From Sphingomonadales bacterium (GTDB lineage: Bacteria; Pseudomonadota; Alphaproteobacteria; Sphingomonadales; Sphingomonadaceae): a DNA stretch of 64,000 bases. Shown piece after piece: positions 1 to 64,000 of the stretch (position 1 is the stretch's first letter; every line of letters begins with the position of its first letter). The stretch is taken from contig JAIXPC010000002.1 in assembly GCA_027486415.1 (NCBI GenBank), positions 682,001 through 746,000 on the forward strand, read 5' to 3'. The notes beneath the pieces are model-generated. The model saw only the letters and a program-made list of their open reading frames with translations, ran no database searches and was not told where the DNA came from. The translations under genes were made by a program, and so were the position numbers.

Positions 1-1
1 G

Positions 2-805
2 CTGGCCACGCTGAAGCGCGACGATTTCCCGGTGATCGCCGAAACCGATCTGCCGGTGCGCTTCACCCTGTCGGCGGCGGATCTGAAGGAGCTGATCGAC
101 GCGGTGCGCTTTGCGATCTCGACGGAAGAAACGCGCTATTATCTGAACGGCATCTATCTGCACGCCACCACCGGCCCGTCGCCCAAGCTGCGCGGCGTTG
201 CCACCGATGGCCACCGTCTCGCCCGGATCGAGATGGACCTGCCTGCCGGCGCCGAAGATATGCCGGGCGTGATCGTGCCGCGCAAATGCGTCAACGAGGT
301 GCGGAAGCTGCTGGACGAGATGGCCGGTGACGCCCCGGTGGAAGTCAGCCTGTCGGCTGCCAAGATCCGTTTCAAGTTCTCGGAAGATTCGACGCTGACC
401 AGCAAGCTGATCGACGGCACCTTCCCGGACTACACCCGCGTGATCCCGACGGCGAACGACAAGCTGCTGAAGATCGATGCGAAGACGCTGGCCGAAGGCG
501 TGGACCGCGTGGCGGCGATTGCCACCACGGAAAAGACCCGCGCCGTCAAGCTGGCGCTGGGCCGTGACAAGGTCACGCTGTCGGTCACCAGCCCGGAAAA
601 CGGCACCGCCGCCGAAGACGTGCCGGCCGATTATGCCGCCGCCGAGATCGAGGTGGGCTTCAACTATCGCTATCTGCTCGACATCTTGGGCCAGGTGGGC
701 AGCGACCTGGTGGATGTGCACCTGGCCGATGCGTCGGCCCCGACGCTGATCCGCGAGAATGACGAGGCGAAGGCGCTGTATGTGCTGATGCCGATGCGCG
801 TCTGA
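2..805 (+). CDS. dnaN: DNA polymerase III beta subunit (sliding clamp), 3' part
   Basis: The open frame runs in from the left edge of the window, so the N-terminal part is missing. The visible 267 residues cover the second and third clamp domains and end in the typical C-terminal VLMPMRV. The phrases RYYLNGIYLH, ATDGHRLA and a PDYTRVIP segment are family hallmarks. The protein forms a dimeric ring that tethers DNA polymerase III to DNA and recruits other replication and repair proteins. Codon use is high-GC like the rest of the window, in contrast to the vapD-like gene that follows. The identification is secure. Confidence 0.97.
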   Translation: MATLKRDDFPVIAETDLPVRFTLSAADLKELIDAVRFAISTEETRYYLNGIYLHATTGPSPKLRGVATDGHRLARIEMDLPAGAEDMPGVIVPRKCVNEVRKLLDEMAGDAPVEVSLSAAKIRFKFSEDSTLTSKLIDGTFPDYTRVIPTANDKLLKIDAKTLAEGVDRVAAIATTEKTRAVKLALGRDKVTLSVTSPENGTAAEDVPADYAAAEIEVGFNYRYLLDILGQVGSDLVDVHLADASAPTLIRENDEAKALYVLMPMRV

Positions 806-808
806 GTT

Positions 809-860
809 CTGCGGTAAATCCGCAGCAAAAGGGGGGTCGGACCAAATGGCACGACCCCCC
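809..860. terminator. Two consecutive hairpins after dnaN
   Basis: Arms CTGCGG (809-814) and CCGCAG (820-825) flank a 5-nt loop. Four A residues follow, then a perfect 9-bp stem GGGGGGTCG (831-839) with CGACCCCCC (852-860) around a 12-nt loop. The second stem is very GC-rich and sits 25 nt after the dnaN stop. Read on the minus strand it is followed by TTTT, so it could stop antisense transcription as well. An ATG lies in the loop of the second hairpin (846-848). Confidence 0.6.
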
Positions 861-962
861 CCAAAGCCGGCACGAAAGCGCGCCAACGCTCTCACAGCCG
901 AAAAGTCCACCAAATCCGCCGCCAGCGGTCAGAATAGGAGACTTGAGATGACAACAGCCTGA
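846..962 (+). CDS. Possible 38-residue basic small ORF before vapD
   Basis: An open frame starts at the ATG in the loop of the GC-rich hairpin (preceded by a G run) and ends at a TGA 140 nt before the VapD-like start. The product would be 38 residues, rich in Lys, Arg, Pro, Ala and Ser, with no recognisable domain. Some vapD genes are known to be paired with a small upstream antitoxin gene, which is why it is listed. The sequence gives no homology evidence and the frame could be chance. An internal ATG (948) with AGGAG upstream reads only four codons. Confidence 0.2.
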   Translation: MARPPPKPARKRANALTAEKSTKSAASGQNRRLEMTTA

Positions 963-975
963 TGAGCCGCCGCCG

Positions 976-993
976 GCGCATCATATGATGCGC
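976..993. promoter_or_regulatory. Perfect 18-bp palindrome upstream of vapD
   Basis: The sequence GCGCATCATATGATGCGC is identical to its own reverse complement and lies about 110 bp before the VapD-like start codon. A symmetric site of this size with no loop is more like a dimeric repressor site than an RNA hairpin. Toxin-antitoxin loci are often autoregulated through such sites. No regulator can be named. Confidence 0.4.
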
Positions 994-1102
994 GGGCAAG
1001 GCCTAGCAAGCACCAAATCAGTCCTCCCCCAGACGATTTGATCCGGCTTCCACGAGAAGCGACGGAGTGTCCTTTTGCGTGTTCCGGACAGAGGGATTTG
1101 CC

Positions 1103-1405
1103 ATGAAATCTATGCTGCTGACGTTTGACCTTGATACCCGTGCTGCCGAAAAAATGTTCGGAAACAGGGGTTTGCCATACTCTAGGCTGGAAAATTTTCT
1201 GTTTCGGTTTGGATTTCGGCGAGAACAGGGAAGTGCTTTTCTAAACACTTCAGGGATGACCCCCGCGGAGCAGTCGGCCTTCTTACAGGCGATGGCTGAT
1301 GAGTTGCCTTGGCTTATGAAGATTGCGAGTGATGTGAAATTGCGGGAGGTTGCTAACGACATTTGTGTCGTGCTGAACCCTAGGCAATACAAGTTCCCCT
1401 TCTGA
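1103..1405 (+). CDS. vapD: VapD-like endoribonuclease (toxin family)
   Basis: The 100-residue product matches the VapD pattern: an N-terminal FDLDT strand with Asp, a Tyr followed by a helix, then FGFRREQGSAFLN, a PWLM segment and a closing hydrophobic strand. VapD proteins (about 90-100 residues) have a Cas2/ferredoxin-like fold and cleave mRNA. The start is the ATG at 1103, because GAGGG lies 7 nt upstream. A GTG 36 nt earlier in frame lacks such a site. Base composition is visibly lower in GC than the neighbours, with A/T-ending codons, so recent acquisition is likely. An upstream antitoxin is not certain. The gene stands alone between dnaN and ccmF. Confidence 0.7.
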   Translation: MKSMLLTFDLDTRAAEKMFGNRGLPYSRLENFLFRFGFRREQGSAFLNTSGMTPAEQSAFLQAMADELPWLMKIASDVKLREVANDICVVLNPRQYKFPF

Positions 1406-1412
1406 CCGCGCA

Positions 1413-1440
1413 CGGGCGGGCGCGGCCAAAGACCCGCCCG
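1413..1440 (+). terminator. Hairpin after vapD
   Basis: Perfect 8-bp arms CGGGCGGG (1413-1420) and CCCGCCCG (1433-1440) enclose a 12-nt loop, 7 nt after the VapD-like stop codon. No U tract follows. The rest of the gap up to ccmF (1441-1641) holds no gene; TTGCCG at 1558 and GATACG at 1581, 17 nt apart, could be a weak promoter for ccmF. Confidence 0.5.
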
Positions 1441-1641
1441 CCGGTTCCACGGGCCGCCGGGGCCGGACCCGACAATTGCCCCTGCAGACGTTGGCGATGC
1501 GATACGTCGTCACGCTGGCTCTTGCCGCCCGGTTCAAGCCTTGTTGCCGCTCGCCGCTTGCCGATAAATCCTAGCATCTTGATACGCATCGGCTAGAGCA
1601 AGCATGACGGGCCGGCGCACCACTGCCGGCTGGAGGACCCC

Positions 1642-3642
1642 ATGCTCGCCGAAATCGGCCATTATGCCCTGATCCTGTCGTTGCTGGTGGCACTGGCGCA
1701 GGCGGTGTTGCCAATGGCAGGCGCATTGCGCGGCGATGCGGCGCTGATGGCGTTCGGGCGCAGTGCCGCCGTCCTGCAGGCGCTGCTGATCACGATCAGC
1801 TTTGGCTGCCTGATGATCCTGTTTGGCAAGGCGGATTTCTCGGTGGCGCTGGTCGCCAACCATTCGGCGCTGTCGCAGCCGCTGCCCTATCGGCTGGCGG
1901 CGACCTGGGGCAATCACGAAGGATCGATGCTGCTGTGGGTGCTGGTGCTGGCCATCTACGGTGCCGGCATCGCCCGCTTTGGCGACAATCTGAGAGAAAC
2001 GCTGCAGGCCCGTATCCTCAGCGTCCAGGCGATGATCTCGGTGGCGTTTCTGGCCTTCGCGCTGTTCACGTCGAACCCGTTCGCCCGGCTGGTGCCGGCA
2101 CCGCTGGATGGTGCCGAATTGAACCCGCTGCTGCAGGATCCCGGCCTCGTCTTCCACCCGCCGCTGCTCTACCTCGGCTATGTCGGCTTTTCGGTCACCT
2201 TCAGCTTTGCGGTCGCCGCGCTGCTGGAAGGACGGGCCGATCCGGCGTGGGCGCGCTGGATGCGCCCCTGGGTTCTGGCAGCGTGGGTGCCGCTTACCTG
2301 CGGCATCACGCTGGGCAGTTTCTGGGCCTATTATGAACTGGGCTGGGGCGGCTGGTGGTTCTGGGATCCGGTGGAAAACGCCAGCTTCATGCCGTGGCTG
2401 ATCGGCACGGCGCTGCTGCATTCGGCCATCGTCACCGAAAAGCGCGGCAGCCTTGCCGGCTGGACGATCCTGCTCGCCATCCTGGCCTTCTCGCTGTCGC
2501 TGATCGGCACCTTCCTCGTCCGCTCCGGCATTCTCACCTCGGTCCACGCCTTTGCCGTCGATCCGGAACGCGGCGTGTTCATCCTCGCCATGATCATTGG
2601 TGCCACCGGCACGGCGCTGGCCATGTTCGCCGCGCGTGCGCCAATGCTGAAATCGGGTGCGCTGTTCGGCACGGTCAGCCGCGAATCCGGGCTGACGGTC
2701 AACAATCTCCTGCTGATGGCACTGACGGCGGTGGTGTTTCTCGGCACCTTCTACCCGGTGATCATGGAGGCGGTGTCCCCGGCCAACAAGATTTCCGTTG
2801 GCCCGCCCTATTACAATCTCGTCTTCGTGCCGCTGTCCGCACCGCTCTTGGTGCTTGTCACCATCGGGCCGATGCTGGCGTGGAAACGCGACGATCTTGG
2901 CGTGGTGGCGAAAAAACTGATCGTGCCGACGCTGCTGGTCGCCGCCGGGCTGGCCGCCATGGTGGTGTGGCTTGGCACGGCGCAGGTTGTTGCCGCACTG
3001 GGGCTGGCGCTGGGCGCGTGGCTGGTGCTGGGCGCGGCTCTGGTGCTGGCGCGGCGCTGGCGCGGTGCGGCGGGCTTTTCGTGGCGGCTGGTCCGCACCA
3101 CGCCGGCCGCCACCATCGGGCTGGCGCTGGCCCATGCCGGCCTGGGCTTCACCACCGCCGGCATCGCGGCGATGAGCAGCTTTGCCGCCGAAAAGATCCT
3201 GGTGATGCGCCCCGGCGACGTGGCCACCGCCGGCCCGCTGTCGGTGACGCTGCAGCGCGCCGAAGAGGTGGATGGTGCCAATTACCGTGCGCTGCGCGCC
3301 CATTTCCGTGTCAGCCAGAATGGTTCGCAGCGCGCCCTTGTTTCGGAACGCCGCATCTACACCGTGTCGGGCAACCAGACGACCGAAGCCGGCATCGGGG
3401 TTTCCATTGCCGGCAACCAATATGTCGCCATCGGCGATGTGCAGCAGGATGCGCGCGGGCAGGGGCTGGTCGTCCGCATCTATTGGCACCCGCTGGTCGG
3501 CTGGATCTGGTTTGGTGGCCTTTTGATGGCGATGGGCGGTGCGGCCAGCCTCGCTGATCGCCGCTTCCGCATCGGGGCGCCGCAGGTGCGCCAGTCCCCG
3601 ACGGCCAGGCCCCTTGCGCCGGCCCTGGTTCCTGCCGAATAA
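1642..3642 (+). CDS. ccmF: Cytochrome c maturation protein CcmF (heme lyase subunit)
   Basis: CcmF is the integral membrane component of the system I heme lyase that attaches heme to apocytochrome c in the periplasm. The 666-residue product is of normal length and strongly hydrophobic. It carries the tryptophan-rich WWD motif GWGGWWFWDPVEN at about residues 234-247 and, earlier, the conserved TWGNHEGSMLLW segment. GGAGG five nt before the ATG supports the start. It opens the ccmF-ccmG-ccmH-ccmI operon. The heme chaperone gene ccmE, often found directly upstream, is not in this window. Confidence 0.96.
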   Translation: MLAEIGHYALILSLLVALAQAVLPMAGALRGDAALMAFGRSAAVLQALLITISFGCLMILFGKADFSVALVANHSALSQPLPYRLAATWGNHEGSMLLWVLVLAIYGAGIARFGDNLRETLQARILSVQAMISVAFLAFALFTSNPFARLVPAPLDGAELNPLLQDPGLVFHPPLLYLGYVGFSVTFSFAVAALLEGRADPAWARWMRPWVLAAWVPLTCGITLGSFWAYYELGWGGWWFWDPVENASFMPWLIGTALLHSAIVTEKRGSLAGWTILLAILAFSLSLIGTFLVRSGILTSVHAFAVDPERGVFILAMIIGATGTALAMFAARAPMLKSGALFGTVSRESGLTVNNLLLMALTAVVFLGTFYPVIMEAVSPANKISVGPPYYNLVFVPLSAPLLVLVTIGPMLAWKRDDLGVVAKKLIVPTLLVAAGLAAMVVWLGTAQVVAALGLALGAWLVLGAALVLARRWRGAAGFSWRLVRTTPAATIGLALAHAGLGFTTAGIAAMSSFAAEKILVMRPGDVATAGPLSVTLQRAEEVDGANYRALRAHFRVSQNGSQRALVSERRIYTVSGNQTTEAGIGVSIAGNQYVAIGDVQQDARGQGLVVRIYWHPLVGWIWFGGLLMAMGGAASLADRRFRIGAPQVRQSPTARPLAPALVPAE

Positions 3643-3651
3643 GGCTAGCCC

Positions 3652-4194
3652 ATGAAGCGCCTGATCTTCATCCTGCCAATCATCGCCTTTGCCGGGCTGG
3701 CGGCCTTCCTTGGCTATGGCCTGACGCAGGACCCCAAGGAACTGCCCAGCCAGCTGATCGACCGGCCGCTGCCCGAATTCGCCCTGCCCGGCATCGCCGA
3801 TGAACCGGGCGGCGGCCCTGGTCTCGCCAGCGCCAGCTTCCGGGGCGAGCCGCGCCTGCTCAACATCTGGGCCAGCTGGTGCGCGGCCTGCCCGCAGGAA
3901 CATCCGGTGCTGACCCGCATCGCGGACGAAGGCTTTCCCGTCTATGGCATCGCCTGGAAGGACAAGCCGGCAGACAGCCGTGCCTTCCTTGCCCGCTATG
4001 GCGATCCCTATGCCGGCATGGGTTCGGATTTCTCGGGCCGCACCGCCATCGATCTGGGCGTCACCGGCGCGCCGGAAACCTTCATCGTGGACAAAAAGGG
4101 CCGGGTGCGTTTCAAGCAGATCGGCCCGATCAGCCCGGAGGTGTGGGAAGGCCAGATCAAGCCGCTGATGCAGCAATTGCGGGCCGAAGCATGA
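3652..4194 (+). CDS. ccmG: CcmG/DsbE thioredoxin-like thiol:disulfide oxidoreductase
   Basis: This membrane-anchored periplasmic thioredoxin keeps apocytochrome c cysteines reduced for heme attachment. The 180-residue product has one N-terminal membrane segment (about residues 4-22) and the redox motif WCAAC with C77 and C80. GAPETFIVD near residue 142 is the usual cis-Pro region. AAGG lies 7 nt before the ATG. The stop overlaps the ccmH start as ATGA, which implies coupled translation. Confidence 0.95.
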   Translation: MKRLIFILPIIAFAGLAAFLGYGLTQDPKELPSQLIDRPLPEFALPGIADEPGGGPGLASASFRGEPRLLNIWASWCAACPQEHPVLTRIADEGFPVYGIAWKDKPADSRAFLARYGDPYAGMGSDFSGRTAIDLGVTGAPETFIVDKKGRVRFKQIGPISPEVWEGQIKPLMQQLRAEA

Positions 4195-4649
4195 AACGCC
4201 TGATCCTCGCGCTGGCGCTTGCCATCGCCGCGCCCGCCGCTGCCGTCCTCCCCGATGAAATGCTGCCCGATGCGGCGCAGGAACAGCGTGCGCGCATGAT
4301 CTCGAAGGATCTGCGCTGCGTCGTCTGCCAGAACCAGTCCATCGACGACAGTGACGCCCCGCTGGCGCGCGATCTGCGCGTGCTGGTGCGCGAACAGATC
4401 CGGCTGGGCAAAACGGATGCCGAGGTGCGCGACTATGTCGTGGCCCGCTATGGCAATTTCGTGCTGCTGAAACCGCCGGTGGAAGGCGATACGCTGCTGC
4501 TGTGGGCCGGGCCCTTTGCCGTGCTGCTGCTGGGCGGTGTGGCCATGATCCTCTGGCAACGCCGCCGCCCGGCGGCCACCCCCGATTCCGCGCCGCTCAC
4601 CGACGCCGAACGCGCCGAACTTGACCGGCTGGCCGGCCCTGCTGACTGA
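4191..4649 (+). CDS. ccmH: Cytochrome c maturation protein CcmH
   Basis: CcmH reduces or presents apocytochrome c to the CcmF lyase. The 152-residue product has a signal peptide (residues 1-18) and the diagnostic LRCVVCQNQSI motif with C43 and C46. It also has one membrane segment near residues 101-120 and a short charged C-terminus. The start overlaps the ccmG stop by 4 nt. The C-terminal TPR part present in enterobacterial CcmH is absent here and is supplied by the next gene. Confidence 0.95.
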   Translation: MKRLILALALAIAAPAAAVLPDEMLPDAAQEQRARMISKDLRCVVCQNQSIDDSDAPLARDLRVLVREQIRLGKTDAEVRDYVVARYGNFVLLKPPVEGDTLLLWAGPFAVLLLGGVAMILWQRRRPAATPDSAPLTDAERAELDRLAGPAD

Positions 4650-4657
4650 GACACTGA

Positions 4658-5902
4658 ATGACGCTCTGGATCATCCTCACCGCGCTCACCGCGCTGGCCG
4701 CAGCCTGGCTGACCATTCCGCTGGTGCGCCGCCACGAAGCGCGCGTTGACGCCCGCGCCGCCACCATTGCCGTGCTGAAGGACCAGCTCGCCGATGTCGA
4801 CGTGCAGCTCGCCGCCGGCAGCATCCAGCCCGGCGAGGCAGAGGGGCTTCGCAACGAGATCCGCCGCCGCCTGCTCGCCGCCGGCCATATCCCTACCGAG
4901 CTTGACCGCACCATGGGCCAGAGGGCGCTTTCGGGGCTGGCGCTGGGCCTTGCCGTGATGGTCGCCGGTGCCGGTGCCGCGCTCTATGCCAGCATGGGCC
5001 AGCCCGAACTGGCCGGCAGCGGCGCGCCCACGCCGGCAGCGGCCGCACCCACCGCCGCACCGGCTGGGGACGCCGCCGCGCAGGGCGAAGTGACCCAGCT
5101 GATCACTGGCCTGGAACAGAAGATGCAGGCCAATCCCGATGATCCCGAAGGCTGGCGGATGCTGGGCTGGAGCTATTTCCAGACCGGGCGTTACGCCGAT
5201 TCGGCCAAGGCCTATGCCAAGGCGATTGCGCTGAAGCCCGATGGTGTCGGCTTCCAGTCCGCCTATGGCGAGGCGCTGGTGCAGGAAGCCGGCGGGCAGG
5301 TGACGCCGGCCGCCGCCGCCGCCTTTGAAAAGGCCGCCGCACAGGATGGCAGCGATGCCCGCGCCCGCTATTTCCTCGCTGTCCGCAAGGTCGAAGCCGG
5401 TGACCGCAAGGGGGCCATCGACGATATGCTGCGCCTGATTGCCGACAGCCCGGCCGATGCGCCGTGGCTGCCGCAACTGCGCGCCGCCGTGCAACAGACG
5501 GCGCAGGCCGCCGGCATCGACATCAGCGCGCGCCTCGCGGCCGCGAAGCCGGTGGGCACCGCCAGTGTGCCGGGCCTGCCGCCGCCGGTCGCTGCTGCCG
5601 CCGCCGCCGCTGCCCCCGCGGGCGTGATGCCCGGCCCCAGCCGCGACCAGGTGCAGGCGGCGCAGGCGATGAGCCCGGCCGACCGGCAGGCGATGATCCG
5701 TTCCATGGTCGATGGCCTTGCCGAAAAGCTGAAGGCCAATCCGAAGGACGAAGGCGGCTGGCTGCGCCTGATGCGCGCCCGGCAGGTGCTGGGCGATGCC
5801 GCCGCTGCGAAAACGGCGCGGGATCAGGCGCTGGCCGCGTTCGCCGGTGATACGGCGGCGCAGGGCCGCATCCGGGCGGCGGCAGCGGAGATGGGGCTTT
5901 AA
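4658..5902 (+). CDS. ccmI: CcmI: TPR-containing cytochrome c biogenesis protein
   Basis: CcmI binds the C-terminus of apocytochrome c through TPR repeats and delivers it to CcmH/CcmF. The 414-residue product starts with a membrane segment and a cytoplasmic loop, with a second membrane segment near residue 90. TPR-like units follow (for example PDDPEGWRMLGWSYFQTGRYADSAKAYAKA), then a long Ala/Pro-rich linker and a last helical repeat. It begins 8 nt after ccmH. Its TAA stop overlaps the opposing lysR TAA at the sequence TTAA. Confidence 0.93.
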   Translation: MTLWIILTALTALAAAWLTIPLVRRHEARVDARAATIAVLKDQLADVDVQLAAGSIQPGEAEGLRNEIRRRLLAAGHIPTELDRTMGQRALSGLALGLAVMVAGAGAALYASMGQPELAGSGAPTPAAAAPTAAPAGDAAAQGEVTQLITGLEQKMQANPDDPEGWRMLGWSYFQTGRYADSAKAYAKAIALKPDGVGFQSAYGEALVQEAGGQVTPAAAAAFEKAAAQDGSDARARYFLAVRKVEAGDRKGAIDDMLRLIADSPADAPWLPQLRAAVQQTAQAAGIDISARLAAAKPVGTASVPGLPPPVAAAAAAAAPAGVMPGPSRDQVQAAQAMSPADRQAMIRSMVDGLAEKLKANPKDEGGWLRLMRARQVLGDAAAAKTARDQALAAFAGDTAAQGRIRAAAAEMGL

Positions 5903-6783
5903 GGCAGCAATTGCGCCAGCAGCGGATTGGGAAACCGCCGGCGCTGGGTGATGGCGTGGAATTCCTCGGTAAGGCCGGGGATGGTGAAGATATCCACCAG
6001 CGCGCCGGCCGCCAGCTCGTCCTTGACGACGATCGGCGGCACCAATGTCAGCGCCTGTGATGATCGTGCCAGCAGGCGCAGCATCGCCATGTCGTCAACC
6101 TCGGCCAGGATGATGGGCTGCACGCCGGCGGCATCCAGCATCTGATCGAAGGCCGTGCGGATATCGAGGCCCCTGGCCGGCAGCAGCACCGGCAGCTTCG
6201 CCAGATCCTGCGGGAAACGCAGCGGCCGATGGATCAGGCCGGGCGGGCCGACGAGGCCGACCGGCTGTTCCGCAATGCGGCGGCTGTGGATGTCGGCAGC
6301 GACGGCACCGCGGGGCGGCTGGTTGGCCAGCACCACGTCAAGCTCGTGCGCCTCCAGCTGTGTCAGCAGGTCGGTCAGCGTGCCCGACACCATGACCAGT
6401 TCCACATCGCGGCGGCCGATCAGCGGCGCGACGAATTCGGCCTGGAAATTGCGCGAGAGCGTGGGAAGCGCGCCCACCCGCAGCACCTGCTGGTCCAGCC
6501 GCACCCGCCCGGCCAACGTCTGCTGCAGCGCCTCGCCGGCGGCGAACACCGTATCGGCGTAATCCAGCGCGATCTTGCCCGCCTCCGTCAACGCCATGCG
6601 GCGCGGGCCGCGATCGAACAGGCTGTGGCCCAGCGCTTCCTCCAGCGCCTTCAGCTGCACCGACAGTGCCGACTGCGACAGATTGAGCACGGCCGCCGCA
6701 CGGGTGAGGCTGCCGGCGTGCGCCACGGCGTGGAAATAGCGCAAGTGATTGTAATTCAGCGCGGCCACGGGGAGGACTTCCAT
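5899..6783 (-). CDS. LysR-family transcriptional regulator, NhaR-like
   Basis: The 294-residue product has an N-terminal winged helix-turn-helix (about residues 9-68; NYNHLRYFHAVAHAGSLTRAA, then LNLSQSALSVQLKALE) and a C-terminal effector-binding domain. The N-terminus is close to the NhaR subgroup. It is divergent from the dabB-dabA pair with only 93 bp between the starts, the standard arrangement for a LysR regulator controlling its neighbour. The effector cannot be read from the sequence; control by inorganic carbon, pH or sodium is inference. The start has no clear Shine-Dalgarno sequence. Confidence 0.9.
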   Translation of the reverse strand: MEVLPVAALNYNHLRYFHAVAHAGSLTRAAAVLNLSQSALSVQLKALEEALGHSLFDRGPRRMALTEAGKIALDYADTVFAAGEALQQTLAGRVRLDQQVLRVGALPTLSRNFQAEFVAPLIGRRDVELVMVSGTLTDLLTQLEAHELDVVLANQPPRGAVAADIHSRRIAEQPVGLVGPPGLIHRPLRFPQDLAKLPVLLPARGLDIRTAFDQMLDAAGVQPIILAEVDDMAMLRLLARSSQALTLVPPIVVKDELAAGALVDIFTIPGLTEEFHAITQRRRFPNPLLAQLLP

Positions 6784-6876
6784 TAAATCGAACGTTATTT
6801 TTCAATATATCTATTTTACGCAAAGTCTGCCAGTGCATAAGGCGAGTGTCGTTCCCTTCTTTCTGGAGCGACCCGC
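6784..6876. promoter_or_regulatory. Divergent lysR/dabB control region
   Basis: This 93-bp gap is markedly AT-rich for the window (for example around 6795-6820). It holds an imperfect inverted repeat ATCGAA-N8-TTCAAT at 6787-6806 beside the lysR start, a plausible LysR-type operator. GGAG at 6865-6868 is the dabB ribosome binding site. No exact -10 or -35 boxes can be assigned with confidence. Confidence 0.5.
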
Positions 6877-8457
6877 ATGACGACCTCCCCCCTGCTCTGG
6901 CTGACAATGATTGGCCCCGCCGCGCTGATGGCGCTGGCCGCGGCCCCGATCACCGCGCCGGCCCGCCTTGCCGGTCTCGCCCGCGCGGCCGCCCTCACCA
7001 GCCTTGGCACCGCTGCCGTCGCTGCCCTGCTGGTGGCGCTGAACGGCCCTGCCGCCACCCCGGCGCTGCCCGGCATCGGCATCCTGTTCGATCCGCTCAC
7101 TGCCGTCATGTTCCTGCTGGTCAGCTTCGTCGGCACCATCGTCGTGCATTATTCGCGCAACTACATGGCCGGTGATCCCGGCCATGCCCGCTTCACCCGG
7201 CTGCTGTCGGGCACGCTCGCCAGCGTGCTGCTGCTGATCCTGTCGGGCAACATGGCGATGTTCCTTGCCGCGTGGGTGGCGACGTCGCTGGGTCTTGGCA
7301 GCCTGCTCGTCTTTTACAGCGACCGTCCGGCCGCCATCCTCGCCGCCCGCAAGAAGTTCATCGCCAGCCGCATCGGCGATCTCTGCCTTGCCGTCGCCAT
7401 CGGGCTGGTCTGGGAGGTGACGGGCACGCTGGACTTTGCCGGTGCCACCGCCGCCTTCACTGCCATCGCCGCCAGCGGAGCGACCCCGACCGCGCTCGGC
7501 CTGGCGGCCATCCTCATTGCCATCGCTGCCCTGCTGAAATCGGCGCAGTTCCCGCTGCACGGCTGGCTGACCGAGGTGATGGAAACGCCCACCCCGGTCT
7601 CGGCCCTGCTCCACGCCGGCATCATCAACGCCGGCGGCTTCCTTGCCCTGCGCTTTGCCGGCCTCTTGCAACTGTCGACGCCGTCGCTTGATCTGCTGCT
7701 CATCGTCGGCGGCTTCACCGCGCTGTTCGCCAGCGTCGTCATGCTCACCCAGAATGCCATCAAGGTGGCGCTGGCGTGGTCGACCATCGCGCAGATGGGC
7801 TTCATGCTGCTGCAGTGCGGGCTTGGCGCCTGGCCGGCAGCGCTGCTGCACATCGTCGCCCACTCGCTCTACAAGGCGCACGCCTTCCTGTCGTCGGGCA
7901 GCGTCGTCGATATCGCCCGCGCCAGCTGGTCGCCCAGCCCCGGCGGTGCGCCGCACCCGGCGCGGCTGGCGCTGGCGGTGGCCGGCGTGATTGCGGCGGT
8001 GGGCGTCGTCGGCTCGCTGTCGGGCCTGGAACTCGCCCGCGAACCCGGCCTGTTCGCGCTGGGGGCGATCCTGCTGATGGGCCTGGCCCACTATATCGCC
8101 CAGTCGATCGATACCCGCCCGACCGGCTTTGTCATCGCCCGCACCGTGGCTGCTGCCATCGGTGTCGCCGCGGCGTGGTTCGCGCTGCAATCGGGCATGG
8201 CGGGCCTGATGGCCGGTGCCTTCCCGCTGGGCGCCGATCGCAGCGACCCGGTGGCGCTGGCGGCGATCATCGCGGTGGTCGGCGGCTTTGCGGCGCTCAC
8301 CATCGGCCAGGCCAGCTTCATCACCGCCAAGCCCGGCGGCTCGACGCCGGAATGGGCCAAGGCCTTCTATGTCCACGCCCACAACGGCCTCTACGTCAAC
8401 GCCATCGCCAACCGGCTGGTGCTGCGCCTGTGGCCCACCGGCCTGGCCAAGCGCTGA
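6877..8457 (+). CDS. dabB: DabB: NuoL-like membrane subunit of a DAB inorganic carbon transporter
   Basis: The 526-residue polytopic protein belongs to the proton-conducting NuoL/NuoM/MrpA family. It has the conserved motifs FPLHGWLTEVMETPTPVSALLHAGIINAGGF and a Lys-rich TM7-like segment (ALLKSAQFPLHGW). It is shorter than NuoL, and no other complex I gene is present. It directly precedes a DUF2309 protein (gap 34 bp). That pair is the experimentally established DabA/DabB system, in which DabB probably couples proton influx to vectorial CO2 hydration by DabA. Some databases label such proteins NADH dehydrogenase subunits, which would be misleading here. Confidence 0.88.
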   Translation: MTTSPLLWLTMIGPAALMALAAAPITAPARLAGLARAAALTSLGTAAVAALLVALNGPAATPALPGIGILFDPLTAVMFLLVSFVGTIVVHYSRNYMAGDPGHARFTRLLSGTLASVLLLILSGNMAMFLAAWVATSLGLGSLLVFYSDRPAAILAARKKFIASRIGDLCLAVAIGLVWEVTGTLDFAGATAAFTAIAASGATPTALGLAAILIAIAALLKSAQFPLHGWLTEVMETPTPVSALLHAGIINAGGFLALRFAGLLQLSTPSLDLLLIVGGFTALFASVVMLTQNAIKVALAWSTIAQMGFMLLQCGLGAWPAALLHIVAHSLYKAHAFLSSGSVVDIARASWSPSPGGAPHPARLALAVAGVIAAVGVVGSLSGLELAREPGLFALGAILLMGLAHYIAQSIDTRPTGFVIARTVAAAIGVAAAWFALQSGMAGLMAGAFPLGADRSDPVALAAIIAVVGGFAALTIGQASFITAKPGGSTPEWAKAFYVHAHNGLYVNAIANRLVLRLWPTGLAKR

Positions 8458-8491
8458 TCCCTCTCCCCCCATTTCGCGAAAGGCTGATCCG

Positions 8492-11023
8492 ATGACCACC
8501 ATCACTGCCACCGCTTCCGCCGAAACCACCGCCGCGCCCGCCCCGTCGGCGCTGGACACCGCCATTGCAACCGCCTGCCAGCGCATCGCGCCGCTGTGGC
8601 CGCTGAAGCATTTCGTGGCGGTCAACCCCTTCCTGGGCTTCACCGGGCAAAGCTTTGCCGCCACCAGCGCCACGCTGCGCCGCGTCGCCAAGGTGGACAT
8701 GCTGATGCCGCGCGATTTCTACCGCCGCGCGCTGATCGACGGCATCATCACCGACGAGGATATCGCCCACGCCCTGCACCGGGCACCCGCCAACGCCGCC
8801 GTGCCGGCCGATGTTGCCTCCGCCCGCGCCGCGCTCGCTCGCGATCCCGCCGCCCGCGCCAGCGGCCCCGGCGTTGTCGCCACCATCGCCGAAGTGCTCG
8901 ACCGGCTGTCGGCGGGTGACCGCCAGGCCAGCCGCACCGCCTTCATGGTTGATGAAATCTCGCGCTGGTGCGCGGCCTATTTCGACGAAGGCCAGGCCAG
9001 CTGGCAGATGCCGGCGCGCGGGGCGTCGCCGTGGGCGGCGTGGCGCGACACGATGCGCCACGATCGCAATGCCGAAGCGCTGGGCGTGAAGAATTTCCGC
9101 GCCATCGTCGCCGGCCTGCCCGCCGATCCGGTGGCTGCCATCGGCCATATCGTCGCCGAAATCGGCATCCCGGAACGGGCGCAGGCGGATTATCTTCACC
9201 GTGCGCTGTTCGATATCGGCGGCTGGGCGGCCTATGTCCGCTACCTCGTCTGGGACAACAATCTCTATGGCCGGGACGACAACCGGCTGGTGGAGCTGCT
9301 CGCCATCCGCATGGCCTGGGGCTATGCCCTGTTCCGCCAGCGCAGCGATGCGGAATTCCAGGCGGCATGGGCGGCCGAAATGCGGCAGGCGGCGGAATTG
9401 CCGGATGATGCCGGCCTGTCCGCCGATCCCGAACTCGCCATCGATCTGCTGTTCCAGGATGCCTATGAAGCCGCGTGGCAGCGCCAGCTGATCGAGAAGC
9501 TGGCGCAGGGCCGCGATGTCCGCCCGCCGGCCCTCACCCGCAAGCCGCTGCAGGCCGCCTTCTGCATCGACGTGCGGTCCGAAGTCTATCGCCGCGCGCT
9601 GGAAGGCGTGGTGCCCAGCTGCGAGACCATCGGGTTCGCCGGCTTCTTCGGCTATCCCATCGAATATATCCCCATCGGCCGCGAAACCGGCGGCGCGCAC
9701 TGCCCGGTGCTGCTCACCCCGGCCTTCACCATCACCGAAATGGTCAGCGGCGCGTCCGACAATGACGAGATCGAGGTGCTGGGCCTGCGCCTGCTGCGCC
9801 GCCGAGCCGCCAAGGCGTGGAAGAGCTTCAAGCAGTCCGCCGTCTCCAGCTTCACCTATGTCGAAGCCATGGGCCTGGCCTTTGCGCCCAAGCTGGCCGG
9901 CGACGCGCTCGGCCTCACCCGCACCGTGTCCGATCCCAACACCGATGGGCTGGATGGCAACGTGATCGGCAAGCTGGGCCCGCGCCTTGATCCGCGCGTG
10001 GTGGGTGGCCGCATGACCGGGCTGAACGCCGATCAGCGGCTGAACCAGGCCGAAGCCGTGCTGCGCGGCATGAGCCTGACGCGCGATTTCGCCCGCCTCG
10101 TCCTGCTCGCCGGCCATGGCAGCACCACGGCCAACAATCCGCACGCCTCCGGCCTCGATTGCGGGGCCTGCGGCGGCCACACCGGCGAAGCCAGCGCCCG
10201 CATCGCCGCCGGCATCCTCAACGATCCCGCCGTCCGCATCGGGCTGAAAAGCCGCGGCATCACCATCCCCGACGACACCTGGTTCCTGGGCGCCCTGCAC
10301 GACACCACCACCGACGATGTGACGATCTTCGACACTTGCCAGGTGCCGGCGGCGCTGCGCGGCGAACTGGCGGAACTGGGCGACTGGCTGGGCCGCGCCT
10401 CGGCCATCGCCCGGCGCGAACGGGCCGGCCTGCTGGCCATTGATCCGGCCGGCGATGTCGACGCGCAGATCCACCACCGCAGCCGCGACTGGGCGCAGGT
10501 GCGCCCGGAATGGGGCCTGGCCGGCAACGGCGCCTTCATCGCCGCGCCGCGCGAACGCACGCTCGGCATCGATCTGGGCGGCCGCAGCTTCCTGCACAAT
10601 TACGACTGGAAGCAGGATGACGGCTTTGGCGTGCTGAAACTGATCATGACCGCGCCGATGGTCGTCGCCTCGTGGATCAACCTCCAATATTACGGATCAA
10701 CCGTGAACAACCGCGTCTGGGGCGCCGGCAACAAGGTGCTGCACAACGTGGTCGGCACGCTGGGCGTGCTGGAAGGCAATGCCGGCGACCTGAAGACGGG
10801 CCTTGCCTGGCAATCGGTGCACGACGGCGACAAGCTGATCCACGAACCGCTGCGCCTCAATGTCTTCATCGAAGCCCCGCTGGACGCGATGACCGACATC
10901 ATCATGGCCGCGCCGATGGTGAAGGACCTGGTGGACAACCAGTGGCTGCACCTGTGGGCGCTGGACGATGCGGGCCGGGTCTCGCACCGCTACAGCCATG
11001 ATGGGGAGTGGACGGCAATCTGA
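8492..11023 (+). CDS. dabA: DabA: DUF2309 zinc protein of the DAB inorganic carbon transporter
   Basis: The 843-residue soluble protein is a DUF2309 member. Its beta-carbonic-anhydrase-like zinc site is intact: C358 and D360 in FCIDVRSE, H542 in LLAGHGSTTANNP and C557 in SGLDCGACGGH. The spacing (+2 and +15) equals that of the characterised Halothiobacillus DabA residues C351, D353, H524 and C539. The N-terminal PLWPLKHFVAVNPF is also typical. The start is the ATG at 8492; a longer open frame upstream lies inside dabB in another phase. With DabB it should convert CO2 to bicarbonate in the cytoplasm in an energy-driven, one-way fashion. A terminator hairpin follows at 11028. Confidence 0.92.
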   Translation: MTTITATASAETTAAPAPSALDTAIATACQRIAPLWPLKHFVAVNPFLGFTGQSFAATSATLRRVAKVDMLMPRDFYRRALIDGIITDEDIAHALHRAPANAAVPADVASARAALARDPAARASGPGVVATIAEVLDRLSAGDRQASRTAFMVDEISRWCAAYFDEGQASWQMPARGASPWAAWRDTMRHDRNAEALGVKNFRAIVAGLPADPVAAIGHIVAEIGIPERAQADYLHRALFDIGGWAAYVRYLVWDNNLYGRDDNRLVELLAIRMAWGYALFRQRSDAEFQAAWAAEMRQAAELPDDAGLSADPELAIDLLFQDAYEAAWQRQLIEKLAQGRDVRPPALTRKPLQAAFCIDVRSEVYRRALEGVVPSCETIGFAGFFGYPIEYIPIGRETGGAHCPVLLTPAFTITEMVSGASDNDEIEVLGLRLLRRRAAKAWKSFKQSAVSSFTYVEAMGLAFAPKLAGDALGLTRTVSDPNTDGLDGNVIGKLGPRLDPRVVGGRMTGLNADQRLNQAEAVLRGMSLTRDFARLVLLAGHGSTTANNPHASGLDCGACGGHTGEASARIAAGILNDPAVRIGLKSRGITIPDDTWFLGALHDTTTDDVTIFDTCQVPAALRGELAELGDWLGRASAIARRERAGLLAIDPAGDVDAQIHHRSRDWAQVRPEWGLAGNGAFIAAPRERTLGIDLGGRSFLHNYDWKQDDGFGVLKLIMTAPMVVASWINLQYYGSTVNNRVWGAGNKVLHNVVGTLGVLEGNAGDLKTGLAWQSVHDGDKLIHEPLRLNVFIEAPLDAMTDIIMAAPMVKDLVDNQWLHLWALDDAGRVSHRYSHDGEWTAI

Positions 11024-11027
11024 CGGG

Positions 11028-11049
11028 GAGGGGGGCGACACCCCCCCTC
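11028..11049 (+). terminator. Intrinsic terminator after dabA
   Basis: An 8-bp stem GAGGGGGG/CCCCCCTC with a 6-nt loop begins 4 nt after the dabA stop and runs into TTTCCTTCC. It separates the dab operon from the permease gene at 11087. Confidence 0.7.
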
Positions 11050-11086
11050 TTTCCTTCCGCGTCCGCCATCGCCATGATGGCCCGGC

Positions 11087-12181
11087 ATGACACCGCCCCC
11101 CACCACCGACGAACCGCCGTTTGTCCCCCCGGTCGCGCCGCCGGTCGCACCGCCGCTGCAGGTCGATGACAGCGGGCGCTGGTTCCGGCGCACGCTGGCG
11201 GTGATGGCCGGCGTCGGGCTGGCGGTGATGCTGTGGCAATTGCAGCAATTGCTGCTGGTGCTGTTCGCCAGCGCGCTGGTCGGCCTGATGTTCAGCGATT
11301 TTGCCGCGCTGCTGCAGCGCCGGCTGCACCTGCCGTTCGCGCTGGCGATCACCGCAGCGGTGCTGATCCCGCTGATTGCGCTGGTGGTGATCTTCGGCCT
11401 GTTCGGCACCATGATGGTCGAACAGTTCGTCATCCTGTCCGAACAATTCCCCGAGGCGCTGGCGCGGGTGGAGGCATGGGTGCGGGCAACGCCGGTGGGC
11501 AACGACGTCATTTCCCACCTCAATGATTTCGCGCCGCGCATGGAACAGGTGGTCGGCTTTGCACAGGCGACGCTGGCCAACATCGGATCGGCGCTCACCG
11601 GGCTGGCCGTGGTGCTGGTCTCCGCGCTCTATCTGGCCGCGCAGCCGCGGCTGTATGTCGATGGCCTGATCGCCATGTTGCCGCAGCCGCGCCGCGCCCC
11701 GGCGATGGAGCTGGTGCAGGCGGTGCGCCAGTCGCTCACCGCGTGGCTGAAGGGGCAGGCGATCGGCATGGCCTTTGTCGCTGTCGGCACGTCGATCGGA
11801 TTGTGGCTGGTGGGTCTGCCGTCGCCGCTCGCCATCGGGCTGGTGGCGGGCCTGTGCGAATTCGTGCCCTATCTGGGGGTCATCCTGGTTGCCGTGCCCA
11901 CGGTGATCCTGGGCTTTGGCCAGGGAGGTGATACCGGGCTGTTCACCATCATCGCGCTGGTGGTGGTGCAGCAGTTGCAGGGCAATCTGGTGATGCCGAT
12001 CGCGCAAAAGACCTTTGGCGACCTGCCGCCGGTGCTCACCATCTTCAGCCTGATCGCGGCCGGCACGCTGATGGGGCCGCTGGGCGTCATTCTGGCGGTG
12101 CCGCTGGCCGTGGTCGGCATGGCGCTGTTGAAGGTAAGGCTGGCGCGATTGGGCCGGCACTCGCCGCTCACTGGCGGTTGA
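11087..12181 (+). CDS. AI-2E family (PerM-like) transporter
   Basis: The 364-residue product is a PF01594-type permease. It has a Pro-rich cytoplasmic N-terminus (residues 2-25), two leading membrane helices, a long soluble stretch rich in amphipathic helix, and a C-terminal membrane core. The core includes GLPSPLAIGLVAGLCEFVPYLG and the typical ending ILAVPLAVVGMALLK. Family members include the autoinducer-2 exporter TqsA but also Na+/H+ antiporters and permeases of unknown cargo, so the substrate is open. The ATG has no strong Shine-Dalgarno sequence. It is separated from dabA by a terminator. Confidence 0.85.
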   Translation: MTPPPTTDEPPFVPPVAPPVAPPLQVDDSGRWFRRTLAVMAGVGLAVMLWQLQQLLLVLFASALVGLMFSDFAALLQRRLHLPFALAITAAVLIPLIALVVIFGLFGTMMVEQFVILSEQFPEALARVEAWVRATPVGNDVISHLNDFAPRMEQVVGFAQATLANIGSALTGLAVVLVSALYLAAQPRLYVDGLIAMLPQPRRAPAMELVQAVRQSLTAWLKGQAIGMAFVAVGTSIGLWLVGLPSPLAIGLVAGLCEFVPYLGVILVAVPTVILGFGQGGDTGLFTIIALVVVQQLQGNLVMPIAQKTFGDLPPVLTIFSLIAAGTLMGPLGVILAVPLAVVGMALLKVRLARLGRHSPLTGG

Positions 12182-12227
12182 TGCCCTTGCACCGCCCGCC
12201 GGGGCGTGTATCAGCCGCCGGCAGATC

Positions 12228-13328
12228 ATGTCGCAATCCCCGTCACCCCACCCGGCCTTCCTGCTGATCGACCGTTCCGCCGTGCTGTTCTGCGGCGTGG
12301 CGGCGGGCATTGCCATTGGCCTGGCCTTTGCCCCCCAGCTGGAGGCGTGGCGCGCCGACGCGCCGGCACCCGCCGTGGCCGCAGCGGCACCACCGCAGCA
12401 GCTGGATGCCGAAGGCCTGCCGACCGACGTGGCCGATGCCGGCGAGGTGCCGCCCGGCCTGCTGCGCGCGGTGGCCGAAAAGCGCCCGTTCCGCATCGGT
12501 GTGTTTGGCGACAGTTTTGGCGATGGCCTGTGGTCGGCGCTGTACAACCAGCTGCCCCGGCGGGAAGCCTTCCAGGTGCTGCGCTATTCCGAACAGGCGA
12601 CCGGATTCACCCGTTATCGCCAGACCAACCTGGAAGACCGGCTGGCGACCCACCTGGCCGAAGGGCCGGTGGACGTGGCGGTGATCAGCTTTGGTGCCAA
12701 CGATGTTCAGGGCCTGTTTGTCGATGGCAAGGTGGCGCCGCTGCTGTCGCCGGCGTGGCAGGCCGAAATCGGCGCGCGCATCACCCGATATGTGAAGGCG
12801 TTGCAGGCGCAGGGGGCCAGCGTTGTCTGGATCGGCCTGCCGGTGATGCGCGATGCCGCCTATGATGGCCAGGTGCAGGGGCTCAATGCCTTTTACGCGA
12901 AGCTGCTCGCCCCGCTGGGCGTGCCGTTCATCGACACTCGCGCAGCCGCTGCCGATGCCGCTGGCCGCTATGCATCCCATCTGCCCGGCAAGGATGGCGT
13001 GCCGTGGTTGGTGCGCGCCGGCGACGGCGTGCACATGAGCATGAAGGGCTATCGCCTGCTGACCGATGCGCTGGCGACCCGGCTGCGCGCCTGGGGCGAA
13101 ACGGCCCGCGCCGGCAAGAGCGTGACGGCAACGCAGGTTCCGCCACCCGTGGCGCTGCCACCGGCAGCCGTTGTCACCCGTGCGCCGGCACAGGCTGCGC
13201 CAGCGGCAGCAGAATCCGGCATCCTGCCCGCTCCCGCCCCGGCCGCCCCGCCGCCTGCGGAGCCGGCCGCGCCGCCCGTCGATCTGCTGCCACCGCCGGC
13301 TGACGCCGCCGAACCGCCCAAGGGCTGA
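12228..13328 (+). CDS. Periplasmic SGNH hydrolase, DUF459-like (first of two)
   Basis: The 366-residue protein has a membrane anchor or signal segment at about residues 15-38. An SGNH fold follows: nucleophile S96 in GVFGDSFGDG, a GAND block (SFGANDVQG) and the catalytic pair D266/H269 in GDGVHMS. The last 80 residues are a low-complexity Pro/Ala linker. Such enzymes move or remove acetyl groups on exported polysaccharides or peptidoglycan. Its stop overlaps the next start by 1 nt (TGATG), and three more coupled genes follow, so it likely works with the MBOAT protein encoded downstream. The substrate is not known. Confidence 0.8.
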   Translation: MSQSPSPHPAFLLIDRSAVLFCGVAAGIAIGLAFAPQLEAWRADAPAPAVAAAAPPQQLDAEGLPTDVADAGEVPPGLLRAVAEKRPFRIGVFGDSFGDGLWSALYNQLPRREAFQVLRYSEQATGFTRYRQTNLEDRLATHLAEGPVDVAVISFGANDVQGLFVDGKVAPLLSPAWQAEIGARITRYVKALQAQGASVVWIGLPVMRDAAYDGQVQGLNAFYAKLLAPLGVPFIDTRAAAADAAGRYASHLPGKDGVPWLVRAGDGVHMSMKGYRLLTDALATRLRAWGETARAGKSVTATQVPPPVALPPAAVVTRAPAQAAPAAAESGILPAPAPAAPPPAEPAAPPVDLLPPPADAAEPPKG

Positions 13329-14635
13329 TGGCGGCGCTCGCCACCATCGCACTTGCCGCTGCCCCGTGCGTGGCGGCATTGTGCGGGGCCGATCTCCTGG
13401 CCGGCGTGCCGCTCACCCCGGCCCAGATGCCAACCGATCGCCCGGTGCACATCGTGCAGATCGGCGATTCGCACACTGCCGGCGACGCCATTACCAGCGC
13501 GCTGAGAGAAGCGCTGCAGGCCCGGCTGGGCAATGGCGGGCGCGGGCTGATGCCGCCGGGCCGTCCCCATGCCGGCGTGCGCCTGCGCGGTGTTTCCATA
13601 ACGCAATCAGGCGGCTGGAGCGCGCGTGGACTGTTTGGCAGTGGCGCTGCCGAGCCGTGGCCGCCGCGCGGCATCACCGGCTACACCCTCACCAGCAGCA
13701 GCCCCGGCGCGTCGCTGTCGCTCACCGCCGATGCCAGTTTCACCGCCTTTGGCGTGTGTGTCGCCACGAGCGCCGACGGCCCGCACCTGCAGCTGACGCT
13801 GGGCACCGACACGCAGGAATTGGCCTTTGTCGGCGACGGCCCCGAATGCCGCCGCATCGTGCCGGCTGTTGCCACCGACAGCGCGCGGCTCGAACTGATC
13901 AGCGGCGATGCCATCGTCACCGCCTGGTGGGTGGAACGGCCCACCGGCGTGGTCGTCTCCAATCTGGGTGTGCCTGGATCGCAGCTGCAATTCCTGGGCC
14001 GCGCCGATGATGCCACCATCGCCGCGCAATTCCGCGCCCTGCCGCCAGACCTGATCATCCTCGCCTTTGGCACCAACGAGGGTTTTGCGCCGTTTTTCGA
14101 TGCAACGCGGCTGGAAAGCCAGATTCGCGAACAGGTTGCGCGGATTCGACGACTGGCCGGCACTGTGCCGATCCTGCTGATCGGGCCGCCCGACGCTGCC
14201 AGCCGCAACACCGAACTGCGCCGCAATGCGCCGTGGGAAGCGACCGATTGCAACAGTGCCATCCAGCGCACGCCGGGCCGCCTGCCGGTGGAAGGCCTGG
14301 ATATCCCGCTGTGGATCGACGAGGGCGGGTCGCTCGCACCGGATCCCGTGCAGTTTTCCGGCCCGGTGCCGCGCGCCGTGCGGCGTGGCCTGCCGCTGTT
14401 CAACCCGCCTGCGCTGGCTGCGGCCAGCGCCGTGCAGCGCCGGCTGGCGGGCGAACTGGGCGTCGCCTTCTGGGATTGGCGGGCGCGGCAGGGCGGGGCT
14501 TGTGCGGCGGTGCGCTGGATGCAATCGGGGCTGATGGGCCCTGATTTCATTCACTATTCCCCGACCGGCGGCGCGGAGGTGGCGCGGATGCTGCTTGCCG
14601 ATCTGGACGCAGCGCGGACCGCAGGCGGCCACTGA
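13328..14635 (+). CDS. Periplasmic SGNH/GDSL hydrolase (second of two)
   Basis: The 435-residue product begins with a signal peptide (about residues 1-17). It carries nucleophile S48 in QIGDSHTAGD, a Gly block, the Asn-containing FGTNEGF and the catalytic D406/H409 in GPDFIHYSP. GDSHT-type enzymes include peptidoglycan O-acetyl transfer and esterase proteins (PatB/Ape1-like). It shares little with the first SGNH protein, so this is a pairing of two different subfamilies and not a simple duplication. The start overlaps the upstream stop, and its own stop overlaps the MBOAT start, in both cases by 1 nt. Confidence 0.8.
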   Translation: MAALATIALAAAPCVAALCGADLLAGVPLTPAQMPTDRPVHIVQIGDSHTAGDAITSALREALQARLGNGGRGLMPPGRPHAGVRLRGVSITQSGGWSARGLFGSGAAEPWPPRGITGYTLTSSSPGASLSLTADASFTAFGVCVATSADGPHLQLTLGTDTQELAFVGDGPECRRIVPAVATDSARLELISGDAIVTAWWVERPTGVVVSNLGVPGSQLQFLGRADDATIAAQFRALPPDLIILAFGTNEGFAPFFDATRLESQIREQVARIRRLAGTVPILLIGPPDAASRNTELRRNAPWEATDCNSAIQRTPGRLPVEGLDIPLWIDEGGSLAPDPVQFSGPVPRAVRRGLPLFNPPALAAASAVQRRLAGELGVAFWDWRARQGGACAAVRWMQSGLMGPDFIHYSPTGGAEVARMLLADLDAARTAGGH

Positions 14636-16047
14636 TGCTGTTTCCCACGCTGGATTTCGGCCTGTTCTTCCTGCCTGTCCTGCTGCTGGTGTGGACGGTG
14701 GGGCAGGCGTCGAACGAATGGCGCAAGATCATCCTGCTGCTCGCCAGCTGGATCTTCTATGGCGCGTGGGACTGGCGCTTCGTGCTGCTGCTGATCGCGT
14801 CGGCCGCGCTCAACTGGGGCTGCGCGCAGGCGATCCAGCGCCGGCTGGACGACGGCCGCAGCGCCCAGCCCTGGCTTGGCCTCGGCGTCGCGGCCAACCT
14901 CGCGATATTGGGCTTTTTCAAGTATTTCGGCTTCTTTATCGATCAATTGGCGCCGCTGCTGGTCAAGGCTGGCTGGGGCCGTGACCTGCCGCTGATCGAG
15001 GTGATCCTGCCCGTCGGCATCAGCTTCTTCACCTTCCAGGGCATGAGCTATCTGATCGACATCGCCCGCCGCCAGACGGCGCCGGCGACCTTTCTTGATA
15101 CCACCCTGCTGATGAGCTTCTTCCCTCACCTCGTCGCCGGGCCGATCGTGCGCGCGAGCCACCTGGTGCCGCAGTTCGCCCGCGTGCCGAAACTGACGCG
15201 CGGCATGGTCGCCACCGCGCTGATCCTGATCTGCTGGGGCCTGTTCAAGAAGACGGTGATCGCCAGCGAACTGGCCACGGGCCTCGTCGACAAGGCGTTC
15301 TTTGATCCGACCGCGCAATCCGGCCTTGATCTGCTCGCGGGTGCCTATGGCTATGCTGTTCAGATCTATTGCGATTTTTCGGCCTATTCCGACATGGCGG
15401 TGGGGCTGGCGGCGCTGCTGGGCTATCGTTTCCCGCGCAATTTCTTGTCGCCCTATCGTTCAGGCTCGTTGCAGGAATTCTGGCGGCGCTGGCACATCTC
15501 GCTGTCGTCGTGGCTGCGCGACTATCTCTACATCAGCCTGGGCGGCAACCGGGGCGGCGTGTGGTTCATCTGCCGCAACCTGATGATCACCATGCTGCTC
15601 GGCGGCTTCTGGCACGGCGCCAAATGGACCTTCCTGATCTGGGGCGCCCTGCACGGCGGCGTGCTGGCCATCGAACGTCTGTGGCGCGAATGGCGACCGG
15701 CGGGCCTTCCCGCGCTGCCCAGGCCGCTGGCGATCCTGATCATCTTCCACATCGTCGTGGCCGGCTGGATCTTCTTCCGCGCTGACACGCTGGATGGCGC
15801 GCTCGCCTTCTTCACCCAGCTGTGGGCGTTCCGTCCCGGCGTGGCGCTGGCCAGTCCGTTGCTGTGCGGACTGATCGCCTTCGGCCTGGCCATCCACTTC
15901 ACCCCGCCCGCCTTGCTGCCCGCCCTGGGCCGGCGGGTGGCGGCGTGGCCGGCGCCGCTGCTGGGGCTGGCGACCGGGCTGGCGATCCTGATCGTCGATG
16001 CCATGCGCTTCGAAGGCGTCGCGGCCTTCATCTATTACCAGTTCTGA
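14635..16047 (+). CDS. MBOAT O-acyltransferase (AlgI/PatA-like)
   Basis: The 470-residue polytopic membrane protein moves acyl groups across the inner membrane onto exported polymers. It contains PVGISFFTFQGMSYLID, the QIYCDFSAYSDMAVGLA block, the FWRRWHISLSSWLRDYLY motif, and the two conserved histidines H327 (GGFWHGAKWTF) and H340 (WGALHGG). These are shared with alginate AlgI and peptidoglycan PatA. It is flanked by two SGNH hydrolases and a small one-TM protein, so a complete O-acetylation machine is likely. No alginate synthesis gene is in the window; peptidoglycan or a sphingan-type exopolysaccharide are both possible targets. Confidence 0.92.
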   Translation: MLFPTLDFGLFFLPVLLLVWTVGQASNEWRKIILLLASWIFYGAWDWRFVLLLIASAALNWGCAQAIQRRLDDGRSAQPWLGLGVAANLAILGFFKYFGFFIDQLAPLLVKAGWGRDLPLIEVILPVGISFFTFQGMSYLIDIARRQTAPATFLDTTLLMSFFPHLVAGPIVRASHLVPQFARVPKLTRGMVATALILICWGLFKKTVIASELATGLVDKAFFDPTAQSGLDLLAGAYGYAVQIYCDFSAYSDMAVGLAALLGYRFPRNFLSPYRSGSLQEFWRRWHISLSSWLRDYLYISLGGNRGGVWFICRNLMITMLLGGFWHGAKWTFLIWGALHGGVLAIERLWREWRPAGLPALPRPLAILIIFHIVVAGWIFFRADTLDGALAFFTQLWAFRPGVALASPLLCGLIAFGLAIHFTPPALLPALGRRVAAWPAPLLGLATGLAILIVDAMRFEGVAAFIYYQF

Positions 16048-16058
16048 CGGAGGCAGAG

Positions 16059-16379
16059 ATGGCTGATGCGTTCGAGTCCCCGGTCGATGTGGCGGCTGAC
16101 GAGCGCGGGCTTTCCGGCCTGGGGCAGATGGCGATCGTCATCATCGTTGCCGTCGTCACGCTGGCGTTGCTGAACGCCCATGCGCTGGCAGCGTGGGCCG
16201 ACACGCTGGAACCCGGCGCGCGCAGCGCCCGCATCGGCGATGCCGCGCACGCGCTGGCGGATCGCACCGCCGCACGCGGGTTTGATGGCCCGCGCGCGAC
16301 GCTGCATGATCAGTGGAACCGGGCCAAGGCGGCGCGCTGGTCCGGACAATCCCGGCCGGATCAGGCGCCGGCCGAATAA
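16059..16379 (+). CDS. Small single-TM protein of the O-acetylation operon
   Basis: The product has 106 residues: an acidic N-terminus, one membrane helix (about residues 24-44) and an Ala/Arg-rich tail that should lie in the periplasm. GGAGG lies a few nt before the ATG, and the gene starts 11 nt after the MBOAT stop. No known family is recognised. Its place at the end of an MBOAT/SGNH operon recalls the small membrane partners of other MBOAT systems, but that comparison rests on position and topology only. The 3' end lies 3 nt from the opposing SleB gene. Confidence 0.7.
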   Translation: MADAFESPVDVAADERGLSGLGQMAIVIIVAVVTLALLNAHALAAWADTLEPGARSARIGDAAHALADRTAARGFDGPRATLHDQWNRAKAARWSGQSRPDQAPAE

Positions 16380-16382
16380 GCC

Positions 16383-16922
16383 TCAACGATAGAAATCGTG
16401 ATCGTCGAGCCGCGCCACCTTGGTGCGGCCGCGGAAAAAGCTGTTGGGCCGTGCCCAGTTGGCGTGAAAATAAAGCGCGCCCCTGGAATGGTCACGGGCT
16501 TCGCCGGCCAGCACGGTGCGCGCCACGTCGACGGCCTCGGCCCACGCCTCGCTCTTGCGGTTGGGGTGGTAGCGGTTGAGGCGGAAAAACTGGCCGGGCT
16601 GGTTGGCCACGTCGCACACATTGTCGCCGAAACCCTGCTTCACGCGGTTCATCAGGACGTGGGCAACGGCGATCTTGCCTTCGCGGGGCTGGTTGCCGGC
16701 TTCGTGATGGACCACCTTGGCGATGCAGGTGACATGGCGGTCATTGAGCTCGGGCGGCGCTGTTTCAGCGGCTTCGCCGACGACGATTTCCGTCGCTGTT
16801 GTCTGGGCAGGAATATCGATCACCGCCGGCTGGGCAAAGCCGACATGGCCAATGGCCAGGGCCGAGGTGAGCGCAACGGCGGCAAACGCCGCCTGCATCT
16901 GAAGACGTGGTGTAAGGTTCAC
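16383..16922 (-). CDS. Cell wall hydrolase, SleB family
   Basis: The 179-residue protein has an N-terminal signal or membrane segment (residues 9-31), a linker, and a Hydrolase_2 (SleB) domain from about residue 62. The likely catalytic E74 sits in KVVHHEAGNQPREGKIAVAHVLMNRV; FHANW lies near the end. SleB-type enzymes are lytic transglycosylases or amidases acting on peptidoglycan. In non-sporulating proteobacteria the role is general wall turnover. It converges on the O-acetylation operon, of interest because O-acetylation controls lytic enzymes. The 230-bp gap upstream (16923-17152) shows no gene. Confidence 0.88.
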   Translation of the reverse strand: MNLTPRLQMQAAFAAVALTSALAIGHVGFAQPAVIDIPAQTTATEIVVGEAAETAPPELNDRHVTCIAKVVHHEAGNQPREGKIAVAHVLMNRVKQGFGDNVCDVANQPGQFFRLNRYHPNRKSEAWAEAVDVARTVLAGEARDHSRGALYFHANWARPNSFFRGRTKVARLDDHDFYR

Positions 16923-17152
16923 TCTGAGTGCCGAAACTGCGCCCCCGCGGCGATTGACGGAAAAAACGGCTCCACCAACGCGACGGACACGACGTGCAGA
17001 AACGCCCGATAACCTGGTGCGCTTCAGCCCTTCGAAAGAATGCGGGGTGGTCGCTTATTCACCATTCGTCAATGAAGCAACGACGAAATGCCCTGACGCG
17101 ACGACCAACCGCAGATATGTGGCACCAACATCGTGGCTGGCGCCGTTGAAAC

Positions 17153-18652
17153 TCAGTTGTCGAGCAGGGCTTTCAGACGATCATTGACGATTCCCGGTGC
17201 CGCCTTGCCGGCCATGACGCGCATGACCTGGCCGACGAAGAATCCGAACAATTTGTCCTTGCCGCCGCGATATTCGGCAACCTTGTCGGGATTGGCATCG
17301 AGCACCGTCTGGATGGCGGCATCGATGGCGCCGGTGTCGGACACCTGTTTCAGGCCGCGCGATTCAACGATGCTGCCGGCGCTCTCGCCGGTTTCCAGCA
17401 TGGCTTCGAACACCTGCTTCATCAGCGGGCCCGACAGCGTGCCGTCCGCCGCCAGCGCCAGCAGTTCGGCCAGTGCCTCGGGGCCGACGGGGCTGTCGCC
17501 AATATCCTTGCCCAGCTTCTTCAGCGCACCGAACAGGTCGGTCGAGACGAAATTGGCGACGCGCAGCGCCACGTCCGCTTCCGGCTTGCCGACCTTGGCA
17601 GCGGTGGCGGCCAGCGCCGTCTCGAACCAGTCCGCGGTTTCCTTTTCCGCCGTCAGCACGCCCGACAGATAGGGCGACAGCCCGAGCGTGCTCTCATAGC
17701 GCGCGCGCTTGGCGGCCGGCAGTTCGGGCAGGGAGGCCCGGCACTGATCGATGAACGCATCATCGAACACCAGCGGCAGCAGGTCCGGATCGGGGAAATA
17801 GCGGTAATCGTGCGCGTCTTCCTTGCCGCGCATCGAACGGGTGGTGCCGGTGCCCGGATCGAACAGGCGGGTTTCCTGCACGACGGTGCCGCCGCTTTCG
17901 ATCACGTCGACCTGGCGGCGCGCCTCATGCTCCACCGCGGCCATGATGAAGCGCACGCTGTTGACGTTCTTGGTTTCGGTGCGGGTGCCAAAGCCTTCGC
18001 CGGGGCGGCGCACCGACACGTTGACGTCGGCGCGCATGGAGCCTTCGTCCATGTTGCCATCGCAGCTGCCGACATAGCGCAGCAGCTGGCGCAGCGCCGC
18101 CACATAGGCGCCGGCTTCGGCCGGGGAACGGATATCCGGGCGCGAGACGATCTCCATCAGGGCGCAGCCCGAACGGTTGAGATCGACGTAGGACATCGAC
18201 GGGTGCAGATCATGCACCGATTTGCCGGCATCCTGCTCAAGGTGGATACGCTCGATGCCGACGGTCTTTTTCGTGCCATCCTCCAGCTCGATCTCCAGCC
18301 GGCCTTCGCCGACGATGGGGTGATAGAGCTGGCTGATCTGATATCCCTGCGGAAGATCGGGGTAGAAATAATTCTTGCGATCAAAGCGCGACCATTTGTT
18401 GATCTGCGCGTCGATGGCGAGGCCGGTGCGGACCGCCTGGCGCACGCATTCGCCGTTGATCACCGGCAGCATGCCCGGCATCGCGGCATCGACCATGCTG
18501 ACCTGCGCGTTGGGTTCGGCCCCGAACTGGGTACTTGCGCCGGAAAACAGCTTGGCGTTGGCCGTCACCTGGGCGTGAACTTCAAGGCCAACGACGATTT
18601 CCCAATCACCGGTGGCTCCCTTGACGATGAAGGGGGCAGGAGCGTTCGACAT
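17153..18652 (-). CDS. gatB: Asp-tRNA(Asn)/Glu-tRNA(Gln) amidotransferase subunit B
   Basis: GatB activates Glu-tRNA(Gln) or Asp-tRNA(Asn) in the GatCAB complex. The 499-residue product has [12 protein letters not shown] near the start, the cradle-domain motif [22 protein letters not shown] and a C-terminal YqeY-like tail ([11 protein letters not shown]). The start is the ATG at 18652, giving MSNAPAPF; an upstream in-frame start would add 21 residues unlike the family. gatB is separated from gatC-gatA by about 4 kb of membrane-glycosylation genes. The 169-bp gap to the divergent gene at 18822 should hold its promoter. Confidence 0.96.
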
Positions 18653-18821
18653 GGTTGCCGCTATGGCCAGAGCGCAGCCGATTGGCAAGTCTGCGCTTGG
18701 CCACCATGGCAGCATGGGGGAATATTACGACATGGACAAAGTGATTGCCCTTTATTAACCGACTGTTGGTAACGCAGCGTATCGGGCGCGGGGCCTGTGG
18801 GGTGGGCAGCAAGGGGCAGAT

Positions 18822-20402
18822 GTGGCGGCTTCCGCAGCCAGTCGAATGAGCAATGCAGCGCCCGCAACCGTGCGGTGGCCGCTTGTCGTGCTCGTGATCG
18901 CGGTGGCGCTGGTGCCGATGCTGGTCACGCCGGTGCTGCCCTTCATCGATTTCTACAACCACATCGCCAGATTTGAAGTGCTGACCACCCTGGACGGCAA
19001 TCCGCTGTTTGCCGCCAATTATGCCGCCGCCTGGGCCATCCTGCCCAACATCGGGCTGGACCTGATTGCGGTTGCTGCGCTGAAGGTCGTGCCGCTCGCG
19101 GTGCTGGCGCAGGTGCTGGCGGCGTTGATCACCGTCCTGATCTTCGCCGGCATCATCGCGCTCAATCGCGCCGCAACCGGGCAGACGGCCTGGCCGGCGG
19201 TGCTGCTGGCGGTGCCGCTGCTCTACAGCTGGATTCTCAACTGGGGCTTTGCCAATTTCCTGCTCGGTCTGGGGCTGGCGCTGCTGGGCGGCGCGTGGTG
19301 GCTGGCGGCGCGGCGACGGACCGCGTTGCGGGTGGCGGTGGCCGCACTGATCGCGCTGGCGGTGTTCTTCAGCCACGCGCTGGCCTTTGGCCTGTATGGC
19401 ATCCTGATCGCCGCGCTGGAACTGGGCCATTGGCGGCAGCAGCCGGAGCGGCGCCTCCCTGATCTCATCAAGGGGCTGGCGCTGTGTGCCGTGCAGGCCG
19501 TGGTTCCGGCCATCCTGTTCGTGCAGTCACGCACTGCTGGCGCGCCGGGCGGGATCAGCAATGCCGATGAAAGCGTGGCGCGCCTCAAGGCGCAGGGCCG
19601 GCTGCTCGATCGGCTGATCGAGCTGGCGCAGATGCGGGTGGAAACCATCGTGCGCGTGGCGGAAGGCCCATCCTATCCGGCCGATGCGCTGTGGCTGGCG
19701 GTGGCGCTGGGGTTGATTGCCTGGGCAGTCGTGCGCGGTGGCCTGCGGCTGGTGCCGGTGATGGTGCCGGCGGTGCTGGCGGGCGTGGTGCTGGTGGTGG
19801 TGATGCCACCGGCGCTGTTTGGCAGCGGCTATGTTGCCGATCGCATGCCCCTGTTCCTGGCGGCGCTGCTGGTGGCGGGCACGGCACCCGGCCCCAATAT
19901 CGCGCGGCTTCGGGTGCTGGTGCCGGCGCTGGCTGCGCTGGCGGCGGTGCGGCTGGTGATGCTGGCGGTGCAGTGGCAGGCCACGGCCGGCGATCTTGCC
20001 GATTTCGATGCGGTGGCCACGCGGCTGCCGGCGGGGCAGGTGGTGGCCGGCCTGCCGATCGGCGCGCGCCCGCACGAAGACATGCCAAACCGCTGCGAAA
20101 TGTATCCGCCGCTGCTGCTGGTGCGCCACGGCCACGCCGTGCCGCTGTTCGCCATCCGCGCCGCCCAGCCGCTGGAACTGCGCGGCCGGCTGGCGACGGC
20201 GCGCGACCGGCTGGTGGCGCAGACGCGGGGCACATCTCTGCGCGACCGGCCCGCCGAGATGATCGATGCCCTGGCCCGCGCCGGTTTCTCGCACGTGCTG
20301 TTGTGCCAGGTGTCGGCCGATCGGCCTTTCCCGGATGCGGCCTACGACATGGTCGCGCAATCGGGGCGGTTCCGGGTGCTGCGGCTGACAGGGGAGCGTT
20401 GA
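18822..20402 (+). CDS. Multi-spanning membrane protein, GT-C-like, function unknown
   Basis: The 526-residue product has about ten or more predicted membrane helices and a soluble C-terminal part. An acidic motif PFIDFYNHIARFEVL lies just after the first helix, in the position where GT-C glycosyltransferases carry their catalytic Asp-containing loop. No named family is certain. GTG at 18822 is chosen because GGGG lies 5 nt upstream; an ATG 24 nt later has no such site. The next gene, a methyltransferase, starts 5 nt after its stop. Together with the opposing GT2/GtrA genes it suggests lipid-linked sugar work. Confidence 0.7.
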   Translation: MAASAASRMSNAAPATVRWPLVVLVIAVALVPMLVTPVLPFIDFYNHIARFEVLTTLDGNPLFAANYAAAWAILPNIGLDLIAVAALKVVPLAVLAQVLAALITVLIFAGIIALNRAATGQTAWPAVLLAVPLLYSWILNWGFANFLLGLGLALLGGAWWLAARRRTALRVAVAALIALAVFFSHALAFGLYGILIAALELGHWRQQPERRLPDLIKGLALCAVQAVVPAILFVQSRTAGAPGGISNADESVARLKAQGRLLDRLIELAQMRVETIVRVAEGPSYPADALWLAVALGLIAWAVVRGGLRLVPVMVPAVLAGVVLVVVMPPALFGSGYVADRMPLFLAALLVAGTAPGPNIARLRVLVPALAALAAVRLVMLAVQWQATAGDLADFDAVATRLPAGQVVAGLPIGARPHEDMPNRCEMYPPLLLVRHGHAVPLFAIRAAQPLELRGRLATARDRLVAQTRGTSLRDRPAEMIDALARAGFSHVLLCQVSADRPFPDAAYDMVAQSGRFRVLRLTGER

Positions 20403-20407
20403 GGGCC

Positions 20408-21139
20408 ATGGACCGCAGCATTTACGATCACATGGCGCGCACGGCCGGCAGCCACTGGTGGTATGTCGCGCGCCGCCGCGTGCTGGCCGATGTGATCCGG
20501 CGCGAAGTGACGCTGCCGCGCCTGCCGCACATCCTCGAGATCGGCTGTGGCACCGGCCACAATCTGCCGATGCTGTCCACCTTTGGCAGCGTTGACGCGG
20601 TGGAACTGGACGATCACAGCCGCGAACTCGCCAGCCGGGTGCTGGGCCGGCCGGTGGTGGCATCGCGCCTGCCCGAATTGCCCGGTCTCCCCGCCGACCA
20701 GTACGACATGATCGCCCTGCTGGATGTGCTGGAGCATATCGAGGACGACCGCGCCGCCTTGCAGGCCATTGCCGCGCGGCTCGTCCCCGGCGGCACATTG
20801 CTGCTGACCGTTCCGCAGCACCAGTGGATGTGGAGCGGCCACGATGTCGCCAACCATCATTTCCGCCGTTACAGCAAGGCCAGCCTGACAGACGCCTTTG
20901 CCGGCAGTGGCCTGCGTATCGATATGCTGCAAAGCTTCAACAGCCTGCTGTTCCCGCTCGCCGTGGCGCAGCGGCTGGCGGCGCGCGCGTCCGGCCGCGA
21001 GGGCCTTGATGATGAACAGCCGCCGGCGCTGCTCAACGGCCTGTTCACGACGATATTCGGGCTGGAACGCCATCTGGTTGGGCGGGTGCCGATGCCGCCG
21101 GGGCTGTCGCTGATCGCGCTGGCATCACGCGCGCGCTGA
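20408..21139 (+). CDS. SAM-dependent class I methyltransferase
   Basis: The 243-residue product is a Methyltransf_11/23-type enzyme. It carries motif I ILEIGCGTGHNLPML (about residues 42-56), VDAVELDD, then DMIALLDVLEHIEDD and LVPGGTLLLTVPQHQWMWSGHD. This last block is common in methyltransferases near glycan genes. The N-terminus RTAGSHWWYVARRR is typical of that subgroup. The acceptor is unknown. Its last 95 nt lie opposite the 3' end of the GT2 gene, both frames appearing real. Confidence 0.85.
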   Translation: MDRSIYDHMARTAGSHWWYVARRRVLADVIRREVTLPRLPHILEIGCGTGHNLPMLSTFGSVDAVELDDHSRELASRVLGRPVVASRLPELPGLPADQYDMIALLDVLEHIEDDRAALQAIAARLVPGGTLLLTVPQHQWMWSGHDVANHHFRRYSKASLTDAFAGSGLRIDMLQSFNSLLFPLAVAQRLAARASGREGLDDEQPPALLNGLFTTIFGLERHLVGRVPMPPGLSLIALASRAR

Positions 21140-22118
21140 TCGGGGTGATGCTGGCTTCGGGCGCGATGCCCAGCCGGCCCGGCGGGCGGCCACTGCCCAC
21201 CACGTCGGCCACGATATAGAGCGGCCGGCGTTTCGCCTCGACATAGACGCGCCCCAGATATTCGCCGATCACGCCCAGCACGAACATCTGCGCCGCGCCC
21301 AAGCCGATCACGAGCAAGGCCAGCGATGTCCAGCCTTCGATGGTGCGACCGTTCAGCCACTGGAACAGGATATAGACGGCCACCAGCGCCAGCAGCACGA
21401 TCAGCCACAGGCCGGCATGGCTGGCAAAGCGCAGCGGCGCGGTGGAAAAGCCGGTGATGGCATCAAATGCCAGGCTGAGCATCTTGGTGAAGGGATAATG
21501 CGTTTCCCCGGCCAGCCGCTGGGCGCGGGCATAGGGGAAGGGCACCTGCTTGTAACCGATCCACGCCACCATCCCGCGCACGAACCGTGCCTGTTCCGGC
21601 ATCGCCATCAGCACGTCGAGCGCGCGCCGGCTCATCAGGCGGAAATCACCGGTGTCGAGCGGGATGCTGATGTCGGTCAGCCGGTCGAGGATGCGGTAGA
21701 ACAGCCCGGCCGTGACTTTCTTGGCCAGGCTCTCGCCATCGCGGCTGGTCCTGAGGCCATAGACGACATCGGCACCATCGCGATCCATCATCGCCAGCAT
21801 GTCAGGCAGCAGTTCCGGCGGATCCTGCAGATCGGCATCGATGACGAGGATGCGTTCCCCCCGGCACAGATCAAGCCCCGCCGTGAGCGCGAGCTGGTGG
21901 CCGTGGTTGCGTGCAAGGTTGAGGCAGACGAGGTGCGGATCAGTGCTGGCCAGCTGCTGCATGATCGGCCAGGTGCGATCACGGGAGCCATCGTTGATCA
22001 GCACGATCTCATGATCGTCGCCAAAGCAGCCGCGCGCTGCCGCCGACACGCGGCGATGCAGTTCGGGCAGGCAGGCTTCCTCGTTGTAGCAGGGGATGAC
22101 GACCGACAGGGCAACCAT
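21045..22118 (-). CDS. Glycosyltransferase family 2, GtrB/DPM1-like
   Basis: The 357-residue protein has an N-terminal GT-A domain (VVIPCYNEE near residue 6, VLINDGSRDRTW, catalytic DADLQDPPE near residue 93, QARFVRG). Two C-terminal membrane helices (about residues 230-295) follow. Such enzymes make undecaprenyl- or polyprenyl-phosphate sugars on the cytoplasmic face. ATG at 22118 is preferred, as AAGGA lies upstream; an ATG 21 nt earlier directly abuts the gtrA stop without a site. After the usual family ending the frame continues about 45 Pro/Ala-rich residues into the opposing methyltransferase gene, an odd extension. Confidence 0.9.
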   Translation of the reverse strand: MVALSVVIPCYNEEACLPELHRRVSAAARGCFGDDHEIVLINDGSRDRTWPIMQQLASTDPHLVCLNLARNHGHQLALTAGLDLCRGERILVIDADLQDPPELLPDMLAMMDRDGADVVYGLRTSRDGESLAKKVTAGLFYRILDRLTDISIPLDTGDFRLMSRRALDVLMAMPEQARFVRGMVAWIGYKQVPFPYARAQRLAGETHYPFTKMLSLAFDAITGFSTAPLRFASHAGLWLIVLLALVAVYILFQWLNGRTIEGWTSLALLVIGLGAAQMFVLGVIGEYLGRVYVEAKRRPLYIVADVVGSGRPPGRLGIAPEASITPISARVMPARSATAPAASAPAQPDGVPARISS

Positions 22119-22139
22119 GGTCTCACATCCTTTTGTCAT

Positions 22140-22535
22140 TCAGCGGAACACGACGACCCGATTGAGAATAAACCCGACAGGCGTGACCAATGCAACCCCG
22201 GCCACCGTTGCCGCCAGCAGGCCGATGTGCGGCGCTGCCAGCGTGGCGACGGCGGAAAACAGCGCGCCGCAGATGATGTTGACCAGCACGAAGCGCACGG
22301 CTTCCCCGGCCCAGCGACCCGATCCCGCGCCTCGCGTGTTTCCGAACGTCCAGAAGCGGTTGAGCAGGAAACTCTGTATGACGCCGGCGGCATAGCCGAT
22401 GGCACTGGCAACGGGCATCGCCAGCCGCGGTTCCAGCAGCCAGATCACGCCATAGCTGACGCCCGTGTTGGCCACGCCGACCAGGCCGAAACGCACGAAC
22501 TGCGCCAGCCCCTGCCGGGTGGCGAGATCGCGCAT
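22140..22535 (-). CDS. GtrA-family membrane protein (putative flippase)
   Basis: The 131-residue product has four membrane helices and the family marks FVRFGLVGVANTGVSYG, QSFLLNRFWTFG and GFILNRVVVFR. GtrA proteins are thought to flip lipid-linked sugars made by GtrB-type transferases, here encoded directly downstream. Its ATG overlaps the gatA TGA (ATGA), so it is translated as part of the gatCA transcript. A coupling of tRNA amidation genes with glycan genes is probably only operon packing. Confidence 0.88.
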   Translation of the reverse strand: MRDLATRQGLAQFVRFGLVGVANTGVSYGVIWLLEPRLAMPVASAIGYAAGVIQSFLLNRFWTFGNTRGAGSGRWAGEAVRFVLVNIICGALFSAVATLAAPHIGLLAATVAGVALVTPVGFILNRVVVFR

Positions 22536-23989
22536 CAGGGCCGCGCGGTGAAGCCGGCGGCGCGTTCGATGGCGAGGCCGGCATCCAGCACGCCAGCTTC
22601 ATCCAGCGGACGGCCGATGATCTGCAGGCCCAGCGGCAGCCCCGTCGATGACAGGCCGGCCGGCACGCTCATCGCGGGCAGGCCGGCAAGGCTGGCCGGC
22701 ACGGTGAAGACGTCGTTCAGATACATCGCCAGCGGATCGGCCTTGGCGCCAAAGGCAAAGGCCGGGCTGGGCGCAGTCGGCGTCAGCAGCACGTCGCACT
22801 GGGCAAAGGCCTGTTCGAAATCGCGCGCGATCAGCGCCCGCACCTTCTGGGCCTGGGTGTAATAGGCGTCGTAGAAACCGGCCGACAGCACATAGGTGCC
22901 GATCATGATGCGGCGCTTCACTTCCTTGCCAAAGCCGGCGGCGCGGGTGGCAGCATACATGTCGTGCACGTTGCCGCCCGGCGGCGTGACCCGCTGGCCG
23001 TACCGCACGCCATCATAGCGCGCGAGGTTTGACGAGGCTTCGGCCGGCGCGACGATGTAATAGGTCGGCAGCGCATATTTCGTGTGCGGCAGCGAGACGG
23101 AGACGATTTCGGCACCTTCGGCCTTCAGCCAGGCGATGCCCTGATCCCAAAGGGCGGCGATTTCCGGATCCATCCCGTCAAGGCGATATTCGGTCGGAAT
23201 ACCGACCGTCTTGCCCTTCATGGAGCCGGTGAGGCCGGCGGCGAAATCCGGCACCGGGATATCCAGGCTGGTCGAATCCTTGGGATCAAAACCGCACATC
23301 GACGTGAGCATCAGCGCGCAATCGGTGACGGTGCGCGCCATCGGCCCGGCCTGATCGAGCGAGGAGGCAAAGGCAATCGTGCCCCAGCGCGAGCAGCGGC
23401 CATAGGTGGGCTTGATGCCGGAAATGCCGACGAACGCTGCGGGCTGACGGATGGAACCGCCGGTATCGGTGCCGGTGGCGCCCGCACACAGCCGCGCCGA
23501 CACTGCTGACGCCGAACCGCCGGACGAGCCGCCGGGCACCAGTTCGGCATCCGAACCCTTCGCTTTCCACGGACTGATGACGCGGCCATAGGCGCTGGTC
23601 TCGTTCGACGAGCCCATGGCGAATTCGTCCATGTTGAGCTTGCCGAGGAACACCGCGCCGTCGCGCAGCAGATTGGCCGTCACGCCGGATTCATAACGCG
23701 GCACGAAGCCTTCGAGGATCTTCGAGCCGGCGGTGGTCTGCACGCCTTCGACGGCAAACAGGTCCTTGATGCCGAGCGGAATGCCGGCGAGCGGCCCGGT
23801 GCGGGTGCCGGCATCGACAGCGCGGGCCTGTGCCAGCGCCATTTCCGGGGTTTCGACGATATAGGCATTGAGATGGCGGTTGGCCGCCATCGCATCAAGA
23901 TGCGCCTGCGTCAGTTCGACGGCGCTGAACGTCCTGGCGTCCAGCCCGGCCTTCATTTCGGCCAGCGAAAGATCAGTCAGCGCGGTCAT
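22535..23989 (-). CDS. gatA: Glutamyl/aspartyl-tRNA amidotransferase subunit A
   Basis: GatA is the amidase that releases ammonia from glutamine for tRNA transamidation. The 484-residue protein has the full amidase-signature triad: K75 ([10 protein letters not shown]), cis-Ser S155 (PGGSSGGSA) and nucleophile S179 (TDTGGSIR). The length is normal. Its start overlaps the gatC stop by 1 nt and its stop overlaps the gtrA start by 3 nt. Confidence 0.97.
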
Positions 23990-24276
23990 TATTCGATCAC
24001 CTTCGGCACGGCGAAGAAGCCGCTGGCGGCCTCCGGCGCGTTGGCGAGCACCTTGTCCGGCATGGCGCCATCGGTCACCACGTCCTCGCGCCAGCGCAGG
24101 GCGCCGGGCATGACGCTGGCCATCGGTTCGACGCCGCTGGTATCGACTTCGCCCAGCTGTTCGACCCAGCCCAAGATACCGTTCAACTGCTCGGTCAGGC
24201 CGGGCACTTCATCATCGGTCACGGCGATGCGCGCCAGGCGCGCGATCTTCCGCACGGTTTCGCTGTTCACAGACAT
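23989..24276 (-). CDS. gatC: Glutamyl/aspartyl-tRNA amidotransferase subunit C
   Basis: GatC is the small scaffold that holds GatA and GatB together. The 95-residue product begins [19 protein letters not shown] and ends with the typical [10 protein letters not shown]. The ATG at 24276 is chosen over an open extension of 12 residues (Arg/Pro-rich) that is not family-like. It heads the gatC-gatA-gtrA-GT2 operon. Confidence 0.95.
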
Positions 24277-24353
24277 GGGCCAGCCGCTAGCAGGCGACGC
24301 GCGCCGCAACAAGGGGCGTAAAGGCCACTGCCGCCAACAGGCTTGCGACCGTC

Positions 24354-24441
24354 GTCACGTCAACGCCGGGCTGTTACGGGCGCGCGTTGTCACGTCAACG
24401 CCGCGCTGTTGCTGGCGCGCGTTGTCAAGTCAACGCCGCGC
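24354..24441. repeat. 35-bp tandem repeat, about 2.5 copies, hairpin-forming
   Basis: Copies start at 24354, 24389 and 24424. The first two are 35 nt each and differ at about four positions. The third keeps only 18 nt and covers the stop codon of the glutamate dehydrogenase gene. The block GCGCGTT-GTCACGT-CAACGCCGCGC can fold back on itself with one bulge, so each unit junction is a small hairpin. The array fills the gap between gatC and the 3' end of the dehydrogenase gene and may act as repeated terminators. Too few and too short units for CRISPR. Confidence 0.75.
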
Positions 24442-27400
24442 GTGCCTGCCCGGCGATGTGGGCCAGCATGGCAGCCGTCGTCAATCCGCTGTCGCGCGCC
24501 CGGGCGATGGCGGCCGCGATGCGCTGCACCCGCGCCTCGTTCGCCTTCAGCCACTGGCGCAGCACCGGCACCGGATCGCCGCCTTCCGGCACGATGGCGC
24601 GCAGCAGATCAAGCCTGATCTGTTCGAAATCGCGCACCAGCGATGCGGTCAGCAGCCGTTCCCACGGATCGGCGGGGTTCATCGCCATGGCCGCGCCGCG
24701 CGCCCAGTCCAGCCCGGCAACCTCGCCCAGCAACGTGTAGGCCTGGGCGGTGGCGGAAATGTCCAGCTGGCGCGCGCCGGCCAGCAGCGACACGCCAACC
24801 GCGCCATCCAGCGCCTCGATGCGGACGATGGCCGCCGCCAGTTCCGCCGGCGCACCGGCAGCCGCCAGTGTTGCCGCGGTGCGATCCAGCTGGGCGCGCA
24901 CTTCGGCCTTGACCAGCTTGTCGAGCGACTTGCCCAGCGCCGCGAGGCCCGGCGCGGTGGCGGCGACAAGGTCGCTGGCGCTGTGTCCGCCGCCCAGCCG
25001 CACCAGATCGGCCACCTGCGCCCGCAGCACGGCCTGTGCCGCCAGATGCAGGGCGGCCGCCACCGGTGCCGGCACGTCGGCGGTGTCGATCGCCTGCCAC
25101 AGCGCACCAAAGCCGAACAGGTCGCGCGCCGCCACGAAGGCGCGGGCCACATCGGCAATGCCGGTACCCAGTTCCTCGGCGATTTCAAACGGAGCCGACA
25201 GGCCGGCGCGGTTGATCAGTTCGTTGGCCAGCTTGGTCGCGACCAGTTCACGGCGCAGCCGGTGGTTGAGGATGGCATCGCGGTGCACGTCCTGCATCGC
25301 GGTCGGGAAGGCGGCGATCAGATCGGCTTCCAGCAGCGGATCATTGACCACGTCGCTCACCACCAGCCCATCATAGGCCGCCATCTTGGCATAGGCCATC
25401 ACCACGGCGAGTTCGGGGCGGGTCAGGCCTTCGCCGGCCTGTGCGCGCTGGGCCAAGGCCTCATCGGATGGCAGGCCTTCCACCTTGCGATCCAGCCCCA
25501 CCCGGCCTTCCAGCACCTGGATCAGGCGCTGATACACCGGCACCGCGGCCGCACCACCGCCCTGCGCCAGGCTGATCGCCTGCGTCTGCAGCCGGTTGTC
25601 GCGCAGCACGAGAGCGGCGACATCGTCAGTCATCACCTTCAGCAGCGCGTCGCGATCCGGGCGGCTCAGCCGACCGGCGGCCACCTCGCCGTTCAGGGCG
25701 ATCTTGATGTTGACCTCGTGGTCCGAACAATCGACCCCGGCCGAATTGTCGATGAAGTCGGTGTTGAGCCGGCCGCCGACGCGCGCCAGTTCGATGCGGG
25801 CGGCCTGGGTGAGGCCCAGGTTGGCGCCTTCGCCGATCACGCGCGCCCGCACGTCTTTCGCATCGACGCGGATGGCATCGTTGGCGCGGTCGCCGGCATC
25901 GGCGGCGGTTTCGGTGGAGGCCTTCACATAGGTGCCGATGCCGCCGAACCACATCAGGTCGACCGGCATCGTCAGGATGGCGCTCATCAGTTCGGCTGGC
26001 GTCATCGTGGGCACGCTCACGCCCAGCATCGCCTGCACCTGCGGGCTGAGCGGGATCGACTTCAGGCTGCGAGGGAACACGCCGCCGCCTTCGGAAATCA
26101 GCGCCTTGTCATAATCGTCCCAGCTCGATCGCGGCAGGGCGAACAGGCGCTGGCGCTCGGCAAAGGCCGCCGGGATGCCGGGATTGGGATCAAGGAAGAT
26201 GTGGCGGTGATCAAAGGCTGCGACCAGCGCCACCACCGGCGACAGCAGCAGGCCATTGCCGAACACGTCACCCGACATGTCGCCCACGCCGGCGGCGCGC
26301 ACGCTCTGGGTCTGCACGTCGATGCCCATCTCGCGGAAATGGCGCTGCACCGAAATCCACGCGCCCTTGGCGGTGATGCCCATCGCCTTGTGGTCATATC
26401 CATTGCCGCCGCCCGAAGCGAAGGCGTCGCCCAGCCAGAAGCCATGATCCTCGGCAATGCCATTGGCAGTGTCGGAGAAAGTGGCCGTGCCCTTGTCCGC
26501 CGCGACCACCAGATAGGGATCGGGCGCATCGTGGCAGACGACGCCCTCGGGCGGGATCACGCTGCCATCCACGGCCAGGTTGTCGGTGATCGACAACAGC
26601 GCGCGGATGTAGATGCGATAGGCTTCGGTGCCTTCGGCCAGCCAGGCATCGCGGTTCGACGCCGGCGGCAGCAGTTTCGGATAGAAACCGCCCTTGGCGC
26701 CGGTGGGCACGATTACCGTGTTCTTCACCTTCTGCGCCTTCACCAGGCCCAGCACCTCGGTGCGGAAATCGTCGCGCCGGTCAGACCAGCGCAGGCCGCC
26801 GCGTGCAATCGGCCCGCCGCGCAGGTGGATGCCCTCCACCCGCGGCGAGAACACCCAGATTTCGCGATAGGGAATGGGGTGGGGCAGGCCCGGCATGGCG
26901 GCGGAATCGATCTTGAACGCCATGGCTTCCGGCCCGCCCGGCACGAAGAAGTTCGTCCGCAGCGTTGCCAGCATCGCCGACTGGTAAAGCCGGATGATGC
27001 GGTCATCATCGATGCTTGACACGCCCGCCAGCGCGGCCTCGATGCGGGCCTTCACCTCGGCTTCGGCGGTCGCGCGGTCGGCCACGTCGGGGGCAAAGCG
27101 GGCGGTGAACAGCGCCACCAGGTCGCGGGTGATGCCGGGATAGCGCTTCAGCGCGTCCACCGCCGTCATCACGCCATAGGTGACACCGGTCTGGCGCAGG
27201 TAACGGAACCAGGCGCGCAGCAGCGAGGCATCGCGCGCCTCCAGCCCGCAAGCGGGAATCAGCGCGTTGAAGCCATCATTCTCCCGAGCGCCCAGCAGCA
27301 CGTCGGTGAGCGCCGATTCCAGTCGCGCGGCAAAGGCCGGGAAATCAGCAAGGATGTCGGCATCGGGCACTTCGCAGATGAAATCGTTGATGCGTCCCAG

Positions 27401-29215
27401 CCGGCCATCATCAAGGTCGAACGGATACTCCTCGATCACCTTCAGGCCGAAATTCTCCAGCACCGGCACGGCTTCGGACAGCGGGATGATCGGGCCAAGG
27501 CGATAGAGTTTCAGGCGGATCTGGCCCGGCACCTTGGTTTCCTGGATACGGACGGCGCGACCGGCATCGTCCTCCAGTTCCGAAAGCGCCATGATGTCGG
27601 CCGCGGCTTCGGCCGGATCATGCTGGGCGCGATAACTGGCCGAAAAGGCACGGCCATGGCTGCGTGCCAGCCGGGCGGCGCGGGTGGGCGTCGTCACCTG
27701 GGCCAGCGCGGCTTCCAGGTCTTCCTCCCAGCCGCGCACAAGCTGGCGCAGGCGGCGATCAAGCCCGGCCACGCGATCGGCGGTAAAGCTGGCGGCATCC
27801 GCCACGTCCACCACATAATGCACGCGGGCCAGGCCCTCTTCGCGCAGTTCCACCTCGTATCGCGCGATGCGGCCCTGCAGTTCCTGCGACAGCATCTGCC
27901 CGGCGGCCTCGCGCAGGCGGCTGGTGTAAAGATCGCGCGGCACATAGACGAGCACCGACACGAAACGCCCGAACGGATCGGGGCGGGCGAACAGCTTGGG
28001 GCGCGGCCGGTCGAGCAGGGACAACAGGCCGAGCGCCATCGCCTTCAGCTCATCGAGGCTGGCTTCGAACAGCTCCATGCGCGGGAAGCTTTCCAGCACA
28101 TGGACCAGCGCCTTGGCCGAATGGCCGCGCTCGCCAAAGCCCAGCGCGTCGATGATCTCGCCCACCTTGCGGCGCAGCAGCGGGATCTGGCGCGGCGAGG
28201 TGCCAAGCGCCGCAGAGGTGTAAAGGCCCAGGAAGCGCGTTTCCGACACCACCCGGCCCTGACGGTCAAAACCCTTCACCGCGATCAGGTCGCCATTCAC
28301 CCGGCGGTGCACGCTCACCACCGCGCCGGCGCGGGTGATCAGCAGCGGTTCCGGGCTGGCCAGCAGCGCGTTCAGCGCGCGCGGCGTGTCGGCCGCGCCG
28401 CGCGTGCCGGTCCACACCGGGTAATCCGGGTCGGCAAGCAGGCCCAGCCCCATGTCGCTGGTCACCGCCATCGCCGGATCATCCAGATCGCCGGTCAGGC
28501 TGTAGCGGCGCGCGCCCAGCAGGGTGAAATTGTCGGCCGCCAGCCATTCCAGGAAGGCCATCGCCTCGGCGGTGCGGTGCGGCGCGAGCGGTGGCGGATT
28601 GTCGGCCAGATCGCGGATGCACGACCGCAGCAGCCCCAGCATCGGCTGCCAATCGGTGACGGCGGCGCGCACGTCGGCCAGCACCTGCATCAAGCTGGCG
28701 GCCAGTTCGTCGCGGGCGCGGCGGCCGACCTGCTCGATCTCCATGTAGATCATCGATTCGCGGGTGGCCCCGGCTGGGGGCGCGCCATTCTGGCCGGCAC
28801 CGATCACCTCGATCAGGCGGCCATCGGCGTCGCGGCGCACATCGATGATCGGGTGCAGCAGGCGGTGAATGTCGATGCCGGCAGCAGTCACGGCAGCGGC
28901 AGTGGAATCGACCAGGAACGGCCGATCCTCGCCGATCACCGCCAGCTGCAGCCGGCGCGCGCCATCATCGGCAAGCGGATCGATGTGGATGACCGGCGCA
29001 TCGGCGCTCCGCTGCATGGCCGCCTGCGCCATGAACGCGGCGATGGCGGCCCGGGCCGCGTCGTCCAGCCCCTCGATCTCGCCAGGCAGGGCGCGGGCAA
29101 ACAGGCATCCCGTCAGCGTCTCTTCAATCGCGGCGGTGGAAACTGGGGGCGCGGCCGCCTGGCCGGCCCGGGTCGATGCAGACACGTCTATCGCTCCCGA
29201 GGCTTTCAAAGCCAT
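24425..29215 (-). CDS. gdhB: NAD-dependent glutamate dehydrogenase, large (about 180 kDa) type
   Basis: The 1596-residue enzyme oxidatively deaminates glutamate to 2-oxoglutarate with NAD and belongs to the large proteobacterial/actinobacterial class. N-terminal ACT-like regulatory segments (about residues 60-500) precede the catalytic core, with [33 protein letters not shown] and [11 protein letters not shown] near residues 800-850. The Rossmann part [13 protein letters not shown] lies near 970-990 and a long helical C-terminal domain follows. ATG at 29215 is used; TTG at 29263 would add 16 residues and is less likely. A PAS-like gene lies directly upstream with a 20-bp palindrome between. 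Confidence 0.94.
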   Translation of the reverse strand: [1596 protein letters not shown]

Positions 29216-29247
29216 GCTTATGCGCCGCGCGGTCGGGAAAGAAAAGT

Positions 29248-29267
29248 GTGATTGATCGATCAATCAC
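29248..29267. promoter_or_regulatory. Perfect 20-bp palindrome at the gdhB leader
   Basis: The sequence from 29248 to 29267 (core ATTGATCGATCAAT) equals its reverse complement over 20 bp. It covers the stop codon of the upstream PAS-like gene and ends 33 bp before the gdhB ATG. It lacks a loop, which favours a protein-binding site; but T-rich runs on both sides also allow a bidirectional terminator reading. Confidence 0.5.
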
Positions 29268-29985
29268 CCTTTTTTGTGCGCTGAAACACACCGTTGCTGC
29301 CGCCGAGCTGGAAGGCACCGGCTCCTTCTCGACGCGGAAACGGCCCCGGCAAGGGCGCCGGCTGCTGCTGGCGGATCTCGGCCAGGGCGCTGGCCAGTTC
29401 GGCGCGCAGCCGGCGCGCGGCGCTTTTCGACAGGACTTCGCGCCAGCTCAACACCACCTGCACCAGCGCGGCCGGATCATCGCCCTCCGGCAGCGGCAGC
29501 GCCAGCCCGCGCACCAGGATCTGCGCCCCCATCGGATCGTTGACCGCCGCTTCGAACGGGATCGGCATCGGCTGCAGCGCCACCAGTTCGCAGGCCGCGA
29601 CCAGTTCGTCCGACAGGTCCGACAGGCCGGGATCGCGGAGCAGCGGCAATCCCGCGACCAGGCCAAAGCGCGCCGAAACCGGGCCGCCCACGCTGTCGAT
29701 GATGGCCCGGCCGGCGGGATCGCGCACGACGATGCTGTGATCGAAAAACGGCGTCAGCGCCGCAGCGATGCGACCGTCCTCGGCCGATTGCCATGCCGCC
29801 AGCGCCCGGCTGGTCAACCGCCGTTCGACCGCAACATTGCGCGGCAGCGGGTCCATGCCGTGCAGCATCGTCCGATCGCTGCGCCCGGTTCCGGATTCGC
29901 GCCCAGTTCCGGATTCACGCCAAGCATGGTCTTCGAACGCGGGCAGGGGCAGCGGTACGACGGTGCCGTGGCGATTGTGGCTCAT
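29260..29985 (-). CDS. PAS-like conserved protein upstream of gdhB
   Basis: The 241-residue cytoplasmic protein is not firmly recognised. The central part (about residues 55-190: SIVVRDPAGRAIIDSVGGPVSARF, PIPFEAAVNDPMGA, LSWREVL) resembles a divergent PAS domain of the alphaproteobacterial PAS_5 type, with no kinase or DNA-binding domain attached. ATG at 29985 is used because the residues before it are Arg/Pro-rich and not conserved-looking. Near the N-terminus a short tandem repeat encodes RESGTG twice. It is transcribed toward gdhB and may be a sensor linked to nitrogen or energy state; this is inference. Confidence 0.6.
   Translation of the reverse strand: MSHNRHGTVVPLPLPAFEDHAWRESGTGRESGTGRSDRTMLHGMDPLPRNVAVERRLTSRALAAWQSAEDGRIAAALTPFFDHSIVVRDPAGRAIIDSVGGPVSARFGLVAGLPLLRDPGLSDLSDELVAACELVALQPMPIPFEAAVNDPMGAQILVRGLALPLPEGDDPAALVQVVLSWREVLSKSAARRLRAELASALAEIRQQQPAPLPGPFPRREGAGAFQLGGSNGVFQRTKKGD
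29889..29924. repeat. 18-bp tandem duplication inside the PAS-like gene
   Basis: Two adjacent 18-nt units (29889-29906 and 29907-29924), both starting TTCCGGATTC, differ at two positions and stay in frame, giving RESGTG-RESGTG on the minus strand. It looks like a recent slippage event in a linker. Confidence 0.8.
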
Positions 29986-30101
29986 GCCTGGCGATAACGG
30001 CCGCACCCGGCTGCGATTCAGCCAGCCCCAGGACGGCAATGGTCACCAATCCTCTTGCCAGCGCCGCCCCTCACTGATAATCGCCCCACCACTTCCGGTT
30101 C

Positions 30102-30177
30102 GCCGCTTTAGCTCAGCCGGTAGAGCACCGCATTCGTAATGCGGGGGTCACGTGTTCGAGTCACGTAAGCGGCACCA
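30102..30177 (+). tRNA. tRNA-Thr (anticodon CGT)
   Basis: A complete 76-nt cloverleaf is visible: acceptor arms GCCGCTT and AAGCGGC, D arm TAGCTCAGCCGGTAGAGCA, anticodon stem CCGCA/TGCGG with the 7-nt loop TTCGTAA, T loop GTTCGAGTC, discriminator A and encoded CCA. Anticodon CGT (30135-30137) reads ACG. The gene is intact and nothing at its 3' end suggests an integrated element. Confidence 0.96.
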
Positions 30178-30266
30178 TCCCTCCCCTCATCCTTGACGCG
30201 CGTGCGGAACCTTGCGCGGCCGGTGCCGGTTGCCATGCCATCACCGCAACCGACAGGAGCAAGAGG

Positions 30267-30779
30267 ATGGCCGACGACCGCGAACTGGAAGCGCGTTTCT
30301 GGAAGGCGCTGGAATCCGACCGCACGATGATGCTGGGCCTTGATGGCGTGGAGGACGGCCATGCCCGCCCGATGACCGCGCAGTTCGAGGATGATCGTGC
30401 GCCGATCTGGTTCTTCTGTTCGGCCGACAATGCGCTGATCCCGTTGCTGGAGCGCAATGATCGCGCCATCGCCACCTTCACGTCCAAGGATCACGACCTT
30501 TTCGCCACCGTCCACGGCCGGCTGCGGCTGGACCGCGATGAAGCCACCATCGACCGACTGTGGAACCGCTTTGTCGCCGCCTGGTTCGATGGCCGCAACG
30601 ATCCCAAGCTGCGGCTGTTGCGGCTGGATGCGGAGCGGGCGGAAATCTGGATCGACGCCAGCAGCCTGATCGCCGGCGTGAAGATGTTCCTGGGGATCGA
30701 TCCCAAGCGTGATTACGAGGACAAGGTTGGCACGGTGGAACTGGATGGCGCCGGCAATGCCCAGTCGATCGGGTCCTGA
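30267..30779 (+). CDS. General stress protein 26-like, PNPOx split-barrel fold
   Basis: The 170-residue protein belongs to the pyridoxamine phosphate oxidase-like FMN-binding group related to general stress protein 26. It has a [13 protein letters not shown] strand-turn, [18 protein letters not shown], and the helical [12 protein letters not shown] that is typical of this subgroup. It probably binds a flavin or F420-like cofactor; the substrate is unknown. Its last 67 nt overlap the opposing ung gene. Confidence 0.82.
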
Positions 30780-31423
30780 CCCTGCGCCGCCAGCCACTGG
30801 TTGGCCTGGCTGAAATGCCGGCACCCGAAAAAGCCGTTGTGGGCCGACAGCGGTGACGGGTGCGGCGCCTTCAGAACGAGGTGGCGGTTCGCATCGACGA
30901 ACGCCGCCTTTTTCTGGGCATGGCTGCCCCACAGCAGGAAGGCGCAGGGGCGCGGCCGGTTGGCGACCAGCCGGATGACGGCATCGGTGAACTCTTCCCA
31001 GCCACGCCCCTTGTGGCTGGCGGCAAGGCCCTGTTCCACCGTCAGGCTGGTATTCAGCAGCAGCACGCCCTGCCGCGCCCAATGTTCCAGAAATCCGTGC
31101 CGCGCCGGCGCGATGCCAAGATCGGCCTGCAGTTCCTTGTAGATGTTGACGAGGCTGGGCGGCACCTTGACGCCCGGCCGCACCGAAAAGGCCAGCCCGT
31201 GCGCCTGGCCGGGGCCGTGATAGGGATCCTGCCCGAGGATGACCACGCGCACCTGATCAAGCGGCGTCAGGTCGAGCGCGCGGAACCACTCGCTGCCCTT
31301 GGGAAAGATCGCCTTGCCGGCGGCCTTTTCGGCGGCAAGGAAGGCCTTCAGCGCCGCCATGCGCGGCGAGGCGAATTCGCCGGCCAGCGGTTCGGCCCAG
31401 CTGGGATCGAGTTTGACGGCCAT
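30713..31423 (-). CDS. ung: Uracil-DNA glycosylase (family 1)
   Basis: Ung excises uracil from DNA as the first step of base excision repair. The 236-residue product has the water-activating motif GQDPYHG with D66, [10 protein letters not shown] and [13 protein letters not shown] near the C-terminus. The final 20 residues (after DPIDWALP) run into the opposing PNPOx-like gene and are probably unstructured. Confidence 0.96.
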
Positions 31424-31427
31424 CGTT

Positions 31428-31964
31428 TCAACCGCGCTGGCGGCCGATCCCCATCCGCGGCATCAGATTGTCGCGATCCATCATGTGGTGCTTGATGATG
31501 CCGATGATATGCAGCGCCAGCAGCGCCACCATCACCCAGCCAAGCGTTTCATGGATCTCGCCAAAGCTGCGCGCCGTCAGCGTGTCGAGCCCGAACTTGG
31601 GCACTTCGAACAAGCCGAAGAACAGCAGCGGGCGATCATTGCGGTTGGTCAGCGCCCAGCCGGTCAGCGGCAGCGCCAGCATGGCGATGTAGAAAGCCCA
31701 GTGGGCAGCCCTGGCCAGCAGCCGTTCGCCGCCGGTGAAATAATCGGGCAGTGCCGGCGGCGGATTGGCCAGCCGCCAGCCAAGCCTGACAAGGGTGAGC
31801 GCGATGATGGTCAGGCCAAAGCTGGTGTGCAACATCATCACAAAGGCGCGCTGGCCATTTTCACGCGGCACCAGATCGTGGAGGAATCCGCCGAGCAGAT
31901 TGCCGACGATCATCAGGGACATCAGCCAGTGCAGCGTGATGGCGACCTTCCTGTAACGGCTCAT
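31428..31964 (-). CDS. Cytochrome b561 family protein
   Basis: The 178-residue protein has four membrane helices with heme-ligating histidines: H12 region (VAITLHWLM), H46 region (MMLHTSFGL), and the pair in GEIHETLGW and [11 protein letters not shown]. It is a CybB-type di-heme quinol oxidase of the inner membrane, possibly passing electrons to periplasmic partners or removing superoxide. ATG at 31964 has GGAGA upstream. It ends 4 nt before ung on the same strand. Confidence 0.9.
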
Positions 31965-32023
31965 TGCCTGTCTCCCCGAACCAGGATGCACCGATTCATC
32001 ACGCCCGCCGCACGGGGATCAAT

Positions 32024-32050
32024 ACGGGATTGCCGCGCGCCATCCCCCGT
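32024..32050 (-). terminator. Hairpin after the TonB receptor gene
   Basis: On the minus strand an ACGGGGGAT arm touching the receptor stop codon can pair with ATCCCGT around an 11-nt GC-rich loop. There is no U tract, so this is a moderate candidate. Confidence 0.4.
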
Positions 32051-34104
32051 CAGAAGCTGACGCGCGCGCCGACCCAGAGCGTGCGCGGCAGCGCGCGTTC
32101 GACGACACCGGTGCCGGAAAGCGCCGCCTGCACCTCGGCATCGAACAGGTTTTCCACCCGGCCTTCGATGGCAAGGCCCTTCACCACCGGCACCACCAGC
32201 AGGGCATCGACCATGGTGGCGGCATCGAGGCTGCGGCTGTTCTGGTCATCCTCGAACTGGCTGGCGATGTGACGCAGCGTGGCCGACGCTGTGAACAGGC
32301 TGCTGCTGTAATCGATGGTGCCCGAAAACTGGTCGCGCGGCGTCTGCGCCGGGGCAAGGCCGTTCAACGGCGCGGCCGTGCCGCTGGCCCGGATGACGGG
32401 ATCGACATGGCTCCAGCTGGCCGACAGGCCGAAATTGCCGCGGCGCACGCGGGCGTCCACTTCCCAGCCCCACACCTCCAGCGCGTCGAGATTCTGGCGC
32501 TGCCGATAAAATCCGCCGGCACCGACAAAGCCGACGCCGGGGAAATTGCCGGGGCCGATGCCTTGCGTCACGTTGGCGATGGTATCGTCCATGCGGTTCC
32601 AGAAACCGGTGACGCCAATTTCGACGCCGCGCGCCGGGGTCAGCGTGACGCCCAGATCGGCGCCGGTCACGCGTTCCGGGCGCAGCAGGGCGTTGGCGGC
32701 CGTGGCATCGGGGCCGACGCGGAACGGGCGATACAGCTCGTTCAGGGTCGGCAGACGCCAGCCGCGATAGGCGGCACCGCGCAGGGTGATGGCTTCGCTG
32801 GCCTTCACGGCAAGACCGGCGCGGCCAGTGAATTCCTCGCCCTTGCGATCGGCGAACACCAGGGTGGTGAAGGGGGCGTTGGTGGCGATGGTGGTTTCCA
32901 GCAGGCGGCCATCCCTGATCGTCCACCAGTCCACGCGCGCCGCCAGCGTGGCGGTGACGATGCCGGCTTCGATGCTGGCGTCGGCAAAGACGCCGCTGTT
33001 GCTGGTGCGGCCGCCGGCCTCGCGCTGGCGGGTGGGGGCAGCGTTCACATAGGTGAACAGCTCCATCGTCTTGCCGGTGAGATGGCGGGTATCGGCACCC
33101 AGCCGCAGCGTGATGCCATCGCCCAGCGGCGGGGCAATTTCCAGCCGGCCGCCGATGCCGGTGGCGGGCGTGGCATATTGCGCCAGGCTTTGGGTGACGC
33201 TGGTGCGCGTCGCGTTCACGGCGGCAAAATCCGAAGTGAAATTGCGCGTCTGCACATAGGCCAGGGCCTGCCAGCCCCAGCGTCCACGCCCGACGAGGCG
33301 AACCGCGCCATCGACGCCTTCCGACGTGTTGCGCGAAAAGGCGGTGCCGCGTTCCCGGCTGTCGGTGAAGGCGGTGGCGGTCACCTGCGCTTCGGTGTCG
33401 GGCGCGATGCCGACGACGGCGCGCAGGTTGGCGCTGGCCTGTTCATAGGGCGCGGCGCGGTCCACGCTGCCACGGCTGCGCGCCACGATCGGGATGAAGC
33501 CATCGCCGCGGCCATAGGCGGCGGACAGCGTGGCAAAACCGCCCTCGCGCTTCAGGCCCAACGCGCCCTGCGCGTCGAGGCTGTTGCGGCTGCCATAAGC
33601 CATGCTGCCATCGAAGGTTTTCAGATCGGCAGCGCCCACCGATTCCAGCTCGATGGTGCCGGCCAGCGCGCCCGGGCCCCAGTAACCCGAACCGCCGCCG
33701 CGGGTGACGCGGATGCGGTCCAGACGTCCGGTGGCATAGGCGGGGAAGGCGACCCAGCCGCCGAACGGATCGGCCTGCGGCACGCCGTCCAGCACCAGCA
33801 GCGCGCGGCTCGAGGCATTGCCGCCCAGCCCGCGCAGGGTGATGCCCTGGCTGGTGGCGTTGGCGGAACGGCTGTCCGACCGGCGGAACTGCTGCTGCCC
33901 GGCGATATCGGCCAGCACCGATTCGAGCCGGTTCGATCCGGTGTTGAGAATGCGCGCCCGATCGATCACCACCAGCGACAGCGCGGCGTCGCCCGGCACG
34001 TCCTTCAGGCCCTTGCCGGTGACAGTGATCAACGCATCTTCGGCCGGCGCGGCGAGCGCAGGGACGGCGACGAGGGAAAAGGCGAGGAGGGGCAGCATCT
34101 TCAT
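32050..34104 (-). CDS. TonB-dependent outer membrane receptor
   Basis: The 684-residue product has a signal peptide (MKMLPLLAFSLVAVPALAA) and a plug domain with ILNTGSNRLESVLADIAG and ITLRGLGGNASSRALLVLDGVPQADPFGGW. A beta barrel follows and ends in the aromatic WVGARVSF. It is a BtuB/CirA-like receptor for uptake of a scarce ligand (siderophore, cobalamin, metal or oligosaccharide), energised by TonB. No ligand-specific neighbour is present. ATG at 34104 fits the signal peptide; an open extension upstream is Arg-rich and rejected. Confidence 0.93.
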   Translation of the reverse strand: MKMLPLLAFSLVAVPALAAPAEDALITVTGKGLKDVPGDAALSLVVIDRARILNTGSNRLESVLADIAGQQQFRRSDSRSANATSQGITLRGLGGNASSRALLVLDGVPQADPFGGWVAFPAYATGRLDRIRVTRGGGSGYWGPGALAGTIELESVGAADLKTFDGSMAYGSRNSLDAQGALGLKREGGFATLSAAYGRGDGFIPIVARSRGSVDRAAPYEQASANLRAVVGIAPDTEAQVTATAFTDSRERGTAFSRNTSEGVDGAVRLVGRGRWGWQALAYVQTRNFTSDFAAVNATRTSVTQSLAQYATPATGIGGRLEIAPPLGDGITLRLGADTRHLTGKTMELFTYVNAAPTRQREAGGRTSNSGVFADASIEAGIVTATLAARVDWWTIRDGRLLETTIATNAPFTTLVFADRKGEEFTGRAGLAVKASEAITLRGAAYRGWRLPTLNELYRPFRVGPDATAANALLRPERVTGADLGVTLTPARGVEIGVTGFWNRMDDTIANVTQGIGPGNFPGVGFVGAGGFYRQRQNLDALEVWGWEVDARVRRGNFGLSASWSHVDPVIRASGTAAPLNGLAPAQTPRDQFSGTIDYSSSLFTASATLRHIASQFEDDQNSRSLDAATMVDALLVVPVVKGLAIEGRVENLFDAEVQAALSGTGVVERALPRTLWVGARVSF

Positions 34105-34164
34105 GGCCCGCTGTGTTGCCCATGCCCGCCGCCAACGCAACCCGACCTTTTGGCAAGACCCGTC

Positions 34165-34193
34165 TTGGCGCGGCAACACACCGCTCCTACATT
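34165..34193 (+). promoter_or_regulatory. Candidate promoter for the AIM24-family gene
   Basis: TTGGCG (34165-34170) and TACATT (34188-34193) are 17 nt apart and lie 27 nt before the start codon in the 116-bp gap shared with the divergent receptor gene. Each box matches four of six consensus bases. Confidence 0.4.
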
Positions 34194-34220
34194 GCGGCTT
34201 CAACCCGAGGAGACACGCCG

Positions 34221-35045
34221 ATGCCCAATCCCTGGCAGCACAGCCGCACCAGCATGGCCGACGACATCGATTTCGAGATCAAGGGCCAGGAACTGCAGTT
34301 CGTCGAGATCGAGCTGGATCCCGGCGAAAGCGCCGTCGCCGAAGCCGGCGCGATGGTGTGGAAGGATGCCGCCGTCGGCATGACGACCGTGTTCGGCGAC
34401 GGTTCAGGCGATCAGGGCGGCGGCTTCATGGGCAAGCTGCTGGGCGCCGGCAAGCGGCTGGTGACCGGCGAAAGCCTGTTCACCACCGTGTTCACCCACA
34501 ATGGCGGCGGCAAGGCGCGGGTCGCCTTTGCCAGCCCGACGCCGGGCGCCATCCTGCCGATCAAGCTGGACAGTGTCGGCGGCACGCTGATCTGCCAGAA
34601 GGACAGTTTCCTCGCTGCCGCGCGCGGCGTTTCGATCGGCATCGAATTCCAGCGCCGCATCATGACCGGCCTGTTCGGCGGCGAAGGCTTCGTGATGCAG
34701 CGGCTGGACGGCGATGGCTGGGTGTTCGTCCAGATGGGCGGCACCGTGGTGGAACGCACGCTGGCCCCCGGTGAGCAGCTCCATGTCGATACCGGCTGCC
34801 TTGCCGCCTACACGCCCAGCGTCGATTTCGATCTGGTCGGTGCCGGCGGGGTGAAATCCATGCTGTTCGGCGGCGAAGGCGCCTTCTTTGCGCGGCTCAC
34901 CGGGCCGGGCAAGGTGTGGATCCAGTCGCTGCCGTTCAGCCGCCTTGCCGGCCGCATGATGCAGGCCGCCATGGGCCGCGGCCAGAACCGCGGTGAAGGC
35001 AGCATCCTGGGCGAACTCGGCGACTTCATCGGCGGCAACAACTGA
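34221..35045 (+). CDS. AIM24/TIGR00266 family protein
   Basis: The 274-residue protein is a two-fold beta-helix member of the TIGR00266 family. It is Gly-rich, with LQFVEIELDPGESAVAEAGAMVWK near the start and GGEGAFFARLTGPGKVWIQSLPFSRLAGRM near the end. Bacterial members are poorly understood; the mitochondrial relative AIM24 affects inner membrane organisation. GAGGAG lies 8 nt before the ATG. It converges on the GIY-YIG gene with a 4-bp gap. Confidence 0.9.
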   Translation: MPNPWQHSRTSMADDIDFEIKGQELQFVEIELDPGESAVAEAGAMVWKDAAVGMTTVFGDGSGDQGGGFMGKLLGAGKRLVTGESLFTTVFTHNGGGKARVAFASPTPGAILPIKLDSVGGTLICQKDSFLAAARGVSIGIEFQRRIMTGLFGGEGFVMQRLDGDGWVFVQMGGTVVERTLAPGEQLHVDTGCLAAYTPSVDFDLVGAGGVKSMLFGGEGAFFARLTGPGKVWIQSLPFSRLAGRMMQAAMGRGQNRGEGSILGELGDFIGGNN

Positions 35046-35049
35046 CCGG

Positions 35050-35385
35050 TTACAGCGGGCTGGCGCCGATCTGATCGGCCCAGTTCTGCACCCGCGCCTT
35101 CAACGCCGCGTGGGTGGCGGGCGCGCTGTCGGCATCGTCGAACGCTTCGACCACGGCGAAGGCAAAATTGTCTTCGCCGTGGGTGCGCCATGCCGCCTGC
35201 AACGCCGGCTTGTTGTGGCTGCCCATCCTGAGCGAAAACCAGTGGCGGTTCTGGATCGTCGCCAGATCGGGCGCGCTGCCCACCCAGGTCTCACCGCTGC
35301 CCGTGCAATCGATGCGTAAGATGCCCGGCACGGCCTTGCGTTCCTTCCAGGCGGCGGTGGCCGCCTTGCGGGCATCATTGTCCAT
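35050..35385 (-). CDS. GIY-YIG nuclease family protein
   Basis: The 111-residue product fits a short GIY-YIG group: MDNDARKAATAAWKERKAV, then GILRIDCTGSGETWVGSAP in place of the GIY/YIG strands, and a closing helix. The catalytic-type Arg after the second strand is not obvious, so activity is uncertain. ATG at 35385 is chosen; the 25 residues ahead are Pro/Gly-rich and overlap the tdk start. It faces tdk head to head with 67 bp between the starts. Confidence 0.7.
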   Translation of the reverse strand: MDNDARKAATAAWKERKAVPGILRIDCTGSGETWVGSAPDLATIQNRHWFSLRMGSHNKPALQAAWRTHGEDNFAFAVVEAFDDADSAPATHAALKARVQNWADQIGASPL

Positions 35386-35452
35386 GGCGGCGTTCCATCC
35401 CTTGGCGGGTCCACGTTGACGCGGCCCCGGCGGCAGACCAAGAAGGCCAGCG

Positions 35453-36037
35453 ATGGCCAAGCTCTATTTCTACTATGCCTCGATGAACGCCGGGAAGTCG
35501 ACCGTGCTGTTGCAGGCCAGTTTCAACTATCGCGAACGCGGCATGACCACGCGGCTGTTCACCGCCGCCATCGATGATCGCGCCGGCACCGGCATCATCG
35601 CGTCCCGCATCGGGCTGACGGCGGAAGCCGACGTGTTCGCGTCCGATACCGATCTCTACACCGCCATCGCCGGCGCCGATGATCGCGCCCACTGCGTGCT
35701 GGTCGATGAAGCGCAGTTCCTGACGCGCGACCAGGTCTGGCAACTGGCGCGGGTGGCTGACGAACTGGGCATCCCGGTGCTCTGCTATGGGCTTCGCACC
35801 GATTTCCTTGGCAACCTGTTTCCGGGCAGCCAGTGGCTGCTGGCCATTGCCGATACGCTGACCGAGCTGAAGGCGGTGTGCGATTGCGGCCGCAAGGCGA
35901 CGATGAACCTGCGTATTGACGAAGAGGGCCGCGCCATCGTTTCTGGCGAGCAGACCGAAATTGGTGGCAATGATCGCTATATCGCGCTGTGCCGCCGCCA
36001 CTTCACGGCCGCGCTGGCCGGCCGCCATCTTGCTTGA
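35453..36037 (+). CDS. tdk: Thymidine kinase
   Basis: The enzyme phosphorylates thymidine with ATP in nucleotide salvage. The 194-residue type II kinase carries Walker A SMNAGKST (residues 10-17), VLVDEAQFL (Walker B/DEAQ), [16 protein letters not shown] and the zinc-site CDCGRKA. It starts a three-gene run with glutathione peroxidase (12-bp gap) and an aminotransferase. Confidence 0.96.
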
Positions 36038-36049
36038 AAGGCCCCTGCC

Positions 36050-36538
36050 ATGACGACCGTTTATGATTTCAGCGCGAAAACCATCGATGGCCGCGAGATT
36101 TCCCTGCAGGATTTCGAAGGCAAGGTGCTGCTGATCGTCAACACCGCGTCGAAATGCGGCTTCACCCCGCAATATGAGGGGCTGGAGGCGCTGCACCGCA
36201 AATATGGCCCCGATGGCTTCGCCGTGCTCGGCTTTCCCTGCAACCAGTTCGGCGCGCAGGAACCCGGCAACGCCGAGGAAATCGCCAATTTCTGCAAGCT
36301 CACCTATGACGTGGATTTCCCGCTGTTCGCCAAGGTCGATGTGAACGGCGACAAGGCCCATCCGCTGTTCCAGATGCTGAAGGCGCAGGCGCCCGGCCTG
36401 CTCGGCAGCGAGGCGATCAAGTGGAACTTCACCAAGTTCCTCGTCGACAAGCATGGCCAGGTGCAGGAACGCTTCGCACCGACTACCAAGCCCGAGGCGC
36501 TGGGCGGCCAGATCGAAAAGCTGCTGGCCCAACCCTGA
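36050..36538 (+). CDS. Glutathione peroxidase (cysteine type)
   Basis: The 162-residue thioredoxin-fold protein has the peroxidatic C36 in VNTASKCGFTPQY, the FPCNQFGAQEPG block with the conserved Gln, and KWNFTKFLVD with Trp and Asn. Such bacterial enzymes reduce hydroperoxides, usually with thioredoxin. C36 replaces selenocysteine and a resolving Cys is at the FPCNQ motif. Confidence 0.95.
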   Translation: MTTVYDFSAKTIDGREISLQDFEGKVLLIVNTASKCGFTPQYEGLEALHRKYGPDGFAVLGFPCNQFGAQEPGNAEEIANFCKLTYDVDFPLFAKVDVNGDKAHPLFQMLKAQAPGLLGSEAIKWNFTKFLVDKHGQVQERFAPTTKPEALGGQIEKLLAQP

Positions 36539-36570
36539 CGCTCAACGCCCTGAATCCGAAAGCCCCGACG

Positions 36571-37896
36571 ATGAGCAGCGCCGCCCCCAACGATCTTTCG
36601 AACTGGTGGATGCCGTTCACCGACAACCGCTATTTCAAGGCCAATCCGCGCCTGTTGGTGGCGGCGCAGGACATGCACTACACCGCCGCCGATGGCCGCC
36701 GCATCCTGGATGGCACCGCCGGCCTGTGGTGCGTCAACGCCGGTCATGGCCGGGAGCCCATCGTGCGGGCCATCCAGCAGCAGGCCGCCACGCTGGATTT
36801 CGCGCCCACCTTCCAGCTGGGTCATCCGCTCGCCTTCCAGCTGGCAGCGCGCGTGGCCGGCATCATGCCCGAAGGGCTGGACTGGGTGTTCTTCACCAAT
36901 TCCGGCTCCGAAAGTGTCGACACCGCGCTCAAGATCGCGCTGGCCTATTGGCGCGCCAGGGGCCAGGGCCAGCGCACCCGGCTGATCGGGCGCGAACGCG
37001 GCTATCACGGCGTCGGCTTTGGCGGGATTTCGGTGGGCGGCATTGTCACCAACCGCCGTGCCTATGGGCCGGGCCTGCCGGGCATCGATCACCTGCCGCA
37101 CACCCATGATCCGGCGCGCAATGCCTTTGCCAAGGGCCAGCCCGCGCACGGCGCCGATCTGGCTGACCGGCTGGAAGCGATCATCGCGCTCCACGGTGCC
37201 GATACCATCGCCGCCGTCATCGTCGAGCCGCTGGCCGGGTCAACCGGCGTGCTGGTGCCGCCCGTGGGTTACCTCGAACGGCTGCGCGCCATCACGGCAC
37301 AGCATGGCATATTGCTGATCTTCGACGAGGTGATCTCCGGCTTTGGCCGGCTCGGCGCGGCCACGGCTGCGGAGCGGTTCGGCGTCACGCCCGACCTGAT
37401 CTGCCTCGCCAAGGGGCTGACCAACGCGGCGGTGCCGATGGGTGCTGTCGCCGTCGCCCGCCATGTTCATGATGCCATCGTCGATGCCCCCGGTGATGCG
37501 CCGGGGATCGAGCTGTTCCACGGCTATACCTATTCCGCCCATGCGCTGGCCTGCGCCGCCGGCATCGCCACGCTCGATGTCTATGCCGGCGAAGGCCTGT
37601 TCGAACGCGCCCGGTCGCTGGAAGGCCATTGGGAGGCGGCGCTGCACGGCCTCGCCGGCCTGCCGCACGTCATCGATGTCCGCAATTTCGGTCTGGTCGC
37701 CGGCATCGAGCTGGCGTCCATCCCCGGCCAGCCCGGCGCGCGCGGGCAGGCGATCTTCCGCGCCATGTTCGATGCCGGCCTGCTGATCCGGGTGACCGGC
37801 GACATCATCGCCCTGTCGCCGCCGCTGATCATCTCGGCGGCCCAGATCGACGAGATTGCCAGCCGTCTGGCCGACGGACTGAGGCATTTGGCGTGA
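36571..37896 (+). CDS. Omega-amino acid:pyruvate aminotransferase (class III)
   Basis: The 441-residue PLP enzyme resembles beta-alanine:pyruvate transaminases: NWWMPFTDNRYFKANPRL, DGTAGLWCVNAGHGR, FFTNSGSESVDTALK, FDEVISGFGRLG, and Schiff-base K281 in LAKGLTNAAVPMG. It would transfer the amino group of an omega-amino acid to pyruvate. The exact substrate is not fixed by sequence. It follows the peroxidase gene by 32 nt without a clear promoter. Confidence 0.92.
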   Translation: MSSAAPNDLSNWWMPFTDNRYFKANPRLLVAAQDMHYTAADGRRILDGTAGLWCVNAGHGREPIVRAIQQQAATLDFAPTFQLGHPLAFQLAARVAGIMPEGLDWVFFTNSGSESVDTALKIALAYWRARGQGQRTRLIGRERGYHGVGFGGISVGGIVTNRRAYGPGLPGIDHLPHTHDPARNAFAKGQPAHGADLADRLEAIIALHGADTIAAVIVEPLAGSTGVLVPPVGYLERLRAITAQHGILLIFDEVISGFGRLGAATAAERFGVTPDLICLAKGLTNAAVPMGAVAVARHVHDAIVDAPGDAPGIELFHGYTYSAHALACAAGIATLDVYAGEGLFERARSLEGHWEAALHGLAGLPHVIDVRNFGLVAGIELASIPGQPGARGQAIFRAMFDAGLLIRVTGDIIALSPPLIISAAQIDEIASRLADGLRHLA

Positions 37897-37949
37897 TGCC
37901 AGGGCGGGGTGGACGATGGCATACATCGCCTGTTCACCTGCACTCCGCA

Positions 37950-37972
37950 TTACGCCGCTGTAATCTTTTTTC
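37950..37972 (+). terminator. Weak terminator after the aminotransferase gene
   Basis: ATTAC (37950-37954) and GTAAT (37961-37965) form a short stem with a 6-nt loop, followed by C and six T. The U tract is good and the stem short. Confidence 0.45.
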
Positions 37973-37982
37973 GTCGGTGGCC

Positions 37983-38012
37983 TTGGCAAACCCGGCCTGC
38001 GCCCCCTACATG
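37983..38012 (+). promoter_or_regulatory. Candidate promoter of the exporter operon
   Basis: TTGGCA (37983-37988) and TACATG (38007-38012) are 18 nt apart, 33 nt before the ABC gene start. The -35 box matches five of six consensus bases and the -10 box is weak. AGGAG at 38036-38040 gives a good ribosome site. Confidence 0.35.
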
Positions 38013-38044
38013 ACCGCGACCGAAGCGACAGTATCAGGAGACTC

Positions 38045-39763
38045 ATGGCCGCCACCGACCTGACACAGATGAACCTGAACCAGCTGGTCTACCGCTGGCT
38101 GAAGGACATCGTCTGGCCGGAAAAGAATTATTTCTGGCTGGCGGTGATCTATGGTCTGGGCATTGCGCTGCTGGGCCTGGCGACGCCGATCTCGGTGCAG
38201 CTGCTGATCAACTCCATCGCCAACACGGCGTTGCCGGTGCCGCTGTTCACCCTGTCGGCCATATTGTTCGGGCTGCTCGTGGTGTCGGGCCTGCTGTCGG
38301 TGCTGCGCATCCACCTGATGGAAATGTATCGCCGTCGTTTCATGGCGCGGCTGGTCGCCGACGTGACGGTGCGGGTGATCAACGCTGCCGATCCCTTCTT
38401 CCAGGATGATCGCCGCATCGATCTGTTCAATCGCTATTTCGAACTGGTCAACATGCAAAAGGCGGTGCCGTCGCTGCTGATCGGTGGCTTCACCATCGTG
38501 CTCGGCATGGCGGTGGGCTTTGTCGTCACCAGTTTCTACCACCCGTTCTTCCTGGCGTTCAACCTGGTGCTGATCGTGCTGCTGTGGGCGGTGTGGGCGA
38601 TCTGGGCCAAGGGCGCGATGAAGACGTCGATCAACCTGTCCCACGAAAAATACAACGCCGCCCACTTCCTCGAAACGGTGGGCGCGTCCAACGGTTTCTT
38701 CAAATCGTCACGCCACATCGAATATGCGCTGGAACGGGCCGAACAGGTGTCGGCCAACTATGTGAATGCCCACAAGGCGCATTTCCGTTTCCAGTTCCCG
38801 CAGACGATCGCGCTCTATTTCCTCTATGCCGCGGCCTCCGCCGGCCTGCTGGCACTGGGTGGCTGGCTGGTCATCCAGGAACAATTGTCGATCGGCCAGC
38901 TGGTCGCGGCCGAACTGATCCTGTCCGGCGTGTTCGCCGGCATGAACAGCCTCTATTCCTATCTCGACGACTGGTACGACCTTGTCGCATCGGTCGAGGA
39001 ATTGTCGCTGCTGTACGGGCTGAAGCAGGAACCGCCGGTGCCGGCCGGGGTGGCGCCACCGCGCAGCGGCGCACTGACGATGGGCAAGGTGCGCTTTGAC
39101 CTGCCGGTTGGTGCGGCCGAGCTGAACGTGGAGATTCCGCAGGGCAGCCGGCTGGTGGCGCAGGGCGTGCCCGGCATGGAGCGGGTGTTTGCCGATCTGC
39201 TCAAGCGGCTCGAACGACCGGAATCGGGTCTGCTCACCCTTGGCGGCGTGGATATCGCGCTGATGGATCCGCTCGCACTGCGATCCGATATCGTCGTGCT
39301 GGACCGCGCGACCATGGTGGAATCCACGATCGCCGATTATCTCAGGCTGGCCAATCCGGACAAGAATGCCGCCGACCAGATGGCGGCACTCCGCCTGGTC
39401 GGGCTCGAAGACCGGCTGGCGCTGTTGCCCGACGGCCTGCTTACCCGGTTGTCGTCGACAGGCGCACCGTTCACGGTCGCCAAGATGATGCAGCTGAAAC
39501 TGGCCGCCGCCATCCTGTCGGAACCGCGCATCCTGGTGATGTCGCCGCTCTACGATTCGGTTGCGCGCCCGCGGCTGAAGGCGGTGTTCGATCACTTCCG
39601 CAACACGTCGACAACCATCCTCTATTTCAGCAACCGCCCGGAAGATCTGGTGCTGGATGGCTATCTGTGGCTCGGGCTCGATCACCAGCTGATCACGCGC
39701 GATCGCGGCACGTTCGACAAGCTGCGTTCGGCGGCCGGACGGGAGACGATCGTTGGCGACTGA
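38045..39763 (+). CDS. ABC exporter half-transporter with degenerate ATPase domain
   Basis: The 572-residue product has an N-terminal exporter-type membrane domain (about residues 25-320, six helices) and a C-terminal nucleotide-binding-like domain in which every catalytic motif is changed. Walker A reads GVPGMERV (374-381, Lys to Arg, Ser lost). The signature reads LSSTGAPFT. Walker B reads ILVMSPLYD, with S500 and P501 where Asp and Glu should be. The switch His is Asn (YFSNRPEDL). The frame is intact and the codon use normal, so this is a conserved pseudo-ATPase and not a decayed gene. It is followed by coupled MFP and TolC genes. How transport is energised is unknown. Confidence 0.85.
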   Translation: MAATDLTQMNLNQLVYRWLKDIVWPEKNYFWLAVIYGLGIALLGLATPISVQLLINSIANTALPVPLFTLSAILFGLLVVSGLLSVLRIHLMEMYRRRFMARLVADVTVRVINAADPFFQDDRRIDLFNRYFELVNMQKAVPSLLIGGFTIVLGMAVGFVVTSFYHPFFLAFNLVLIVLLWAVWAIWAKGAMKTSINLSHEKYNAAHFLETVGASNGFFKSSRHIEYALERAEQVSANYVNAHKAHFRFQFPQTIALYFLYAAASAGLLALGGWLVIQEQLSIGQLVAAELILSGVFAGMNSLYSYLDDWYDLVASVEELSLLYGLKQEPPVPAGVAPPRSGALTMGKVRFDLPVGAAELNVEIPQGSRLVAQGVPGMERVFADLLKRLERPESGLLTLGGVDIALMDPLALRSDIVVLDRATMVESTIADYLRLANPDKNAADQMAALRLVGLEDRLALLPDGLLTRLSSTGAPFTVAKMMQLKLAAAILSEPRILVMSPLYDSVARPRLKAVFDHFRNTSTTILYFSNRPEDLVLDGYLWLGLDHQLITRDRGTFDKLRSAAGRETIVGD

Positions 39764-40835
39764 CCGTTCCCCCCTGCCGCAGGGCCATTTCGCCACGCTG
39801 CGCGGTCTGAACCCGCCGCCGGTGATGCGGATCTTTGCCTGGATCGTCGTGTCGAGCATCGTCGCCACCCTGCTGCTGATCACGCTGGTACCATGGGTGC
39901 AGACGGCACAGGGCAGCGGGCAGGTGATCGCCTTCGACCCGCGTGACCGCCAGCAGAACATCACGGCGCTGGTGCCGGGCCGGCTGGATCGCTGGTATGT
40001 GACCGATGGTGCCAACGTGAAGGCTGGTGATGCCATTGCCCGCGTCGTCGATCTCGATCCCGATTTCCTCAACCGCCTGCGCGCCGAACGCGATCAGAAG
40101 CTGGCGGAAATGGCCGCGACCGACGCCGCGATGGCCACGGCCCAGCGCGACGTGAAGCGCATGGCGACGCTGTATGGCGAAGGGCTGGCGGCGCGCCGCG
40201 ACATGGAACTGGCGCAGATCAAGGTGGCCGATTACGCCGCCAAGCTGGCCTCGCTCAGGGCGGACATCAACAAGATCGATGTCAACCTGCGCCGCCAGTC
40301 GGAACAGCTGATCCGGGCGCCGCGCGATGGCCGCATCCTGCGGGTGAGCAGCATCGACAGCGCCACCATCGTCAAGCAGGGCGACGTGCTGGCCACGTTC
40401 GTGCCCGAACATTCGCGCCGGGTGGTGGAACTCTATGTCGATGGTCGCGACATCCCGCTGATCAACCCCGGCCGCCGCGTGCGGCTGGAATTCGAAGGCT
40501 GGCCGGCTATCCAGTTCTCGGGCTGGCCGTCGGTTGCCAAGGGCTTCTTCGATGGCCAGGTGGCGGCACTGGATTTGAACGCGTCGCCCAACGGTCTGTT
40601 CCGCATCCTGGTGGTGGAATCGCCCGATCGCGATCCGTGGCCATCCGAACAATCGGTGCGGCTGGGTGCCAAGGTGCGCGGCTGGGTGCAGATGAACACC
40701 GTGCCCATCTGGTTCGAACTGTGGCGCATCCTGAACGATTTCCCATTGCAGTTCAGCCGGCCCAGCGCCGCGCCGGCGGAAGACGGCGAAATCAAGTCGG
40801 CAAAGGGCGGCGATGCCAGCAAGGCTGCCAAGTAA
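39753..40835 (+). CDS. HlyD-family periplasmic adaptor (membrane fusion protein)
   Basis: The 360-residue protein has one N-terminal membrane helix (about residues 30-50), a split biotinyl-lipoyl domain (GRLDRWYVTDGANVKAGDAIARVVDLD, then LIRAPRDGRILRVSSIDSATIVKQGD), a helical hairpin between (residues 105-190), and a beta-barrel C-terminus. Its start is the TTG at 39753, within the end of the ABC gene (11-nt overlap), with GGGAGA 6 nt upstream. It should bridge the ABC-like membrane protein and the TolC-type channel. Confidence 0.9.
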   Translation: MATDRSPLPQGHFATLRGLNPPPVMRIFAWIVVSSIVATLLLITLVPWVQTAQGSGQVIAFDPRDRQQNITALVPGRLDRWYVTDGANVKAGDAIARVVDLDPDFLNRLRAERDQKLAEMAATDAAMATAQRDVKRMATLYGEGLAARRDMELAQIKVADYAAKLASLRADINKIDVNLRRQSEQLIRAPRDGRILRVSSIDSATIVKQGDVLATFVPEHSRRVVELYVDGRDIPLINPGRRVRLEFEGWPAIQFSGWPSVAKGFFDGQVAALDLNASPNGLFRILVVESPDRDPWPSEQSVRLGAKVRGWVQMNTVPIWFELWRILNDFPLQFSRPSAAPAEDGEIKSAKGGDASKAAK

Positions 40836-42291
40836 GGCATCGGCACTGGCGCTGCTGTTGCTGTCTGCGGCGGCGCAGGCGCAGGTGGTGCCGGGGCAGA
40901 CCAGCCGCGCGCTGGAGGCCGAAGCCCGCGCCGATGCGCGCCCGGTTGCCACTGCCACCGCGCCGCTGGGGCTGGATGAGGTGCTGGCCGCCAGCCGCTT
41001 CCACGCGCCGCAGGTGCTGGAGGCGCTGGCCCGCGTGCGCGGCGCCGAAGCCCGCCTGTTGACCACCGAAGGCGCGTTCGACACGCTGTTCAACGCCAAC
41101 CTGGATACGCGGCCGACCGGTTTCTACGATGGCAGTGATGTCGGCGTGCGTCTGGCGCAGCCGCTGGCAACCAACGGCGGCAATGTCTATGCCGGATACG
41201 ACCTGTCCCGTGGCAGTTTCCCCGGCTACCAGGCCGGCAACTACACCGCGCGCTATGGCCGCTTCACCGCCGGCACATTGTTTTCGCTGCTGCGCGATCG
41301 CGACATCGACGAACGCCGTTTCAACCGCGCCATGGCCAGCGCCGATATCGTGCTGGCCGACAATGATCGCCTGATGGTGGCGATCGGCGTGCAGGCCCGC
41401 GCCATCGCGGCATGGAACAACTGGGTGATCGCCGGCCAGCGCGTCGCTGTCTACAAGGATCTGCTGCAACTGGCGCTGGATCGCCAGGCCGGCTTCAAGC
41501 GCCAGGTCGCCGAAGGGCTGCGCCCCGCCATCCTGCTCACCGAAAACGAACAGAATATCCTGCGCCGGCAAACCCTTGTCGTGCAGTCGCAGCAGGCACT
41601 GGAACAGGCCGCCGTGGCCCTGTCGCTGTTCTGGCGCGATGCCGATGGCAACCCGCAGGTGCCCGGTGCCGATCGCCTGCCACCCCGGCTGGGCGCGCCG
41701 CTGCCGCTGGCCGACGACGTGATGGCGGCGCTGGAAAATCGTCCCGATCTCAGGCTGGTGGACGTGCGGATCGCGCAGGCGCGCACCCGGTTGCAGCTCG
41801 ATCGCAACACCTTCCTGCCCCGGCTCGATCTGAAGGCCGAGGTCAATCAATATCTGGGCGACAGCGGCATTGGCGGCAGGGCCTATACCGGCACCGAAAG
41901 CAAGCTGGGCGTCACCCTGTCGGTGCCGCTGCAGCAGCGCATCGCGCGTGGCCGGCTGGGGCAGACGAACGCCGAGATCGACGGGTTCCAGCAGCGCCGC
42001 CGCCTGATCGAGGACCAGATCCGCGCCGAGATCATGGGGCTTTCCATCGCCGCGCGCCAGGCCCGCCGCCTGTTGGGCATCGCCATCGACGAACAGGAAC
42101 GCGCCGGCGCCATGGCCGGTGCCGAACGTCGCCGCTTTCAGGAAGGCGCGTCGGATTTCTTCCTTGTGAACCTGCGTGAAGAAGCCGCTGCCGACGCGCA
42201 GGTGCGCCGTCTTGATGCCGCCTTCCGCCAGATCGTCGCCCATGCCGATCTTGCCGCCGCCACGGCCGATGTGAAGGCGCTCGGCCTGTGA
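40813..42291 (+). CDS. TolC-family outer membrane channel protein
   Basis: The 492-residue product has a signal peptide (about residues 1-23) and long helical repeats with the TolC/OEP pattern (DEVLAASRFHAPQVLEALARVRGAEA; later NRPDLRLVDVRIAQARTRLQLDRNTFLPRLDLKAEV). A second helical block follows and ends near FQEGASDFFLVNLREE. It starts 23 nt inside the adaptor gene. It completes the tripartite export system. Confidence 0.9.
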   Translation: MPARLPSKASALALLLLSAAAQAQVVPGQTSRALEAEARADARPVATATAPLGLDEVLAASRFHAPQVLEALARVRGAEARLLTTEGAFDTLFNANLDTRPTGFYDGSDVGVRLAQPLATNGGNVYAGYDLSRGSFPGYQAGNYTARYGRFTAGTLFSLLRDRDIDERRFNRAMASADIVLADNDRLMVAIGVQARAIAAWNNWVIAGQRVAVYKDLLQLALDRQAGFKRQVAEGLRPAILLTENEQNILRRQTLVVQSQQALEQAAVALSLFWRDADGNPQVPGADRLPPRLGAPLPLADDVMAALENRPDLRLVDVRIAQARTRLQLDRNTFLPRLDLKAEVNQYLGDSGIGGRAYTGTESKLGVTLSVPLQQRIARGRLGQTNAEIDGFQQRRRLIEDQIRAEIMGLSIAARQARRLLGIAIDEQERAGAMAGAERRRFQEGASDFFLVNLREEAAADAQVRRLDAAFRQIVAHADLAAATADVKALGL

Positions 42292-42719
42292 TGCGTGCCT
42301 TCGTCATTGCCCTCGCCCTGGCAACGCCGGCCGCCGCGCACGATCTTCGCATCGAAAAACCGGTGCTCCGCGTCGCTTCGCCCGTGTCGAAAACCGGCGC
42401 GGGTTACATGGTGATCCGCAACACCGGTCGCACGGCAGACACGCTGCTTTCGGTCGCCACGGATGCCTCCAACCGGTCAGACCTGCACGGCACCATCCAG
42501 AGCGGTGGCGTGATGAAGATGCGCGCGCAGGCGGACGGCGTGCCGATCGCGCCGGGGGGGCGCGTCGTGTTCGCGCCAGGCGGCCTCCACATCATGTTCA
42601 TCGGCCTGAAAAAGCCGGTGCCACCGGGCACGAAGGTGCCGGCCCGGCTGACCTTTGCCCGCGCCGGCGCGATCGATGTCGTCTTTACGGCGGAAGGCTT
42701 CAGCCCAGCCGGCGGTTGA
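42291..42719 (+). CDS. PCu(A)C copper chaperone domain protein
   Basis: The 142-residue periplasmic protein has a signal peptide (MRAFVIALALATPAAA) and the copper motif with H66, M77, H100 and M102. The spacing is HX10M as usual and then 22 residues to HXM, one more than the standard 21. GGVMKMRAQ and PGGLHIMFIGLKKP are typical. Such proteins carry Cu(I) to cytochrome oxidase or other periplasmic targets. The ATG overlaps the TolC stop (TGATG), so it belongs to the export operon; a GTG 3 nt earlier is the alternative. The last 20 nt overlap the opposing DUF2490 gene. Confidence 0.88.
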   Translation: MRAFVIALALATPAAAHDLRIEKPVLRVASPVSKTGAGYMVIRNTGRTADTLLSVATDASNRSDLHGTIQSGGVMKMRAQADGVPIAPGGRVVFAPGGLHIMFIGLKKPVPPGTKVPARLTFARAGAIDVVFTAEGFSPAGG

Positions 42720-43365
42720 GTGTCAGGCTGATCACGTGGTTCCCGGCATCGCGGGTCGGCCGGTTGATATATTGATGCATATAGCCGGCCTCCAGGTTCA
42801 GCCGCTTGCCCAGCGGCTGCAGCCAGCCGACAAAGCTGCGCTGCTGGTCAAAGCCGCCGCGCGCCCCCCAATCGGTGTCGTTAAGTGCCAGAAACGTCTC
42901 GCTCCATGCCAGCGGTCCGGCGCTGCCCTTGCCATGGAGCGGCTGCTGCACCCGCCACTGGATCCGCAGCCGCCAGCCGAGATCGTTGCGGTTCTCGAAC
43001 GTCCGCTGTTCCAGCCGCCAGCGCGTGATCAGCGCAAAGCCATTGTCGCGCCGCACCACGGGCGCCATCACCTGCTGCCAGAAGCGGTGTTCATCGCTGG
43101 TGACGCCGGGCGACGGATTGTTGTGCTGGTAATGATAGCCGACGTGCAGATCGATGTCGTTCTTCAGCCGCACGCCCACGCCCGTGCGCGCGATGAACTG
43201 GCCCATGCGGTCCACGTCATTGGTGAAACGCGGCTGCAGTTCCGCCCACAGCAGCAGCTTGCCCTCCACCGGCCCCTGCAACAGCAGCGTGTTCCAGCTC
43301 TGCACGTCCTGCGCGGCGGCGGGCGTGGTCAGCAGCAGAGCTGCCAAGGTCTTGATCGCATTCAT
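42700..43365 (-). CDS. DUF2490 outer membrane protein
   Basis: The 221-residue product has a signal peptide (MNAIKTLAALLLTTPAAAQ) and a beta-rich body with QSWNTLLLQGPVEGKLLLWAELQPRF, GVGVRLKNDIDLHVGYHYQH and W-x-LR strands, fitting DUF2490. It ends in strand-like NHVISLTLNRRLG. It is probably a small outer membrane barrel of unknown role. Start ATG at 43365. Confidence 0.85.
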   Translation of the reverse strand: MNAIKTLAALLLTTPAAAQDVQSWNTLLLQGPVEGKLLLWAELQPRFTNDVDRMGQFIARTGVGVRLKNDIDLHVGYHYQHNNPSPGVTSDEHRFWQQVMAPVVRRDNGFALITRWRLEQRTFENRNDLGWRLRIQWRVQQPLHGKGSAGPLAWSETFLALNDTDWGARGGFDQQRSFVGWLQPLGKRLNLEAGYMHQYINRPTRDAGNHVISLTLNRRLG

Positions 43366-43406
43366 CGCTTCGCCCTGCCGCGCCATTGTGGCAGGCGTGT
43401 GACAGG

Positions 43407-45569
43407 TCAGGCCTTCAGCAGCGCCGTATCGAACGGCAACTTGCGCAGCCGCACGCCGGTGGCGGCAAAGATGGCGTTGGCCAGCGCCGGGGCGACGGCC
43501 GGATAGGCCGGCTCGCCCAGGCCCGTCACCGGATAATCCGGCGTCAGGAAAGCGACCTCGATCGGCGGGGCCTGGTCCATGCGGAGCATCGCCACGTCGC
43601 CGAAATTGCGCTGTTCGATGGCGCCATCGGCAAAGGTGATGGCGTGGTTCTGGCAGGCACCCAGCGCATCCAGGATGCTGCCCTGCACCTGGTTGATGGC
43701 GCCAGCCGGGTTGACGATCTGGCGGCCGATGTCGCCCGCCGTCCAGATCTTGTGCACCTTGATCTCGCCTTCGGGGCTCACGCTGGCTTCGATCACGTTG
43801 GCGAAATAGCCGAGGTGGCTGAAGTGGAAGGCAATCCCCAGCCCGGTGCGCTTGGGCAGCTTGCGGCCCCAGCCGGCCATTGCGGCCGCCTTGTCGAGCA
43901 CGGCGCGCATCCGGCCGGTGTTGTACGAACCGCGCGCATTGGGATCGCCGATGATGCGGGGCGCGCCCAGGAAATCGCGGCGGAACTGCACCGGATCGGC
44001 CTTGGCGGCAAAGGCCAGTTCATCGATGAAGCACTGGGTGACAAAGCCAAAGGCGTTGTTGGACGGCGCGCGCAGGAATCCTGTCGTGTGCTGCAGCGGC
44101 AAGATGGTCGCGCCCAGCCGGAAATCATCGACCATGCCGGCCGGAAAATCGGTGGGGCCGATGCCGGCGGCGCGGGCAAACTTCCCGTCGCGGCCGAACG
44201 ACACGAAATGATTGTCCCACGCGATGCAGCGGCCCTGTGCGTCCAGCCCGGCTTCCAGGAAATGCCAGCCGCCGGGGCGCAGGAAATCCTGGGTGATGTC
44301 GTCCTCGCGCGTCCACGTCAGCTTCACCGGGCGGCCGGCCTGCTTCGCGATCGCGGCGGCTTCCACCATGTAATCATTCTGCAGCCGCCGGCCGAACCCG
44401 CCGCCGACGCGCAGCATGTGGATGGTGATATTCTCCGGCTTCACGCCCAGCGTTTTCGCCACGGCAGCGCAGCCCGGTTCCGGGTTCTGCGTCGGGGCCC
44501 AGATTTCCACCTTGTCGCCATCCACGCGCGCGGTGCAGTTGATCGGCTCCATCGGCACGTGCGGGATGAAGGGATAGGCGTAATCGGCGCGGATGCGCTT
44601 GGCCGCGCGCGCCATGCCGCCGGCAATGTCGCCGCTGGCGTGGATCGGCATGGCGGCCCCCCTGGCCTTGGCCTCTGCCGCCATCTTCGCCCACGCCGCT
44701 GTTGATTGCGCCGCGGCCGGGCTGTCGCTCCACGCGACCTCCAGCACGCCGCGCGCGCGCTGCGCGTGCCAGGTGGTATCGGCCAGGATGGCAACGCCGC
44801 TGGCCAGCCCTTCATATTCGTCGGTGCCGGCAACGACGAAGGCATCGCGCACGCCGGCCTGTGTCTTCACCGCATCGATGTTGGCGCTCTTCACCTTGGT
44901 GCCCTGCACGCCGGATTTGTGGAAGGCGGCGTGCAGCATTCCCGGCACCTTGGCATCGATGCCATAATCCTGCTGGCCGGCGACGATGGCGCGGTTGTTG
45001 ACCCCGGGCTGGAACGTGCCGACCAGCGTGAAAGTCTTCGGGTCCTTCACGGCCACCTTGGCGGCATCCGGCGCGGGCAGGGCGGCGGCAGCAGCGGCGA
45101 ACTGGCCATAGGGTGCCTTTTTCTGGCCGTGCATCACCATGGCCTTCGCCGTCGTGATCTCGGCCGCCGGCACGCCCCATGCGGCGGCGGCAGCCTCCAC
45201 GATCATGGCGCGCGCGCCGGCGCCCACCCGGCGCATGGCCTCATACTGGGTGGTCATCGCCATCGAACCACCGGCCACCTGCCGGCCATAGATCTTGGCA
45301 TCGGCAAGGGTCGGCACGATCTCCACCGCGGCCCAGTCGGCGTCCAGTTCCTCGGCGATCACCATCGGCAGGCTGGTGCGGATGCCTTGGCCCACTTCCG
45401 GGTTGCTGGCCATGATGCGGATGCGTCCCGTCGGCGGGATCACCACCCAGGCATTCAGCTGGCCGGCTTCCGCCGCGCTCGCCGCCTCAGGGCCGAGGCC
45501 AAGATACAGCCCGCCCCCCACCGCGGCGCTGGCAAACAGGAAATTGCGGCGGGAAAGCTGGATGGTCAT
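43407..45569 (-). CDS. Molybdopterin-binding aldehyde/xanthine dehydrogenase-like subunit (IorB type), copy 2
   Basis: The 720-residue periplasmic catalytic subunit belongs to the xanthine dehydrogenase family, closest in build to isoquinoline 1-oxidoreductase beta. It has a Tat leader (SRRNFLFAS near residue 6), [47 protein letters not shown] and the catalytic E686 in GLGEPAYP. It pairs with the [2Fe-2S] protein encoded two genes upstream. The substrate (an aldehyde or N-heterocycle) cannot be told. It lies 7 nt after its paralogue. Confidence 0.9.
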   Translation of the reverse strand: MTIQLSRRNFLFASAAVGGGLYLGLGPEAASAAEAGQLNAWVVIPPTGRIRIMASNPEVGQGIRTSLPMVIAEELDADWAAVEIVPTLADAKIYGRQVAGGSMAMTTQYEAMRRVGAGARAMIVEAAAAAWGVPAAEITTAKAMVMHGQKKAPYGQFAAAAAALPAPDAAKVAVKDPKTFTLVGTFQPGVNNRAIVAGQQDYGIDAKVPGMLHAAFHKSGVQGTKVKSANIDAVKTQAGVRDAFVVAGTDEYEGLASGVAILADTTWHAQRARGVLEVAWSDSPAAAQSTAAWAKMAAEAKARGAAMPIHASGDIAGGMARAAKRIRADYAYPFIPHVPMEPINCTARVDGDKVEIWAPTQNPEPGCAAVAKTLGVKPENITIHMLRVGGGFGRRLQNDYMVEAAAIAKQAGRPVKLTWTREDDITQDFLRPGGWHFLEAGLDAQGRCIAWDNHFVSFGRDGKFARAAGIGPTDFPAGMVDDFRLGATILPLQHTTGFLRAPSNNAFGFVTQCFIDELAFAAKADPVQFRRDFLGAPRIIGDPNARGSYNTGRMRAVLDKAAAMAGWGRKLPKRTGLGIAFHFSHLGYFANVIEASVSPEGEIKVHKIWTAGDIGRQIVNPAGAINQVQGSILDALGACQNHAITFADGAIEQRNFGDVAMLRMDQAPPIEVAFLTPDYPVTGLGEPAYPAVAPALANAIFAATGVRLRKLPFDTALLKA

Positions 45570-45576
45570 GATGGCC

Positions 45577-47802
45577 TCACGCTGTCAGCAGGCTGGTATC
45601 AAGGGGCAGGGCGCGCAGCCGCTTGCCGGTCGCCTGGAAAATCGCGCCGGCCAGCGCCGGGGCGAGGCTGGGATAGGCCGGCTCGCCAAGGCCGGTGGTG
45701 GGGAAATCGGTGGACAGGAACGCCACCTCGACCGCCGGGGCCATCTCCATGCGCGCGAGGCTGTAATCGCCGAAATTCCTCTGCGCGACCGCGCCGTCCT
45801 CAAAGGTGATGCGCTGGCCCAGCGCCGCGCCCAGCGCATCGATCACGCTGCCCTGCACCTGGTTTTCCGCGCCCGACAGGTTGATGATGTGCTTGCCGAC
45901 ATCGGCGGCCACCCAGATCTTGTGCACCTTCACGCTGCCGTCGCCGGCGACGCTGGCTTCGACCACGTTGGCGAAATAGCCCAAATGGCTGAAGTGGAAG
46001 GCGATCCCCATGCCGGTGCGGGGCGGCAGCTTGCGGCCCCAGCCGGCCATGGCAGCGGCCTTGTCGAGCACGCCGCGCATCCGCCCGGTGTGATAGGGGG
46101 TGCCGGTGTTCTCCGCACCCTCCGCCCCGCCTTCGGCCGCCATCGGAATGGCCCGGCCGGTGCCGAGCAGCGTGCGGCGATAGTCCAGCCCATCGCGGCC
46201 GGCGGCATGGGCGCATTCGTCGATCAGGCCCTGCGTCACGAAGGCAAAGGCATTGTTGATGGGCGCGCGCAGCCAGCCCAGCGTGGACGCCAGCGGCAGC
46301 ACGGTCACATCGGCGCGATAATCCTTGATCACGCCGGCCGGGAACAGCGACTGATCGATGCTCGCCGGCGGGTCGAGCACGCCATTGCGGCCAAAGCTGA
46401 TGAAGTGATCGTGCCAGGCGATGATGTCGCCTTTCGCGTCCAGCCCCGCCTCCATGCGGTGCCAGCCGCCGGGGCGCAGCCAGTCGTGGGCGAAATCCTG
46501 CGCGCGGTCCCAGGTCAGCTTCACCGGCACGCCGGCCGCCTTGGCGATCACCGCGGCTTCCACCGCGACATCGTTCATCAGCCGCCGGCCAAAGCCGCCG
46601 CCCGACCGCATCAGGTTCAGCGTCACGTCCTCAGGCTTGATGGCCAGCGCCGCGGCCACCATGCGGCGCGCGTCTTCCGGTGTTTGCGTTGAAAGCCACA
46701 ACTCGCATTTGCCGTTCGCCACGTGGGCGGTGGCGTTCATCGGCTCCAGCGCGGCGTGGGCGATGAAGGGGTAGCTGTAATCGGCGCGGATGCGCTTCGC
46801 GGCGCTGGCCAGCCTGCCCGGCGCGTCACCATGATTGATGAAGCCCGGCTTTTGCGGGCCATCCTTCAGCGCCTTGGCAGCGGCGGCATCCCATGCGGCG
46901 GTGGACTGGAAGGCGGCATCGCCCCCCTCCCACACGGCGGCGAGCGCATCGCGGCCCCGCATCGCGGCCCAGCTGCTGGTGGCGATCACCGCGATGCCCT
47001 GCGGCAGCACCTCGATGCCGGGCAGCGGCACGTCGATCTCGGCCTTCAGGTCGCGGCGTTCGGCAACGTCGATCACCGCCTTCACGCCCGGCACCGCCAG
47101 CGCGGCGGCCTTGTTGGCGCTTTTCAGCTTGCCGCCGAACACCGGCGATTTGGCAAAGGCGGCATAGGCCATGCCCGGCGGGCGGGCATCGATGCCGAAC
47201 AGCGGCTGGCCGGTGACGAGCTTTTGATTGTCCACGCCGGGCACGCGGCGGCCAAGGATGCGGAACTGGTCCGGCGTCTTCAGCGTCAGCGTCTTGGGAT
47301 CGGGGGCGGGCAGCCAGGCGGCGGCTTCGGCCATATCGGCATAACGCGCGCTGCGGCCCGACGCCTTGTGATGCAGCATGGCGCTGCCGGTGGTGATCTC
47401 CGCCGCCGGCACCTTCCAGGCCTTGGCAGCGGCATTGACCAGCATGGCGCGTGCGCCCGCGCCCAGCCGGCGCATCCGGTCGAACTGGGTGGGGGTGGCC
47501 ATCGAGCCGCCGGCGATCTGCATGCCATAGACGGCGCGGTTGCCGGTGGCCTGCACCACGGTCACCTGGTTCCAGTCCACGTCCAGCTCCTCCGCGATCA
47601 TCATCGGGAAACTGGTCTTCACGCCCTGGCCCACTTCGGGGTTGTGGGCAGTGATGCGGATGGTGCCATCGGCATCGATGATGACGAACGCCGAAAACGC
47701 GCCCGGCACGCTGGCGCGGGCGCCGGCAAATTGCCAGCCCAGGCTCAGCCCGCCGCCGGCAATGATGCCGGCCTTCAGGACGCTGCGGCGCGACAGGCTC
47801 AC
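45577..47802 (-). CDS. Molybdopterin-binding aldehyde/xanthine dehydrogenase-like subunit (IorB type), copy 1
   Basis: The 741-residue paralogue of the next gene has a Tat leader ([11 protein letters not shown]), [55 protein letters not shown] and catalytic E707 in GLGEPAYP. A short insert with [10 protein letters not shown] near residue 570 is absent in the second copy. The start is the GTG at 47802, overlapping the iorA stop as GTGA; a much longer open frame upstream lies inside iorA in another phase. Confidence 0.9.
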
Positions 47803-48248
47803 GCGGCGGCGGCCTGCTTGATGGCGGCGCGGATGCGGGTGTAGGTGGCGCAGCGGCACAGATTGCCGCTCATCGCCGCATCGATATCGGCATCGGTCGG
47901 CTTGGGCGTCGAACGCAGCAGGGCTTCGGCGGCGAGCAATTGCCCGGCCTGGCAGTAACCGCATTGCGGCACGTCCAGCGCCACCCAGGCCGCCTGCAGC
48001 TTGCGGCCCCATTCCGATGCCGACAGGCCTTCGATGGTGGTGATCTTCGCCGTGCCGACGGCCGATATCGGCGTCTGGCAACCCCGCACCGGCTCTCCAT
48101 CCAGCTGCACCGTGCAGGCCCCGCAGAACCCGGCGCCACAGCCGAACTTGGTGCCGGTCAGCCCCAGCACGTCGCGCAGCGCCCACAGCAGGGGCATATC
48201 GGGATCGGCGGTCACCTCCACGGGCTTGCCGTTGATGTTGAGCTTCAT
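47799..48248 (-). CDS. (2Fe-2S)-binding subunit of molybdenum hydroxylase (IorA type)
   Basis: The 149-residue protein has a plant-type ferredoxin domain with C37, C42, C45 and C57 ([19 protein letters not shown]) and a C-terminal four-helix domain with QCGYCQAG and GNLCRCATY for the second [2Fe-2S] cluster. It transfers electrons from the molybdenum subunit, presumably to a cytochrome c since no FAD subunit is encoded. It is the first gene of the operon, divergent from the esterase gene with 102 bp between. Confidence 0.93.
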
Positions 48249-48350
48249 GGCACGATCCTCCCCTGGCCGGCTCGCAGCATAACCGCGCCTTTTGGCAGCG
48301 GCAATCCGCGCCGATTGTCGGTTGCGTCAAAGCTGGGCTATCGCGGGATC

Positions 48351-49211
48351 ATGATGTCCCGTCGTTCGCTCTTGTCCACGGCCGCCCTGTCGTCATTTGC
48401 TGCCGCCTGCACGCCGCTGGGGGCGCTGAACGGGCTCAATCGGCTGACGCCGGGCGATGGCGGCGTGCGGCAGATCGTGGACGGTGCAGCCTATGGCAGC
48501 GATGCGCGCCAAAAGGTCGACGTGTGGGCACCAAGGCACAGCAAAGGCCCACTGCCGGTCATCATCTTCTTCTATGGTGGCAGCTGGAACAGCGGTTTGC
48601 GCGATGGTTACGCCTTTGCGGCGCGGGCGCTGGCGGCGCGCGGCTTTGTCGTGGTGGTGCCTGATTACCGGCTGGTGCCGCAGGTGCGCTGGCCGGCATT
48701 CGTTGAAGACGGCGCTGCCGCAGTGCGCTGGACGACGGCCAGTATCGCCGCCCATGGTGGCGACCCGGCCCGCATCGCCGTCATGGGCCATTCCGCTGGC
48801 GCGCACATCGCCATGCTGCTGACGCTGGACCGCAAATGGGGCGTTGCCGACAGGATCAAGGCGACCGTGGGGCTGGCCGGCCCCTATGATTTCCTGCCCT
48901 TCACCGCCGGCGGCGCCGCCGATGCGGCGCTGGGCAATGCCACCGATCTGGCCGATACCCAACCCGTTCATTTTGCGCGAAAAGATGCGCCACCGCTGCT
49001 TCTGCTGCATGGCGACAAGGATACGACCGTGCTGCCGCGCAACAGCCAGCGGCTGGCCAATGCGGTGGGTGATCTGGGCGGCCATGCCGAGGTGAAACTT
49101 TACCCCGGCGTCACCCACGTCGGCATCCTGCTGGGCCTGTCAAAGCCGTTCCGCGGCAAGGCACCGGTGCTTGTGGATGCCAGCAATTTCCTGCTGAAAA
49201 CCTTGGCCTGA
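48351..49211 (+). CDS. Alpha/beta-hydrolase (esterase), probably a lipoprotein
   Basis: The 286-residue product starts MMSRRSLLSTAALSS with a Cys in SFAAACTPLG that could be a lipobox. The fold marks are VIIFFYGGSWNSGLRDGY (oxyanion), nucleophile GHSAGAH, a GDKDTTV acidic loop and GVTHVGI with the catalytic His. It resembles carboxylesterases of the BD-FAE/Aes type. A terminator between it and ftsZ serves both converging genes. Confidence 0.85.
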   Translation: MMSRRSLLSTAALSSFAAACTPLGALNGLNRLTPGDGGVRQIVDGAAYGSDARQKVDVWAPRHSKGPLPVIIFFYGGSWNSGLRDGYAFAARALAARGFVVVVPDYRLVPQVRWPAFVEDGAAAVRWTTASIAAHGGDPARIAVMGHSAGAHIAMLLTLDRKWGVADRIKATVGLAGPYDFLPFTAGGAADAALGNATDLADTQPVHFARKDAPPLLLLHGDKDTTVLPRNSQRLANAVGDLGGHAEVKLYPGVTHVGILLGLSKPFRGKAPVLVDASNFLLKTLA

Positions 49212-49216
49212 ACGCA

Positions 49217-49248
49217 GCGGGGCCCGGCTGTTGCCAGCCGAGCCCCGC
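49217..49248. terminator. Terminator between the esterase gene and ftsZ
   Basis: A two-part stem, GCGGGGC (49217-49223) with GCCCCGC (49242-49248) and inside it GGCTG/CAGCC with a TTGC loop, lies between the two converging genes. It is followed by CTTGCTTG on the plus strand. It can serve both directions. Confidence 0.75.
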
Positions 49249-49264
49249 CTTGCTTGTGAATGGC

Positions 49265-50755
49265 TTAGCGGTTGACCTGCCGCTTCATGAAGCCCGGCAC
49301 GTCATCATCGCCAGCCTGCGGCGGCTGCGGTTGCGGTGCCAGCGTGGCCGGCGGCGGTTCCGGCGCGCGCGGCTTGCGGCTCATGCCCATCATGCGCTCG
49401 AACAGGGTCAGCGGGCGGTCCTCGGCGATCGGGGCCGGCTGCGGCGCCGGGACCGGTTCAGGCGCAACCGGGGCAGCGGCAACCGGTGCCACCGGCGCCA
49501 CCGGCGGGACAGTATAGCTGGTGACCGGCTCGCCAACGTCAGCCAGATCAAGGGCATCGTCCTCGGCCACGGCTTCCGGCTCGGCAGGCGCTGCCACTTC
49601 CGGCAGATCCAGCGCCAGCGCCACCGGCTCGGCCGGCGCGACTTCAGGTTCCGGTTGCACTTCGGCGACCGGTTCCGGAGTGGGTTCGGGTTCCACAGCG
49701 GCGGCCGGCGGCATGGTGAAGATGCTCGGCTGGGCCAGAAACGCCGGCGCGGCCGCCTTCTTGGGCGGGGCCGGGATCGGCATCGGGCGCGACGCGGCGT
49801 CGATGCCAGTTGCCACCACGCTCACCCGCATCGTGCCATCCAGTTCCTTGTTGAAGGCGCTGCCGACGATGATGTTGGCTTCGGTGTCGACCATGTCGCG
49901 GATGTACGAAGCGGCTTCATCCACTTCCATCAGCTTCAGATCGTCGCCACCGGTGATGTTGATGATGACGCCCTTGGCACCGCGCATCGACACTTCGTCG
50001 AGCAGCGGGTTGGCGATCGCCTTCTGCGCGGCTTCAATGGCGCGGCCCTCGCCGGATGCCTCGCCGGTGCCCATCATGGCCTTGCCCATCTCGCTCATCA
50101 CGGTGCGGATGTCGGCAAAGTCGAGGTTGATGAGGCCCGGCATGATCATCAGGTCGGTGATGCCGCGCACGCCCTGGTGCAGCACCTGGTCGGCCATCGC
50201 AAACGCATCCTTGAAGGTGGTGTTGGCGTTGGCGATCAGGAACAGATTCTGGTTGGGGATGATGATCAGCGTGTCGACGTGCTTCTGCAGTTCGGCAATG
50301 CCTTCCTCGGCGGCGCGCATGCGCTTGGCGCCTTCAAAGCTGAACGGCTTGGTGACGACACCAACGGTCAGGATACCCTTTTCACGCGCGGCGCGGGCCA
50401 CGACCGGGGCAGCGCCGGTGCCGGTGCCGCCGCCCATGCCGGCCGCGATGAAGCACATATGGGCGCCTTCCAGCGCGCTTTCGAGCTGATCAAGCGTCTC
50501 TTCGGCGGCGGCGCGGCCGATTTCCGGACGGGCGCCCGCGCCCAGGCCCTGCGTGATCTTCATGCCCAGCTGGATGCGGGTGGCGGCCGGGCTCATGGCC
50601 AGCTGCTGCGCGTCGGTGTTGGCGACGACGAACTCCACCCCCATCAGGTCGGCCGCGATCATGTTGGCCACCGCGTTGCAACCTGCGCCTCCCACGCCAA
50701 CCACCGCGATGCGCGGCTTCAGCTCGGTCAGTTCAGGCTTCGCAAATTCCAGCAT
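49265..50755 (-). CDS. ftsZ: Cell division GTPase FtsZ
   Basis: FtsZ polymerises into the cytokinetic ring. The 496-residue protein has [11 protein letters not shown] (residues 19-29), the tubulin signature GGGTGTG (108-114), the T7 loop [11 protein letters not shown] and the C-terminal partner-binding peptide [10 protein letters not shown]. Between about residues 330 and 470 lies a long linker rich in Pro, Val, Ala and Glu, longer than in E. coli FtsZ and usual for alphaproteobacteria. It is the last gene of the dcw cluster, 59 bp after ftsA. Confidence 0.98.
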
Positions 50756-50814
50756 GTCGTGTCTCCCGTGGCGCGAACCACACTAGATGATGTGCGAATC
50801 GGTGGGAAGCGGCT

Positions 50815-52092
50815 TCACAGACTTCCCCACAGTTTTTCGATGACCCCGCCCAGACCCCGGCGCGGCGCGGAAGGCTGGGCGGTGGCGGGCTGGTGCCACA
50901 CGTCACCCTGATCGCCCGCCGCGAACAGTACGAGCCCGGCCAGAGTCGCGAAAGCCGTCCCTTCCTGCGCGGCAGGCAGGCCGTTCAGACCGCGCGGCCG
51001 GCCGATGCGGACGTTGCAGCCCAGGTAGGTGCCGGCAAAATCGGCGATCGAGCGCAGATCGGAACCGCCGCCCGTCAGCACGATGCGCCGCGCCTGCGGG
51101 CCGACGAAACCCAGCGAAGACAGGGCGCGGGCGATCTCGCCGAACAGCATGTCGAGCCGGGTGCGGATGACGCCTACCAGTTGGGCGCGGGCGATCTTCA
51201 CCGGTTCGGCGCCGCCGTCCTCGCTGGCCGGGGGAATGATCACCGGATCGGTCTGGTCGCGGGTGGTGGCCACGGCCGCACCATCGAATGTCTTCAACCG
51301 CTCTGCGATGCTGCGCCTTGTGGCAAAGGCAGCCGCGATATCATCGGTGATGTCGGCGCTGCCCATCGGCACGGTGGCCACGCCCACCGCGATGCCAAAG
51401 CGGTGCACGGCAATGCTGGTCATGCCAGCGCCAATGTCGATCAGCGCCACGCCGATGTCGCGCTCTTCCTCGTCCAGAACCGCCATGCTGGCGGCAAGCG
51501 GGCTCGCCACCAGCCCGGAAATGCCAAGGTGCGACTGGGCGACCGCGCGGGTGAAGTTCATGATCGCGGGCGTGTCGGCAGTGACGACATGGATGTCGAT
51601 ACCCAACCGATCAGCGTGCATGCCCAGCGGGCTTTCAACACCGGGAAGTCCATCCATGGTGTAAAGCGCCGGCAGGGCATGGACGACCGTGCGGCCCCTG
51701 GGATCGATGGCCGCGCGCCCGGCCTGCCGCAGCGTCACCATGTCGGTCGGCGTGATGCTGGCCCCGGAAATGTCGATCTCGGCGCTGGCCATGCTGCTGG
51801 CCAGATTGCCGGCAGCAAAGCTGGTCAACACGCTTTCGATCTGGGTTCCGGCGGCGCGTTCTGCCTGATCGATGGCGCCGCGAATGGCCATTTCGGCCTT
51901 GTCGACATCGGTGACAGTGCCGCGCTTCAACCCCAGGCAGGGCTTTTGCCCGCTGCCGATCACGCGCGGTGCGCCGTCGCCGCCGATCAGCGCGATCAAC
52001 GCCGACACCTTGGAGGTGCCAACATCCAGAACGGCAACAGTCCGTTCAGGCTGGCCGCGGCCAAGGGGCGGAAGGGGGATGCGGGGTGCCAT
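50815..52092 (-). CDS. ftsA: Cell division protein FtsA
   Basis: FtsA is the actin-like membrane tether of FtsZ. The 425-residue product has VAVLDVGTSKVSALIA (phosphate 1), DIGAGMTSIAV (phosphate 2), IVLTGGGSDL (adenosine motif) and the amphipathic C-terminal helix GGVIEKLWGSL. GAGGAG precedes the ATG at 52092; an open extension upstream is Arg/Pro-rich and lies in ftsQ. The gap to ftsQ is 7 nt. Confidence 0.97.
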   Translation of the reverse strand: MAPRIPLPPLGRGQPERTVAVLDVGTSKVSALIALIGGDGAPRVIGSGQKPCLGLKRGTVTDVDKAEMAIRGAIDQAERAAGTQIESVLTSFAAGNLASSMASAEIDISGASITPTDMVTLRQAGRAAIDPRGRTVVHALPALYTMDGLPGVESPLGMHADRLGIDIHVVTADTPAIMNFTRAVAQSHLGISGLVASPLAASMAVLDEEERDIGVALIDIGAGMTSIAVHRFGIAVGVATVPMGSADITDDIAAAFATRRSIAERLKTFDGAAVATTRDQTDPVIIPPASEDGGAEPVKIARAQLVGVIRTRLDMLFGEIARALSSLGFVGPQARRIVLTGGGSDLRSIADFAGTYLGCNVRIGRPRGLNGLPAAQEGTAFATLAGLVLFAAGDQGDVWHQPATAQPSAPRRGLGGVIEKLWGSL

Positions 52093-52099
52093 TGTCTCC

Positions 52100-52978
52100 T
52101 CAGATCTTCTGGGCCTGGGCGGCGGCGCGACGCGCCTTTTCCGCTGCGGCAAGCGTGTCTGCCACGGCCGGGCCGGCAACGATCATCCGGCCGGGCAGCC
52201 GCATGTCGAACCGGGTAAAGCGCCCGCCCAGCAGACGTTGCGGGCCCTGGCCGTCCAGCCGCGCAAAACTGGTCAGCGCCGCCTTCGCCTCACCCGGCCG
52301 ATCGGGCAGGGCCAGTGTCTCGCCGCTCTTGAAGCGCAGATCCCAGCGGCGCCCACCGACAAACACCGCGGCATCGACATCACGCCCCAGCGGCGTGGCT
52401 GCGATCAGCGCGATGGCATCGCGGGCGCGGGCGTTGGCGCCGGCGCCAACCAGAATGGGCAGATCGTTCCAGCGTTCCAGCCGCTCGCGGGTCAGCACGC
52501 GGCCCGAAATATCGATGGCGGCCAGCTGTTGACGATATTGCCAAAGGGCAACCGGCTTGCGCTCCGTCACCTCGATGACCAGCGTGTCGGGCAGGCGGCG
52601 TTGCACGCTGGCATCTGCCACCCACGGCAGGCCGCGCAGCCGGTCACGCACGTCATCCAGATCGGTCGACAGCATGGCATTGGTCGGTCCGTTGAGCACG
52701 GCGGCATAGATGGCCAGACGCTCCTGTTCGCGCGCGCCGGTCAGTTCCACGTGGCGCACTTCCCAGCCACGTGCCGCCGTCCAGACGACGAAGCCGGCCC
52801 ACAGCCGTTGCGGCACGCCAATGGCGATCATCACGGCAATGGTGATGGCAAGCAGGATGCCGGCGGCAAGGCCGATCTGGCGGCGGGTGGGCGGCGTGCC
52901 GCCCGCCGTGGCTCGCTGGTCGCGCCCTTTGCCCGCCTTGGGCGGGCGCGCCCCACGCTTGAGAACGGCGGCGGTCAT
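52100..52978 (-). CDS. ftsQ: Cell division protein FtsQ
   Basis: The 292-residue bitopic protein has a basic cytoplasmic tail, one membrane helix (about residues 35-55), a POTRA domain (WEVRHVELTGAREQERLAIYAAV) and the beta domain with PWVADASVQRRLPDTLVIEVTERKPVALW. FtsQ links early and late divisome parts. Its start overlaps the ddl stop by 4 nt (ATGA). Confidence 0.95.
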   Translation of the reverse strand: MTAAVLKRGARPPKAGKGRDQRATAGGTPPTRRQIGLAAGILLAITIAVMIAIGVPQRLWAGFVVWTAARGWEVRHVELTGAREQERLAIYAAVLNGPTNAMLSTDLDDVRDRLRGLPWVADASVQRRLPDTLVIEVTERKPVALWQYRQQLAAIDISGRVLTRERLERWNDLPILVGAGANARARDAIALIAATPLGRDVDAAVFVGGRRWDLRFKSGETLALPDRPGEAKAALTSFARLDGQGPQRLLGGRFTRFDMRLPGRMIVAGPAVADTLAAAEKARRAAAQAQKI

Positions 52979-53907
52979 TGCCGCTTGGCCTTGTGATCGG
53001 TGATGGCCATGTCGATCAGGCGCTGCACCAGTTGTTCATAGCTGATGCCGCGATATTTCGCCTGTTCCGGCACCAGGCTCAAGGGCGTCATGCCCGGCTG
53101 GGTGTTGGTTTCCAGCAGGAAGAGGCCGGCCAGCCCCTGCGCCGGATCCCAGCGGAAATCTGACCGGCTGGTACCGCGGCAGTCCAGCGCGCGATGGGCG
53201 GTGAGGGCGTGCGCCAGGCAGGCGGCCTCGATCTCCGGCGGCAGCTGCGCGGGGCATTCGTGCACCGTCATGCCATCGGTATATTTGGCCTCGTAATCAT
53301 AGAAACCCTGGTTGGGCTTCAGTTCGGTCACTGCCAGCGCCTCGTCGCCCAGCACCGCGACCGTCAGTTCCTTGCCGGCGATGAACGGTTCGGCCAGCAA
53401 GTTCGCAAATTCCTGCCACGGGCCGGGCACGTCACGGCGGATGGGATTGCCATAGTTGCTGGCATCCGTGACGATCGCGACGCCAACCGAAGAACCTTCG
53501 TTCACCGGTTTCAGCACATAGGGGCGTGGCAGCGGATCGCCGTCGAACAGGCTTTCGCTCGCCACCACCTTGCCCTGCGGCATCGGCACGCCGGCCGGCA
53601 CCAGCACCCTTTTGGTCAGTTCCTTGTCGATGGCGATGGCCGATGTGGTGAGGCCGCTGTGCGTATAGGCCAATCCCAGCAGATCCATCACGCCCTGCAC
53701 CGTGCCATCTTCACCTGGCGTGCCATGCAGGGCGTTGAACACCACGTCCGGTGCGGCGGCGATCAGCTGCTGCGCCACATCGCGGCCCATGTCGATTTCG
53801 GTCACGTCGTGGCCAAGGCTGCGGCACGCCTGCGCGATGCCGCGACCGGAGGTGAGGCTGACCTCGCGCTCCGCCGACCAGCCGCCCATCAGCACCGCGA
53901 CCTTCAC
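52975..53907 (-). CDS. ddl: D-alanine--D-alanine ligase
   Basis: The enzyme makes the D-Ala-D-Ala dipeptide for peptidoglycan precursors. The 310-residue ATP-grasp protein has VLMGGWSAEREVSLTSG, HGTPGEDGTVQG, YVLKPVNEGSSVGV and LFLLETNTQPGMTPLSLVPEQ. It starts at GTG 53907, with GGAGG 6-7 nt upstream and a GTGA overlap with the murB stop. Confidence 0.96.
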   Translation of the reverse strand: MKVAVLMGGWSAEREVSLTSGRGIAQACRSLGHDVTEIDMGRDVAQQLIAAAPDVVFNALHGTPGEDGTVQGVMDLLGLAYTHSGLTTSAIAIDKELTKRVLVPAGVPMPQGKVVASESLFDGDPLPRPYVLKPVNEGSSVGVAIVTDASNYGNPIRRDVPGPWQEFANLLAEPFIAGKELTVAVLGDEALAVTELKPNQGFYDYEAKYTDGMTVHECPAQLPPEIEAACLAHALTAHRALDCRGTSRSDFRWDPAQGLAGLFLLETNTQPGMTPLSLVPEQAKYRGISYEQLVQRLIDMAITDHKAKRQ

Positions 53908-54803
53908 TTCACCCTCCCCACGCGCTGGATTTCCCATTCCAGCGCCACGCCCGACTGGCGCAGCACATGGGCGCGCACCAGCTCGCCCAGCGCTTCGATA
54001 TCGGCAGCCCGCGCGCCGTGGCTGTTGATCAGGAAATTGCTGTGCTTTTCGCTCACCTCGGCGCCGCCGACGCGCAAGCCGCGGCAGCCGGCATTGTGGA
54101 CCAGTTCCCACGCCTTGTGCGGGTGCGGGTTCTTGAAGGTGGAGCCGCCGGTACGGGTCCGCAGCGGCTGGCTGGCCTCGCGCGCGGCGGCGATGCGGTC
54201 CATCTCGGCCTGGATGGCGGCCTTGTCGCCGGGCTGGCCCTTCAGACGGGCTGAAACGACGATCTCGCCATCGGTCAAGTTGGAATGGCGGTAGCTGTAG
54301 CCGAGCGCGGCGGACGGCCGAGTTTCGATGCGGCCGTCGCGGGTGACGATGGTGACGTCGATTAGCACATCGGCCACCTCGCGGCCATAGGCACCGCCGT
54401 TCATGCGCACGAAGCCGCCCACGGTGCCGGGAATGCCGCGCAGGAACTCGACACCGGCGATGCCCGCATCACGCGCCGCGCTGCTGACCGCGATGCCCGA
54501 TGCGCCGCCGCCGCAGGTGACGGTGTCGCCGGCCGCCGTCACCTTGCCGAACGCCTTGCCCAGCCGCACGACCACACCGGGAACGCCGCCATCGCGGACG
54601 ATCAGGTTGCTGCCCAGGCCCAGCGCCATCACCGGCACATCGGCCGGCAACGCGGCCAGGAAGGCGCACAGGTCATCGATGTCGGCGGGTTCGAACAGCC
54701 AGTCGGCCGCACCGCCGGCCTTGAACCACACCAGCGGTGCCAGCGGGGCCGCCGTCGTGACCTTCCCACGCACCGTGGTTGCCGGGGCGGGCAGGACGCT
54801 CAC
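53904..54803 (-). CDS. murB: UDP-N-acetylenolpyruvoylglucosamine reductase
   Basis: MurB reduces the enolpyruvyl group to make UDP-MurNAc, using FAD and NADPH. The 299-residue product has [51 protein letters not shown] and TGGSTFKNP (catalytic Ser). The start is GTG 54803, overlapping the murC stop as GTGA. Confidence 0.95.
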
Positions 54804-56260
54804 CCCGCCTGCACCCTGGCGATAGCATCGGCAAGGCCGGCAGCCCATTTGGTGATGTCGCCGGCGCCGAGGCAGATGACCTGGTCGCCCGGCCTGATCA
54901 CGCCGGCCAGTTGTGCCGCCAGATCGTCGGCGCCCGTCACGGTGGCGGCAAACGGGTGTCCGGCGGCCACCAGCCCGGCGGAAAGTGCGGCAGCGTCGGT
55001 GCCGGGGATCGGCGCTTCGCCCGCGGCATAGACAGGTGCGACAAAGACCATGTCGGCATCGTTGAAGGCGGCGCAGAATTCGCCCATCAGGTCGCGCAGG
55101 CGGGTGAAGCGGTGCGGCTGCACGACAGCGATCACGCGGCCTTCCGCGCCCTCGCGGGCGGCAGCGAGCACTGCCTTGATCTCGACCGGGTGGTGGCCAT
55201 AATCGTCAATGATCGTCGTGCCGGCGATCTCGCCCACCTTGGTGAAGCGGCGCTTGACGCCGCCAAAGCGCGCCAGCCCGGCCCGCAGGCCATCATCGTC
55301 CACGCCCAGCTCCAGCGCCACCGCGATGGCCGCCAGCGAATTCTGCACATTGTGGCGGCCCGGCATCGGCAGCACCAGGTCATCGATCCGGCGCTGGGCT
55401 TCAAGGCCATTGGCACGCGTGCGAACCAGCACCGAAAAACGATTGCCCCCCGGCACCGGCGTCACGTCTGTTCCGCGCACATCGGCGGTGGCGGCGAACC
55501 CGTAGGTGATGATGCGCCGGTCAGACACGCGCGGGATCAGCGCCTGCACTTCCGGGTGATCGATGCACAGGATGGCGGCACCATAGAAGGGCACGGCGTG
55601 GACGAACTGGCGGAAGCCTTCGCGCACCTTCTCGAAATCACCCCAGTGATCGAGATGTTCGGGATCGATGTTGGTGACGATGCCGAACGTGCCGGTGAGC
55701 CGCAGGAAGCTGCCGTCGCTTTCATCGGCCTCCACCACCATCCAGTCCGACGCGCCAAGCCGGGCGTTGGACCCGATCGAATTGATGATGCCGCCGTTGA
55801 TCACGGTGGGATCAAGCCCGCCGGCGTCGAGCAGGGTGGCGACCATCGAGGTCGTGGTGGTCTTGCCGTGCGTGCCGGCCACCGCGACGCAGCTTTTCAG
55901 GCGCATCAGCTCGGCCAGCATTTCGGCGCGCCGCACCACCGGGATGCGCCTGGCGCGGGCGGCCATCACTTCCGGGTTGTCGGCCTTGATGGCGGTGGAG
56001 ATCACCAGCACCGCGGCGTTGGCGACATTGTCGGCACTCTGGCCGATGAAGATGGTGATGCCCTTTTTCCTGAGGCCTTCGACGACATAGGATTCCGCCG
56101 CGTCCGAGCCCTGCACGGCAAAGCCCAGATTGGCCATCACCTCGGCAATACCCGACATGCCGATGCCGCCGATGCCGACGAAGTGGATGACGCCGATGTC
56201 GGTGCGGAAACCTGGGCGCAGGCGCGGGCCTTCGGGCGTGGAGGACAGGACGGGGTTCAT
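54800..56260 (-). CDS. murC: UDP-N-acetylmuramate--L-alanine ligase
   Basis: MurC adds L-Ala to UDP-MurNAc. The 486-residue Mur ligase has [15 protein letters not shown] near residue 26, the P-loop GTHGKTT (129-135), [10 protein letters not shown] and [10 protein letters not shown]. The start is ATG 56260, overlapping the murG stop (ATGA); a 38-residue open extension is Arg-rich and not family-like. Confidence 0.97.
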
Positions 56261-57393
56261 GCGATCAATCCGGTGGCAATGACGAGGTTTGCCAGCCGCT
56301 GCGCTGCCTCCGGATGGCCGGCGGCGTGCGCGGCAGCGGCCGCTTCTGCCAGCCCCTTCCGGTCTGTCAGCCACATCGTCAAGGCCTCTGCCAACCGCTC
56401 TGGCGTAAATTCCGGCTGGCGGATCATCTGCGCCCCGCCGGCGGCCACCAGCGCGGCGGCGTTGTCAGCCTGGTGATCATCGGTGGCGATGGGCAGTGGC
56501 ACCAGGATCGACGGCCTGCCCATCACCGCCAGTTCGGCCACGGTCGAGGCGCCGGAGCGCGCGATGACGATGTGTGACGACGCCATTTCGGCCGGCAGAT
56601 CAGGGAAATAGGCGGCGATCGTCGGTTCGATCCCGGCGGCGCGATAGGCGGCCAGCATGGCGTCGCGATCCTGGTCGCGGCCCTGGTGGGTCACGTCCAG
56701 ATGGGCGCGCAGTTCAGCCGGCAGCAGCGAAATGGCGGCGGGTACGACGCTGTTGAGGATGGCCGCGCCCTGGCTGCCGCCGGTGACCAGCAGTTTGAGG
56801 CGCGGCGCATCGGCGGCGAACGGCACGTCACGCGCGGCCAGCACCTCTGGGCGCACCGGGTTGCCGATGAAATGCGCGCGGCGCTGCCAACTGCCCTCCA
56901 TGCGGCGCACCTTGGGGAAGCTGGTGGCAATCGCCCGAACGCGCGGCGCCAGATGACGATTGGTGCGGCCCAGCACGGCATTCTGTTCGTGGATCAGGCA
57001 CGGCAGATAGAGCGACAGGCCGGCGAGCAAGCCGGGCAACGCCGGATAGCCGCCAAAGCCGATCACCGCGCGCGGGCGGATGTCCTTGAACAGCTTGCGC
57101 GCGGCGGCGCGCCCTTTCCAGATCGACAGCGCCACCTGCGGCAGCGAACGCCAGCCGCTGCGCCCGGTGGAGGCGGCATCGACACGGGTGACAGGCACGC
57201 CCGGGAACAGGCCGGGAAAGCGCAGGCCGCGCTCGTCCGTCACCAGATGCACCTTGTGGCCGCGCGCCATCAGTTCCAGCGCCAGACAATGCGCCGGCAC
57301 CATGTGGCCACCAGTGCCGCCGGCACACAGCACATAGGTGCCGCCGGGGCCGGGGGTCATCTGGCGCGGCCGAGAGCCCATGGTTTCGGTCAT
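56257..57393 (-). CDS. murG: Lipid II synthase, undecaprenyldiphospho-muramoylpentapeptide GlcNAc transferase
   Basis: MurG adds GlcNAc to lipid I on the inner face of the membrane. The 378-residue GT-B enzyme has [12 protein letters not shown] (GGTGGH at 25-30), [29 protein letters not shown] and [25 protein letters not shown]. Its ATG 57393 overlaps the ftsW TGA. Confidence 0.97.
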
Positions 57394-58601
57394 GCGGCGC
57401 GCAGCGCGCCGGGCGGCCGTGCCCACGGCTGGCCCTTCAGGAAGGGATTGCAGCGGGTCAGCGCCAGCAGCAGCCCGGCGCCCACGCAGATGGCGAGATA
57501 GGACGAACCGCCATGGCTGATGAAGGGCAGCGTCATGCCCTTTGACGGCAGCAGCGCCAGGTTGACCATCATGTTGATCGCCGCCTGCAGGCCGAACTGG
57601 GTGGCAAGGCCAGCGGTGGCGAGAAACACGAACGGATCTTCCTCGTCCATCGCCACCAGCAGAGCGCGCACGACAAGGCCCATGAACAGCCCGGCCAGCA
57701 TGAAGCAGGCGATCAGGCCGAACTCCTCACCGATGACGGAGAAGATATAGTCGGTCTGGGCTTCGGGCAGGCGGAACTTCATGCGGCCTTCGCCCGGCCC
57801 GGTGCCCAGCCAGCCGCCGGCCCGGAAGCAATCCAGCGCCTTGTCGATCTGGAAGGTATCACCCGTGCCCATCACCCATTTGTCGATGCGCGCGGCGAAG
57901 TGATCGAGGGTGAAATAGGCCGCCACCAGCCCGATGACGCCCAGCACCCCCAGTGCACCGACGATGGTGAGCGACAGGCCGGCCAGCATGGCCTGCACCA
58001 GCCACACCGCCGAGATCAGCGCCGACTGGCCCACGTCAGGCTGCGCGATCAGGCATATCAGCGCCATGCCGAGCACGCCCAGGCTGATCTGCATGGTGGG
58101 CAGGCTGCGATCCTCCACCTTCAGGCTGAGCAGCCAGGCCGTGGCGACGATGAGGCAGGGTTTGAAGAATTCCGACGGCTGGAACTGGAAGCCCGGCAAC
58201 TGGATCCAGCGCGCCGCCCCGTTGGCGCCGCCACCGATGAACGGCACCAGGATCAGTGCCAGCAGACAACCCAGCGTGCCGACCACGGCCAGACGCTTGA
58301 CCAGCTTCAGATCCAGCATCGACGTCGCCAGCATCAGCGGCAGGCCCAGCGCCACCCAGCCGAGTTGGCGATAAAGGAAATAGAGATCGTCATAACGCAG
58401 CGCCGTGCCCGACAGGCGGCGGGCAGCAGCGGGTGACGCGGCGGCAACGGCAACGATGCCGGCGGCGACCAGCGCAAAGATGATGATCAGCAGGGTCTTG
58501 TCGATCGTCCAGAACCAGCGGCCCAGGATCGATTGGTCGCCGCGGGTCAGCGCGGTGGCGAGCGGCCGGCCGTTGCGAAGGCGGGTGGAGCGGGTTGCCA
58601 T
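57390..58601 (-). CDS. ftsW: Peptidoglycan glycosyltransferase FtsW
   Basis: FtsW is the SEDS-family septal glycan polymerase working with FtsI. The 403-residue polytopic protein has GAARWIQLPGFQFQPSEFFKP, GWLGTGPGEGRMKFRLPEAQTDYIFSVIGEEFG and MTLPFISHGGSSYLA. ATG 58601 is used (purine-rich AAGGGG upstream); a GTG at 58619 overlapping the murD stop as GTGA would add six residues and fits the junction style of this cluster, so either is possible. Confidence 0.95.
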   Translation of the reverse strand: MATRSTRLRNGRPLATALTRGDQSILGRWFWTIDKTLLIIIFALVAAGIVAVAAASPAAARRLSGTALRYDDLYFLYRQLGWVALGLPLMLATSMLDLKLVKRLAVVGTLGCLLALILVPFIGGGANGAARWIQLPGFQFQPSEFFKPCLIVATAWLLSLKVEDRSLPTMQISLGVLGMALICLIAQPDVGQSALISAVWLVQAMLAGLSLTIVGALGVLGVIGLVAAYFTLDHFAARIDKWVMGTGDTFQIDKALDCFRAGGWLGTGPGEGRMKFRLPEAQTDYIFSVIGEEFGLIACFMLAGLFMGLVVRALLVAMDEEDPFVFLATAGLATQFGLQAAINMMVNLALLPSKGMTLPFISHGGSSYLAICVGAGLLLALTRCNPFLKGQPWARPPGALRAA

Positions 58602-58615
58602 GGCCTCTTTCCCCT

Positions 58616-59887
58616 TCACAACGCTGCGACCGCCGCCCGGAAGGCGGCGCCGCGCTGTTCGAAATCGCTGTACTGATCAAAACTGGCCGCTGCCGGGCTG
58701 AACAGCACGACATCACCGGGCGTGGCCGCTGCCAGCACATCGGCGATGGCCTGGTCGAGCGTGCCCGACTGGGTGACCGGCAGGCGGCCCGCAAGCTGCT
58801 CACCGAACTGCGCTGCCGCTTCGCCGATCAGATAGGCAGCCACCACGTTGTTCAGATGCGGCAGGGCTGCAGACAGATCGGCATAACCATTGGCGTCCCG
58901 CTTGGGCCGACCGCCGGCAATCCAGTGGATGCGCGGATAGGCGGTCAGCGCCGGGGCCGTGCTGTCCGGGTTAGTGGCCTTGCTGTCGTTGATCCACAGC
59001 AGGCCGCGCTTTTCGCCGATCGGTTCCATGCGGTGCGCCAGCGCACGGTAGGAGGCCAGCCCGGCGGCGGTCACATCATCGGTAATGCCAAGAGCGCGGG
59101 CGGCAGCGATCGCGGCGCGGGCGTTTTCCAGATTGTGTGGACCCTGCAGCGCGGGCCAATCGGCCTGGGCAGCGGCCAAGGCGACATCTTCGATCAGCGT
59201 GGTCGTGCCGGGGCCGGATTGCACGCCGAACGCCGCCTGGGCAGCGCGGCCAACGATGGCGGTGGCACCCGGTTTCTGCATGGCAAACAACCGCGCCTTG
59301 GCGCCGGCATAGGCCGCGATGGTGCCGTGCCGTTCCAGGTGATCGGGCGTGATGTTGGTGAGGATGGCGATATCGCAGGCAAGGCTGTGCGTGATGTCAA
59401 GCTGATAGCTGGACAGTTCAAGCACCCAGACGCCGCCATCCGGCAGCGGGTCCTGCGCCAGGATCGGCAGGCCGATATTGCCGCCCATCGCGCACGGAAT
59501 GCCGGCGACCGTGCACAGATGATGCACAAGCGCCGTGGTGGTGGATTTGCCATTGGTGCCGGTGATGCCGACGATGCGGCCCTTGGGCGCGGTCATGGCA
59601 AACAATTCGATATCGCCAATCACCGGCACGCCGGCGCGGGCGGCGGCAGCAAAGATCGGCGCCGAATGCGGCACGCCCGGTGAGACAATGACGCCAGCCA
59701 GCCCCGAAAGATCGGCGCTGTTCAGATCGACGAGCGGGCCATCAAAGGCAGCGCGCGCGGCTTCGCCGTCGTCCCACGCCCACACCTCGCCGCCCGACGC
59801 GATCAGTGCGGCCGCGACCGCGCGACCGGTGCGGGCCAGGCCGAGCACGCCCCAGCGCTTTCCGGCAAAGGCGGGCGAGGTGATCAC
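58616..59887 (-). CDS. murD: UDP-N-acetylmuramoylalanine--D-glutamate ligase
   Basis: MurD adds D-Glu. The 423-residue ligase has GVLGLARTGRAVA, SPGVP, the P-loop GTNGKST (110-116), ELSSYQLD, NITPDHLERHG and NDSKATNPDST. The start is taken as GTG 59887, which follows a purine-rich GGGGAAGGGG; no other in-frame start nearby fits the family N-terminus. Confidence 0.95.
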   Translation of the reverse strand: MITSPAFAGKRWGVLGLARTGRAVAAALIASGGEVWAWDDGEAARAAFDGPLVDLNSADLSGLAGVIVSPGVPHSAPIFAAAARAGVPVIGDIELFAMTAPKGRIVGITGTNGKSTTTALVHHLCTVAGIPCAMGGNIGLPILAQDPLPDGGVWVLELSSYQLDITHSLACDIAILTNITPDHLERHGTIAAYAGAKARLFAMQKPGATAIVGRAAQAAFGVQSGPGTTTLIEDVALAAAQADWPALQGPHNLENARAAIAAARALGITDDVTAAGLASYRALAHRMEPIGEKRGLLWINDSKATNPDSTAPALTAYPRIHWIAGGRPKRDANGYADLSAALPHLNNVVAAYLIGEAAAQFGEQLAGRLPVTQSGTLDQAIADVLAAATPGDVVLFSPAAASFDQYSDFEQRGAAFRAAVAAL

Positions 59888-59994
59888 GATTGCAGCGCCC
59901 CTTCCCCCCGCGCGCCACGAAAACGCCGCGGCACGCGCTGTGCGGGGTAGCAAGGGGTAAGGGAAGAGGCGCTGCGGGCGGGCATCGACGTCAC
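59884..59994 (-). CDS. Possible 36-residue small ORF between mraY and murD
   Basis: The 103-bp gap is exactly filled by an open frame whose GTG overlaps the mraY stop (GTGA) and whose TGA overlaps the murD start (GTGA), the junction style of the genes around it. The product would be 36 residues, Ser/Arg/Pro-rich, with no recognised motif. It could be a leader that couples murD translation to mraY, or chance in GC-rich sequence. Confidence 0.25.
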
Positions 59995-61064
59995 CTCAGT
60001 TTCAGTGTCGCGAGGCCCACCAAGGCGAGCAGGATGGCGATGATCCAGAAGCGGATCACCACGGTCGATTCTTTCCAACCTTTCTTTTCATAGTGGTGGT
60101 GCAGCGGGGCCATGCGGAACACGCGCTTGCCGGTCAGCTTGAAGCTGGCGACCTGGATGATCACCGACAGCGTTTCCAGCACGAACAGGCCGCCGATCAC
60201 CAGCAGCACGATTTCGTGGTTGGTGATCACCGCGATGGTGCCGAGCGCGCCGCCCAGCGCCAGACTGCCGGTATCCCCCATGAACACCATGGCCGGCGGC
60301 GCGTTGAACCACAGGAAGCCCAGGCAGGCACCGATCAGCGCGGCGCAGAACACGGCCAGTTCCCCCGATCCGGGCACGTGATGAACGCCCAGATAATCCG
60401 AAAAGCGGATGTTGCCGACAAGATAGGCGATGATCGCAAAGGCCGATGCCGCGATGATCACCGGCATGGTCGCCAGCCCGTCGAGGCCGTCGGTGAGGTT
60501 CACCGCATTGCCAAATCCGGTGACGATGAACGCGGCAAAGGCGATGTAGAACAGGCCGAGGTAGAGGCCGGCGTCCTTCAGGAACGGCAGATAGAGGGTG
60601 AAGCCGGTGCGGCTGGCGATCCACGAGCAGGCCAGCCCGGCGATGAGGAATTCCAGGCCGAGGCGCACCTTGCCGGAGACGCCCTTGTGGCTCTGCTTCG
60701 TCACCTTGTCAAAATCGTCCATGAAGCCGATGGCGCCGAAACCCAGCGTCACCAGCAGCGCCGACCAGACGAAGCCGTTGCCGACATCCATCCACAACAG
60801 GGTGGAAACGGTCATGCCGATCAGGATCAGCAGGCCACCCATGGTCGGCGTGCCGCGTTTGGTGAGCAAATGCCATTCCGGCCCATCCTCGCGGATCGGC
60901 TGGCCCTTGCCCTGTTTCAGCCGCAGCATGTCGATGAAGCGCGGGCCAAGCAGCAGGGCGATGGCAAGGCTGGTCATCAGCGCCGCGATCGCCCGGAAGG
61001 TGATGTAGCGGAACAGGTTGAAGATGCCTTCGAAGCCGAACAGATCGGCGATCAGGTTGATCAT
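59991..61064 (-). CDS. mraY: Phospho-N-acetylmuramoyl-pentapeptide transferase
   Basis: MraY makes lipid I on undecaprenyl phosphate. The 357-residue protein has ten helices with GTPTMGG, the catalytic [29 protein letters not shown] and the [11 protein letters not shown] loop. It overlaps murF by 4 nt. Confidence 0.97.
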
Positions 61065-62446
61065 GGCGTCGCCTCCGCGGCGGCGAGCGCATCGATGACG
61101 CCAGCCAGGCCGATCGAATTGGAACCCTTGACCAGCAGCACGTCGTCAGCGGCGATCAGGGGTGAAACTTCAGCCAGCGCGGCCTTGGCATCGGCGACAT
61201 GGCGCACATCCATCCGGCGATTGAGGGCGGCGGCCAGCGGCTTCATCTCCGTCCCGACCAGCACGGCGGTGGTGACACCGGCGGCCACCACGTCGGGTGC
61301 CAGATTGGCGTGGAATTCGTCCGACAGCGTGCCAAGTTCCTTCATGCTGCCAAGCAGCGCCAGCCGGCGGCCGGCGCGTTCGGGCGTCACGTCGCGCAGC
61401 ACGGCAAGGCTGGCCGCCATGCTGGCCGGGTTGGCGTTATAGGCCTCGTCGATAATGATGGCCTGTCCCGCGCCGGCCGACACGCGCAGCCGCCGGCCAC
61501 GCCCCTTCAGGCCGTTCATGTCGGCCAGGGCCAGCCCGGCCAGCGCCAGATCACCGCCCGCCGCCTGCACCGCCGCCAGCACGGCGAGCGCATTGTTGAC
61601 CCAGTGGGCACCCGCCATGCCGATCTTGAAGGTAAGGGTTTCGCTGCCGATGCGCGCGGTGACGCAGCTGCAATCGGGGTGGAGCGCGACATGGGTGGCG
61701 CGCACATCGGCGCCTTCGCCGCAGCCAAAACGCACCACCCTGGCACCAGCTGCCGTTGCAGCGCCCGCGAGCAGATCGGCGTGGGCGCTATCGTGCGGGA
61801 TGATCGCGGTGCCGCCGGCGGGCAGGCCACCGAAAATTTCGGCCTTGGCGCGAGCGATGTCGGTTTCGGTTGCGAAGAACTCACGGTGGGCGGACGCAAT
61901 CCAGGTGACAACCGCAATGTCGGGCCGCACCAGCTGGGTCAGTTCGGCCAGTTCGCCAGCGTGGTTCATGCCCATTTCGAACACGCCGAACCGGCTTTCG
62001 GCCGGCATCCGGGCGAGCGACAGCGGCACGCCGGTGTGATTGTTGTAGCTTTTCACCGAAGCATGGACGGCATCAGGCGCAAAGCGCGACAGCGCGGCCA
62101 GAATCGCTTCCTTCACGCCAGTCTTGCCGACACTGCCGGTAACGCCGATCCGCAGCGCCTGGCTGCGATCGCGGGCGGCGGCGCCCAGCGCGTGCAAGGC
62201 GGCCATCGTGTCGGCCACGCGCACATGCGGCGTGTCGACAGCCTCGCTCACCAGCAAACCGGCGGCACCGTTCGCCCGCGCCTTTTCGAGAAAGCGGTGG
62301 CCGTCCGTTGCCTCCCCCTTCAGCGCAATGAACAGGTCACCTGCGACGACTTCGCGGCTGTCGAAGGTGACGCCGTTCACGGCAAAATCGCCGTGCACGC
62401 GGCCGCCGCACGCCGCGGCGATGTCGGCGCTGGTCCACAGGCTCAT
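61061..62446 (-). CDS. murF: UDP-N-acetylmuramoyl-tripeptide--D-alanyl-D-alanine ligase
   Basis: MurF adds the D-Ala-D-Ala made by Ddl. The 461-residue ligase has [16 protein letters not shown]-loop GSVGKT (103-108; GSSGKT is more usual), [19 protein letters not shown] and DEAYNANP. Its ATG 62446 overlaps the murE stop as ATGA. Confidence 0.96.
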
Positions 62447-63876
62447 GCCGCGCACTCGCGCGCCACGGTGACATCGTCAAACGGCAGCACCCGATCCCCA
62501 ATGATCTGGCCTTGCTCATGGCCCTTGCCGGCTATCAAGACGATGTCACCGGCAAGGGCCATGGTAATGGCCGCAGATATGGCCCGGCGCCGATCCGCAA
62601 TTTCCTGTCCGCCGGGCGTGGCGGAGAGGATGGCAGCGCGGATGGACGCCGGGTCTTCACTGCGGGGATTGTCGTCCGTGACAACGACGACATCGGCATG
62701 GGCGGTCGCAGCCTCGCCCATAAGGGGTCGTTTGCCGGCGTCGCGATCGCCGCCGGCTCCAAACACGATGATCAGGCGTCCGGAAACGTGCGGACGCAGT
62801 GCCGCACACGCCGCAACGATGGCATCGGGCGTGTGGGCGTAATCAACATAAACGGCAGCGCCGGTGCGGGTGAGGCAGGCGCGTTCCAGCCGCCCGCGCA
62901 CGCCCGACACGCGCGCCAGGTTGGCTAGCGTCTGTTTGGTGTCGCCACCACAGGCGATCACCAGTCCGGCGGCAACCAGTGCATTTGCGGTCTGATAGGC
63001 GCCGATCAGGGGCAGGGCGATCCTGTGGCTCTGGCCGCCGGCTTCCACCACCAGGTCCTGGCCAAGGGCCGTCGGCGTGCGGCTGACCAGTTTCAGTGTT
63101 TCCCCGGCGTCGCCAACGGTGATCAGATTGAGGCCGCGGGCGCGGGCCACCGCAATCATCCGCGCCGACCAGTCGCCATCGTCAGCCCACACCACCGCAC
63201 TGCCGCCCTCGTCGACCACCTCGCCCAGCAGGCGGGTCTTGGCGGTGAAATAGGCCTCCATCGTGCCGTGATAATCAAGGTGATCGCGGGACAGATTGGT
63301 GAACGCGCCGGCCTTCACCGGCAGACCTTCGATGCGATGCTGATCAAGCCCGTGGCTGGAGGCTTCGAAGGCGGCGTGGCTGATGCCCTCGCGCGCCAGC
63401 CCGGCCATGGTGGCAAGGAACGTCACCACATCGGGCGTGGTCAGCCCGCCGGTGCCATCGCGCGGCGACACGCGGTCGTAGCCGGTGGTGACGCCGAGTG
63501 TGCCGATGCTGGCCGAGCGATGCCCGGCCAGTTGCCACAATTGCCGGGTGAGTTCGGCCGTGCTGGTCTTGCCGTTGGTGCCGGTGATGGCGACGGTGGT
63601 GGCCGGGAACGGCGCGAAATAGCGCGCGGCCAATGCCGCAAAGGCGCGACGCGGGTTGGCATCGGCGACGTGGAGCGCGCCTTCCACCCGCGCTTCCGGG
63701 CGGGCCACGACAGCAATCGCCCCGGCCGCGATGGCAGCAGGGATGAAATCCTCGCCATTCACTCGGCCGCCCTGGAAGGCACCGAAGATCGTGCCGGGCG
63801 CCACCTTGCGATGATCGAGCGCAAATCCGGTGACCTCCACATCACCGCCACCAGCAGCAAGAGCGCCGAGCCGCAC
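62443..63876 (-). CDS. murE: UDP-MurNAc-tripeptide synthetase, meso-diaminopimelate adding
   Basis: MurE adds the third stem-peptide residue. The 477-residue protein has P-loop GTNGKTS (99-105), EASSHGLDQHR, NLSRDHLDYHGTM and the DNPR motif (402-405) that selects meso-diaminopimelate. The start GTG 63876 has AAGGAG 8 nt upstream, inside the ftsI end. Confidence 0.97.
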   Translation of the reverse strand: MRLGALAAGGGDVEVTGFALDHRKVAPGTIFGAFQGGRVNGEDFIPAAIAAGAIAVVARPEARVEGALHVADANPRRAFAALAARYFAPFPATTVAITGTNGKTSTAELTRQLWQLAGHRSASIGTLGVTTGYDRVSPRDGTGGLTTPDVVTFLATMAGLAREGISHAAFEASSHGLDQHRIEGLPVKAGAFTNLSRDHLDYHGTMEAYFTAKTRLLGEVVDEGGSAVVWADDGDWSARMIAVARARGLNLITVGDAGETLKLVSRTPTALGQDLVVEAGGQSHRIALPLIGAYQTANALVAAGLVIACGGDTKQTLANLARVSGVRGRLERACLTRTGAAVYVDYAHTPDAIVAACAALRPHVSGRLIIVFGAGGDRDAGKRPLMGEAATAHADVVVVTDDNPRSEDPASIRAAILSATPGGQEIADRRRAISAAITMALAGDIVLIAGKGHEQGQIIGDRVLPFDDVTVARECAA

Positions 63877-63881
63877 GGCCC

Positions 63882-64000
63882 TTACTCCTTCACCTCGGCC
63901 GTGGCGGGCATCAGGCCCGTCAGGTCGACATCGCGGTTGGGATCGGGAACAACGCCCAGCGGCGGGGCGATACGGCGGATGATATTGTGAATGGCCGGCG
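63882..64000 (-). CDS. ftsI: FtsI (penicillin-binding protein 3), C-terminal end only
   Basis: The last 39 codons of a frame entering from the right edge encode PAIHNIIRRIAPPLGVVPDP and a charged tail ending in TAA, 5 bp before murE. The segment resembles the ending of the transpeptidase domain of FtsI, which sits at this place in dcw clusters. The call rests mainly on position, since the catalytic part lies outside the window. Confidence 0.75.
   Translation of the reverse strand, partial: PAIHNIIRRIAPPLGVVPDPNRDVDLTGLMPATAEVKE

Follow-up and report, generated by a model that had tools for sequence, protein, structure and literature searches.

ATP use defines ABC exporters, and an adaptor and TolC are also found around ATPase-free inner-membrane transporters in the ion-driven tripartite pumps (RND, and MFS such as EmrAB-TolC). 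Type I secretion exporters of the HlyB/PrtD/LssB class operate with HlyD and TolC, and the locus described here resembles them in its membrane-domain class, its gene trio and its predicted fold. It differs from them in that its ABC protein is devoid of catalytic ATPase residues and has no C39 or C39-like domain, the 572-aa protein beginning at the membrane domain, and in that the adaptor is short and no conserved substrate gene was seen. From the RND and MFS pumps it is set apart by an inner-membrane protein with the ABC-exporter fold.

A degenerate NBD kept within the fold is likewise a property of the heterodimeric exporters TM287/288, TmrAB, BmrCD and Pdr5, whose complexes retain a canonical site (PMC7756269). 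In contrast, no linked partner gene was detected in the main set of loci considered here, and a homodimer would have both sites dead. Exporter membrane domains without a working ATPase domain have also been engineered, LmrA-MD and MsbA-MD having been truncated in the laboratory from normal ATPases and shown to transport; NBD-less LmrA and MsbA are reported to move drugs on ion gradients, and LmrA to rely on a TM6 glutamate, E314 (PMC2704374, PMC4979069, PMC6155054). Here, the loss is natural and occurs within a tripartite operon whose transport activity is putative.

The operon and its ABC protein

The window, which is the whole 64,000-nucleotide stretch of Sphingomonadales DNA that was analysed, belongs to a genome that is 97.5% complete. 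As a preliminary description of this DNA had proposed, positions 38045-42291 hold an intact ABC half-exporter gene with adaptor and TolC genes (Table 1). All four frames, including that of the PCu(A)C gene that follows, are open, and the genes overlap by 11 nt (ABC/adaptor), 23 nt (adaptor/TolC) and 1 nt (TolC/PCu(A)C). The same description had found no second ABC gene with the operon, in agreement with a tblastn search (1e-12) of the window from 28 to 52 kb that detected no other ABC NBD.

Table 1. Positions in the window of the operon genes and of features of the ABC protein
Feature	Position	Strand	Basis or remark
Degenerate ABC half-exporter, 572 aa, ATG start	38045..39763	+	ORF; six-helix membrane domain and pseudo-NBD
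Membrane domain, residues 15-325	38087..39019	+	Pfam match 32-296, predicted helices, conservation above that of the NBD
E290 in TM6	38912..38914	+	Glu in 147/147 aligned sequences; not in six canonical proteins aligned
Pseudo-NBD, residues 344-565	39074..39739	+	predicted to retain the fold of an ABC ATPase
Lost Walker A, GVPGMERV (374-381)	39164..39187	+	E379 at Lys position, R380 at Ser/Thr position
Lost Q-loop Gln, D420	39302..39304	+	next residue R421, Arg in 133/133
Lost signature, TRLSSTGAPFTVAK (467-480)	39443..39484	+	FTVAK under LSGGQ; G473 and P475 in 133/133
Lost Walker B Asp-Glu, S500-P501	39542..39547	+	alignment with canonical half-exporters
Lost switch His, N530	39632..39634	+	alignment with canonical half-exporters
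Periplasmic adaptor (HlyD/RND-type membrane fusion protein), 360 aa, TTG start	39753..40835	+	Pfam HlyD_3, Biotin_lipoyl_2
TolC-family outer membrane channel, 492 aa	40813..42291	+	Pfam OEP, 80.9 bits
PCu(A)C copper chaperone	42291..42719	+	Pfam PCuAC, 113.3 bits

The ABC protein has the six-helix membrane domain of ABC exporters with the type IV fold and matches Pfam ABC_membrane (PF00664) at 31.8 bits, where the cut-off is 28. HlyB is both its best sequence match in the PDB and, as entry 7sgr, the top Foldseek match of its predicted structure, with TmrAB and Atm1 also recovered; the best NCBIfam model, TIGR01846, scores 115.9 bits and has a cut-off of 725.6. According to the structure prediction, the pseudo-NBD retains the fold of an ABC ATPase, and confidence in the model is low in the first intracellular loop, which includes stretches with pLDDT under 50 between residues 121 and 135. 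ABC_tran was not matched in a Pfam search with E up to 1, in which most matches above 0.1 were removed by HMMER filters.

The catalytic motifs of the ABC exporter superfamily are absent, their positions being occupied by E379, D420, FTVAK, S500-P501 and N530, and we therefore regard the product as an ABC-fold protein that, by sequence, is not a working ABC ATPase. Alignment with canonical half-exporters bears out the earlier observation that Walker A, Walker B and the switch histidine are all replaced. Loss of the signature also stands, but not its placement at LSSTGAPFT (469-477), since this segment mostly precedes the site and it is FTVAK (476-480) that lies under LSGGQ. Measured against type I secretion, the locus encodes an ABC protein, an adaptor and TolC together, and ATP hydrolysis by the ABC protein would not be expected from its sequence.

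Catalytic residues across the family

At E ≤ 1e-60, a homologue is present in 56 of the 296 genomes of the order, among them the one that holds the window. A same-genus relative also has a copy (G133), and further homologues were found in Xanthomonas, Caulobacter and Parvularcula, the survey having covered lineages within the window's phylum. When six catalytic residues (K, S/T, Q, D, E and H) were followed through 133 distinct homologues, none was kept in 120, and one was kept in 13 (S/T only in seven, H only in three, E only in two and K only in one); the Q-loop Gln and the Walker B Asp are kept in none. The motifs thus stay lost in homologues, a check that the preliminary description had called for, and its idea of an ABC subunit that is catalytically dead yet retained holds and extends to the whole family. 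An apparent Walker A in one family sequence, returned by a motif search, turned out to have matched by chance close to the C-terminus.

Residues at or near the lost sites are conserved instead (R421, G473 and P475 each in all 133 sequences, D504 in 97%), suggesting that the pseudo-NBD is under a different constraint. In comparisons with seven close loci, dN/dS is 0.14-0.24 for the ABC gene, 0.12-0.16 for the membrane domain and 0.14-0.38 for the NBD, where it reaches 0.34-0.38 in two of the seven. The mean major-residue frequency is 0.56 in the NBD versus 0.64-0.76 in the TM helices, and this lower conservation, together with the two elevated dN/dS values, indicates that part of the constraint on the NBD may be relaxing. 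A decaying pseudogene or a sequencing error would account for the missing motifs, but dN/dS is low, the frames are open and the losses are common to 133 distinct sequences; we assign this explanation virtually no weight, its pseudogene form being ruled out by dN/dS and conservation.

A sister group of 14 sequences contains 13 that keep Walker A and the Walker B Asp, with Gln, Glu and His gone, and one that retains the Asp only. By its residues, a group with Walker A and Asp but without Gln, Glu and His is an intermediate, and the survival of Walker A in one clade suggests that the common ancestor had it. When the family tree was rooted with canonical exporters, supports around the root were 32-62 and branches were long, so that the P-loop clade may or may not branch first and Walker A may have disappeared in one event or in several.

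One genome (G093) encodes a natural membrane-domain-only form of the ABC protein, 327 aa in length, whose stop codon overlaps the adaptor ATG. No NBD is evident downstream of the gene in three forward frames, and an NBD-only tblastn search of the 11.5 kb locus gave a best match of E 0.14. The protein keeps all seven residues that are invariant across the other 147 sequences, and ICL2 K220, 98.5% conserved among the 133, is replaced by Gln. This form comes from a single assembly, 93% complete and in about 250 contigs.

Energy source of the exporter

In a heterodimer, power would come from a half-exporter that is encoded outside the operon and has a competent ATPase, for example MsbA_rel (TIGR02204), and the degenerate subunit would supply specificity and the link to the adaptor. 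Heterodimeric exporters in which one site is degenerate are well documented (PMC7756269). MsbA_rel is present in all 56 carriers of the order, but it is common anyway (282 of 292 genomes of the order). A canonical MsbA_rel lies near the degenerate gene in 10 of 80 named loci, all of them from Xanthomonas and upstream in 10 of 10 Xanthomonas loci; in the four loci examined in full it is two genes upstream, as in the order MsbA_rel, LysR-like, degenerate ABC, adaptor, TolC of locus L162. However, the Xanthomonas MsbA_rel occupies its own long branch, apart from the sphingomonad lineages that surround the degenerate gene in its tree, in an MsbA_rel tree of which this branch was the only part used because several nodes are weak (52-70). 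Joint transfer with the operon into Xanthomonas is thus unsupported, which argues against a heterodimer.

No dedicated partner was detected, and a tblastn search (1e-12) of 73 loci of about 16 kb revealed no ATPase-competent one; a partner encoded farther away may exist. Among 21 carriers outside the order, MsbA_rel was not detected at E 1e-180 in eight, one of them a genome that is 90% complete, when 15 first-pass candidates per genome were scored. Each of 48 carriers counted has at least three ABC_membrane matches, two of the three being canonical in the five lowest, so that a possible partner exists in those carriers; that five carriers have only two other half-exporters nevertheless counts against a heterodimer. 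In G121 and G280, MsbA_rel scores 816 bits and 779 bits, the latter just below the cut-off, and the second other half-exporter has no NCBIfam match at 1e-150. Finally, the NBD-less G093 protein cannot form a composite ATP site. Overall, we consider a heterodimer possible but unlikely.

The preliminary description had left two options, an active partner encoded elsewhere or transport driven in another way. Both remain the main ones, and the evidence leans to the second, given the NBD-less G093 protein, the lack of a detected dedicated partner and the eight outside-order carriers in which MsbA_rel, the likeliest type of partner, was not detected; the Xanthomonas gene arrangement runs counter to this lean. 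The apparent NBD gap in G093 is the strongest single support for an ATP-independent reading. Xanthomonas and Caulobacter sequences nest among Sphingomonadales ones in the family tree (support 98-100), and the degenerate ABC gene is carried by 15 plasmid records, the same 15 being returned by a plasmid search with the G093 protein. Such movement between lineages fits a self-sufficient unit.

The reading we prefer, with confidence approaching but not reaching an even chance, is an ABC exporter without ATP use that runs on an ion gradient within a complete tripartite exporter. The ABC protein would burn no ATP and probably no longer binds it. It may work as a homodimer in which, by analogy with the truncated exporters, an ion gradient, most likely of protons, would drive the alternation of the membrane domain; polar residues within the membrane, the invariant glutamate E290 of TM6 among them, would be the candidate ion site. 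Computed distances place E290 89 residues before the Walker A Lys position and E314 of LmrA 74 residues before K388, and E290 is therefore probably not at the position of E314. The retained pseudo-NBD could serve as a dimerisation or gating scaffold. We also regard as plausible, though short of probable, a history in which a widespread natural ABC exporter lineage left ATP by losing hydrolytic residues, a stage seen in the sister clade that still has a P-loop, then nucleotide binding, as in the main family, and then the entire NBD in one genome or more, to become an ion-driven tripartite exporter.

Alternatively, the degenerate ABC protein might gate the adaptor and TolC without power, an abundant metabolite leaving downhill. 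Loss of the catalytic motifs, the failure to see a conserved cargo gene and the fit of the adaptor, which is nearer the RND-type model than the HlyD model (79.3 versus 59.9 bits, both under the cut-offs), are in keeping with such a gate. Yet it would risk leakage, and the invariant Q52, Q253, Q285 and E290 in predicted TM helices suggest more than pore lining; we judge it improbable.

Gene neighbourhood, cargo and implications

The adaptor gene is next to the ABC gene in all 56 order loci, one of which ends inside it, and in all 80 named loci. TolC is present in 55 of 56 and 74 of 80, respectively, six named loci being cut before it, so that both genes follow the ABC gene in 129 of 136 loci and the remaining seven are cut by contig ends. 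Beyond these two, neighbour clusters are each found in at most 16 of the 56 order loci; a secreted protein substrate may be encoded elsewhere, since substrates can be unlinked. A LysR-like gene, assigned by eye and annotated as LysR in one plasmid, directly flanks the operon in 13 of 54 order loci with a called ABC gene. Regulators exist among ABC proteins, SUR1 being an example, and the LysR-like neighbour would suit a degenerate ABC protein that acts as a sensor or assembly platform and not as a transporter. Its linkage, however, is found in a minority of loci whereas that of adaptor and TolC is strict, making this role very improbable.

The flanks of the operon showed no conserved gene for a substrate, and the cargo of the proposed ion-driven exporter is therefore likelier to be a small molecule than a protein. 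The PCu(A)C gene had been taken as a hint of metal cargo, but among the loci examined its proximity to the operon is confined to the window's genus and a single close MAG. In the sister genomes measured, a gap of 42-104 nt follows TolC in four of four, and another small gene lies between TolC and PCu(A)C in three of four. With this narrow linkage and the intervening gene, copper or metal cargo is unsupported, and PCu(A)C is probably a neighbouring gene outside the exporter. An anti-phage role was also considered, and no PADLOC model matched at 1e-5.

A literature search with few subscription journals in its scope found no publication on this degenerate exporter family. The name "ABC transporter ATP-binding protein", borne by 5 of the 15 plasmid records, is a misleading label for such genes, and type I secretion surveys that proceed by similarity to known systems can miss these trios. 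For the X. arboricola pv. juglandis strains that it included, a 2025 survey reported none of the T1SS classes under study (PMC12448352); another strain of this pathovar, CFBP 2528, carries the ABC/adaptor/TolC trio (locus L166). In the reports considered, evidence for an ABC membrane domain acting as a secondary transporter has come from LmrA and MsbA and their laboratory truncations (PMC2704374, PMC6155054, PMC4979069). With a family that occurs in nature, has dead NBDs and includes both an intermediate stage and an NBD-less member, the question of secondary transport becomes directly testable.

A family with a substituted ATPase site

The ABC protein of the 64-kb window is a member of a family rather than a one-off. 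A single homologue is present in each of 56 of the 296 genomes of the order Sphingomonadales, the window's counted (E <= 1e-60), with the other 55 at 37-87% identity. At a profile threshold of E <= 1e-90, matches were obtained in 3 of 385 genomes of a class sample, all from the family of the window's organism, and in 11 of 398 genomes of a phylum sample. A scan of named genomes confirmed at least 535 relatives, and the best 80 of these, which were kept, include Sandarakinorhabdus, Sphingobium, Novosphingobium, Sphingomonas, Blastomonas and Erythrobacter as well as Xanthomonas (n = 10), Caulobacter, Parvularcula, Kordiimonas and Halieaceae MAGs. The Xanthomonas and Caulobacter members fall inside the Sphingomonadales ones in a tree built from membrane domains (support 98-100), and the gene occurs in 15 plasmid records, four of them predicted to be conjugative or mobilizable. 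It is present twice in one isolate bin (bin40) and twice in Sphingobium psychrophilum. We found no paper on this family in the literature searched.

Pfam matches the membrane domain of the window's protein, with no match for the ATPase domain (NBD). HlyB-like general exporter models span both halves at scores far under their cut-offs, the top PDB sequence match is HlyB, and no model specific to the family was matched in Pfam or NCBIfam. Catalytic positions were assigned by alignment with canonical half-exporters (see table), and the motif positions of the preliminary description proved correct for all but the signature, which lay several residues off.

Features of the degenerate ABC family and its loci
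Feature	Position	Remarks
ABC half-exporter, periplasmic adaptor, TolC-family channel	38045-42291 (window)	three overlapping genes, PCu(A)C gene next
Walker A Lys position	E379	alignment
Walker A Ser/Thr position	R380	alignment
Q-loop position	D420	alignment
LSGGQ position	FTVAK	alignment
Walker B Asp-Glu position	S500-P501	alignment
Switch His position	N530	alignment
NBD-less ABC gene, genome G093	3524-4507 (locus L056, oriented)	327 aa, stops just past membrane domain
Canonical MsbA_rel upstream of degenerate operon, Xanthomonas	about 3000-4900 (loci L152, L158, L162, L163, L166, L167, L171, L176, L178, L179)	

The motif loss proposed for the window's protein is common to the family. Sequences were pooled, duplicates over the last 300 residues were dropped, and the NBD-less G093 protein and a sister clade were set aside, leaving 133 sequences. 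None of the six catalytic residues (Walker A Lys and Ser/Thr, Q-loop Gln, Walker B Asp-Glu, switch His) is kept in 120 of these; the others keep a single one (Ser/Thr in seven, His in three, Glu in two, Lys in one). Included are the sequences of the f195 group (5 of 59 genomes in a search of its own family, seven carriers in total), in which the motifs are gone except for a lone His in one of the seven. At the Walker A Lys position, 127 of the 133 have E, Q or D, and at the Ser/Thr position 116 have Arg; R421, G473 and P475 are invariant. Given these shared substitutions and the three unvarying residues, the former ATPase site appears to have been remodelled, not simply worn down.

The sister clade, f240, from another family of the same phylum (14 of 60 genomes at E <= 1e-45), appears by its residues to be intermediate in this loss. 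In thirteen of its 14 proteins the Walker B Asp persists together with both Walker A residues (Lys and Ser/Thr), the fourteenth retains the Walker B Asp alone, and all 14 lack the Q-loop Gln, catalytic Glu and switch His. Pfam ABC_tran exceeds its cut-off in two of three f240 proteins scanned, the failing one being the fourteenth. An adaptor gene follows in all 14 loci, with a TolC match in seven (E 1e-6).

Operon organization and gene neighbourhood

Adaptor and TolC genes follow the ABC gene in 55 of the 56 order loci, and the contig of the remaining one stops within the adaptor. The full trio is likewise found in 74 of the best 80 of at least 535 named relatives, the other six being cut at contig ends with the adaptor begun in each, and in all seven f195 carriers, three of them truncated by the ends of the fetched DNA. 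Every other neighbour cluster is confined to 16 or fewer of the 56 order loci; a LysR-like gene lies directly beside the operon in 13 of the 54 with a called ABC gene.

Among the loci examined, a PCu(A)C gene close to the operon is limited to the window's genus and one closely related MAG. The gap from TolC to the next gene is 42-104 nt in the four sister genomes measured, three of which have a small gene (113-115 aa) after TolC, with PCu(A)C next; a cytochrome c-like gene lies downstream of PCu(A)C in these sister genomes. The window lacks the small gene, which is why PCu(A)C looks coupled to TolC there; gene calling gave no cytochrome c gene at this place either. The window also contains two adjoining large homologous genes of a single cluster on the minus strand (43407-45569 and 45577-47802), which we take to resemble molybdenum hydroxylase large subunits; the second overlaps a small gene (47799-48248). 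Downstream of TolC, three loci of genus g53 have a large gene of one cluster (11298-13820 in L053); zinc metalloprotease-like by eye, with the motif HEIGHALGFSH in L053, it is a possible neighbour or cargo and is not conserved across the family.

Search for a partner half-exporter

The main rival to a homodimer is a heterodimer formed with a housekeeping exporter. The window's genome (2.7 Mb, 97.5% complete) encodes four further half-exporters, namely the canonical MsbA_rel (TIGR02204), two LssB-type T1SS ATPases (one above the model's cut-off, one under) and a fourth that no NCBIfam model matches at 1e-150. The number of ABC_membrane matches ranges from 3 to 13 across the 48 carriers counted, and five carriers have three, one degenerate and two canonical. 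The canonical pair of G121 and of G280 consists of MsbA_rel and one protein without an NCBIfam match at 1e-150; neither includes an LssB-type protein, and a T1SS ATPase is therefore not a general requirement. MsbA_rel is found in all 56 order carriers, yet its presence says little, since 282 of the order's 292 genomes have it; outside the order, none was found at E 1e-180 in 8 of 21 carriers.

No second ABC NBD was detected within 73 loci of about 16 kb each. One is present in 10 of the 80 named loci (the best of at least 535), every time in Xanthomonas, and this adjacency of MsbA_rel is the strongest evidence for a partner. In the four Xanthomonas loci inspected in full, MsbA_rel lies two genes upstream on the same strand, separated from the operon by a gene of 299 aa that by eye resembles LysR in L162. 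The Xanthomonas sequences form a separate long branch in the MsbA_rel tree, and the operon thus probably landed next to a resident gene.

Membrane domain and proposed mode of energization

In G093 the TGA of the ABC gene overlaps the adaptor ATG (ATGA, -4 spacing), which equals the median spacing of the ABC and adaptor genes across 50 loci. Translation of the downstream DNA in the three forward frames revealed no evident NBD, and an NBD-only tblastn over the 11.5-kb locus gave a top match of E 0.14. The G093 protein shares 62% identity with the L053 membrane domain and retains Q52, R130, Y165, K202, Q253, Q285 and E290, all invariant in the other 147 family and sister-clade sequences. The second intracellular loop of exporters contacts the NBD, and K220 in this loop is lost. 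As this is a single case from a 93% complete genome in about 250 contigs, the absence of the NBD is possibly an assembly artefact.

Earlier reports describe drug transport on ion gradients by the membrane domains of LmrA and MsbA with the NBD removed, LmrA relying on E314 in TM6 (PMC2704374, PMC6155054, PMC4979069). The TM6 glutamate E290 is present in 147 of 147 family and sister sequences and in none of six canonical proteins aligned, although it is probably not positioned as LmrA E314 is. By analogy, the most likely mode would be a homodimer of the degenerate protein, powered by an ion gradient, that delivers cargo into the adaptor and then TolC; a role as an unpowered gate or as a sensor is less likely. 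If ion drive is indeed used, the family would be a case in which a primary pump has naturally turned into a secondary one.
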